Shown in pieces: positions 1-54,389 of a DNA stretch of 54,389 nt (the stretch's first letter is position 1; each line of letters opens with the position of its first letter). The position numbers were made by a program, and so were the translations under genes. The notes beneath the pieces are model-generated. The model was not told the origin of the DNA, made no database searches, and saw only the letters and a program-made list of their open reading frames with translations. This DNA comes from an uncultured delta proteobacterium (lineage in GTDB: Bacteria > Myxococcota_A > Polyangia > Haliangiales > Haliangiaceae). Location: assembly GCA_900696455.1 (NCBI GenBank), contig CAADGB010000249.1, forward strand, positions 1 through 54,389, given 5' to 3'.

Positions 1-45
1 CGGGCGCGCTCCGGCGGCGGGGCGGCTGCCCGGGCGCGAATGCGG

Positions 46-321
46 TCAGCGGCGGGCGGCCTCCCAGGCGGCCTTCGCCCCGTAGCGGAGCTGGCTGCCC
101 TCGACGATGAAGACGTCGTTCGCAGGAAGCTGCGCCTCGCTGGCGCCCCACCGATCCCGCCCCGTCGAGGGCTCGGCCTCGGGATCCTCCTCGACCCAGG
201 CGCGGCGCTCGGCCACGCCGGCGACGCTGCACTCGAACGGCCAGCTCTCCTGGGACATCACGAAGACGTCCGCGTCCGGGTCCATGTCCTCGAGGATCTC
301 GATCAGCTCGCGTACTTTCAT
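46..321 (-). CDS. small phage protein, unknown function (91 aa)
   Basis: An acidic 91-residue protein that begins [10 protein letters not shown] and continues with a D-P-D-A-D-V-F stretch. This resembles the opening of small uncharacterised phage and plasmid proteins that start with a short helix and then a beta strand. There is no signal peptide, membrane segment or metal motif. It is the last gene of the leftward cluster in the window, downstream of the endolysin. Its start has a good purine-rich ribosome site (CGGAGGACGAGAG before ATG). Function unknown. Confidence 0.75.
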
Positions 322-364
322 CTCTCGTCCTCCGCTCTCGGGGTTGGTCGGTGCGCCCCGTTCG

Positions 365-383
365 CGAGGACATACAGGCGTTG
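365..383 (-). promoter_or_regulatory. leader repeat, copy 1
   Basis: On the minus strand this reads CAACGCC, then TGT, then ATGTCCTCG. It matches the leader at 40233-40251 at 16 of 19 positions, and in both places it lies 40-60 bases upstream of a small acidic minus-strand gene. The rest of the 322-441 gap holds only this leader and the ribosome site of the downstream gene. Its role (promoter or operator) is inferred from position only. Confidence 0.4.
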
Positions 384-441
384 CTCCGCGGGCATCTCAA
401 GCTCTTCCGTGGTGCCGTTCCGGCGCAAAGGGCGGCGCCGA

Positions 442-1190
<749 letters not shown>

Positions 1191-1191
<1 letters not shown>

Positions 1192-1418
1192 CAGTCCAGC
1201 CCCTCGGCGGCCTTCACGTCCGCGACGACTCTCGCGTAGAGCTCGTCCGCGGGGATGGAGAGATCCGCCGCGCTGACCTCCAGCATCCTGACGCGGCTCA
1301 CCGCGGGGTCGCCGTCGTCGCCGAGGATGTACTTCGCGACCGCCTTGCCCACGACGCCGGGCTGGCCGTCCGGCGCCTCCGACAGCATCAGGATCGTGGC
1401 CTTGAGGATCTTCGCCAT
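1191..1418 (-). CDS. small hypothetical protein (75 aa)
   Basis: A 75-residue protein beginning [12 protein letters not shown], with a small beta-rich N-terminus and an acidic helical C-terminus ([17 protein letters not shown]). No recognised domain. It sits between a similarly small gene and the endolysin, with TGATG coupling to the endolysin. It is probably a minor virion or lysis-associated protein, but nothing in the sequence shows which. Confidence 0.65.
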
Positions 1419-1420
1419 CG

Positions 1421-1825
1421 TTATCTCCCTTCGGTCTCGACGGTCTCGGGCTGCCGGTGCTCGACGCGTGACGGCCCGATGTTGAGGTGGTCGCGCAGCG
1501 CGACGAGGTACTTCTTCACGGCCGGCTCGATCGCCTCGTCCTTGTCGAGGTCGCCCAGGACGACCGCGGCCGCGCGCCGTCGCTCATCGAGCTCGACGTG
1601 CAGAGGCTTCCGCGCGAGGTCCTTGACCAGGCGTCCCTCCGCGATGTCGATCTGCGCCTGCGTGTCCTCGACGCCGGCGAGATCGTCCGCATCGACGATC
1701 ACCTCTGCGGCGATATCCTTCGGGGTCGTCCCTGGCGGCAGCGTGGTCTCGTCGTAACGTTCGTCGCCGCGGTGCTGCGTCTGGATGACGCCGTCGTTGC
1801 GCTTGATGACCCTGATCTTCGCCAT
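1421..1825 (-). CDS. hypothetical protein downstream of tail fibre (134 aa)
   Basis: A 134-residue charged protein starting [12 protein letters not shown]. The N-terminal half looks beta-rich, and the middle ([16 protein letters not shown]) and C-terminus are helical and acidic. Its place directly after the large fibre gene suggests a fibre chaperone or tip accessory, which commonly occupies that slot. This is inference from position only. No domain is recognised. Confidence 0.6.
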
Positions 1826-1834
1826 CGCTCCTCC

Positions 1835-3775
1835 CTACGCGCCGAGCACGACGAACATGAACGCCAGATCGGTGAGCGTGCCGCCGCTGTTGATGTCGAC
1901 CTCGAAGCTGATGCCGTTGGGCGAGAAGACGTGCGTGGAGAACGAGGCGTTGAGCGCGCCGGAGTTCACGGTGACGATGACCGCGTTCACGGTGCCGGGA
2001 TCCACGTCGAGCGTGACGGAGTAGCGCCCCGTGCCCGGCTTGCTGATCGACGCCACGTTCCAGTGCGGGGCGTTCAGCGCGCCAGCCGCAGTCACGCTGC
2101 CCCAGGCCTTCACGATGTTCCGCTGGCTGACGCCGTTGATCTCGACGGCGTCCGGCACGTCGCCCGTATGCTGCGGCAGGAAGACCCAGCCCCTGATGAG
2201 GTCCCAGATCTTCCCGCCGAGGAAGCTCGGATGGCTCGCCTCGATGGCCTCGCTCTCGGACAAGCCGAGGAAGCCCGAGCCGGTGCCGCTGCCGATGATC
2301 GCCGGCGTGTTCTCGTCGAAGGCGAAGGCACGCACCGCCGGGATGCCGGTGGCGCTCGCCGTCGCGTTTACGTCGCGAAGGAACGCGTTCCATCGAGCGC
2401 TTGCAGACCCGAGCACCAGCCCGGCGACGCTCGCCAGGATGTTGCCGGTGAACGTGTCGCCCGACTTCCGAGCGCGCGCGTTGATGAACGAAAGCAACGT
2501 CGAGAGCTGGGCGTCGACCGTCCCGGCGACGAGAGAGTCGGGGCTGCCGGCGACGGCATCGGCGCCGACGAGGCTCGAGCCCGGCGTGGTGGTCGAGGCG
2601 AGCGCGGTCGCGACGACGCGCGCGTTGATCGCCGCCACGATCGCGTCGATCTGCGCCTTGACCGTCCCTGCGGCGAGGCTGGTCGGCGAGCCCGCGACGG
2701 CCTGGTTGCCGATCTGCGACGCGCCGTGCCCGGCCGCCTGCGACTGCAGGTCCGCGACGATCTCCTGGAGCTGTGCCTGGACGTTGGCGCCGGAGATGTA
2801 GGCGTGGGCCGCGGCCGCGATGGCGCTTGCGTTGTGCGCGCCGGTCACCGCCGACAGGTGGGCGTTGAGCCAGGCGAGGAGCTGTGAGAGCTGCCCGTCC
2901 ACGTTGCCTGCCGGGAGCGCATTCGGCGCGCCCGGGACGGCGTCGGCACCGACGAGGCCCGCGCCTGCGTTCCCTGCCGCGGCGCTCGAAAGGTCGTCGA
3001 TGAGCTCGTTGATGGCGGCCTGGACCGTCGCTGCGGCGACGAAGCCGTGCGGCGTGTAGTCGACGTCCCCGGCGGGATGGCGGCGCGCCGCGCCCGTGAA
3101 GTGGTCATCGAGCTCCGCATCGACCTCGTCGAGCGCCGACTGCACCGTGTTGACGGCGGGCTGGAGAACGTTCCAGGCACCGCTGACGATCGCCACCGCG
3201 TCCCCGGTCGCGAAGATGAAGACCTGCCGGCGCGAGACGTCGATGTCGCCGGCGAGGATCTGGGTCTGGCCGTTCGACCGCCGCACGTCGCAGACCAGGA
3301 GCTCGTCGGGCTGAAGCGCCACCTTCGCAGCCGTGCCGGCCGGCGCCGCGGGCCCTTGCCGAACCACGATCTGGAACGACTCGTCGCGCCGGAAGAAGAC
3401 CTGCTGCGAGTTGCCGTCAGTGCGCGGGTCGCTGAGCAGGCGCTCGAACTTGATGAAGACGCCCAGCCACCGCTCCTCTCCGGCGACGGGGACCTGAGTC
3501 GGGATGCCGGCGTGGTCCACGGAGCAGTCGACCACCTGGCCCGTCCCGACGAAGATCCGCTGGCCGAGGTTGTCGTAGGCCCGGGCCGGCGCCGTGAGGT
3601 CGATCGTCAGGTCGGGGACCGGGCTGTGCGGTGTGGGCTCGGCGCCAGAGACGATCCCGTAGATCCCGAGGTCCGCCGCGAGGTTCCGGTCCGCCTTCTC
3701 CAAAAGGGCGAAGGCGAGGTCGAGCTCGGCCTCGGTCACCCTCTGGCGGAAGTAGAAGTCCGTGCGATCGGCCAT
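1835..3775 (-). CDS. tail fibre / receptor-binding protein
   Basis: A 646-residue fibre-like protein. The N-terminus (about 1-190) would be the baseplate-attachment part. Residues about 230-430 hold at least three related units with the pattern G-x-x-x-V/I-G-x-x-A-V-x-G-S/A-P-x-x-L-x-A-G-x-V-x-x-Q, typical of repeating fibre shafts. The C-terminus is beta-rich and ends FVVLGA. It lies at the end of the tail operon, just after the mercury cargo, and has its own upstream TGTCCCC-N17-CTTTGCC element (3808-3838). A clear GGAGG lies upstream of the ATG. The host receptor cannot be predicted. Confidence 0.75.
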
Positions 3776-3807
3776 CCGGCGGTCCTCCGGGCGTGAGCCT
3801 CCGGAGG

Positions 3808-3838
3808 GGCAAAGGCCCGGAAGGGCCGGATGGGGACA
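3808..3838 (-). promoter_or_regulatory. late bipartite element A (TGTCCCC-N17-CTTTGCC)
   Basis: An exact copy of both boxes with 17 bases between them, reading toward the fibre gene. The spacer contains a small hairpin, GGCCC-TTCC-GGGCC. The element begins 16 bases after the stop of the thioredoxin-like gene, so it restarts the late operon after the mercury cargo. The -35/-10-like spacing suggests a promoter; that role is inferred. Confidence 0.65.
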
Positions 3839-3854
3839 GGGCTTGGCGCGGGGC

Positions 3855-4118
3855 CTATGCCTGCCCGAGGCCCGCGGCCCGCAGCGTCGCCTCGGCCGGT
3901 CCGCGACCGGCGCAGCAGTCGGCGAGCTTGCCGTCGATCACGACCGCCGGGACCGAGCGGACGCCGAGCGCTCGGGCCCGGCTCGCGACGCTCGCGTCCT
4001 GCATGTCGAGCACCGAGACCTCGCACGACGGGCACGCGACCTGGTTCACCAGGTCGATGGTCTCCTGGCACGCCGGGCAGCCGGCGCTGAACACTTCGAT
4101 CTTCCTCTTCGTTGCCAT
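3855..4118 (-). CDS. thioredoxin/glutaredoxin-like small protein
   Basis: An 87-residue protein with a thioredoxin fold signature: [12 protein letters not shown] with the redox pair C14/C17 after the first strand, and a cis-Pro region V-R-S-V-P (P57) before the second strand pair. Extra cysteines (CPSC at 29-32 and CC at 68-69) could bind soft metals. It is the third gene of the MerR-MerC unit, so the likely role is thiol transfer or buffering of Hg(II) or another thiophilic metal in the cytoplasm. No signal peptide is present. The ribosome site GGAGAG precedes the ATG. Confidence 0.75.
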
Positions 4119-4136
4119 GGTTCTCTCCTTCTGGGT

Positions 4137-4889
4137 TCAGGTTGTGGATGCACGTGCCTTTTCCGGCACGCAGGCTGAGCAGGCTGCGGCTCGTTGTCTC
4201 CGCGGCCAGCTGTTCCAGAGCGACGCGGCAACGAGGACCCCGAGCCCGGCGTACATCGCCGCGTCACTCTCGAAGCTGAACTTGCCGATCAGCACGATGG
4301 CTGCCGCGACGAGCCCCACGGCGAACGGGCCGTACCCGCGCCGGCGGCGCGCGCGGAACGCGAGGGCGCCCACGGCGATGGCCAGGAACGTGCCCGTGAG
4401 CGGGAGCAGGACGGACGCGTCCAGGAGAAAGCCCAGGCCCACCGTCGAGAGAAAGCCGGCGTAGGCCGGCCAGCACGCGGGACAGGCGACCTTGGGCAGG
4501 AGGGCGACTCCGACCGCTGGCACCATCGCCATGCTCGACCGCCACCTGCTCGCCGCGCTCGTGGATCCACCAGACGCGCCTCCGGCCGCCTTCAGGGCGG
4601 CGGCGATGACGCCCACCGGCGGCACCCCACGCGGAGCCTCCTCCCCGTGCTCGTAGAGCCGGCAGCTTCGCGTCCCCTCGACCGGCGCCGCGCCGGCGAC
4701 GTCCCTGCCTTCGACGAGCACGGTCGGTGAGCCGAAGCCGCGGACGTGGCCAGGCGCGTCCGGATCGTCTGCGCGCCACTCGCGCCAGCGGGCCTCGACG
4801 CCCGCCTCCGTGAAGGCCCGGAGGAGCTGCGCCCTGGCCTCGCTCGCGTTGGGACAGTCGGCGTCGTAGACGAGGTCAACGTTCGGCAT
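4137..4889 (-). CDS. merC: MerC-like mercury transport membrane protein with N-terminal thioredoxin-like domain
   Basis: A 250-residue two-part protein. Residues 1-100 look thioredoxin-like, with D-A-D-C-P at 10-13, the G-S-P-T-V-L-V strand at 53-59 and S-C-R-L-Y around C76. Residues 119-228 form about four hydrophobic segments, with KVACPACWPAYAG (C136/C139) at the membrane entry, the hallmark of MerC-type Hg(II) uptake proteins. Another CxxC pair (C237/C240) lies in the C-terminal tail. The start overlaps the end of merR by 14 bases, so the two are co-translated. No mercuric reductase (merA) is present, so the substrate or the purpose of uptake is open. Confidence 0.75.
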   Translation of the reverse strand: MPNVDLVYDADCPNASEARAQLLRAFTEAGVEARWREWRADDPDAPGHVRGFGSPTVLVEGRDVAGAAPVEGTRSCRLYEHGEEAPRGVPPVGVIAAALKAAGGASGGSTSAASRWRSSMAMVPAVGVALLPKVACPACWPAYAGFLSTVGLGFLLDASVLLPLTGTFLAIAVGALAFRARRRRGYGPFAVGLVAAAIVLIGKFSFESDAAMYAGLGVLVAASLWNSWPRRQRAAACSACVPEKARASTT

Positions 4890-5295
4890 GGCTCTCCTCC
4901 CTGTCGAGCACGTCGAGGATGGGACACTCGCTCGTCGGACCGCGCCCGCGGCAACTCTTCACGAGCTTCTCCAGTGCGCCCTTCATGCGTTCGAGGGCGG
5001 CGATCCGCCCTTCGATGTCACCGATCTTGTCCTTCGCGCGCTGGCGAACGTCCGCACAGCTCGAGCTCGGGTCGACCCGCAGCTCGAGCAGATCCTGGAT
5101 CTCCTTCAGGGTGAAGCCGAGATCCTTGGCGTGGCGGATGAATCGAACCCGGCGCACCGTCTCTGCGGGGTACTGGCGGTAGCCCGACGGCCGGCGCGCG
5201 GGCTGGTTGAGGAGCCCCTCGCGCTCGTAGAATCGGATCGTCTCCACGCCGACACCCGCGCTGCGCGCGAGCTGGCCGATCGTCAGGGTCTGCAT
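4876..5295 (-). CDS. merR: MerR-family Hg(II)-responsive regulator
   Basis: A MerR-type activator/repressor of 139 residues from the chosen ATG at 5295, which has GGAGG five bases upstream; an in-frame ATG at 5307 is less well placed. The N-terminal winged helix-turn-helix (TIGQLARSAGVGVETIRFYE) is textbook. Three cysteines lie at residues 80, 115 and 124. Their spacing of 35 and then 9 residues is exactly that of the Hg-binding cysteines C82, C117 and C126 of Tn501 MerR, which argues for true Hg(II) sensing rather than copper or redox sensing. It is the first gene of its own operon. Confidence 0.85.
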   Translation of the reverse strand: MQTLTIGQLARSAGVGVETIRFYEREGLLNQPARRPSGYRQYPAETVRRVRFIRHAKDLGFTLKEIQDLLELRVDPSSSCADVRQRAKDKIGDIEGRIAALERMKGALEKLVKSCRGRGPTSECPILDVLDREESHAER

Positions 5296-5318
5296 CACGA
5301 CCTCCATCGTCAGGAGGA

Positions 5319-5350
5319 AGTATGCGGTCCGTACCCTACTACGGAGTCAA
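5319..5350 (-). promoter_or_regulatory. mer promoter/operator
   Basis: On the minus strand, TTGACT (5350-5345) is followed by the dyad CCGTA-N6-TACGG (5344-5329) and a -10-like CATACT near 5324-5319. The spacer is about 19-20 bp, the over-long spacing typical of MerR-controlled promoters. The dyad closely resembles the classical mer operator. It drives merR-merC-thioredoxin leftwards, so merR is autoregulated within the operon instead of being divergent as in Tn501. Confidence 0.75.
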
Positions 5351-5381
5351 GGGTTGAATCGTCCGGGCGGGGACCGGGCCG

Positions 5382-6719
5382 TCAGTGCAGGTCCGTCGAC
5401 ACCCCGAGCTCGCTGATCCCCAGCTCCCAGTGGTCGAAGGTCGGCGGCGGGCCGGGCTCGATGAGGTCGACGAAGTGGGTGTGGGCTGGCTTGAGATAGT
5501 CGACGATCGCGCGGATCTGGCGGCGCTCGGTCGGCGACAGCGGGACGTCCACCTCGACGTTGAAGGCGTAGCGGGCGAAGCGGTCGGAGGGGCCGAGCTC
5601 CCAGTCGACGCCGAGCTCCGACTCGCCGAGCACGAGCGTGGTGCCCGCGAACGGCGTGACGGCCGTGACGTCGATGCCGAGGAAGAAGCGGATCGCGTTC
5701 TCGATCCCGGCCGACGTCCCCTTCTGCCGGTACATCTCGACGAGGACGGAGGCGAGCCGGCGCTTGCCGAGCTCGTCGAGCTCGAAGGGGAACGGGTTGC
5801 CGAGGTCCTCGAGGATGAGGTCCAGGAACGCCTCGGGCGCGCGCTCGAGGTCGAACACGTCCGCGAAGCGGTCGCACTCGGCGAGGAGCAGGTCGGCCAC
5901 GTCCTGGAGGCACGCGATGAAGCGCCGGAGGTCGCCCGTCACGTCGGCGCGGCGGTTGTGCCGCGGGAGCATGGCCCAGAGGTCGAAGCGCCTCCCCGCG
6001 GGGCGCGGCGGGCGGAAGCCGGCAAAGACGGCGCGGTCGTCCGGCGGCAGCACCGGGTTGCCGAAGACGTCGGCAACGCCCGTGACCTGGACATCGTAGA
6101 GGACATCCGGCGTCATCTCGACGTCGAGCGCGACGCCGACCACGGCGCCCTGAGCATCCGCTGACAGCGGCAGCAGAGGGACCGCGGGGAAGCCGAGCGG
6201 AGCGAACGTGAAGCCCTCCGGATCCGTGACGACGACCTCCTCGTCGAAGCCGATCTGGACGTACCGCGGGCTCTTGGCCTGCGCAGCGACGACCCGCGGC
6301 GCGGTTCGGTCCTCGGCCCTGAACGTGTACGTCTCGTCGAGGGCATGGGCGCCGCCCGCCGTCGCCGAAACGACGCGCACCTCGACGATCGCTTCGCTCG
6401 CGAACGGGACGAGCGGATCGAGGACGACGCGCAGCGTGTCGGCGGTCTCCAACACGGCGGCCCGGGGCCCGTCGAACCCGGGCTGGTGCTCCGGGACGCC
6501 CCCGCCGTCGAAGGCGAGCGCGCCGTCCACCCAGACCCGCGTCGCGGCGCGATCGATCCCGTCCGAGCCGGGATCGAGGACATCGAGCGCGATCGGCCAC
6601 TCGAGCGGCACGCCGGTCTCGCCCGGGCCCGGATCGCGGTTGACGAGCAGCGGGCGCTCGACGGCCACGATGGCGGCGACGTTGTCGGCGTACAGCCCGG
6701 GGAGCTCGACGGCGGGCAT
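5382..6719 (-). CDS. tail protein I-like baseplate protein
   Basis: A 445-residue protein. The N-terminal 230 residues are beta-rich and Ig-like, with D-P-x-P-G-x-x-x-V-P type segments. The C-terminal part matches the phage tail protein I type: L-P-R-H-N-R-R, then R-R-F-I-A-C-L-Q-D, then [17 protein letters not shown], then [20 protein letters not shown]. These proteins sit in the baseplate next to gpJ and connect to the fibres. It follows gpJ with three small genes between, as expected in P2-like and contractile-injection systems. The mercury cargo lies directly downstream. Confidence 0.8.
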
Positions 6720-7115
6720 CTACGTCACCACAAGCTCGAGGCGCACGCCGACCTGGTGGACGCCGGCGAGCTTCGAGACGTTGGCGGCGAGGTCGGTCAG
6801 CTCGCGCTCGCGCCCCGGCGCGCAGGTCGCCCGCGCGTACTTCGTGCCGTCCACGACCAGCGACACCTCCCAGCCGAGCCCGGACGGGGTGCTCGGGGGC
6901 ACCCGGAGGCGAAGGTGGGCTCGGACGAGATCCACCCCGGTGAGATCGGTGTCCTGCACCACCTCGGCACGGTCGCCCGGGGCCAGCTCGAAGAAGCGCC
7001 CGGGCTCGTCCTCGCCCAGGACGAACACATGATCGCCCGACGCCGGCGCGGCCCGCTGCGGCGCGATGCGTCCTTGCCCGAGACCCAGACGCGATCGAAA
7101 TGCGTCGAGCTCCAT
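6720..7115 (-). CDS. hypothetical baseplate-associated protein (131 aa)
   Basis: The start is taken at ATG 7115, which overlaps the preceding stop. The 131 residues open MELDAFRSRLGLG and form a beta-rich domain with strands around V30-L33, L68-V72 and W82-D89. It probably folds as a beta-sandwich virion protein. It sits between two other unclassified virion genes and the tail protein I gene. No recognised family. Confidence 0.65.
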   Translation of the reverse strand: MELDAFRSRLGLGQGRIAPQRAAPASGDHVFVLGEDEPGRFFELAPGDRAEVVQDTDLTGVDLVRAHLRLRVPPSTPSGLGWEVSLVVDGTKYARATCAPGRERELTDLAANVSKLAGVHQVGVRLELVVT

Positions 7116-7810
7116 CAGACCTGCCTCATCAGCTCGATGTGGTCGATGAACGCGCGGCGCGTGACGTCCTTGACCGCGAAGCCGAAGCCGCCACGCCCGG
7201 AGGTCAGCGGCTGGCTGCCGCTGTTGATGGCCACGTGGTCGTCGATGAACTGGGTCATGCCCGCGACGGGCTGCCAGTTGGGGGGCGTGCCGAGCGGCTG
7301 CGCGTCGAGGTCGTTCTTGAACACCTTGAGCACGACGTCGCCGTTGTCGTTCACGATCGCGTCGAGGCGCAGGTGAAGCCAGGTGCCCTGCGCGAAGCTC
7401 TCCCCGGAGGCGAGCAGCGCGCCCGGACCCTCCGAGTCCGGGATCCCGACGGCGACCATGCCCTTGCGCAGCACGATGCGGTGCGGATCGTCGTCCGAGA
7501 GGCCGAGCAGGTACGCGGTGTCGTTCACCGAGTTGCCCTGGCAGCAGAGAAAGAGGAACGGGGAGAAGCCGGTCGGCCCGCCGCCTGGCCCGCGCTGCAG
7601 GCACCCGCGGATCGACGCGCCCTTCGCCATCGGGGCGAAGTTCACGAGGTTGGCGAACAGCGCGACCGCTCCCTGCACGGCGGCGAGTGAGTTGAACGCG
7701 AAGAGGAAGTTGCCGCCGCCGGGCGGCCGCGCGATGCCGGCCGTGACGCCGCGGTCCACGGTGGCGATGTCGAGCCCGTTGTTGAGGTAGGTCCAGTCCG
7801 CTTCGGCCAT
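7115..7810 (-). CDS. hypothetical virion protein, lectin-like beta-sandwich (231 aa)
   Basis: The start is at ATG 7810 behind GAAGGAG. The 231-residue protein starts MAEADWTYLNNGLD. It alternates short strands and glycine turns, with W-L-H-L-R-L-D-A and D-H-I-E-L strands like those of concanavalin-type carbohydrate-binding virion proteins. It lies in the baseplate/fibre region. A role in glycan contact is inference from the fold impression and location only. Confidence 0.6.
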   Translation of the reverse strand: MAEADWTYLNNGLDIATVDRGVTAGIARPPGGGNFLFAFNSLAAVQGAVALFANLVNFAPMAKGASIRGCLQRGPGGGPTGFSPFLFLCCQGNSVNDTAYLLGLSDDDPHRIVLRKGMVAVGIPDSEGPGALLASGESFAQGTWLHLRLDAIVNDNGDVVLKVFKNDLDAQPLGTPPNWQPVAGMTQFIDDHVAINSGSQPLTSGRGGFGFAVKDVTRRAFIDHIELMRQV

Positions 7811-7821
7811 GGTCGTCTCCT

Positions 7822-8370
7822 TCAGATGGTCGCCGCCGGCGTCCAGCCGTTCTCGAAGTCCTCGTCGGGATCGGCGCCGCCGTCGAACATCGCCGTGGCG
7901 CTGGCGACGCTCCCCCAGGCGAAGGCGTAGGACTCGTTCGAGCGCCACTGCTCCTCGAAGTCCTCGCCGGGCTCGCCGTCGAACATCCCGACCACGGCGG
8001 CCACGTCCTCCCACGCGGTGCTGTACGGCACGTTGGCCCAGCCGCTCTCCATGTCCTCGACCGCGCCGCCGCCGAACGGTGCGGTGATGACCTGCCCCGC
8101 CGGGAGCTCGGTCATGTAGAGGTCGTTGGCCCAGGCCTCCTCGAAGTCCTCGAAGCCCTCGGCGATCGGGTCGAAGAAGGCGAGCGCGAGCTGGCCCGGG
8201 CCGAACGCGAGCAGCAGATCGAACCAGCGCTCGAAGTCCTCCCAGGCGCGATGCGGAGCGGGCCCGAAGCCCGCGATGCGCTCGAGCGAGGTCACGGTCA
8301 CGAGCGTCCAGTGCTCGGCCGCGCCCGGTGCGGCGCCCGCGTCCTCGAAGCTCGGGTTCAGGATGGCCAT
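7822..8370 (-). CDS. acidic repeat virion protein (182 aa)
   Basis: This protein begins [12 protein letters not shown], an N-P-S-F-E opening often seen at the start of galactose-binding-like domains. It then carries four or five copies of an acidic/aromatic motif: E-D-F-E-x-x-W at about residues 44, 74 and 137, E-D-M-E-x-x-W at 105, and E-D-F-E-x-x-W near the C-terminus. The unit length is about 30 residues. It overlaps the gpJ stop as TGATG, so it is translated with the baseplate genes. No known family is recognised. Confidence 0.65.
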   Translation of the reverse strand: MAILNPSFEDAGAAPGAAEHWTLVTVTSLERIAGFGPAPHRAWEDFERWFDLLLAFGPGQLALAFFDPIAEGFEDFEEAWANDLYMTELPAGQVITAPFGGGAVEDMESGWANVPYSTAWEDVAAVVGMFDGEPGEDFEEQWRSNESYAFAWGSVASATAMFDGGADPDEDFENGWTPAATI

Positions 8371-9881
8371 CAGAGGAGCGCCCCCGTATCGCCGTCGATG
8401 AGCGTGACGTTGCCGAGGAGCGGGAACTCCTTGATGCGGAGCTTCACGTCGGCGGGCAGGCCGTTGAGCTTGAGGTCGCCGGTGCGGTCGCCGATCTTCC
8501 GGACGCCGACCGTGTCGCGGATGACGTTGAAGACGTCGGACCAGGCAATCTCGCCGACCGGGTTGCCGTCGGCGTCCTTGATGTTGAAGCCGAAGTCGAC
8601 GAGCGGGTTGGGCGTGCCGTCCGGGTTCGTCACGCGGAACATCGCCTGGAGGTTGGCGCGCACGCGGTCCCGGACGGCGGCCTTCGCGTGGCCCTGGCGC
8701 AGGTAAATCCGGGCCTCGATCTCGATGTTCCGGTACACGGGGCTCTGCACGGAGACCTGGAAGGTCAGCGTGTGCGGATAGACCTCCGTGACCTGCTGCA
8801 GCACGGCGTTCTTGAGTGCCGGCGTGGGCAAGCCGCCGCCCTCGGGGATGACGAACAGGATGCCCGCGTTCTCGTCGATGGAGGCGTCCTCGTTCGACGT
8901 GAGCATCAGCGCCCGCGCGACGCCCGGAACGCGGCGCGCGTTGACCTCGAAGTCCTCGCGGGTCACCGTGCGGGTCAGCGTCCGCAGGCTCTCCGGTGCG
9001 AGCAGCTTCGCCGAGGCGACGCTCTGCCGATCCGCACCACCCGTCGCCGGGTCGGCGTTGGTCACCGTGAGCTGCACGGGATGGCCGTGCACATCGGTGA
9101 ACGCCCCCTCGACGACGACCAGGCGCGCGGCGTCCACGTTGCCGCCCGCGCCACCGCCGGTCTTGTAGGTGACCTGCACGGTGCCGGTGGGCGGCGCGCC
9201 GCTCGTGCCGTTGCCGAAGCGGATCGTCGCGCGGTCGTTCTGGTCGACGAGCACCATGAAGTGCCGGTCGTTCGGCTCGGAGCCGAGCAGGCTGTCGACC
9301 TCGACATAGGGGCCGTTCGCGGCCGACACCGCCGCCGACCCGTCGAGGTAGGGCGTGTGGTCGAGCACGATGTCGAGGTCGGCCAGCCCTCGGGCGTCGA
9401 AGAGCTGCGTTCGCGTGTCCGAGCTCTCGATGACGCCCGTCGCCTCCGGTGGATCGGCGCCCGCCGGGATCACGACGTCCGCCAGGAGCTGGAACCGGAC
9501 GGGCTCCGTCACCTCCTGGGTGCGGACGACGGTCCCCGCCGGGATGACCACCTCGGCGGCGGGCGGCCGCGCGAGCTTGAAGAGCACCACGGCGGTGGCC
9601 GCCTGCGCGCCGCGGAGCCGGTAGCCGAGCATGCGGGCCAGGGCGATGACGTTCTTGCGCTGGGTGGCCGGCGCGAGCCGCGACTCGCGCGCCTGGTTGT
9701 CCAGGTAGAACGTGACGACGTCGCCGACGAACGCGTACATCTCGATGAGCAAGTTCCCGAAGCTGGCGACCGAGAAGTCGCTCCAGTCCGGGAACACGCT
9801 CTTCACGAGCGCGATGAGCCGCGCCCGAAGGGCGTCGAAGTCCTTGTCGGTGTAGTCGACGCTGCCCGGGAGCACGGCCAC
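8370..9881 (-). CDS. baseplate wedge protein J-like
   Basis: A 503-residue baseplate J family protein. The start is a GTG at 9881 with GGAGG eight bases upstream. Supporting segments are D-Y-T-D-K-D-F-D near the start, [13 protein letters not shown], a tract of R-M-L-G-Y-R-L-R-G, then the [10 protein letters not shown]-x-V-P-G-V region and a C-terminal wedge domain. In contractile tails J joins gp25 and tail protein I to form the wedge. It lies directly after the gp25-like gene and has its own bipartite element B upstream, which nearly abuts the upstream stop. Confidence 0.85.
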
Positions 9882-9899
9882 GGCGTTCACCTCCGAGGA

Positions 9900-9930
9900 G
9901 GCAAAGGCCCGCGCCGCGAACGCGGGGACA
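9900..9930 (-). promoter_or_regulatory. late bipartite element B (TGTCCCC-N17-CTTTGCC)
   Basis: Both boxes are exact. The spacer holds a CCGC-GTTC-GCGG hairpin that extends into the first box. The downstream CGGAGG is the ribosome site of gpJ, so a transcript starting seven bases after CTTTGC would have only about a 13-base leader. It begins three bases past the stop of the gp25-like gene. Confidence 0.65.
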
Positions 9931-9933
9931 GGC

Positions 9934-10335
9934 TCACGTCCCGATCGGCAGCGCCACCTCGGCCGGCTGATCCGTGGCCACACCTGCCCGCCGCGCCGGC
10001 CGGTAGCGCACGCGCAGCAGGAGCGCGGCGTCCTCCCGGGTGACCGCCACCTCAACGAGCTCGGCCTCGGGCACCCAGCGCTTGAGGGCGTCCCGGACCA
10101 GCACCCGGGCCAGCTCGGCCAGCGCGACGTCGTTGCGCTGGTGGCGAAGAAGGTCGAGCCCGGCGCCGAACGACGTGCGCCACGGCAGCTCGCCGGAGGA
10201 CCGCGGCGTGGCACCGGCGGTCATGAGCGCCTGGAGGACCTTCGTGCCGAGCAGGTCTCCCCCGGTGCCGGACGCGAAGTCGCGCTTCCGATCGCGCCGG
10301 AAGGGAACCAGTAGGCCTCGGATCTGGTCAGTCAT
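9934..10335 (-). CDS. gpW/gp25-like baseplate wedge protein
   Basis: 133 residues from ATG 10335. The core [20 protein letters not shown] and the following [11 protein letters not shown]-x-x-W-V-P-E-A-E-L match the gpW/gp25 family, the small wedge subunit that contacts the sheath and is lysozyme-like in T4. Here it is the short non-enzymatic form. It precedes gpJ, the canonical order for contractile tails. Confidence 0.8.
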
Positions 10336-10348
10336 CGCGTCGCCTTCC

Positions 10349-11023
10349 TCACGGCACGGGCACCGCGGCGCGGGCGCTCTGCAGCGTCTCAATGATGGCG
10401 TTGATCGGCGGGATGGCGTCGTCGAGCGGCCGCCCGGCGAGGTCGGAGAGATCCGGGATCTCGGGCCCGCCGACCATGCCCAGGAACAGGTTGATGAGGC
10501 CGATGAGCTTGCCGAGCGCCGCCAGGCTCTTGCCGACGTTGGCGGCCTCCTGGGCGACGTTCGCCTGGGCGCACTGAGCGATGGCCATGAGCCCCGCGTC
10601 GTCGAGGTTCGTCGCGCGATCGATGGCGCCGAGGATCTGCACCATCTGCTGCTGCAGGTGGAGCAGCTCGCTGCGCGCCCTGCGGAGCACATCGATGAGC
10701 AGGTCGATCAGCCGCACGATGAGGAGCGGCAGCGAGAGCTGCGGGATGAGCGCGAGGAGCTTGTTGACCTTCTCGGCGAGGTCCGGAAGGCACGCCGCGA
10801 GCACGGTCGGATCCGGCGGCGGGCCGAGCGAGTCCGGGATCGCCTTGATGCAGTTGAAGACGGCCACGATGGTGTCGATCAGGTCGAAGAACGGCACGAG
10901 CGGCGTCAGCGCCGGCTGGATCACCTCCATCAGGTTGATGTGCTCGATCGTCACCCCGCCGGGGAAGGTGATGGCGAACGGGTCGGGGATCTCTGGGATC
11001 TCGATGCAGATGGGAAGCGCCAC
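10349..11023 (-). CDS. hydrophobic helical baseplate-region protein (224 aa)
   Basis: A 224-residue protein rich in Leu, Ile, Pro and Ala, beginning MALPICIEIPEIPDP. It contains long amphipathic helices (LSLPLLIVRLIDLLIDVLRR and neighbouring segments) but no clear membrane-spanning run. Between the spike and gp25 genes one expects a spike-tip PAAR protein or a hub accessory; no PAAR signature is seen here. Function unresolved. Confidence 0.65.
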   Translation of the reverse strand: MALPICIEIPEIPDPFAITFPGGVTIEHINLMEVIQPALTPLVPFFDLIDTIVAVFNCIKAIPDSLGPPPDPTVLAACLPDLAEKVNKLLALIPQLSLPLLIVRLIDLLIDVLRRARSELLHLQQQMVQILGAIDRATNLDDAGLMAIAQCAQANVAQEAANVGKSLAALGKLIGLINLFLGMVGGPEIPDLSDLAGRPLDDAIPPINAIIETLQSARAAVPVP

Positions 11024-11033
11024 GTCGTCCTCC

Positions 11034-11618
11034 TCAGATCGGGTCCGCGACGGGACGCACGACGCGGCCCGCGATGGTCACCTGGGTCGCCTCGAGGCTG
11101 ATGGCGCCGACCGCCCGGATTGTGACGGCCGTGGTGCCCTCGAGCGTGATGGTGTTCTCCTCGGCGTCGAAGAGGAGGTGGTCGCCGGTCTTCTTGTTGG
11201 TGAGCTTGAGCTTCCGGCTGCCCTCGGACTCGTCGAGCTCGATGCGGAAGGTCGGCGTGGCGATGACGCGGTTGTCGGGCGGGTCCTTCTGCGCCTCCTC
11301 GGGCACCTCGCTCTCGCCGCCCGGCTTTCCCCAGTGCGCCGAGAGGTAGTAGGGCGAGTCGACGTCGCCCTGGTTGAAGAAGACGGCGACCTCGGCCCCC
11401 TCCTCAGGGACGGCGAAGAAGCCCCGGTCCTTGGACCCGCCGCCGGAGGTCCCGAGCGGCCAGGCCCACGCGCTGTGCGGCTCGAGCACGCCCGGGATGC
11501 ACACGCGCACGCGGCCGAGGCCCTCCGGATCCTTCCGGTGGGTGACGTAGCCGACGTACATCCCGAACCGCCGGGTGTCGTGGGACTCGATGTCGTCGTC
11601 GAACTGGCTGAAGGACAT
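11034..11618 (-). CDS. baseplate spike protein V-like (OB-fold)
   Basis: 194 residues from ATG 11618 (a GTG at 11624 is an alternative). The N-terminal OB-fold has [20 protein letters not shown], then W-P-L-G-T and F[17 protein letters not shown], classic for gpV/gp5/VgrG N-domains. The C-terminal third is a short beta-helix-like stretch, with alternating I-T-L-E-G and I-S-L-E-A, that would form the spike. It follows the hub gene directly. Confidence 0.85.
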
Positions 11619-11620
11619 GC

Positions 11621-12892
11621 TCACCTCGCAACGCTCATGCCGGCCTCCGGGTCCTCGGCGCCGATGGGCCGGCCGTCGCGCCGGTACTCGATGCGCGTCG
11701 ACCCGGTCTCCGGATCGACCACCTCGACCTGCGTCATCTCGCCGTCGGTCCGCGCGCGGCTCGTGTTCCGCTCCCCGCGCTGCTCCTGGGCGAGCCGCCG
11801 CGCGCGCTGGCCCTGTCCATCGCGCGTGAGTTTGAGGTCGCAGGTGTAGCCGGAGGACGAGATCACGTGCTTGACCTCGGTGACGTAGTACTTGCCGGAG
11901 AGCAGCCCGGAGATGCCGCGCACCTCGACGATGCTCTTGGCGTGCAGCGTGGGATCGCCGACGACGCGCAGCGAGAGCTTCACTGTCGCCCGCTCGGCGC
12001 GCCGGAAGCGCGCGTCGGACTCGCGGCTGGCCCGGCCGGCGGTCGGCGCGGAGGTCGGATGCACGCTGGCCGTCGCGTTGCGCGTCTGGAGCGACGTGGC
12101 GCCGGTCTCCGGATCCACGACCTCGATCACCTCGGCGAGCGTCGCGCGATCGGACGAGCTGTTGCTGGCCGTGCTCTCGATGGTCGCGCGCTCCATCGGG
12201 TCGCGGCCGCGGACGGTCACGCGGCCGGCGCGCTTCACGAGGTCCGACTCGACGTCGACCGAGAGCACGTCGCCGCGGCCGGGGTCCGCGTACCAGGTGA
12301 AGACGTGCGTGGGCGCGGCGTCCTGCCGGCGCTCGTGGAAGTGGAAGCCGCCGTCGTCCACGTAGAACTCGAACTCCTCGCGGGCGGCGAGGCGCCGAAG
12401 GAAGCGGGCGTCGGTCTCGGCGGTCTGGTTGACGACGTCCAGCACCTCGGCGGTGTCACCGACATCGACGAGCTCGCCCGAGTAGCCGTGCTCCTCGGCG
12501 ATCTGCCGCGCGACCTCGGCCCGCGTGACGTTCTCCCAGCTCCGCGTCTTGGCCTCGCGGTTCATCAACACCGAGGTCGCCTGGCCCTCCACCGTCAGGG
12601 TCGTGAAGCCCTTGAGCTTCTTGACGACCACGCGGCGCGGCACCGCCATGTTGCCCGGGTAGCCCCAGGAGACCTCGAGTGTCGCCCCGCCGGTCAGGTC
12701 CTCCCGGTCGAACAGGGATAGGTCGAAGTTGTCGAGCTGGATGGAGACCTTGTCCGTCTTGCGCTCCGAGTCCTCGAAGGTGAAGCCGATGACGCGCCCG
12801 CCGAGGTCGAGCGGCTCGCCGCTCGCGGCGCGCTCGTCGGCGAGCAGCGTGAGGCGGATGCCGGGCGCCGAGCGATCGAGGACGGTGTTCAT
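11621..12892 (-). CDS. baseplate hub protein D-like (gp27 type)
   Basis: A 423-residue late-control-D/gp27-type hub. Supporting features are the F[12 protein letters not shown] opening domain, D-F-D segments and W-G-Y-P-G, then a middle part with [15 protein letters not shown], the standard D-protein motif. The C-terminal 60 residues are polar with V-D-P-E-T-G-x-T repeats, one of which also occurs near residue 275. It connects tube and spike. ATG 12892 overlaps the LysM gene stop. Confidence 0.85.
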
Positions 12893-13230
12893 CCGCGCGC
12901 CCTCCTTCCCGCCTCGCCGAGGATCACGTCGGTGAGCACGCGGGCGGACGGGACGAACAGGCGGCGGCCGACCGCGAGCTCCAGGGTCGGGTCCACGATC
13001 GGGTCGGGCTGGAAGTCGGCGATCGCCCACCAGAAGCCGCAGGCCCGGGGCAGCGGAGCGAAGTACCGGCCGGCGAGGTCCCACAGCGTGTCGCCCTGCA
13101 CGACGACGTGGACGCGGTTGTCGGCGTGCGCGCGGAAGCGGTACGGCTCGCGCCCCGTGAGGTGCAGCCTTCCGTCGTCGTCGCGGACGCCGGCCGTGAA
13201 GCTGTGGCGGGAGCCGACGCGCGGCGGCAT
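12889..13230 (-). CDS. LysM-domain tail protein (gpX-like)
   Basis: A 113-residue protein whose central part, [15 protein letters not shown] (about 43-57), and later [15 protein letters not shown] are a LysM fold. In P2-like and injection-system tails such a small LysM protein sits between hub and tube and may bind peptidoglycan or the tube end. It lies between the tube-like initiator and hub genes, as expected. Confidence 0.8.
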
Positions 13231-13231
13231 G

Positions 13232-13741
<510 letters not shown>

Positions 13742-13752
13742 GTTCCCTCCCC

Positions 13753-16566
<2,814 letters not shown>

Positions 16567-16569
16567 CGG

Positions 16570-16757
16570 CTACCTCCGCTTCCCGGCCTTCTCGATCTCC
16601 TTCGCCTCCCGGGTCCGCTGCTGGCCGATCCTCTCGAGGAACCAGTCGCGGTCGGCGGTCGGCATGTCGAGCACCTCGCCCATGCTCAGCCCCAGCCCCG
16701 AGCCGCCGTGCTGCCGCCAGCACATCTGGAACACGCCTTCGCGCCACGCATCGCGGT

Positions 16758-16763
<6 letters not shown>
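16570..16763 (-). CDS. -1 frame extension of the tail assembly chaperone
   Basis: About 64 residues, read only if ribosomes slip back one base at TTTCCCC. The frame contains [16 protein letters not shown], then [13 protein letters not shown], then a charged helix ending KAGKRR, which looks like real protein. No ATG or GTG with a ribosome site opens this frame nearby; the nearest ATG, at 16875, would force 39 residues of unlikely overlap. This is the GT/E-prime part of a G-GT-type pair located right before the tape measure. Confidence 0.65.
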
Positions 16764-17531
<768 letters not shown>

Positions 17532-17568
17532 CGGCGTGCACCTCCTCGAGCGAGTGGTCTCTCGGGAG

Positions 17569-17599
17569 GGCAAAGCGCCGGGCAGCGGGGACGGGGACA
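17569..17599 (-). promoter_or_regulatory. late bipartite element C (TGTCCCC-N17-CTTTGCC)
   Basis: Exact boxes with a 17-base spacer, starting four bases after the AbiEii stop and reading into the tail chaperone gene. It would let the chaperone/tape measure operon be expressed independently of the defence cargo upstream. Confidence 0.65.
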
Positions 17600-17603
17600 G
17601 CCG

Positions 17604-18593
17604 CTACGCCGGCTCGTCGTCGCCGGCGGGAACCCCGAGGCGTTTCTTGACGTTCAGCGCCTTCCACTTGAGGCCGGGGTGGTCCCGGACGATCGCCTGC
17701 GTGACAGGGTCGTCGGTGAGAAGCTCTGGGACGATCTCGCCGGCGCCGTTCAGGCGTTCGATGAAGTCGAGCTCGTGGGCTTCGAGGGGAAGGACGCTGG
17801 CCATGAGGTCACGGGTCTCCTCGATCAGCGTCGCGGCCCATCCCTCGATTTCAGCCTTCGCAGGCCGCACGTCATGGCGCAGCATCGGCACGAGCTGCGA
17901 GTCGACGTCGCGAGCGGTGGTGTGAACCTGATCGACGGTGATCTCGCGCCAGTCGACCCGGTTCAGGCCGCCGTAGACGACGAACCCGAGGCGCAACTTG
18001 GCTCGGTCCAGGTTCGGTCGGCGGAGGATCTCGCGGGCATCAAAGACGTCGCGGCTCGCGCTACGGGCCACCAGGGCTGCCAGCTTCCCCGCGGCGAGCT
18101 CGTGATCCTCCACGATCAAGACCTGGGTGGCCTTCTCGCCGCCGATCGGGTGGGAGTCTCTCGGCGTGGCGGGCCACAAGGGCGTCCGCAACATGAAGTT
18201 GACGTCGACCTCGATGGTGCCCGGCCGGCCGCTGGCCGACGCATAGGTCAACCGCCACTTTCCGCCCGCGTGCTCGGTCGGCGTGCGCTTGACGGTGAGG
18301 CCCATCCGACCGGCGACCTGCTGGAGCGCCTGCTCGACACGAGGGCGCTCGGCGAGCATGGTCTCGCGATCCGCCGCGCCGATGTAGTTCAGGTCGATGT
18401 CGACCGACAGCCGGGGCAAGCCCAGGACGAAGAGGTTCAGGGCCGTTCCGCCCTTGAGCGCCATCCGCGACCCCAGAAACGGGTGCGTGCGAACCGCCTC
18501 GAGCAAGCGCACGAGCACGTAGACCTTCTCGTAGGACTCGACCTGGAAGCCGCTCTCCGCAGCCGCCTGCTGGAGCTGTTGTCGCGTCAGCAT
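17604..18593 (-). CDS. abiEii: AbiEii-type nucleotidyltransferase toxin
   Basis: A 329-residue type IV toxin of the AbiEii/MenT nucleotidyltransferase family. The catalytic signature is K-G-G-T-A-L-N-L at 47-54 followed by R-L-S-V-D-I-D-L, with D65/D67 as the metal pair. A later [18 protein letters not shown] segment is the family's second motif. Such enzymes transfer nucleotides to targets such as tRNA and cause growth arrest or abortive infection. It is coupled to its antitoxin by a TGATG overlap. All key residues are present, so it is probably active. Confidence 0.9.
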
Positions 18594-19405
18594 CAGGTCA
18601 CCTCTGCCCAGGACCGGTTGAGCACGCGCTCTGGTACCACGAGGTTCCAGGGCTTCACGAGCCGTCCCGGCTCACGCTTGCGATCGAGGTACTGGGGCTG
18701 TCGTGGCGCGAGCTCGCGGAGAGCTGTCAGGTGCTGTTCTTCAACGAAGAGCCGCTCGCGATGCTGCTCCAGGAAGAAGCCCACCCGGGCCGCCGTGGTC
18801 GCCGAGCGCCGCTTGACGGCGTGTTCCACGACCGCATCGAGGTCGAAGTACTCCACCATCTCGAGCGATCGCCAGACCTCCTCCCATCCGCCGCCGAGGT
18901 GGGGCGAATCCAGAACGTCGACCAGGGTACGCTCGAACGTCGTCACGCGGACGGTCCCGCCGGCGTGCGGCTCCGAGGTGATGCCGCCGCCGAGATCTGG
19001 AAGCCCTTTGAGGGCGCGCGGCGGCCGGACCGCCACGAACTCGCTCCCCTGGAAGGTCAGCGGACGCACGTGGCTGCGAGTGAGGACGGTGAAGCGGTGC
19101 CACACCGAGTACGTCTTGCCCCGGAACTGCAGCGCGGCGTGGTAGGCGACGGCCGCATCGGGGGCGAGCTTGGTCGCCAGCAGGAACGGATCCACCTGGA
19201 ACGTGTCCGGCGTCGCGCCGGCCGGTACGGACGCGTACAGCCCCCGGCGGACGCGTAGGATCCTTCCGGCGGCGGCATGGCGGGTGAGCAGGCTGTCGGC
19301 CGTCCGAGGGCTCCGGTCCCCACGCCCTCCGCGTGCCGCGAGGTACTCCTCGTGCGTGAACACGGGGTGGGTGGCGAAGAACTCGGCGGATCGCATGGTT
19401 GCCAT
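18593..19405 (-). CDS. abiEi: AbiEi-type antitoxin/regulator
   Basis: A 270-residue AbiEi antitoxin. The N-terminus is a winged helix ([11 protein letters not shown], then [16 protein letters not shown] at about 41-56). The middle is the AbiEi antitoxin domain ([32 protein letters not shown]). AbiEi proteins repress their own promoter. The repeat TACGCG at 19416 and 19431, the latter inside the palindrome TACGCGTA, lies just upstream and could be the operator. ATG 19405 or 19396 may be the start. Confidence 0.88.
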
Positions 19406-19667
19406 CTCGAAGCGGTACGCGGATCAAAGCTACGCGTAACGACCGCGATTGGCAAGTCGAGATGCGAGCCCACTTGCCAGAATGATGCGAAAGGCGGACA
19501 TTAAGTCCGCGCTCCGCTGTCGAACGGCAAGTAGCCGACATCACCATTGCTGTAACTGCAACTCTCAGCTCATGCATCTCTGCCATGACGGTTCAGCATC
19601 CGACTTGCCAAATTGCCACACGGGCCTATCCTTGAGGGGCCGCTCTCCGCGGAGCAAGGAGCCGCTC
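19406..19667. promoter_or_regulatory. divergent control region between abiE and the XRE gene
   Basis: This 262-base region is AT-richer than its surroundings. It holds TACGCG repeats (19416-19421, 19431-19438) by the AbiEi start. It also has a perfect inverted repeat TGGCAAGT (19450-19457)/ACTTGCCA (19472-19479), a second pair CGGCAAGT (19525-19532)/ACTTGCCA (19603-19610), and a small hairpin GCGGAC-N5-GTCCGC (19494-19510). For the rightward gene, TTGCCA (19605-19610) and TATCCT (19627-19632) with a 16-base gap form a plausible promoter overlapping the last repeat. That is the expected layout for XRE autorepression. Confidence 0.55.
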
Positions 19668-20408
19668 ATGACGCTCAGCGAACGCGTTCGACAGCACCTC
19701 AAGGATCGCAACTGGTCGCAGGCGCAGCTCGCCCAGGCGAGCGGCCTCGACCCATCCGTCGTGAGCCGCCTGCTCGCCGGCGAGCGCCCCTGGCGCAAGG
19801 AGCACGTCGCATGCGTGGCGGCGGCCCTGTCCACCACCCCCGAGGATCTGATCGAGGGCACCGACACCTCAGTCGACGATGGCGCCGAGATCGACGCCGA
19901 GTTCGTCGCCACGCTCACGAAGGCGCACGGCGCGCTCGTGGCCGAGAACGCCCGGCTGGAAGCGGAGCTGGCGGCCGCGAACTCGAAGGTCAAGCAGTCA
20001 GGCGACGACCAGCAGAAGCTCGCCCAGCAGGTCGCCGACCTCCAGCTCGCGCTCGAGCGCGAGAAGCGGTCGCGCGCAGCCATGGAGTCGGAGAAGCGCG
20101 CCGCCGAGATGCGTGAGGCCGAGCTTACTCGCCAGGTGAGCTCCCTCAGCGCCGAGCGTTCCAGGCTGATGGTCAACATGGACGCGGCCCGCCGTCAGAT
20201 CGCGCATGTGCAGGCCGCGTACGCGAAGGCCGCGGAGACTGCCAACCGGAACTACGCGGTGGCGAAGGATCTCGAACAGAAGCTCTCCACCGCCAAGGGC
20301 GTTGCGACGGTCACCGGGCTCTTCGGCCTGGCCATGGTCGTTGGCAACGCGCTCAGCGACGACGACGAGCCACCGCCGCGCGCACGGAATCGGCGGCGTC
20401 GTGCGTGA
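19668..20408 (+). CDS. XRE helix-turn-helix / coiled-coil / membrane-anchor protein
   Basis: 246 residues from ATG 19668 behind AAGGAG. Residues 5-60 are an XRE helix-turn-helix (WSQAQLAQASGLDPSVVSRL). Residues about 75-208 are a continuous, highly charged coiled coil. Residues 211-229 form a small Gly/Ala/Val-rich hydrophobic segment, followed by an acidic and then basic tail (PPPRARNRRRR). A DNA-binding domain joined to a long rod and a possible membrane anchor is unlike a plain repressor and fits a phage-encoded sensor or exclusion protein. It is transcribed opposite to the structural genes, with a nuclease-like gene 52 bases downstream. Confidence 0.75.
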   Translation: MTLSERVRQHLKDRNWSQAQLAQASGLDPSVVSRLLAGERPWRKEHVACVAAALSTTPEDLIEGTDTSVDDGAEIDAEFVATLTKAHGALVAENARLEAELAAANSKVKQSGDDQQKLAQQVADLQLALEREKRSRAAMESEKRAAEMREAELTRQVSSLSAERSRLMVNMDAARRQIAHVQAAYAKAAETANRNYAVAKDLEQKLSTAKGVATVTGLFGLAMVVGNALSDDDEPPPRARNRRRRA

Positions 20409-20460
20409 ACCGACTGTCGGGTTGGGCCCACCGGGACTGGCACGGTACATTCGAGCAACG

Positions 20461-21477
20461 ATGGCCGACGAGGCGAACAAGAACACGACGCCGTGCCACG
20501 TCGACAAAGACGTGCTCGGAGATCCGGCGAACGAGGAAAACGACTCGCTCGCCTACTACATCAACGCCACAGGCCACCTCCTCAACGTGCTGCACTCCGA
20601 CGACAAGCTCCGACGATCTCCTCTGGCCGAACAGGTGATGGCGCTCATCCGCTTCTGGGACGCCGCGCCATCCGAGCGCGACAACTCGAAGGCCTACGAC
20701 GCGGCTATCGACGCCCACCTGTTCGGCACGGTCGGCAAGGCGCTCTGGTACCTATGGCGGCGCAACGATCCGCAGCTGCGCAAGGAGCTGCACCGGCTTG
20801 CTCATGATCCGGAGTCCCTCGTTGGAACGCAGTACCTCTTCTACGTGGCGGGGACGCTTGCTGCGAAGGGCTTCGCCGTCTCCTTCGTCCCCGAGAAGGG
20901 CAAGCAGGGGGAGAAGACGCCGGACCTTCACGCTGTGAAAGGAGAGCAGCAGATCTGGATCGAGGCGAACGCCAAACAACCGAAGCGCGTGGTCGATACG
21001 CCCGAGAAGATCTGGCAGATGATCCGCGACATCATCGAGGAGAAGAGCCAGAAGTTCTCCAACGCGACGTACTCGCCAGGCATGATCGTGGCTGACATCT
21101 CGACCGCCTACCACCTCGTGAACGAGAACGGGACGGTCCCCTTCCTGAAGCTACGGAGCGATCTATGCCGTCTGTTCGGAGACGACCTCAGTCAAGGCTT
21201 CGTTTACCGGCTGTACGAGGATGACGAGTGGGAGTCGCATCGAGAAAACCAGGGCAACGTCTTCGCCTACCTGGTCGACGAGTTCTCTCGCATCGACCGC
21301 TCCAAACGCCACGTGTCGCAGTGCCTCATCACGATTACACGCCAGGTCTTGCGCGACGGTCGGCACATCTCGTTTCCAAAGGGCCATCAGCTTGTCGTGC
21401 ACCGGGATGCAGAGGCCAACGCATTGCTCGACCTGTCGAGGCACGTCTACGTCGTCGACTCCAAGCCGCCGCGCTGA
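20461..21477 (+). CDS. putative PD-(D/E)XK-like nuclease of cargo island
   Basis: A 338-residue protein without a familiar full-length match. The first 120 residues are helical. Residues 120-175 look like a restriction-endonuclease core: [13 protein letters not shown], then T-P-D-L (D155), then Q-I-W-I-E-A-N-A-K with E168 and K172. The canonical E-x-K is altered to E-A-N-A-K, so activity is uncertain. The C-terminal half is mixed alpha/beta with conserved-looking Y-R-L-Y-E-D-D-E-W. It probably shares a transcript with the XRE gene and ends 16 bases from the convergent tube gene. A defence or exclusion role is inferred. Confidence 0.6.
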
Positions 21478-21493
21478 TCGAGCCCTCGATCGG

Positions 21494-21955
21494 CTACTGG
21501 ATCAACTCGAAGAAGTCGTACGTGAGCGTGACCGACTCGATGACGTTCTCGTCGGCCTCGTTGTCCCAGTCGCCGGCGACGAACTTCACGGGCCACGCCC
21601 GGGAAAGGGACCAGCGGCGCAGGGTGGTGCCGTCGCGATCCTGCTGCACGATGTCGAGGTTGCGCTTGTAGTTCACGTCGGTGAGGCCGAGACCGCTCGA
21701 GGTGATCGCCACGTCCTGGAACCAGTCGAAGAGGTCGCGGTCCTGGGTGGCGCCGCGCTCGAGGGTCACGTCGGAGAACGTGAGGCGGCCCGGGCTCTTG
21801 TTCGGGATGAGCGAGCCGCCCTCGAAGTACTGCACGTTCGCGATCTCGACCGAGAGCTCGCTGCACTTCTGGAAGCCGGCGTGGCCGACGTCGTCGATCT
21901 CGACGATGTACTTGAACTTCTTGTGGAAGCTGCGGGGGTTGCCGATGACCGCCAT
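21494..21955 (-). CDS. tail tube protein
   Basis: A 153-residue gp19-like tube protein. The [14 protein letters not shown] opening, [11 protein letters not shown][17 protein letters not shown], and [12 protein letters not shown] at the end are typical of contractile tail and injection-system tubes. It follows the sheath gene by 17 bases, as expected. It is the last tail gene before the defence cargo island. Confidence 0.9.
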
Positions 21956-21972
21956 GGTGTCGTCCTCCTACG

Positions 21973-24195
<2,223 letters not shown>

Positions 24196-24198
24196 GGG

Positions 24199-24576
24199 TT
24201 ACCTCGCCTTCTTTCGGCCGGTCCGGCCGGCGGTCGGTCTGTGCGCGTCCGGGCTGCCTGCGCCGGGATGGCTCGCTGCGCCGTCGGCCGGCCGCCGCGG
24301 GGCGCTTGCGGGCTCGCGCGCATGTGCCGGCGGCGGCGCCTCGCGGCGCACGCGCAGCTCGCCCGCGCGCACATCGCGGGCGATGTCGGGGACGAGGAGC
24401 ACGGCCTCGTCGAGGCCACCCGTCGCGCTTCCGGAAGGCAGCGTCAGCGAGGAGGCGACGCGCCGGCCCCGGCCGATCTCGACGCAGGCGCAGCTGCCGA
24501 GCGCCGCGCAGTAGACGTCGTGCGGCAGGTTGACGACCTTCATCCGCCTCAAGGCGTTGATCAGGGTGACGGTCAC
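24199..24576 (-). CDS. hypothetical tail-region protein (125 aa)
   Basis: GTG 24576 overlaps the upstream stop (GTGA) and has GGGAGG ahead. The N-terminal 60 residues ([15 protein letters not shown], then [11 protein letters not shown]) look folded, and the last 45 are a Pro/Ala/Arg-rich tail ending GRKKAR. Two cysteines flank an Ala. Location before the sheath suggests tail completion or sheath regulation. No family is recognised. Confidence 0.6.
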
Positions 24577-25478
24577 GGTGCACCTCCCGGAGCGATGGCC
24601 TCGGTGTCGAGCGTGGCGTCGGCGACCGCCTTCCCGAGGTCGAGCGGCAGCCCCTCGTCGATGTCGAAGCCGCGGACCACGAAGCCGCACGTGAAGGCGC
24701 GGACGTCGTTCGGCCCGTCGAGCCGCGTCTGGAACTCGCCCTCGGGATCCATCTCCCAGCGCACGGTGCCGGCGCCCGGGCTCTCCGGATCGCGCGGCAG
24801 CTCGACCCAGCGGTTGCGGTTGAGGAATGTCGCCGCGGCGGCCATCCGGTTGAGCAGCTCGATGGTCCGATCGGACGCCGCCGTGATCGTGAAGACGAGG
24901 TCCACCGTGAACGGCGGCCGGCGGCGCAGGAGCTCGGGACCGGCGGGACCGGCGACGACGTCCTCGTGGGGCTCGTTGGTGGAGAAGAAGCGGTTCTCGA
25001 CGACGCGCGGGCCGGAGAGCACGAGCGACGGGAGCTTCGAGATCGCGACGACGTTCAGCCCATCGATGGTCGTGTCGTCGTAGTCGACCGAGACGGTGAT
25101 GCTGACGTTCGCGATCACCTGGCGCTTGAGCTCGCGGAGCAGCGACCGAACCAGACGCGTGAGGTCCGACTCCTTGACGATGCGCGGCCGCAGGAATCGG
25201 TAGGCGCCGGGCAGCGTCGCCTCTTCACCGGGGATCGGCGAGCCGGCCGCGTCGAGGTTCCGCAGGACGACGTCGACCGTCGCCTCGACGTGCGCGGGCG
25301 TACGGACGTCCGCGAGCCAGGTGCCGGCCTCGCTGCGGACCGCGAGGACTTCGGCCGGCACGCCGCCGAGCTCCACTGCGACGCGCGGCGCGAAGTCGGC
25401 GCCGGTGAGCCGCACGAGGTCGCCGCCGCTCGTCGGTCCGGAGCTCGGGCTGATGGCGATGAGCGTGGGGACGGCCAT
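24573..25478 (-). CDS. tail-terminator-region protein with IPT/TIG domain
   Basis: A 301-residue protein. Residues 1-95 are an IPT/TIG immunoglobulin-like domain ([20 protein letters not shown] is its standard start). Residues 100-290 form a separate domain with [13 protein letters not shown] and V-D-Y-D-D strands. Its position just before the sheath is where a tail terminator or joining protein lies. The Ig-like domain could be a surface decoration that binds host polysaccharide. Confidence 0.7.
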
Positions 25479-25479
25479 C

Positions 25480-26096
25480 TCACGCCCCTCCCGTGTCGGC
25501 GGGCGTCGTGCCCGCGGCCAGGCCCATCAGGACGGCGACGCGGCCGAGGAAGCGCTTCTGCACGCCCTTCTCGAACTGCTTGAAGGCGGGGCGCAGGAAC
25601 GGGCGCGCCGGGATCGTGACCACCACGACGCCGCGCCCCGAGCCGCCGCTCGGCTCCTCGCCGGCCTGGCGCAGGAGCGCGAAGAGGAACCGCCGCATCG
25701 CCGGCGTCATCGGGATGACGATGGGGCCGGCGCCGAACTCCTGGACCTGCGCCACGTCGACGACGGACTTGCCGTCCTTGCCCCGTGCCTTGCGCGGCAC
25801 GCCGACGAAGGCCTCGTCGCCCTGGACGATGGCGGCGATCGCGTTGCGAAGATCGCCGCGGACCATGAGGGCCTTGGTGCCACCGCGGCCCTTCATCTCC
25901 CGCGCTGCGAGCGTGAGCGGCGACAGCGGCTTGAACGGCTCGCCGCCCGGCGCCTGCTTCGTGATGCCCTGGACGATCTCCTGGCGGAGGAGCTGCGCCT
26001 CCTGCCGGAGTGCCGTCCCGACCGCGGCCTTGAGCTTCGACGGCGCTCCGGTGAGGAGCCGCCGCGCCACCGCCCAGTCGCCCGTCTTCGTGACGC

Positions 26097-26100
<4 letters not shown>
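25480..26100 (-). CDS. virion morphogenesis / tail completion protein (gpG/HK97 gp10-like)
   Basis: A 206-residue basic protein. The pattern [13 protein letters not shown], followed by [11 protein letters not shown] and then V-A-Q-V-Q-E-F-G, and a C-terminal [11 protein letters not shown], fits the phage virion morphogenesis (Mu gpG-type) and HK97 gp10 group. These join head and tail. It lies between the connector genes and the terminator-region gene. Confidence 0.75.
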
Positions 26101-26632
<532 letters not shown>

Positions 26633-26633
<1 letters not shown>

Positions 26634-27271
26634 CACGCCGCCCCCAGTCCCATCGGGCGGCGGTAGCGCCCGAGGATCGCGTCGACCTCCGGATCGCCGG
26701 TCAGGGCAGCCGGCCGCGCGTCGCGGTCGAGCCGGTAGCTCTGATCCCGGGTGCGCTCCTCGAGCAGGCGCCAGCGGCTCTTCACGTCGCCGGCGGCGTC
26801 GGCGTCACCGAGCCCCGGGAGCATCCGCAGCACGAGCAGCATGCAGGCGCGCCGGATCTCGAGCGGCGTGCGCCCGTGGGGAGTGCCGTCGTCCTCGGTG
26901 TAGCCGAAGAGCCCGTCCGCCTCGACGTTGGCCCGTCCCCGCGGGAATCGGCGCCCGTGGCGCAGCATGAGGAGCGGGCCGTCGAAGCCCGGCTGGACGG
27001 GCGCGCCGACCACGACGAGGTGCTCCGGATCGAGCGGGAGGTCGCTGCCGCCGGTCGCGAGGCGGTCGAGCTGGATCGGCGGCGCGGGAGGCTCGACGCT
27101 GGGCCCGCCGCGCCCGTCCATCCGGTAGCTCCGTGCGCGGGGCTCGAAGAACCAGCCCGTGACGCGGTCGATGACGCGGCTCGCCTCGTCGATGAGGGCG
27201 CTCAGCCGCTCGTCGCCGGCCTGCGTCTCGGTCACGCCCTCGGCGCGCAGATCGTCGACCGTCGCGTACAC
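26633..27271 (-). CDS. head-tail connector (gp6-like adaptor)
   Basis: A 212-residue protein that opens [13 protein letters not shown] and continues with [20 protein letters not shown], the standard start of gp6-like adaptor proteins that sit under the portal. [15 protein letters not shown] is the second family helix. The GTG start overlaps no gene but follows closely on the preceding stop. Confidence 0.75.
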
Positions 27272-27272
27272 G

Positions 27273-27659
27273 TCACCCCCGCCGGCCCTTGCGCCCGGAG
27301 CCGCTCGGCTCGCCCGGCGAGACCGTCGCCGCCTCGGGCAGGTCCTCGGTCGTGACCGCGCCCTCGCCGCGGGCCGGCGACACCTTGATCTCGTCGGTGG
27401 CCGCCTTGCGGGTGACGGCCGCCTCCTTCTCCTTGGCGTCGAGGCTGCGGGCCTCGTCGTCGGTGCACACGTCGAAGGCCAGCGGCGCGTGCTCGCTCCC
27501 CACGACCTGGCGGACGGTCCGCAGGTACTCGCCCACGGCCTTCTCGACGCGGTACCAGCCGCGCTCCTCGTGGAACTTGATGCCGCGGTAGGTGTACCGC
27601 CGCAGCACGTGCCCCCGGCGCGGGTCGTGGGGCTTCAGGCGAACGAGCAGGGTCTCCAT
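27273..27659 (-). CDS. hypothetical capsid-region protein (128 aa)
   Basis: Start at ATG 27659 behind GGAGG. It opens [14 protein letters not shown], with a short beta region ([13 protein letters not shown] and G-W-Y-R-V) and then a long polar, Pro/Ala/Gly tail ending GRKGRRG. It lies between capsid and connector genes, where decoration or cement proteins often sit. Function not shown. Confidence 0.65.
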
Positions 27660-27676
27660 CACTCAGCCTCCTCGGA

Positions 27677-28615
<939 letters not shown>

Positions 28616-28644
28616 CGCGTTCTGCTCCTTGTCCCCGCGGGGGC

Positions 28645-29508
28645 TCACACGTCGTGGAAGGAGGTCGCCTTGTCGACGCTCTCCCGGTCGAAGGGTCGGT
28701 TGAGGTCGAGGGGCCAGCCGATGTCCTCGTCGTCGGGCCTGGCGGGCCGCTCGCCGGACGGCGCGCTGTTGGGCAGGCCGAAGCGCTTCTCGATGCGACC
28801 GAGCCGCTGCTGCTGCTCCTTGACCGTCTCGGTCAGGGTGCGGAGCGCGGTGGCGAGGGCCTCGAGCTGGCCCGCGACCTTGTCGTCTCCGGCGCTGTCC
28901 GCGCCGGTGCCGCCCGCGCTGTTGTCCTGGCCGCTCCGGGTCGCTCCGTCGCCGGCCTTGCCCGCGGCGTCGAGCACCGCGGAGACCCGCTCGAGCGTGG
29001 CGCGGACCGAGGCGACCGCGGCGGCGAGCGGCTCGCCCTCCCCGGCGGCCGGCGTTCCGTCCAGCCCGGGCGCGCCCGTCGCCCCACCGTCCTCGGGCTT
29101 CGCGCCGGCCAGGCCGGCGAGCCGATCCGAGACGCTCTTCAGCTCGCCCGCGAGCTCGGCGAGGCGCGGCTTGGCGCCCTCGTCGCCCGCCGTCCCGAGG
29201 AGCTCGACCGCCTCGGTCAGCCCCTCGAGCGCGGCCAGCGCCGAACCGAGGGGGCTCTCGGCGCCGGCGGACTCGGCCGCCTCGCCCGAGCTCTCTTCCT
29301 CTTCGACTTCGGCCGCGAGGTCCTGAACCTCCTCGGTCGCGTCCGCGGCGGTCGCCGCATCGTCGGTCGTGGTTGCGTCCATGTCGTTGCTCCTCTTCAC
29401 GATGAGAAAGCGGTGCTTGTTGGCGGCGCGGTCGACGAGCGAGACCTCCTCGACCACGATGTCGATGAGCCGGTTCACGCCGTGCTCGGCCTTGGCGCGC
29501 ACGCTCAT
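28645..29508 (-). CDS. capsid scaffold-like protein
   Basis: 287 residues from ATG 29508 (ATGA overlap with the protease stop). The start [20 protein letters not shown] is a motif usually found in prohead protease proteins. The rest is an Ala/Glu/Asp/Gly-rich, low-complexity chain, with a coiled coil at about 220-250 ([22 protein letters not shown]). It is expected to act as an internal scaffold removed by the upstream protease before DNA packaging. Confidence 0.75.
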
Positions 29509-32500
29509 GCGGCCCTCCGCTGCTCGACGCCGGCGTTCGCGTCGGTCTCGTGCTCGGGCACGCGGCGCGCGGATCCGCCGATGGAGAAGCCGGTGAGCCC
29601 GCCGTCCTTCACCTGCGCCCACAGCTCGTCCGACAGGATCCGCACGGCGAGCAGCCAGGTGCCCTTGCGCACCTTCACGTCGCCGAAGGTGACGTCCGCC
29701 GGGGCCAGGTAGCTCTCCAGCACCTTGACCTCACCGTTCACGCGGAAGCGGTGCATGAGGCCCAGCCCGCCGAACTCCTCCATGAAGCGGTGGGCCGCCT
29801 GCCGGATCTCCTCGGGCGAGTAGATGTCGCCCTGCGCATCCACCGCCTCGGGCTCGAGCACCACGCCGAGCACGTAGCGCTCGTCGTCGGGATCGACGCC
29901 CTTGATGAGCGGGATGGACTTGGCGAACGGCGCGCCGGCCCGCTTGCGTTCCGCCTCCTGCGCCTCCGCGAGCAGCCGCCGCGCCCGGTCCTGCAGCTCG
30001 CGCAGGTCGCGAGCCGTGAGGCTGGGGATCTTCGCCTGCGGGATGCGAGCGATGGCGTTCCGCAGGTGCGGGAGGTCCAGCTCGCCCTTGTCGTCGCGGA
30101 CGGGGAAGTGCCGCAGGCTCCGCGGCACCGTCTTGCCCTCGTCGTCCTTGCGCCCGCCGGGCTCGATGTAGAGGAAGGCGTCGTCGGGCAGGTCGTTGAT
30201 GAACGCCCCCGACCACTCGGCCTTGTCGGTCGCGTCAGGCTCGTCGAGGACCTCCACCCCGTCTGCCTTGGCGACCTTGAAGTTGGCGCAGAAGAGGCGC
30301 GAGGCCTTCTTGGCGCCTCCGGTGCCGGAGGCCTCGTGGACCTTGAGCCGGAAGACGTGGCCGACCGACTTGAACGCGGCCACGTTCTCGGGGCTGTCGT
30401 TCAGGACCGCGATAAAGCGGCCCTTGATCGACCGGAGCGCGTCGGCGAACTCGCCGAGATCGATGACCGCGTCCTTGTCGTACCACTCGCCCGGGTAGGG
30501 CGGGTCGAGGAAGAAGAACGTCTTCGGCCCGTCGAGCTGCGCGATCGTCTTCCGGTAGTCCTGGTGCAGGATCGAGACGTCCTTCAGCCGCTCGGCCGCG
30601 CGCAGGTACTTCTCCGGGTTCGTCGTGCTGCCCAGGTGGTTCTTAGCCGGGTGCGTTCCGTCGGGCCGGCAGTCGCGCGCGTGGGTGCGGACGAAGACGA
30701 GCTTGTAGAAGCGCTCGACCTCGTCCTTCGGCTCCATGTCGCGCGCCTTGGCGAAGCTCTGCTCGGTGCACTTCCACTCGAAGCGCCGCCCGAGCTCCCC
30801 GACGCGCTCGGCGGTCATCGCCTTGATGAACCGGTGCAGGAAGACGACGTCGGCGTCGTTGTCCGCGAGGACCTCCTTAGCGGACGGCTCCTTGGCGTAG
30901 AGCAACGCCGCCGCGCCGGCGAAGGGCTCGGCGTAAATCTCGTGCTCGGGGATGAGCGGCACGATCCGCTTCGCGTAGTGGTGCGAGCCGCCGAACGTGC
31001 CGAAGGCCTGGGCCTTCTCGATCTCGCCGTCCAGGACCGGGCCGCTGCGATCGTCGAGCTCGAGCTGGCCGTCCCACGCCTCGAGGAGCGCCTCCTCGCC
31101 GGCCTCCGTCTTGTCGACGAGGTCGTAGTTGGCGACCAGGAGCTGGGTGAGCAGCGTCGGGCCGCCCACGCCGCGCATCGAGCCGATGCTCCGCGGCGTC
31201 CGGATCCGCTTGATGGTGAAGCCCGCGTCCTTGAGCAGCGCCGGGAGCTTCCCCCGCACGCCGTAGGTCAGGAGGAACTTGCCCTTGAGCGACCGGAGCA
31301 CGCCGACGAAGCGCTCCTCGTCGAAGTCGCCCTCGCCGACGTCCACGTTGTAGCCGGCGTAGGGCGGGGCGAGGTAGAAGACCGTGTCCGCGCCGTCGTA
31401 CTTCCGGACGACCTTCTCGTAGTCGCCCCCGTAGATGCGGACGTTCTGCAGGCGCGGCGCGAACGCCTCGATGCGCTCGGCGGTCCTGGCCTCGATGCCC
31501 TGCGTCGACGGGCTGAAGCTCTTGCCGCGCATCTTCCCGTAGGAGAAGTGGGTCAAGTAGAGGAAGCGGTGCAGCCGCTCGACGTCGTCCTTCGGGCTCG
31601 CGTCGATGAGCCGCTTGAACGTCGCCTGGTCGCCGGTCCACGGCATCCGCCGGAGCTGCTCGATCTGCTTGCGCGTCAGCCGCTTGATGGTCCGGTACGC
31701 CTGGGCGATGTCGGGATCGGCGTCGTTGATCACCTCGGTGTCGGCCGGCTCCTTGGCGAACAGGACTGCGGCGCTGCCCGCGAAGGGCTCGACGTAGGTC
31801 TTGTGGGGAGGCAGGAGCGCCACGAGGCGCGTCGCCAGCTTCTTCTTGCCCGCCGGCGAGCCCCAGATCGTCTTCGAGACCGCGACCTGGAAGCGGCGGA
31901 CCTTGTCCGGGTCGTAGTTGGTCGCGACGAGCGTGACGCCCATGTGAAGGCCCCGGCCGCCCTGCGAGGTGCCGACGCCCGAGGTGTGCCGCCAGCGGCG
32001 GACGTGGAAGCCCTTGAAGAGGTCCGCGTCACCGCGCAGCCCGTAGGTGCAAAGGAACCGGCCGCGGATCTTCCGCAGCACCTTGGCGAAGCGCGCCTCG
32101 TCCCAGTCCTTGTGGCCGGCCCCGACGCGGCAGTCGGCGTCGTAGCCGGCGTAGGGCGGATCGAGGAAGAAGAAGGTGTCGGGCCCGTCGTACTCCTCGA
32201 TGACCTTCTCGTAGTCGGCACAGCGGACGCGCACGGCCTCGAGGCGCGGCGCCCAGCGCTCGAGCTTGTCGACGAAGCGCGCCTCGACGCCGACGTTTCG
32301 GTCAGGCATCGTCCCGCGCCGGAGCTTGTTGAACGAGAAGCGGATGAGGTAGGCGAAGCGGTAGAAGCGGTCGACCTCGTCGTCCGGGGGCTCCGACTCG
32401 TAGAGCTTGCGGAAGTGGGCCTTGTCCCCGACCCACTTCTTGCGGCGCAGCCGATCGAGCTGCTCGGCCGTCAGGTTCTTGGCGAACCGGAAGGCGAACG

Positions 32501-32744
32501 CGATCTCGGGATCCAGGTCTCCGACCACCTCGACCTCGGAGGGCTCCTTGGCGAACAGCACCTGCGCCCCGCCCGCGAACGGCTCGACGTAGACGCGGTG
32601 CTCGGGGATCTCGGCGACGATGCGCTGGGCGAGGTGCGTCTTGCCCGCGGGCGAGCCCCAGATCCGCTTCGCCGTCCGCTCCGGGACGAGGCTGTCCAGG
32701 ACCGCCCGCGCCCGGGCGAGCGCCATGGTGACGCGATCAGCCAC
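29505..32744 (-). CDS. triple Dam-like methyltransferase fused to XkdF-type prohead protease
   Basis: A 1079-residue multidomain protein starting at GTG 32744 (GGAGG six bases upstream). Three successive DNA adenine methyltransferase modules lie at about 28-285, 292-545 and 583-825. Each has an F-A-G motif ([39 protein letters not shown]). Motif IV is DPPY at 195-198 and 747-750, but APPY at 459-462 in the middle module, so that one should be inactive. After a linker domain at about 840-930, residues 940-1064 resemble the XkdF serine protease (H998 in L-M-H-R-F, S1054 in G-F-S-I-G-G). It lies just before scaffold and capsid genes. Whether the protein self-cleaves is unknown. Confidence 0.85.
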
Positions 32745-33048
32745 CGGCGACCTCCGCAGGGTCCGCGCCCCACTCGGCAGCGTCGCGTGCCTCCGCGGTG
32801 TTCAGATCCCGCGGCCAGACGACAGGCGAGGCCTTGGCGACGCCGCCTGGGTGCCCGCCGCCCCCGCGCGCGAGCTCCGAGATCAGCTCCGTGAGCTTGC
32901 CGACCTCCCCGCGCAGCTCGTCGACAGCCTTGGGGTCGCGCTCCGTCTTGATGCGACGGTGCAGCTCGGCCACTCGGGCGCGGATCGCCTTCAGCCGCCC
33001 GGCGGCGGTCTCGGCTCGGCTGTCGGTCGTCGCGGAGTCCTGGGCCAC
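32737..33048 (-). CDS. hypothetical helical protein (103 aa)
   Basis: Starts at GTG 33048, with GGAGG seven bases upstream inside element D. The first 65 residues are a charged coiled coil (LKAIRARVAELHRRIKTERD and on), followed by a Gly-rich hinge and an acidic tail. It is the first gene after element D and is overlapped by the methyltransferase-protease gene. It may be a small assembly or scaffold helper. Confidence 0.6.
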   Translation of the reverse strand: MAQDSATTDSRAETAAGRLKAIRARVAELHRRIKTERDPKAVDELRGEVGKLTELISELARGGGGHPGGVAKASPVVWPRDLNTAEARDAAEWGADPAEVAGG

Positions 33049-33065
33049 GGCTTCACCTCCGAAGA

Positions 33066-33096
33066 GGCAAAGCCGCACCCCCGCAGAACGGGGACG
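33066..33096 (-). promoter_or_regulatory. late bipartite element D (CGTCCCC-N17-CTTTGCC)
   Basis: One mismatch in the first box, second box exact, spacer 17. The spacer plus box form a CCCCG-TTCTG-CGGGG hairpin. It reads into the 103-residue protein, the methyltransferase-protease, scaffold and capsid genes. Confidence 0.6.
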
Positions 33097-33118
33097 GCCC
33101 CAGGATGTCCGTGGCCCG

Positions 33119-33457
33119 CTACCAGCCCCGCGGCGCGAGATAGAAGCCGCGGACCGCCTCGTCGGTCGCGAGCCCGGGACCACCCACGGCAGCCCGCACC
33201 CGATCGGCGTAGAGCTTCGCGGTGAGAGGCCGAAGGGTGAACCGGCGGCCCCGGTCGTCCTCGAACTCGAACCGATCGAGCTCATCGACCAGGACGCGCT
33301 GCAGGGGGAAGGCGCGCCGGTGGTCGCCGTCGTCCCAGGCGACGGTCTCGCCCTTCCCACCTTCGTCCGCGACGCGCTCGGATCGGATCGCCAGGAGCAC
33401 GTGGGCTTCGGCGGGCCCCTCCGCGAGACACACCTCGTGGCGCATCCAGTCGAACAT
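33119..33457 (-). CDS. small protein after the MuF toxin-like gene; candidate immunity protein
   Basis: 112 residues from ATG 33457, which overlaps the stop of the MuF gene (TGATG). It starts M-F-D-W-M-R-H-E-V and is beta-rich and acidic, with V-A-W-D-D-G-D-H-R-R-A-F-P-L and R-F-T-L-R-P-L-T segments. No domain is recognised. A short acidic gene translationally coupled to a protein with a C-terminal toxin-like domain is the usual arrangement for an immunity protein. That role is inferred from position only. Confidence 0.5.
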   Translation of the reverse strand: MFDWMRHEVCLAEGPAEAHVLLAIRSERVADEGGKGETVAWDDGDHRRAFPLQRVLVDELDRFEFEDDRGRRFTLRPLTAKLYADRVRAAVGGPGLATDEAVRGFYLAPRGW

Positions 33458-35850
33458 CAGAAGACCTCCCGGCTCATCACGAACTCCTCGATGGGGCGAC
33501 CGTTGACCTTCGTGATGCCCGCATCGCGGAGCTGCCGTAGGACACGCCCGCGCGCCGCGGCGTCGGGGATGACGACGCCCCGCAGCGCCTCGACCGGGAT
33601 GCCGTGCTGGAAGATCATCTCGTTGCTCGTGGAGAGCCGGCGGAACGTCTCCCGCATCTCCGGGACCAGCCTCCGGTCGGAGAACTGGTTCGGACCCGCG
33701 CGCCCGAAGTTGTCGCGGTTGAAGAAGTACCAGTCGGAGCGGCCGAGCTGGTCGGGATCGATCAGCACGCGCACGCCGCGGGAACCGACGCCGAGATGCC
33801 TCTGTCCCCTGACGACCACCCGGGTGAACACGCCGTCCGCCCCGCCCGTGCCGAAGTCGGTGCCGGTGCTCATGCCGTTGACGAACAGGCCTCGCCCGTA
33901 CCGCTGCGTGGACGCCAAGAGACCCGAGCCGTCCGGGTCGCCGAGGATGTGAACGAGGGCCGCGGGATCGGAGAGGTCGTGAAAGAGGCCTGCCACGCCG
34001 TCCTTGCGCAGTCGCGTCGCCTGCGCCTTGGAGTGGAGGGCCACGTGCCCTCGCGCGGTCTGTACCAGCTTCGTGTCGTCGAGCACCTTCGACATCTCCG
34101 GGAACCGCTTCGTGGCATCGCGGAAGATCGGATCGATGCTCTCCGGCGTCAGCTCCTTCAGCCGCCGGAGCTTCTCCCAACCGGAACGGTCGTACTGGGT
34201 GATGAGCCTCGCCTTGCGAAGAACGTCAACCGCTTCCGCCGAGGGGAAGCTCGTGGCCTCGGCGATGCCCAAGCGCCGCGCGGCCGCACCATAGGCCTTG
34301 AAGGCCTCGCTCGCGTTCGCCGTCGGGATGTCCATCTCGACGAAGTTGGCGAGCGCGCCCCGCTCGGTGACCATCCGCACCCGGACGTTGCCGAAGGAGG
34401 AGCTCACCGCACGGAAGCGAAGGCTGCCCTCCTCGCGCCCCTTCACGATGCGTCCCGTCTTGGGATCCCGGTCGCCCTTGAGGTGGCGGAACGTGTCGTC
34501 GCGGTTGACCCGCTCGCCGCCAAGGATCGCGTCGCGGACCCGCTCGGCGTGCGGCTCGGTGACCTTGAACCGAACCTTGGTGACGTCCTTGCCGTCGATG
34601 CGCTCGGCCCGGAACTGGACATCGAAGTTCTCGACGAACCCGCTGTCGAGCGGCAGCGCCTGGCCCGAAGATGAGGCGAGCGTCTTCGAGCCGGCGAGGA
34701 GCTCCAGCGGCCCGTCCGACCTCCGCTCCGGCTCGGGCACGGCTTCCGCGACGCGAGGCGTGACCACCTGGGCGGACACGTCGGCGACCGTCGTGCTCCG
34801 GCAGAGGCCGTGATACGGCGGGAACGAGACGCCGATCTCCTGCAGCCTCGCGGTCGACAGGCCGGCCGAGTAGCTGCCGCGCTCGTCCCGTGTCCCGATC
34901 CCGGGCCGATCCACGATCGCCACCCGGCGCGTGCTTCCGCCCCGGTCGACGAACATGATCCGCCGCCCCTGTGCGTCCACGCCGTCGCGAACCCAGGGCG
35001 TGAGCTCCTTGGCCGCATCCGGGTTGGCCTCGACCCGCTCGAAGGTGCCGAGGCCGTTCTCCACGGAGAACGTCTTGCCGTCGAGGAAGCGGCAGATCTC
35101 GGTCGTCCGCTCGTCGAGGACGGCCTCGATGATGTAGCGGTCGATGCCCGCCTCGGCGTAGGCCGAGAGCTGCGCGAAGGAGCGGCCGTTGGCGACGAAC
35201 GCGCCGGCCACCGTCTCCCAATAGAAGCTCCCGCGCCCGGCGATGACGTCACGCGCGGCGGCCTCGAGGTCGCGGGCGATGTCCTCCCGGCCGAGCCCCG
35301 CTTCGAGGCCCTGGGCGACGATCTGCCGCGCCCGCTCTCCGAAGGCCTCGTGGCGCCGGCCGTACTCGTCACGCACGTAGTTGGCCTGGCTCGTCGTCAG
35401 GTGCCGGACGATGCGCCGGTCGAGGGCGTTGAAGTCGGCCGCGATCGCGAGCCCCTGGCCGCGCCGTGCTCCGTCGCGGGTGGCCTGGACGACCTCCTTC
35501 GCCGCGTCCCCGAACACGGCGCCCACCGCCCGCGGCACGCCCGCCGTGCTCCGGCCGGCGGCCTGGAGCGCCCGACCGACGAGCGTGCTCCGCTGCGCCG
35601 CCGTGGTGCTGCCCCAGTCGACGTCCAGCACCGCGACCGCTGCCCGCACGGCCGCATCGTCCGAGTCGGCGGCCTTCTTCGACAGGAGGCCGGCGAGCTG
35701 AGCCACCGCGCGGTCGAAGCCCTTGGGGCTACCCAGGTCGAAGGCCTTTTGTAGCCGCACGCGAAGGTAACGCTCGAGGATCTCGTCCGCCGCCTCGCGC
35801 GCCGCGTGGAGCAGGCGCAGCTCGTCAGCGGTACTGCACGCGCCGCACAC
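33457..35850 (-). CDS. MuF/SPP1 gp7-like head protein with C-terminal ADP-ribosyltransferase-like domain
   Basis: 797 residues from a GTG at 35850. Residues 140-355 are the phage minor head (MuF) domain: A-Y-A-E-A-G-I-D-R-Y, then L-D-E-R-T-T-E-I-C-R-F-L-D-G at 246-258 and P-P-Y-H-G-L-C-R-S at 344-352. Residues 400-797 are far longer than a plain MuF protein. The end resembles an ADP-ribosyltransferase fold: G-H-V-A-L-H-S-K near 601-608, S-T-G-T-D-F-G-T-G-G-A-D-G-V-F-T-R at 661-677, and N-E-M-I-F-Q-H-G-I-P with E744 as candidate catalytic glutamate. MuF-toxin fusions are known in temperate phages. The enzyme assignment here is by motif only. Confidence 0.75.
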   Translation of the reverse strand: MCGACSTADELRLLHAAREAADEILERYLRVRLQKAFDLGSPKGFDRAVAQLAGLLSKKAADSDDAAVRAAVAVLDVDWGSTTAAQRSTLVGRALQAAGRSTAGVPRAVGAVFGDAAKEVVQATRDGARRGQGLAIAADFNALDRRIVRHLTTSQANYVRDEYGRRHEAFGERARQIVAQGLEAGLGREDIARDLEAAARDVIAGRGSFYWETVAGAFVANGRSFAQLSAYAEAGIDRYIIEAVLDERTTEICRFLDGKTFSVENGLGTFERVEANPDAAKELTPWVRDGVDAQGRRIMFVDRGGSTRRVAIVDRPGIGTRDERGSYSAGLSTARLQEIGVSFPPYHGLCRSTTVADVSAQVVTPRVAEAVPEPERRSDGPLELLAGSKTLASSSGQALPLDSGFVENFDVQFRAERIDGKDVTKVRFKVTEPHAERVRDAILGGERVNRDDTFRHLKGDRDPKTGRIVKGREEGSLRFRAVSSSFGNVRVRMVTERGALANFVEMDIPTANASEAFKAYGAAARRLGIAEATSFPSAEAVDVLRKARLITQYDRSGWEKLRRLKELTPESIDPIFRDATKRFPEMSKVLDDTKLVQTARGHVALHSKAQATRLRKDGVAGLFHDLSDPAALVHILGDPDGSGLLASTQRYGRGLFVNGMSTGTDFGTGGADGVFTRVVVRGQRHLGVGSRGVRVLIDPDQLGRSDWYFFNRDNFGRAGPNQFSDRRLVPEMRETFRRLSTSNEMIFQHGIPVEALRGVVIPDAAARGRVLRQLRDAGITKVNGRPIEEFVMSREVF

Positions 35851-36124
35851 GCTCGTCCTCCTCGAGCTCGGCCTGGCCGTCGCGGAGCGCGATCAGCACG
35901 GCGCAGTAGACGCAGCGGAGCGGCTGGGAGAAGGTCACCCGCTCTCCGTCGGGGCTCTCGGTGATGACCATGCCCGCGTGGCCGTTCAGGGCCACGGTCA
36001 CGAAGCCGCACCGCGGACAGCAGACGTGATAGCCGACGAGAGGCCCGTTCCGGTTCTGCGACACCCGCCGCATCTCGCCGCGCTCGAGCCTGCACGGCCG
36101 CTTGCTCGTCGGCCGCACCCTCAC
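35825..36124 (-). CDS. zinc-ribbon protein (99 aa)
   Basis: GTG 36124 overlaps the previous stop. Two C-x-x-C knuckles (H-V-C-C-P-R-C and L-R-C-V-Y-C) about 35 residues apart give a likely zinc ribbon. It lies between the portal and MuF genes with a second small ribbon protein and overlaps the MuF start by 26 bases. Possibly a nucleic-acid or protein-binding assembly factor; function not shown. Confidence 0.7.
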   Translation of the reverse strand: MRVRPTSKRPCRLERGEMRRVSQNRNGPLVGYHVCCPRCGFVTVALNGHAGMVITESPDGERVTFSQPLRCVYCAVLIALRDGQAELEEDERVRRVQYR

Positions 36125-36377
36125 GGCGAACCTCCAAGAACGACGGGACGACGCCGGCGAGCGCGGACCTCGATCCCGGCGTCGGTCGGGCTGCGCAGCA
36201 CGTCATGCGAGCCCGCGCACCGATCGCACACGGCGAACACGAGCACGCCGTCGCGCCAGATCGTGAGCGTCTTGTCGAGCCCGGAGCGGCGCCGGCACAT
36301 CCGGCACTCGATGACGCCGCGCTCGGCGTCGAGCTGCGCCTGCCTCGCCCAGGCCCGCTGGAGTGCGCCGGCGTCCG

Positions 36378-36381
<4 letters not shown>
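36121..36381 (-). CDS. zinc-ribbon protein (86 aa)
   Basis: GTG 36381 overlaps the portal stop (GTGA). C-R-M-C at about 26-29 and C-D-R-C near 51-54 form a treble-clef or ribbon pair; the C-terminus is Arg-rich. Together with the next gene it makes a two-gene zinc-protein pair inside the head module. Function unknown. Confidence 0.7.
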
Positions 36382-38185
<1,804 letters not shown>

Positions 38186-38189
<4 letters not shown>

Positions 38190-38395
38190 GTCGAGGCCTC
38201 CACGTAGGCGACCATCCCCTTCGGGCCGAAGGACAGCGACCGCACGCGGAAGCCCTCGGCGGCGAGCTTCGCGCGGGCGGCCTCACGCAGCTCGTCGGTG
38301 CTCGCGGCCTCGACGACCATCTGCCGTGCGGCTTCGGGCGGGCCCCCGGGCGCGCGCTCAGGCGCGAGGACGAAGACCTTCACGATGCGCTGCAT
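38186..38395 (-). CDS. small hypothetical protein before portal (69 aa)
   Basis: ATG 38395 with GAGGAG upstream. 69 residues: M-Q-R-I-V-K-V-F-V-L-A-P-E-R, an alpha/beta fold with a central helix (DELREAARAKLAAEGF) and a final strand. It overlaps the portal start by four bases. No family is recognised. The 106 bases upstream of its start up to element E contain no convincing gene. Confidence 0.6.
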
Positions 38396-38500
38396 GGGGC
38401 TCCTCGGCTGAGACGGAGGTTCGGCGTGCGGCCCTCGCCGGAGGAGGCACTCGACCATTTCGGCACCGAACGGCAGGACCGCACGCCTCACCTCCGAAAG

Positions 38501-38531
38501 GGCAAAGGGCCGCGGACGCGCGGCGGGGACA
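38501..38531 (-). promoter_or_regulatory. late bipartite element E (TGTCCCC-N17-CTTTGCC)
   Basis: Exact boxes, spacer 17 with a perfect GCCGCG-CGTC-CGCGGC hairpin. It begins four bases after the stop of holin 2 and reads toward the small protein and portal genes. A GGAGG directly downstream is no longer followed by a convincing gene start, suggesting that a gene was lost or shortened here. Confidence 0.65.
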
Positions 38532-38535
38532 GGGA

Positions 38536-39009
38536 TCAGCTCGCGGGCGGAACCGACGCCGGGCTGCCGTTCCCGTTGCCGCCGTTCGTGCCGTTTCCGT
38601 TCGCGCCCGCGTGCCGAAGGTCGTGCACCGCCGCCTCCAGCTTGGAGGCGATGAGGCAGTCGAGCGTGCCGTTCGGCAGACCGAGCACGCGCCCCGCCGC
38701 GACGATGCCTCTCGGCCCGAGGTAGCTCTTCACGTTGGCGATCGCCGTTCGCCTGATGCGTTCCCGCTCGGCGGCGCTGATCTTCCCGTCGGCCGCGGCC
38801 GCCTTGATCTCGGCGACCACCGTCTGCTCGAGCTCCTTCGCGGCGGTGAGGATGGCGTCATCGAGCCGAAGCAGCACGCCGCGCAGGTACTCGTTCTCGA
38901 TGCGCACGCGGATCAGCGCTGCCAGGCGCGTCGCCAGCCAGGTAAGCCCAGCGAGGAGGACGGGGGAGAGGATCTGAAGGGCAGCCAGGCCGAGTTCGGT
39001 GAAGTCCAT
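38536..39009 (-). CDS. LLH-type holin, copy 2
   Basis: 157 residues from ATG 39009 (GGAGG eight bases upstream). One N-terminal hydrophobic helix (L-A-A-L-Q-I-L-S-P-V-L-L-A-G-L-T-W-L-A), then a charged helical domain with L-L-R-L-D-D-A-I-L-T-A and D-G-K-I-S, ending in a Gly/Asn-rich tail. It shares LLRLDDAI-T-A, E-Q-T, D-G-K and V-K-x-x-L-G with the protein at 40404-40880, so the two are paralogues. This is the LLH holin pattern. Confidence 0.75.
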   Translation of the reverse strand: MDFTELGLAALQILSPVLLAGLTWLATRLAALIRVRIENEYLRGVLLRLDDAILTAAKELEQTVVAEIKAAAADGKISAAERERIRRTAIANVKSYLGPRGIVAAGRVLGLPNGTLDCLIASKLEAAVHDLRHAGANGNGTNGGNGNGSPASVPPAS

Positions 39010-39044
39010 CGCGCGCACCTCCGGCGAAGCGGGTGTTCGCGGAG

Positions 39045-39075
39045 GGCAAAGGCGAAGAGGCGTGGCGTGGGGACA
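39045..39075 (-). promoter_or_regulatory. late bipartite element F (TGTCCCC-N17-CTTTGCC)
   Basis: Exact boxes and a 17-base spacer without an obvious hairpin. It lies between the 68-residue gene and holin 2 and reads into holin 2. The lack of a hairpin here argues that the boxes and spacing, not an RNA stem, are what is conserved. Confidence 0.65.
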
Positions 39076-39108
39076 GGCGGCCGAACCCCGGGGTCGGCGG
39101 CGAGCGGC

Positions 39109-39315
39109 TCAGTCCCCGAGTGCGGCCGTGCGACGCGCGTCCCCGGCGCGCCCTCGGAGCCGGGCAGCGCTGCGGATGCGCACGGAACGGCCGGTGCTCA
39201 GGTTGACCGCGTCCCAGCCCCCGTAGGGCGACTCCCGGTCGATCCGGACCGTCACGAGGTTGCCGCTGACCTTGGCGACGTACGTGCCGCCGATCTGGAC
39301 GTCTGCCTTCTTCAT
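39109..39315 (-). CDS. small conserved-looking phage protein (68 aa)
   Basis: [18 protein letters not shown] then V-R-I-D and [12 protein letters not shown]: a small beta-barrel protein type (SH3-like) seen as short hypothetical proteins in many phages. ATG behind GGAG. Function unknown. Confidence 0.7.
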
Positions 39316-39339
39316 CGTTCGATCTCCTTCGTTGGCGAG

Positions 39340-39702
39340 CTACATCGCGTCGATGAGCGCCTCACCGACGTGCTCGTCCTCGGTGCACAGCGCCTCTTCG
39401 ATCCGACCGCGGGCCGCCTGCTCGTCACCGTCGTGACCGAGCCCGAAGCCGACCGCGATCTCCATCAGGCGCTCGCGCAGGTGCGCGATGTCCCCGACGC
39501 GGCCCCAGGTCGCCTTCTCGAAGACCTGGCTCGGGTGGTTCTCGACGCAGCCCGCGATGAGGTCGAGCAGCGCGAGCACGTCGCGCTTGTTCGTCGTGTG
39601 CTTGGCGTCGGGCGAGCTGCCGCGCGTGCAGGCGCCGCAGGCGCACGCCGCGGTGCGGGTCCCGGTGCGCGGGCAGATGGCCGGCTGATTGGCGGTGTCC
39701 AT
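39340..39702 (-). CDS. hypothetical Cys-containing protein (120 aa)
   Basis: ATG 39702 is preferred because AAGGAG lies six bases upstream; upstream in-frame codons overlap the previous gene. The N-terminus has C-P-R-T-G-T, then C-A-C-G-A-C (possible metal ligands). The remainder is a helical domain with V-L-A-L-L-D-L-I-A-G-C-V-E-N-H. No family is recognised. Confidence 0.65.
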   Translation of the reverse strand: MDTANQPAICPRTGTRTAACACGACTRGSSPDAKHTTNKRDVLALLDLIAGCVENHPSQVFEKATWGRVGDIAHLRERLMEIAVGFGLGHDGDEQAARGRIEEALCTEDEHVGEALIDAM

Positions 39703-39713
39703 GCCGATCTCCT

Positions 39714-39923
39714 TCATGCCGCGCGTGCCGGTGACGGAAGCTGGCTCCGGATGGCGCGAAGCACGCGAGCCCGGACCTCCGGGCCGGCCGCCTCGATCGC
39801 GTCCCACGTCGCGCGCTGCCGTGCGGTGAACGCGTCGTAGTCGATCCGCCCGTCGTACCAGGCGTCGACGTTGCCGTTGATGCGGGCGAGCAGCCGCGCC
39901 GCCTTGCGCTCGACGGCGCGCAT
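39714..39923 (-). CDS. hypothetical helical protein (69 aa)
   Basis: M-R-A-V-E-R-K-A-A-R-L-L-A-R-I-N-G-N-V-D, with D-Y-D-A-F-T-A-R-Q-R-A-T-W-D-A-I-E-A-A-G after it. A compact all-helical protein of a kind repeatedly found as small plasmid and phage genes. The start codon overlaps the upstream stop by one base. Function unknown. Confidence 0.65.
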   Translation of the reverse strand: MRAVERKAARLLARINGNVDAWYDGRIDYDAFTARQRATWDAIEAAGPEVRARVLRAIRSQLPSPARAA

Positions 39924-40192
39924 CAGCGGCTCCTCACGATGGTGATCTGAAACTCATCGTCGCCGATGGTCAGGACCAGGCCGCGGTTCATCGTCAGGAC
40001 GCCGCAGTCCCGGAACGTTGCGACGTCGATCCGCCGGGGCTCGTCGCTCTCGTCGGCGTCCATCTCGATCGCCTCGGCGAGGAACCCCTCCAGGTCCTCC
40101 TCGCTCATGTCCTCGTCCTCGAAGTCCTCGTCCTGCAGCTCGAGGTCGTCGTCCTGCTCCGCGGCGATCCGCTTCGTCGTGTTCGCGTCCAT
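39923..40192 (-). CDS. hypothetical acidic protein (89 aa)
   Basis: ATG 40192 behind GGAGG. The first half is extremely acidic (a run of E, D, L, Q and M residues at about 14-45), the second half a small beta domain (G-L-V-L-T-I-G-D-D-E-F-Q-I-T-I-V). The charge pattern is that of DNA-mimic or anti-host proteins, but this is only a resemblance. The leader repeat copy 2 lies upstream. Confidence 0.6.
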   Translation of the reverse strand: MDANTTKRIAAEQDDDLELQDEDFEDEDMSEEDLEGFLAEAIEMDADESDEPRRIDVATFRDCGVLTMNRGLVLTIGDDEFQITIVRSR

Positions 40193-40232
40193 CTCTGGCC
40201 TCCTTGCTGGTGGGCGCGGTCCGTCCGCGACC

Positions 40233-40251
40233 CGAGGACATGACGGCGTTG
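40233..40251 (-). promoter_or_regulatory. leader repeat, copy 2
   Basis: CAACGCC-GTC-ATGTCCTCG on the minus strand, matching 365-383 at 16 of 19 positions. The surrounding gap (40193-40403) also has a short AT-richer patch around 40262-40302 and no gene that could be supported. Confidence 0.4.
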
Positions 40252-40403
40252 TCCGGGCGTGGATGCAAGGAGAACATCTAGCGATTTCAACAACTTGAAT
40301 AGCCGCGACCTTCCGCGCTCTTACGCGGCGGGGTTGGGGCGTCCGGTGCCGCACGGGATGGCCGGGCGCGCGAGGGCGCCGGCGACGACCACCACCTGGC
40401 GCA

Positions 40404-40880
40404 TCACGAAAGCGTCTCGACCGGCGGGGCCTCGCTCTCGGGGGCGGGCGGGGCGCCGTGCTTCATCTCGAGCACGGTGGCCTCCACCTTGGCGCCGATG
40501 AAGTCCTCGACGCCGAGCTCCCAGACGTCGAGGACGTCGCCGAGCTCCTTGAGGCCGGCCGACCCGAGGAACGTCTTCACACGCCGGACGGCGGCTTCCT
40601 TCAGCCTCCGTCGGTCCTCGCGGCCGAGCTTTCCGTCCCCGGCGACAGCCTTGGACTCGGCCGCCAGGGTCTGCTCGATGTCCATCACCGCGGTGACGAT
40701 CGCGTCGTCCAGCCGCAGCAGCACGGCGCGGAGCCGCTCGCTGCGAACCGCGGCCTCGGTCAGGCGGACCTTGGCCTGGACCAGATCCCCGGCCCGGACG
40801 CCGAGCCAGTGCACGCCCATCGCGGCGAAGGGCACCAGACACAGGAAGACGATGAACGAAAAGACGATGACGAAGTCCAT
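40404..40880 (-). CDS. LLH-type holin, copy 1
   Basis: 158 residues from ATG 40880 behind GGAGG. The strongly hydrophobic N-terminus (FVIVFSFIVFLCLVPFAAM) is a membrane segment. The rest parallels copy 2: L-L-R-L-D-D-A-I-V-T-A, E-Q-T-L-A-A-E, D-G-K-L and V-K-T-F-L-G. It may be a signal-anchor holin acting with the cytosolic amidase at 442-1191. Two diverged copies could form a heteromeric holin or a holin/antiholin pair. Confidence 0.78.
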   Translation of the reverse strand: MDFVIVFSFIVFLCLVPFAAMGVHWLGVRAGDLVQAKVRLTEAAVRSERLRAVLLRLDDAIVTAVMDIEQTLAAESKAVAGDGKLGREDRRRLKEAAVRRVKTFLGSAGLKELGDVLDVWELGVEDFIGAKVEATVLEMKHGAPPAPESEAPPVETLS

Positions 40881-40921
40881 CAGACGACACCTCCTCGAAA
40901 TCGGTCGACGACCTTCGGGGG

Positions 40922-40952
40922 GACAAAGGGAGGCGCCGCGGGGACGGGGACA
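40922..40952 (-). promoter_or_regulatory. late bipartite element G (TGTCCCC-N17-CTTTGTC)
   Basis: First box exact, one mismatch in the second, spacer 17. It starts 20 bases after the TerL stop and reads into holin copy 1. Both holin genes therefore have their own copy of the element. Confidence 0.6.
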
Positions 40953-40972
40953 GGGCCGGCACCGCGGCGCGG

Positions 40973-42406
<1,434 letters not shown>

Positions 42407-42501
42407 GGCGCGCCTCCTGCGCCGACCGCCGATTGCCTTGCCTTTCCGGCGGTTGAACGCCTCCATGGGCTCGCCATCAACGACCGCACGGAGGACCTGC
42501 C

Positions 42502-43119
<618 letters not shown>

Positions 43120-43570
43120 CGGGGCCGCCGGCCAGGCCCGGAGGTCACTCGCAGAAAGGAAGTGAACACCCCCGCCCCGCAGGCCCCGCGGCGTCGGCCG
43201 GTCACTTCTCACGCCGACGCCCGTCCACTTCCCGGAAACTGCCGCTGTCGAAAACGGCCCCAGGCACCCATCCGGCGGGGCCGGCCGGCTCCGAAAGTCG
43301 GACCCTCCCCCCGGGGTAGGCGGTTGTAGGCGGTCCTGCCGACGAGGCCGCCCGGGCGCCCGGCAGACGGAGCGGCCGAGCGCGCGCGATCGAGGAAAGC
43401 GGCGGTGGCGCCCGGCGAGAACGTGCGCGGAGACGCGTCGTAAGCCCGCGTAACTCCGTCGCCCGGCGGTGGCCAATGGCCGCTTTCCGGTGTTCTCGGC
43501 GGTCCGGGCGGGCTGGAGTTCGCGCGCGGGTCCACGCTCATCGCTGGCATCGGCTCGGAGCACGCGACGC
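43120..43570. repeat. 451-base gap with GGAAGTGA-type repeats
   Basis: No gene is supported here. Copies of (G)GAAGTGA or its complement occur at 43158-43167, 43201-43208 and 43225-43233. A further 20-base near-palindrome, GGAAGTGA-CCGT-TCACTTCC, lies at 43759-43778 inside the 3-prime part of TerS. A tandem GTAGGCGGT occurs near 43316-43336. The repeats could be recombinase core or arm sites, or a packaging site next to TerS. Confidence 0.45.
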
Positions 43571-44470
43571 TCACGTCCGCCGCTCCTTCGCCGCCGGCGG
43601 CGCGTGCCGGATCGCGGGCGTCGCCGAGCCTGGCCCCGTGGGCGCCACGTTCGCGCCGTGTGGCGCGCCTTCGCTCGCCTCCGCGTCGTCGTCCCATCCG
43701 TCCGCGCGGGCGCACGACGGCGGCCCGTGGGCCGTGACGGGGCCGGGATCGGCGTCTCGGAAGTGACCGTTCACTTCCCCGGCGGCGTCCTCTGCCGGGG
43801 GCGCCGGGGGGTTGGCGGCCGGCGCGTGTTCACCCTCATCGTCCTCGGCGGGCGACACGTCGAGCACCTCCCCGCGCTCCTCGGCCGAGGCCTGCTGCGA
43901 GGCGCGCAGCATCCGCTGGTGGCGGGCCTGGATGTCCTCCAGTGACAGCGCGGCGTGGATCTCCTGCCGCGAGTCGGCGCCGCCGAGGATGAACTCCTTG
44001 AGGCGCAGCATCGTGTTGAAGTCGGTCGGGTTGTCGAAGCGGACGCGTCCCTCGCCCAGCGCCTTCTCGAAGCCCGCGAGGTAGGTGTCGATCATCCGCA
44101 GCGCGTCGTCCTTCGAGAGCGCGAGCGCGTTCGCTCGCATCTCGACGAGCTTCTGCTCGGCCTTCACGGTGACGCGGGCCTTCGCGTCCTGGCGCCGGCG
44201 CAGGCAGTCGTGCTTGCGCGCGTACGTGGCGATGAGGCTGTGCGTGCATCCGTAGCGGCGGGCGAGGTCGCGGTACGACGGGTAGCTCACGGTCGTGCCG
44301 CCTGCCTCGGCCTCGACGACCTCGCCGAACACGAGCAGGCGATCGATCTCGTCGTACGGCACGCGCGGCCCGTCGACCTTGCGCGGCCGTCCGTTCTTGC
44401 GACCCGACGTCACCGAGTCGTCGGTGCGCTTGCGCCTGCCGCTCTCGCGGCTGTCGGACTCGCCGCCCAT
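43571..44470 (-). CDS. terS: terminase small subunit
   Basis: A 299-residue protein. A helix-turn-helix ([19 protein letters not shown]) lies at about 67-85, followed by the helical oligomerisation domain ([20 protein letters not shown], then [13 protein letters not shown]). The last 85 residues are a Pro/Ala/Asp/Gly-rich disordered tail. It is expected to bind the packaging site and load TerL. The start has GAGG five bases upstream. Confidence 0.85.
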
Positions 44471-44477
44471 CCTCGCC

Positions 44478-44714
44478 TCAGCCGTCCATCGCTCGATCCA
44501 TCTCCTCGACGAGCGCGTGCAGCGCGCGGCGCTTTTCGCCGTCAGCGTCTTCCGGGGCGTGACGGAGGTGCCGGCGGAAGAGGCGACCGAGCGCCTCGGC
44601 GGTCGCGTCGGCGAGGTCCCGATCTACGTCGTAGATGCGGTAGAGGCCGATCAGGCTGAGCGCCGTCTCTCGGAAGGCGCGGGCCATCGCGGCGCGGGGT
44701 TCCTGCATGCTCAT
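44478..44714 (-). CDS. hypothetical helical protein (78 aa)
   Basis: ATG 44714 overlaps the stop of the sigma-like gene (ATGA). 78 residues, all helical, with [15 protein letters not shown] and a final L-V-E-E-M-D-R-A-M. It lies just before terS. A candidate late element lies 38 bases upstream. Function unknown. Confidence 0.65.
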
Positions 44715-45574
44715 CGCTCGGCGACCTCCTCGGGCTTCTTGCCCCTGCACGAGCAAAGCGCCGAGGTCTCTCCGCAGGGACACGCGAGCCGCGCGAGGGC
44801 CGGACGGATCCGCTTCAGGGTGCGGCTGTGGCGACGCTTGATGCGCTGGTAGACGCGGCGCCGTTCGTCGGAGGTCATCTCCGGCAGGACGGCCTCGAGG
44901 TACGCCCCGATGCGCCGCCCGCAGATGAGCGTCGCGGTCATCAGGTCGAAGGTCTCGCCGTCGAGCAGCGCTCCCGCGTGCTCCACCAGGAGCGACACCG
45001 CGTCCGCGGCGTCCGCCGGGTTGAGCGGCTGGTCGGCGCCGCCGAGGCGTCCCTCGGGCCAGTCCGTTCGCTCGATCTCCTCAAAGCTCTCCGGCGGCGT
45101 GGCGCGAAAGACCTGCTGTCCGTCCTGCTCCTCGCAGACGACGCGGAACACGAGGCGCTCGGTCTGCTGTCGCAGGCGCATCGCGGTCCGATCAAGCCCG
45201 CGGGCGACCGGGTAGTCGGCGGCGACCGAGAGGAAGCTCGTGATGACGAGCTGGTCGAGATCGTCGCCTGGCAGCGCGTCCCCGTAGATGCGGTGCCGCA
45301 GCCGGCTCAGCATCGGGTAGTAGGCGACGAGCAGGACCGCGGCCCAGAACGCGCTCCGGCTGGCCTGGTGCTCGACGAGGAGCGCGCGCGTGAGCGCTTC
45401 CTTCTCCGCGTACTGCGTCTGCCCGTCGCCGGCCAGGACACCGAGCACCGAGAGGATCGCGTGGTGAGCCGCGAAGACGGCGTGACGATCGCGGGCCTCG
45501 GCGAACAGGGTCTGGTGCCTGGACGCGCGGACCTCGGCGCGCAGCCCGGTGAACAGGTCGCGGAAGGTGCTCAT
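44711..45574 (-). CDS. sigma-factor-like protein, candidate late transcription activator
   Basis: 287 residues from ATG 45574. Residues 78-145 resemble sigma region 2: a helix [15 protein letters not shown], then [14 protein letters not shown], then a basic helix R-L-R-Q-Q-T-E-R. Residues 205-258 resemble sigma region 4: [11 protein letters not shown], then [22 protein letters not shown]-terminal cysteine cluster (C-P-C-G, C-S-C) follows. The match is by pattern only and is diverged. Position at the switch from replication to packaging genes is where phage late sigma factors often lie. Confidence 0.5.
44752..44782 (-). promoter_or_regulatory. candidate late element H (TGTCCCT-N17-CTTTGCT)
   Basis: Two mismatches (last base of each box), but exactly 17 bases between the boxes and the same orientation. 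It lies inside the 3-prime end of the sigma-like gene, where it also encodes the Cys cluster, and 38 bases upstream of the next start. It could drive terS. Because it is coding sequence, chance is harder to rule out. Confidence 0.4.
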
Positions 45575-45909
45575 CGCGTGCGCCCCTCCCACCGCTCGCG
45601 CACGAGCTCCAGGAAGTCGTCGAGCGACAGCGCGACGAACGCCTCGGCCCGGTCGTCGCGGATGACCGCGAGCGGGATGCGTCCCTGCGGCGCGGCTTCC
45701 TCTGCCTGCCGGAGCGCTCGGCGAACGTTGGGCTGGCGCCCTCGCTTCGCCTCGATCCAGAAGACGGGGCAGTCGAGGTCGGCCACCTCCTCGCCGCCGC
45801 GCGACTGGAGCCCGCGCCGGACGTCGGCTCCCGGCATGGCGTCGCGGAAGCAATGGACGAGCTCCTGCTCGAAGCGGCGGCCCTTCCTTCGGCTGAGCGC
45901 GCCCATCAC
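45571..45909 (-). CDS. Holliday-junction-resolvase-like PD-(D/E)XK nuclease
   Basis: A 112-residue archaeal Hjc-like or RuvC-substitute nuclease. [12 protein letters not shown] is the typical N-terminus (E14). D44/D46 and E53-A-K55 (F-W-I-E-A-K-R-G) form the PD-(D/E)XK site, and a basic helix follows. It would resolve branched replication or recombination DNA before packaging. ATG 45909 overlaps the stop of the DnaQ fusion. Confidence 0.75.
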
Positions 45910-46958
45910 TCAACCTCCTCGACGAAGCGAACGGGGACGCCGAGGGCCTCGGCGCGTTCGATCTCCCGCCGCATCCCAGCGGTGACCTGTCCGCCGTAGA
46001 CGCGCAGCTCGTCGCAGGCGCCGACGAGCTCCAGGCACAGCGCCAGGGCGCGGTCGCGCTCCGTCCCCTCATCGAGGAACTGCGGCAGGTAGATGTGTGG
46101 GGCCACGGGGAGGTGGCCGCTGTCGGTCAGCGCCCGGCAGAGCTGCTGCACGCGCTCGGTGTTCGCCTGCGGGTCGTTCGCGAACGGGTGGCAGACGTAG
46201 ACCCGGCGGGTCCGCACTCCGGCGGCCTTGCGCGCTCGTCGGATCCGCACCAGCTCGGCGCCGCAGTAGTTGAGCGCGTCGATCACCTCGGCGAGCGCCT
46301 CGGCGGGGTAGTCGCGACCGTCGTCGCTGTCCCAGGCGCCGTACTCGCGGCGACCTGCGTCGATGCGGGCGAGGACGGTCTCGACGATCGGGCGCTCGTC
46401 GGCGGCGAGCGACCGAACGCGCGTGGCCAGCCCGACGTCGGGCAGGAGCCGCCGCGCGACCTCGAGGCTGCGCTGCGCGTCGACGAGCGCGCGGTGTGGC
46501 TGCCCCACGTCCACGCCGAGCGCCTCGCAGACCGCGTCGAGCTTCAGCGAGGCGATGAGCCCCGCGGCATGCAGCGGCCACGCGAGCGTCGCCGTGTCGA
46601 GGACGTGGTGATCCATCCCCGGCGGCCGGACGCCCGTCGACCGCCAGGCGGCGTCGAGGTAGGCACGGTCGAACGACACGTTGTGGCCGGCGAGGAGCGC
46701 GCCTTCGAGGAGCGGCCTCGCCCGCACCAGCGCGACGTCGATCGGGACCGCGTCCTTCCACGCCTCGGCCGCCCAGCCGTTGATGTCGAGCGCGACCGGA
46801 TCGGCCTCCTCGATGCGGCCGGGGCGGACTCGGACGTCGAACATCCCGCGCGTCTCCAGCGTGCGCGGATCGGCGACGACGACACCGAGCTCGATGATCT
46901 CGTGGCGGCTCGGGTCGAGGCCCGTGGTCTCGACGTCGACGAAGGCGAGCGGCCTCAT
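45906..46958 (-). CDS. DnaQ-like 3'-5' exonuclease fused to a DUF4406-like domain
   Basis: 350 residues from ATG 46958. Residues 1-172 are a DEDDh exonuclease: D8/E10 in [11 protein letters not shown]97 in G-H-N-V-S-F-D, and H155/D160 in H-R-A-L-V-D-A-Q. A short middle helix pair ([15 protein letters not shown]) resembles a small phage MazG-like or hypothetical domain. Residues 252-348 look like a DUF4406/nucleoside-deoxyribosyltransferase-like domain ([10 protein letters not shown], then [13 protein letters not shown]). The fusion may link proofreading to nucleotide salvage. Confidence 0.8.
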
Positions 46959-48139
46959 GCCGGCACCTCCTTCGCCCAGAAGCGCGGCGAGTGGGTCTTC
47001 TCGGCGATCGCCTCCAACTCGGTCTTCAGCAGGCGGACGCGCGCGCGGTCGCCGGTCTTGCCGAGCTCCTTGAGGAGGGCGTCGAGCGCCTTGTTGTCCA
47101 CCGTGGCGAGGCGCTTCAGCAGATCGTCGTGCGCGAGGCCCGTGGCCTCCGAGAGGATCCGCAGCGTGGGCTCGAGCGGGTAGTCGAGCCGCGTGGTGTT
47201 GAAGATGGCGTAGCGGACGCCGCCGAGGACCAGCTCGTCGCGCTCGGCGAGGTGCGCCTTGAGGATCTTCTCGAGCTCCTCCTTGCGGGCGTAAAGGACC
47301 TTGGCGAGGCGGGCCACGTGCTCGCGCTCGCGGGCGACTGCTTCGAGGTCGCCGGTGGTCTCGCTGAGGAAGTCCGGCTTGCCCTGGAGCGCCTCGGCGT
47401 AGGCGGGACAATGGCTCCGGTGGTCGCACCAGACGCAGTTCGTGTTGAGGCGGGCCGGGAACTCGGTGGCCTCCTCGGTCATCGTGCCGAGCGTCTCGAC
47501 GTAGGCGAGCGCCGCCTCGAGCTGCTCGGGCGTGCGCTCGGTGGTCTGCCGGATCCCGTGCCGGAGCATGTGGAAGGTCAGGCGGACCTTCTTCGCCCAC
47601 GGCCAGAGCTGCTGCGCCGCCAGGTGGTAGAGCGACATCTGGAGGCTGTGGTCGACCTCGTCGCGCGTGAACAGCAGGCGGTTGGTCTTGTAGTCGATGA
47701 TCTCGACGGTCTGGTCGTCGACGCAGTCCACGCGGTCGATGAAGCCGAGTACCGTGAAGCGACCGACCGGCAGCCGAAACTCCTTCTCGGCGGCGAGGAC
47801 GTCGCGGTGATCGAGCTCGCCCTGGTCGCGGACGAAGCTGCGGAGGATGTCGATGCCCTCCTGGAAGAGCTCGATGCCGGCCAGCTTCTCCGCGGTCCAG
47901 GCTTGCCGGAACAGCTCGAGCGCACGCTCCTCGGAGAGCGGCCCGACGCGCTCGGCGTCCATGTGCTCGCGGATCAGCCGTTCGAGGACGGCGTGGATCG
48001 CCGTGCCGAACTTGAGCGGATCGCCGGGCTCGGCCTTGCGCTTCTCGACGTAGTGCAGCTTGAAGCTGAGCGGGCACTGCTCGAAGCGCGAGAGCCTCGA
48101 GTACGACAGGTGCTTGTTGACGAAAGGGGGCGCCGTCAT
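46955..48139 (-). CDS. Cas4/AddB-like Fe-S PD-(D/E)XK nuclease
   Basis: 394 residues. [13 protein letters not shown] (C22) and [12 protein letters not shown] (C235, C238, C244) give the four cysteines of a Fe-S cluster. H49, D135 (G-F-I-D-R-V-D) and D149-Y-K151 (I-I-D-Y-K-T-N) are the nuclease residues. This is the RecB-nuclease/Cas4 pattern, so it probably resects DNA ends in phage recombination. No cas genes or CRISPR are nearby. Confidence 0.85.
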
Positions 48140-48741
48140 GCGTCGGCCTCCTTGTCGGGCTTGGGGTTCTTCTCGAAGGCCACGACCTGCGAGCCCGGGA
48201 ACGCCTCGAGCACGCGGCAGATGGTGGCGGCGTGCTCGGGCGTGATCTCCTGGCGGCCGGTGCCGGTGTACTCGGGGACGAGCCAGACCTCGCCGAACGC
48301 CTCGGAGCGCATGCAGACCTCGACGCGGAGCGCCTTGAAGCTCTCGATGTCCTCGGTCGTCAGGCCGCGGAGCGGCGGTCGCGTCTCCTGCTCGCCGTCC
48401 GTGCTCGGACCGAACGTCGGGCGCGTGTTCGCCGTCGTCGCCTTCGGGGGGGCCTTCGGCGGCGCGAGCTCGGGCGCCGGGTTGCCGAACAGGTCGGTGG
48501 GAGTCGTGGTCGTCGCGTCGCTCGCGATGGGGGTCTCGTCAGCGCGAGGGCCGATCGCCGGCAGGCGGTGGCGGTTGCGCTTCTCCCACTCCGTGCAGAG
48601 GAAGAACTCCGGCCGGGAGCACGTGCCGCCGTCCTGGTACGACTGGCACCGCTTGGTGCCGGGCAGCGGCGCGTAGTGCGGGCACGTGAACTCCGCGGCG
48701 TCGCCCGACGCGCCCTTGCGGGACAGGTCGGCGACGCTCAC
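48136..48741 (-). CDS. Cys-cluster protein with disordered linker (201 aa)
   Basis: N-terminal C20, H22, C32, C41 and C49 ([13 protein letters not shown] and G-T-C-S-R-P) could bind zinc or Fe-S. A Pro/Ala/Thr-rich linker (about 80-120) leads to a C-terminal alpha/beta domain ([22 protein letters not shown]). It overlaps the Cas4-like gene by four bases and may be its partner. No family is recognised. Confidence 0.65.
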
Positions 48742-48817
48742 GGCGTCCTCGGGGCAGCGCTGCTCTGCACGGTCGTCTCCTCGGCACCGGGCCTCGCGGG
48801 GAGCGAGGCCCTTCTGC

Positions 48818-48851
48818 TGAGGAAACGCGGCCGTCGAACGCGAGCTGGGAC
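48818..48851 (-). promoter_or_regulatory. early-type bipartite element K (GTCCCAGCTCG-N12-GCGTTTCCTCA)
   Basis: Two 11-base boxes separated by 12 bases, identical in box sequence and spacing to 52682-52715. It reads toward the nuclease operon start at 48741, about 80 bases away. Probable early promoter or operator; inferred from recurrence and position. Confidence 0.55.
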
Positions 48852-48879
48852 AGGGCGGGCTGAGCTACGCGGTCGCGAG

Positions 48880-49210
48880 GTCCGTCACAGCGACGGGACG
48901 GCTCGCGGGACAGAAGGGACGCGACGGGACAGCACCGCGTCCCGCAGGTTGCCCTGTAACTTCAGCGGGTTGCCTTCGATGGGACGGACGGGACGGATCT
49001 TTTTCTATAGGTCTATTGAAGAAGAAGGAGATTTCTTTTCTTGGCCCGGCTCACCCCGGAAAGAAAATCGATCACCACGAACTGCACCCTGGTCTCGCAA
49101 ACCCGTCCCGTCTGTCCCATCGCATCCAAGCCCTTGTGATTACGGCTGAAAGCACGGGACGGCATGCCGTCCCGCCGCCGTCCCCAGGCCGCTCTCGCTG
49201 TCCCGTTCCG
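48880..49210. other. GGGAC-iteron cluster, candidate replication origin or control region
   Basis: About 13 copies of GGGAC or its complement occur in 330 bases, far more than expected, plus one more at 48847 in element K. A tandem pair GGGACGGAC-GGGACGGAT (48981-48998) lies on one side and the mirrored CCGTCCCGT-CTGTCCCAT (49104-49121) on the other side of an AT-rich patch (48997-49042). Further right is a perfect palindrome GGGACGGC-AT-GCCGTCCC (49155-49172). Iterons around an AT-rich patch next to primase and helicase genes is the layout of an origin. A partition or operator site is the alternative. Confidence 0.5.
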
Positions 49211-49227
49211 GGTTCGACTCGGGGTAC

Positions 49228-49470
49228 GTGCAGCCGCAGGCGGCAATGCGTGACGACATGACCAAGACCCCGGGGGCAGGCCGCGAAGGGCTGCGCCGGT
49301 CGCTCGACCACCCGCACCCGGAGGGCGCCACGCTGAGCGACGCGGGCCTGGAGGCGTGGCGCGCGATGCTGCCGCCGGACGATAGCGACCTCGTGGACGT
49401 GTCGGCCGGCACGCCCGTGCGGTGGATCGAAAGGCGTGGGTGGGTTCCTGGGGCAGCGCCGGGCCGCTGA
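49228..49470 (+). CDS. possible small protein (up to 80 aa)
   Basis: An open frame on the plus strand with start choices at 49228, 49246 and 49258, none with a strong ribosome site. The C-terminal half (L-E-A-W-R-A-M-L-P-P-D-D-S-D-L-V-D-V) looks protein-like. It is convergent with the primase gene and next to the iteron cluster. It may be a small regulator or simply chance in GC-rich DNA. Confidence 0.3.
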   Translation: MQPQAAMRDDMTKTPGAGREGLRRSLDHPHPEGATLSDAGLEAWRAMLPPDDSDLVDVSAGTPVRWIERRGWVPGAAPGR

Positions 49471-49479
49471 GCAGCCCGC

Positions 49480-52400
49480 TCAGTCCCCGTACAGCTTGCC
49501 CCAGCCGCCGAGCCCGGTTCCGCCGTTCTCGTCCGCCTCGTCGGTGCGGAAGTCGTCCTCGGAGACGAGCTCGGTCTTGGCGAGGTTGATGCCGACGGCG
49601 CGGCGCCGGTCCGAGTTCGCGCCGAAGTAGACGCGCTCGCCCTCGTGGGCGACGTAGCCACCTTGCCGGTGGTTCTCGCGAACGAGGCGCCGCAGCGCCT
49701 TCATGTCCACGACCTCGCCCTCGTAGTCGATCTTGCGGCAGTGCTGGCGGAACGAGTCGTAGCAGCTCTCCAGGTGGATGAAGAGGAGATCGTCTCGGAA
49801 GACGTAGTGCGTGCGGTGGCGCAGCTCGCCCTGGATCGACATGATGCCCAGCATCTCGACGAAGTGGTCGAGGGCGTTCTTGACGCCGTGGTCGGTCTCG
49901 AGGACGTCGGCGAGCACCGCCTCGACCGCCGCCTTCACGCCGAGGTCTTCGGGCAGCGCCCGGTAGGCACAGGCCTCGGCGAACTGCTCGAAGAGGCGGA
50001 CGCCGAGGAGCATGGCGGTGAGGTTCTCCACCACGCGGACCGGCACCTTGCGCCCGGCGAGCAGGGCCGCCGCCGCGCCGCGGGCCACCTCGAGGTCGGC
50101 GTCGAAGTCGCGACCCAGACAGAACTGGATGTAGCGCGGGGCGAACAGCGAGAGGTCCACCGCCTTCAGCTCGCGCAGCGCCTGCCGGCACTCGGGGTGC
50201 TCGTCGAGCGTCACCTTCTCCGGGTTGGCGGTCACAATCCGTTCGAGCAGCGCGGCTTCGATGGGCCGCGTCTCGCCGGCGACGCAGAGCGGCACCTGCA
50301 GGTGGTAGGTGTTCACGGTCTGGTCGGGCCGACCGCGCTCCTCGACCTCGCCGCGGTACAGGCGTCGCAGGTAGCGGTGCAGCGTGTTCAACCGGTACCG
50401 CTGCATGTCGTAGGGCTTGTACTCGTCGATGAAGACCGGCACCGAGCGGCTCGCGGTCAGGATCTTGAGCAGCGCGAACTCGGTCTCGGTCGCGCTGTAG
50501 GGCTCGGCGTCCTTCACGCCGAAGAGCGGCCAGAAGACGTCGGTGGCCACCGAGCTCTTGCCCGAGCCCTGCGTCCCCCAGATGAAGAGGATCGGGAACG
50601 AGCCGACCCGCTCCATGAAGCGAGGCTTCATCGGCGTCGCGAACCACCAGCCGATGATCGGCACGATCACCTCGGGCAGGTTCAGCCGCGGCAGGTGCTC
50701 GAAGACGGCGCGCGCGACGGAGAGGAACGTGCCTTCGTCGCACGCGACGTAGCGCAGCCGGCTGTCGAGCGAGCCGCCGCTCTTGACATAGATCACCGGC
50801 GACGGGTCCATGAAGCCGTCCTTGCCGATCGCGCCGTCGGGGCAGATCCACAGGTGGAGGTCGCCCCGGCGGCAGTCGCCGAGCATCGTGGTGCCCGGCC
50901 GCCGCGGCACGGGACGCCGCGCGAGCACGCGCAGGAGGCCCTGCACGTTGTTGTCGCTGCCGGTCCATTGCAGGTCCGCGGACGGCAGGTGGCGGATGAG
51001 GTCGCGCTTCGAGTTGAAGGCCCGCAGCGGCAGGCGTAGCCCCTCGACCACGCCGCCCTTGTCGGTCTGCGCGCGGCCGAAGACGATCTCGCCGTCCTCG
51101 AGCTCGACGCGCATCGTGGGCTCGATGGTGAAGGACGACACGACCCGGGTCTCGCCGCGCCCGCTCACCACGTAGTAGAAGCAGGTGTCCTCGTAGATCT
51201 CACCCTCGATGGCGTCGTCGCCGTTGCCCGTCCCGGCGTCGCCTCCCGGCGGGCGATCGTTGTCCTCGCGGCTGCGGCGTCCGGCCTGCGACAGCGCGCG
51301 CCGCAGGTCGCGGGTCTTGAGCCCGAAGCGCTTCTCCAGGAGCCCGAGGTAGCGGCCGTGCACCGAGGGGTCGCGGTGCGAGATGGCGTCGAGGACAGGC
51401 TTCAAGCGGTACTCGAGATCGCGCGCCGGGCTGTCCTCCGGGATCGCCTCGACCGCCTTCTCGATGTCGAAGACGAAGTCGTAGAGCTCGCAGCGGGCGC
51501 CCGGCTCGCGGTTCACCTTGCAGTAGCCGAGCCCCTGGAGCGAGTGGCAGGGCGGCGGCACGGTGCCGTCGTCGCGCACCGAGGCGACGATCTTGTCGTG
51601 GCAGTTCTTGATGTACGCGGCGCCGTCGCGCCCGCGGAGCTTCCCGAGGCCGCGGCGGTCGTACTCGAGGACGAGCTCGGTGATCTCGTCGAGCGGCAGC
51701 CCCTTGTGGGCGAAGAAGCGGACCATGTTGAAGATGGCGAGGCTCCGGTCATCGGCGCCCTCGTTCCACAGCCGCTGCACGGGCCCGCACATCTCGACCG
51801 GGGACGGCCAATCGATCTCGCCCTCCGGCGTCCGCCTCGCCTTGCCGTTCGCCGTCGGTGCGGCGCCGGGCTGAAGCACCGGCAGGCGCACCGGCCCCGC
51901 CGGCCCGTTGCTCCCCGATCGAGGCGGCTGCAGAAGCCGGGCGCGCAAACGGTCGTCTTCGGCCCGCCCGAGGGGATCGAGGGCCGCGCTCACGCGGTGC
52001 GGCCGCTCCCCGGTCGCCTCGCCCTTGCGGCTGACGGTGCCGACGACCTTGATGATGCGCGGCAGGTCGTGGATCGAGTCGACCTTGATCCGGTCCGACT
52101 CGATCTCGGCGCGGAGCTCGGCCTCGAAGGCCTTGAGGTTCGCCTGCACGATCTCGCGGTTCTCGTCGTCCAGCACGATGGGCGGCACGGCGAACCAGAG
52201 TTGCGCCCCGTTGCCGCTCATCATCCGCGCCGGCCGGGCGACGCCGGCCCGCTCGGCCCACGCCGCGGCCGCGTCCGCCGCTTCCATGGCGGCGGCCAGC
52301 TCCTCGCCCGTGCTTGCCGTGTCCTTCGGGCGCGCGGGGTCGAGGTCGATCACCGTCGCGGTGACGACCTCGATGTCCTTGCGTCCCGCGCCGGACTTGA

Positions 52401-52650
52401 GCGGCCGCACGGCGTTCGGGGCGAGGTCGAGGAGGCGCCGCGGCCTGGGCTGGATGCCGACATAGACGTTCCCGGCGGCGTTGGTGCGCACACACTCGGC
52501 GACGAAGTCCTCCTCGTCGTCGAAGAAGCCAATCCCGACGATGCCCTTGCCCGGGCGAATGACCCGCACCTCGCTGACGCCGTGCTCGCCGTGGGCGAGC
52601 CACCGATAGGTCGACCGGATCGCCTCGGGGTCGGGCCGCAGCTCCTTCAT
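49480..52650 (-). CDS. primase-polymerase / SF3-like helicase fusion with PriL-like Cys cluster
   Basis: A 1056-residue replication protein. N-terminal archaeo-eukaryotic primase: V-I-D-L-D-P (D102/D104), S-G-N-G-A-Q-L-W-F (145-153) and L-P-R-I-I-K-V-V-G-T (196-205). Residues about 300-390 resemble the PriL Fe-S domain: a helical lead-in, then cysteines C350, C368, C377 and C387 in P-P-P-C-H-S-L-Q-G-L-G-Y-C-K context. The C-terminal helicase has Walker A W-G-T-Q-G-S-G-K-S-S (691-700) and Walker B V-F-I-D-E-Y (739-744). It likely primes and unwinds phage DNA from the nearby iteron region. Confidence 0.8.
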   Translation of the reverse strand: MKELRPDPEAIRSTYRWLAHGEHGVSEVRVIRPGKGIVGIGFFDDEEDFVAECVRTNAAGNVYVGIQPRPRRLLDLAPNAVRPLKSGAGRKDIEVVTATVIDLDPARPKDTASTGEELAAAMEAADAAAAWAERAGVARPARMMSGNGAQLWFAVPPIVLDDENREIVQANLKAFEAELRAEIESDRIKVDSIHDLPRIIKVVGTVSRKGEATGERPHRVSAALDPLGRAEDDRLRARLLQPPRSGSNGPAGPVRLPVLQPGAAPTANGKARRTPEGEIDWPSPVEMCGPVQRLWNEGADDRSLAIFNMVRFFAHKGLPLDEITELVLEYDRRGLGKLRGRDGAAYIKNCHDKIVASVRDDGTVPPPCHSLQGLGYCKVNREPGARCELYDFVFDIEKAVEAIPEDSPARDLEYRLKPVLDAISHRDPSVHGRYLGLLEKRFGLKTRDLRRALSQAGRRSREDNDRPPGGDAGTGNGDDAIEGEIYEDTCFYYVVSGRGETRVVSSFTIEPTMRVELEDGEIVFGRAQTDKGGVVEGLRLPLRAFNSKRDLIRHLPSADLQWTGSDNNVQGLLRVLARRPVPRRPGTTMLGDCRRGDLHLWICPDGAIGKDGFMDPSPVIYVKSGGSLDSRLRYVACDEGTFLSVARAVFEHLPRLNLPEVIVPIIGWWFATPMKPRFMERVGSFPILFIWGTQGSGKSSVATDVFWPLFGVKDAEPYSATETEFALLKILTASRSVPVFIDEYKPYDMQRYRLNTLHRYLRRLYRGEVEERGRPDQTVNTYHLQVPLCVAGETRPIEAALLERIVTANPEKVTLDEHPECRQALRELKAVDLSLFAPRYIQFCLGRDFDADLEVARGAAAALLAGRKVPVRVVENLTAMLLGVRLFEQFAEACAYRALPEDLGVKAAVEAVLADVLETDHGVKNALDHFVEMLGIMSIQGELRHRTHYVFRDDLLFIHLESCYDSFRQHCRKIDYEGEVVDMKALRRLVRENHRQGGYVAHEGERVYFGANSDRRRAVGINLAKTELVSEDDFRTDEADENGGTGLGGWGKLYGD

Positions 52651-52660
52651 GGTCGTCCGC

Positions 52661-54085
52661 TCACCGCCCGACCTCGCATGTTGAGGAAACGCGGGCGCCG
52701 GCGCCGAGCTGGGACGCGGGTACGCCGAGCACCTCGGCGTAGAGGCGCCGCCGATCGAGGTGCTGACGCCGCAAGATGGGGACCTTGCGGTCCACGAAGT
52801 CGACCAGCTCCGGCCGCGCCTTGTCGACGTGGGGCCGCATCAGCCGCCCGAGCCGCTGGACGGTGCGCCCGCGGACCCGGCTCGGATACGCGAGGAACAC
52901 CCGCGACAGCCGCGGGAGGTCGAGCCCCTCGTCGGCGAGGCTCGTGGCGACCAGCACGGAGAGCTCGCCGCGCCGGGCCCGGTCGAACAGCTCCGTGCGC
53001 CGCTCCTTCGGGACGCGGCTGGTCAGCTCGGCCGCCTCGACGCCGGCGCCACGGATGCGCCCGGCCAGGGCGCGGCAGTGGTCGACCCGGCCGGACAGGA
53101 CCAGGCAGGTGTGGCCGGCGCGTGCCTCGGCGGTCACGGCCCGCACCACCAGCTCGTTGCGGCCCTCGTCGGCGACGAGCGCCGACATCATGGGCGCGTA
53201 GTCGTCGGCGCCGAGGTAGGGGTAGGAGAAGCCGGTCTCGATGACGCGGATCTCGGGCAGCGCGAGCACGCCGGCGGCGACCAGCTCCTCGTGCGACACG
53301 ACCGCCAGCGGCCGGCCGAGGAAGAGGTCGAGGAGCGGCGTCAGGCCGTCCTCGCGCTCGGGCGTCGCGGTGAGGCCGAGCCGGTAGCGGGCCGGGCAGC
53401 GGCCCACGATCTCGTGGAAGGTGGCGGCGGCGACGTGGTGCGCCTCGTCGAGCACCAGGAGCCCGAAGCCGCCGAGGAAGGAGTCGAGCCGCTCAGGCTC
53501 CCAGCGAACGAGCGCCTGGATGACGCCGACGGTCACCGCCGCGGCCGCGTCCGCGCCGCCGCCGACCAGCCCGGCCTCGATGCCGAGGAGCTCTCGAAGC
53601 TCGCTGCGCCACTGCTCCGCGAGGTCGAGCGTGTGGACCAGGACGAGCGCCGGCGTTCGCAGGCTCGCGACCGCGCCGATGCCCACCCGCGTCTTGCCGC
53701 CGCCGCACGGGATAACGACGGTGCCCTGGGTGACCCTCGCGAGGGCCGCCACCGCGCGCGCCTGGTAGTCGCGGAGCGCGACCTCGGGGAGCGAGGCGAG
53801 CCCTTCGGAGGGCAGCAGGCGGCGGTCCTCGCAGCGGACCTCCACGCCATCGATCGCGGCCAGCTTGCGCAGGGCGTGGATCGCCCCGCGCGGGAGACGG
53901 ACCTCGTCTCCGTCGTCGTCGAGGAAGCACAGCTCGTCCGGTTCGCCGCCCGGGTGGAGGCCGAGCCGCAGCCGGTCGAGATAGGCAGGGTTCGGGAACG
54001 ACAGCTCCCGCCGCAGCCGCTCGAGGAGCTTGTCCGGCATCGACCCGCGCTCGATGCGGATGGCGGCGTCAACCCGCGCGCGCAT
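52661..54085 (-). CDS. XPB/UvsW-like superfamily 2 helicase
   Basis: 474 residues from ATG 54085 (GGAGG upstream). Motif I P-C-G-G-G-K-T at 126-132, DEAH at 213-216 (V-L-D-E-A-H-H), motif III L-T-A-T-P-E-R at 238-244 and motif VI R-x-V-Q-R-L-G-R. It belongs with the SSL2/UvsW type and probably remodels forks or recombination intermediates. The last residues are encoded by element L. Confidence 0.88.
   Translation of the reverse strand: MRARVDAAIRIERGSMPDKLLERLRRELSFPNPAYLDRLRLGLHPGGEPDELCFLDDDGDEVRLPRGAIHALRKLAAIDGVEVRCEDRRLLPSEGLASLPEVALRDYQARAVAALARVTQGTVVIPCGGGKTRVGIGAVASLRTPALVLVHTLDLAEQWRSELRELLGIEAGLVGGGADAAAAVTVGVIQALVRWEPERLDSFLGGFGLLVLDEAHHVAAATFHEIVGRCPARYRLGLTATPEREDGLTPLLDLFLGRPLAVVSHEELVAAGVLALPEIRVIETGFSYPYLGADDYAPMMSALVADEGRNELVVRAVTAEARAGHTCLVLSGRVDHCRALAGRIRGAGVEAAELTSRVPKERRTELFDRARRGELSVLVATSLADEGLDLPRLSRVFLAYPSRVRGRTVQRLGRLMRPHVDKARPELVDFVDRKVPILRRQHLDRRRLYAEVLGVPASQLGAGARVSSTCEVGR
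52682..52715 (-). promoter_or_regulatory. early-type bipartite element L (GTCCCAGCTCG-N12-GCGTTTCCTCA)
   Basis: Identical in boxes and spacing to 48818-48851. It overlaps the last codons of the helicase gene and ends about 30 bases before the primase start, so it could drive the primase-helicase gene. Confidence 0.55.
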
Positions 54086-54389
54086 GGGTCGCCTCCTCGA
54101 GGAACCGCGGGATGTTCTCGATGCGCCGGGTGGTAAGCATCGGCGGCAGGCTCCGCAGGAACCTCCGGCCGTAGCGCTTCTCGGCGACGCGCCGGTCGAG
54201 GAGGACCACGACGCCGACGTCACGCTGGCTGCGGATGAGGCGGCCGACGCCCTGGCGCAGGGTGATGATCGCCTTCGGGACGAGGTAGTTGTTGAAGGCC
54301 TGCGGGTCGCGCTCGCAGATGGCGCTCACCACCGGGTCCTCGGGGTGCGGGAAGGGCAGCTTGTCGATGACGAGGCCGGTCAGCGCCTC
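54069..54389 (-). CDS. DinG-type ATP-dependent helicase, C-terminal part (cut by the window edge)
   Basis: The open frame continues off the right edge. The visible end has L-P-F-P-H-P-E-D-P, then A-I-I-T-L-R-Q-G-V-G-R-L-I-R (motif VI), D-V-G-V-V-V-L-L-D-R-R, Y-G-R-R-F-L-R-S-L-P, typical of DinG/XPD-type helicases. It overlaps the XPB-like gene by 17 bases. Motif I and the Fe-S region, if any, lie outside the window. Confidence 0.85.
   Translation of the reverse strand, partial: EALTGLVIDKLPFPHPEDPVVSAICERDPQAFNNYLVPKAIITLRQGVGRLIRSQRDVGVVVLLDRRVAEKRYGRRFLRSLPPMLTTRRIENIPRFLEEATHARAG

Follow-up and report, generated by a model that had tools for sequence, protein, structure and literature searches.

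Why would a phage encode three DNA methyltransferases and a prohead protease domain in a single chain? The window analysed here is one entire contig of 54,389 nucleotides (71% GC) from a 7.98 Mb assembly of 554 contigs; no terminal repeat marking a complete genome was found in it. It contains a single open frame at 29505-32744 (P0002), for which the original prediction gave no strand and which lies on the minus strand, as do the modules and head genes located below. The frame has a GTG start and a TGA stop and encodes 1079 residues. Its codon-position GC content of 0.69/0.43/0.97 is typical of coding sequence in a contig of this composition. A long plus-strand frame at 29550-32894 is a shadow of this gene and carries no coding signature. 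Pfam identified three MethyltransfD12 stretches (PF02086, 7e-53, 180 bits against a cut-off of 22) and one Peptidase_S78_2 (XkdF) domain at residues 947-1061 (PF14550, 4e-30, 104.8 bits against a cut-off of 24). The open frame, the coding signature and the Pfam matches bear out the predicted layout.

The borders of the modules are approximate. An N-terminal helix (residues 2-19, 32688-32741), visible in the structure model and with a nearly invariant A12 in the alignment, is followed by M1 (residues 27-287, 31884-32666), M2 (residues 288-545, 31110-31883) and M3 (residues 588-838, 30231-30983), all D12 adenine methyltransferase modules by Pfam and phylogeny. A linker domain (residues 839-939, 29928-30230) then leads to the XkdF core (residues 940-1066, 29547-29927), delimited by Pfam, alignment and structural match. 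The linker domain is optional, being present in two relatives (L031 and L033) and absent in a third (L032). The helix is kept ahead of one-, two- and three-module proteins and is a candidate head-targeting segment.

The polyprotein gene occupies the position of a head maturation protease, because it falls between the portal and MuF genes and those for the scaffold and major capsid protein. Upstream on the same strand are the terminase large subunit (40973-42466), the portal protein (36378-38189) and a MuF-type minor head protein (33457-35850) that carries a long extension at its C-terminus. Downstream follow a putative scaffold (28645-29508), the major capsid protein (27677-28648; PHROG 1623 at 3e-102 and PHROG 10), a head-tail adaptor and a neck protein. 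The start of the polyprotein gene overlaps the stop of a small upstream gene, and its own stop overlaps the scaffold start (ATGA), which is preceded by GGAGG. This arrangement recurs across the methyltransferase-bearing loci that could be tested: all 62 have a major capsid gene downstream, 70 of 78 a scaffold segment downstream, 51 of 59 a MuF gene upstream and 50 of 52 a portal gene upstream. The gene order makes the capsid-linked role that had been proposed plausible.

A gene between portal and major capsid is also what characterizes the HK97-type (S78) proteases. These proteases carry His, Ser, Glu and an EVSxV strand in one chain, and the polyprotein does not. Its XkdF core contains His998 (29751-29753) and Ser1054 (29583-29585), both kept in 19/19 aligned XkdF domains. 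The conserved part of HK97-type proteases ends in the strand LxEVSLVTFPANxxAxVxxVK, which the XkdF chain lacks; its counterpart sits at the start of the next gene. There, the putative scaffold opens with a 29-residue segment (29392-29478) that profile comparison and alignment identify as homologous to this last strand and whose Glu21 (29446-29448) matches HK97 Glu141. Such a segment, counted as 27 residues in the window, was seen in 82 of 99 loci. Judged by its sequence, then, the XkdF domain by itself is an incomplete protease.

Profile comparisons place the two parts in one frame of reference. The XkdF core alone aligned with the HK97-type profile over 24 columns (40%), and the core followed by the next-gene segment in its natural order aligned colinearly over 62 columns spanning core and segment (80%); reversing the segment cut the alignment back to 24 columns (60%). 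His, Ser and Glu are invariant in 94/94 XkdF-segment pairs, all drawn from related searches, and align with HK97 His65, Ser114 and Glu141, all three of which are invariant in 13/13 HK97-type proteases. An AlphaFold model of the XkdF domain alone is mediocre (mean pLDDT 69) and collapses at the Ser strand. The top structural alignment of this model among the Foldseek candidates was T4 gp21 (5jbl, Z 6.4), ahead of the next unrelated chain (Z 4.5) and of herpesvirus proteases (Z 3.5-3.8); the gp21 alignment, moderate in strength, stops at residue 139 of gp21. Foldseek alone returned no significant match for the model, and a profile search of solved structures with XkdF gave chance matches only. 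One locus (L070) is a natural fusion of XkdF, segment and scaffold in one chain. Lactococcus phage 98201 likewise has a single chain, in which a VSYVDKAAN segment and XkdF are joined to a long tail resembling a scaffold and His takes the Glu position; PAK_P3 and RHph_TM16 are further XkdF phages in which the residue at this position is non-acidic.

We read the protease as split between the polyprotein, which would supply His and Ser, and the scaffold, which would supply the Glu strand, with the caveat that a profile score of 80% is not decisive. The scaffold Glu may be catalytic, and the two protease parts may assemble. With the last strand and the acidic residue located in the downstream gene, the domain should be able to cut only together with the scaffold product, and there is no support for the simple self-release by the protease that the original prediction envisaged. 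The literature searched held nothing on point for a split prohead protease. If confirmed, the two-gene protease would be a more surprising part of this system than the methyltransferase arrays. It would, if true, explain how activity is limited to the scaffold-filled prohead and offer a means of recognizing further head-cargo genes.

All three N-terminal modules belong to the D12 class, so the description "three Dam-like methyltransferases" is accurate as to class but hides how far the modules have diverged: M1 and M2 share 48% identity, M1 and M3 40%, and M2 and M3 just 33%. A structure model of the whole polyprotein matches EcoDam, Mcbe1, DpnM and T4Dam (TM-score by target 0.65-0.75). In a maximum-likelihood tree M1, M2 and M3 form three supported clades, each keeping its own slot, and their sequences mark them as old, separate lineages. 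M2 is the lineage found in single-module proteins, and the M3 lineage throughout has GGS, not GK, as motif X. Of the three regions compared, the middle one, which in Dam holds the target-recognition part, sets the slots apart most clearly: identity is 64-84% among modules of one slot and drops to 19-39% across slots. The supported clades and the divergence of the recognition regions between slots point to three functions, not three copies.

The motif IV Asp is kept in 112/114 modules, the two exceptions being Ala in the window's M2 and Tyr (YPPY) in the M3 module of one relative (L085). Between the window and L031, dN/dS is 0.15 for M1, 0.18 for M2, 0.18 for M3 and 0.15 for XkdF. Because the Asp is so widely kept and dN/dS is 0.15-0.18 in all modules, catalysis appears to be under selection. 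Together with the slot-specific recognition regions, this suggests that all three slots normally hold a working enzyme, each probably directed at a different target.

The window departs from this rule in its middle module. Its fourth motifs read DPPY (residue 195, 32151-32162), APPY (residue 459, GCC CCG CCC TAC, 31359-31370) and DPPY (residue 747, 30495-30506), confirming the APPY that had been noted. The role drawn from it, a dead middle copy serving as scaffold or recognition module, is contradicted by the relatives: DPPY is kept in 78/79 M2 modules, including those of L031 and L032, and APPY occurs in the window only, so a dead middle module is ruled out as a conserved feature. Either the Asp was lost recently in this one sequence, or its codon contains a base error. 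The middle enzyme of the individual represented by the window is probably inactive. An error in base calling or assembly, with all three modules active in the real phage, is possible, though less likely than not, and is compatible with our preferred explanation of the locus. A single base separates the Ala codon GCC from the GAC or GAT of all relatives, and the window is a 54-kb contig out of a 554-contig assembly; on the other side, a neighbouring replacement of F by Y (FLDPPY to YLAPPY) points to ordinary divergence.

Methyltransferases are not the only enzymes joined to XkdF. The XkdF domain is nearly always C-terminal (median tail of 15 aa in methyltransferase-bearing frames), and eight proteins of 1318-1895 residues on other viral contigs carry ATP-dependent ligase domains on a C-terminal XkdF. 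All eight have the KxNGxR lysine motif; five have no detected D12 module, and three have one or two (L087, L088, L180). One further protein (L188) has an inorganic pyrophosphatase located after XkdF. At another locus, L010, an M3-lineage methyltransferase lies inside the scaffold gene, between the first segment (EVSVVD) and the coiled coil, and the upstream XkdF chain bears a different methyltransferase. Known from one contig and situated beside the protease gene, the L010 fusion may reflect a local rearrangement. At this locus a methyltransferase is thus tied to two different internal head proteins.

We interpret the polyprotein gene as a head-maturation protease gene turned polyvalent-type head protein, whose methyltransferases enter the prohead and protect phage DNA, and give this interpretation a probability of roughly 0.55. 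The DNA adenine methyltransferases would be N-terminal cargo on the protease core, carried along into the prohead. Docking on the scaffold would have two effects, drawing the polyprotein into the core of the prohead and making the protease whole; the chain likely enters the prohead together with the scaffold. The methyltransferases, each with its own recognition region, could then methylate phage DNA at several sequence types, either while the head is being assembled or once they have been ejected into the next cell, and the outcome would be phage DNA protected against restriction. Cleavage between the modules, their retention in the head, their ejection and the sites methylated are steps that we infer. 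More tentatively, and as a possibility that we would not call probable, the two-gene protease could be active only when docked on the scaffold, and docking could load arrays of methyltransferases, ligases or pyrophosphatases in numbers tied to those of the protease, and these enzymes would leave the head along with the genome.

The main competitor, which we regard as rather unlikely, is that the methyltransferases act solely in the cytoplasm of the producing cell. The fusion to the protease would then provide late, strong expression, newly replicated phage DNA would be methylated ahead of its packaging, the methyltransferase part would be removed or left outside, and none would be ejected. Conserved catalytic motifs and purifying selection are expected equally under this account, and many phages have free Dam-like genes without a known virion role, such as mox of Mx8. 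However, it leaves unexplained why XkdF keeps being joined by DNA-acting enzymes (ligase) and by a pyrophosphatase, why these enzymes have stayed covalently attached to it, and why L010 has a fusion of scaffold and methyltransferase.

Packaged methyltransferases could also be mainly structural, binding DNA or filling the prohead core with methylation as a secondary matter and the APPY module as an example. M2 of the window lacks its catalytic Asp yet shows no other decay (dN/dS 0.18), and the YPPY of M3 in L085 is of the same kind. We consider this improbable, as a purely structural role does not require an Asp kept in 112/114 modules, and the recognition regions diverge by slot.

The window protein is the maximal form of a large, widespread family of methyltransferase-XkdF fusions with one to three modules, most of whose members belong to phages of soil myxobacteria. 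Scans of viral contigs and bacterial genomes recovered well over a hundred related loci, and 83 of 104 non-redundant XkdF frames, counting only those with an intact 5' end, carry at least one methyltransferase module. The majority have M2 as their single module, the pair M2+M3 is frequent, and M1+M2 occurs once (L033). The full set M1+M2+M3 is seen in three proteins overall, namely those of the window, L032 and L031. L032 encodes the order M1-M2-M3-XkdF intact (81% identity to the window), and L031 encodes it at 85% identity with its 5' end lost at a contig edge. That the 1079-residue frame is an artefact fusing separate genes, a condition under which the original prediction was to fail, is hardly conceivable: only two three-module proteins were found beyond the window, but L031 and L032 show the identical module order in independent assemblies, and two-module proteins bracket the layout with M1+M2 (L033) and M2+M3 (many).

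The named hosts are mostly Myxococcota, and cultured Myxococcus, Corallococcus and Citreicoccus are among them, which makes the family testable. The cultured strains with a one-module gene include Corallococcus carmarthensis CA043D, Myxococcus xanthus AM003 and Citreicoccus inhibens M34. Among 379 sampled genomes of the window's phylum, 7 have a match at 1e-40, the window's own included. A second M2-like piece is present in the window's genome on another contig (C506).

The statement that no standard protein has this layout stands for the three-module form, as tblastn of one- and three-module queries against an annotated phage collection gave no record covering 80% of the query, and nothing on point for an XkdF-methyltransferase fusion was found in the literature searched. 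It does not stand for the general design: fusions of one or two methyltransferase modules to XkdF turn up commonly, both in genomes of myxobacteria and on viral contigs, and multidomain phage proteins with a C-terminal assemblin-like peptidase were described in 2017 (PMC5512222). These polyvalent proteins have assemblin-like peptidases at their C-termini, and their domains include adenine methylases and inorganic pyrophosphatase (Iyer et al. 2017, PMC5512222). Like the window protein, which unites several enzymatic domains and a C-terminal peptidase in one phage protein, they are encoded near portal and terminase and place enzymes N-terminally of a head-protease domain. Their methyltransferases are mostly EcoKI/TaqI-like and accompanied by a helicase, whereas the window has tandem D12 modules without a helicase (PMC5512222). 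The window protease also differs in that it appears to be completed by the next gene, and the main text of that study names neither XkdF nor DNA ligase. D12 methyltransferase arrays on an XkdF protease extend this known theme.

The XkdF head proteases of PBSX, Lactococcus 98201 (gp34) and PAK_P3 (gp3) share the domain, the gene position and the invariant His and Ser with the window, but 98201 gp34 and PAK_P3 gp3 are without methyltransferase modules. The VSxVD segment of 98201 lies in the XkdF chain itself, at its N-terminal side, with a scaffold-like tail further on, whereas in the window the segment is in the next gene. HK97 gp4 (S78) aligns with the window in the order of its conserved elements: His, then Ser, then the EVSxVxxPAN strand. 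HK97 gp4 is, however, one chain of ~225 aa, and the window chain is split before the last strand and bears cargo.

In function, the closest comparison is with the Dar proteins of P1, which are ejected with the DNA and protect against restriction. DarA is cut by the prohead protease, and DarB is a ~2,000-aa methylase-helicase with a predicted ~45 copies (PMC12810830, PMC5512222). The window system would work along similar lines, with a head-borne DNA methylase acting against restriction and a head protein cut by the prohead protease. DarB is not fused to a protease (Pro is separate), unlike the methyltransferases of the window, and DarB-like proteins combine an EcoKI/TaqI-like methyltransferase with an SF2 helicase, where Pfam found D12 modules and no helicase in the window. 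For scale, the core of T4 contains about 55 protease molecules and 40 molecules of the enzyme Alt (PMC9958956). The fusions suggest that phages load DNA-protecting enzymes into their heads, and they physically tie DNA modification to capsid assembly in a large, hardly described phage family. If the enzymes are packaged, this would be a loading route for head-borne counter-restriction enzymes besides the P1 Dar and T4 internal-protein routes.

Mox of Mx8 resembles the window modules as an adenine methylase of a myxobacterial phage, but it is a stand-alone gene far from the head cluster and not a fused one. Several phage records call free XkdF proteases "DNA methyltransferase", a labelling error corrected here: the PAK_P3 "DNA methyltransferase", the RHph_TM16 "DNA methyltransferase/prohead protease" and the Lactococcus 98201 group, considered as possible fusion carriers, are all XkdF without a methyltransferase.

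Other enzymes are joined to XkdF head-protease domains in related loci from viral contigs. Eight of these loci (L028, L087, L088, L160, L175, L179, L180 and L192) encode very long proteins of 1318-1895 aa in which an ATP-dependent ligase domain lies N-terminal to a C-terminal XkdF domain. The lysine motif of all eight ligase domains is KxNGxR rather than KxDGxR. The main text of the polyvalent-protein paper does not mention DNA ligase (Iyer et al. 2017, PMC5512222). The L188 protein (2872-6828) has a methyltransferase, then XkdF, and last an inorganic pyrophosphatase (PF18823), a rare case of a domain located C-terminal to XkdF.

The scaffold gene of L010 (9292-11124) carries an inserted M3-type methyltransferase, with the VSVVD segment on one side of it and the coiled-coil part on the other. 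In the second module of L085 (508-2739), YPPY replaces the catalytic DPPY, the sole loss of the catalytic aspartate seen besides that in M2 of the window protein.

Between methyltransferase and XkdF, the window protein has a linker module (29928-30230, minus strand) that alignment shows to be variably present or absent among close relatives. L103 encodes an XkdF domain in each of two adjoining frames (5140-6045 and 5963-6706), a duplicated protease core. Public records of the phages RHph_TM16 (L118) and PAK_P3 (L120) call their free XkdF proteases 'DNA methyltransferase', a label apparently transferred from fused relatives.

The window phage also encodes a MuF-type minor head protein (33457-35850, minus strand) with about 400 additional residues that have no Pfam match. 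This extension is possibly a second head-borne effector. Among the tail genes is an AbiEii/AbiEi pair (17604-18593 and 18593-19405, both minus strand) with strong PADLOC matches (3e-100 and 3e-96), predicted to constitute an abortive-infection or type IV toxin-antitoxin system.
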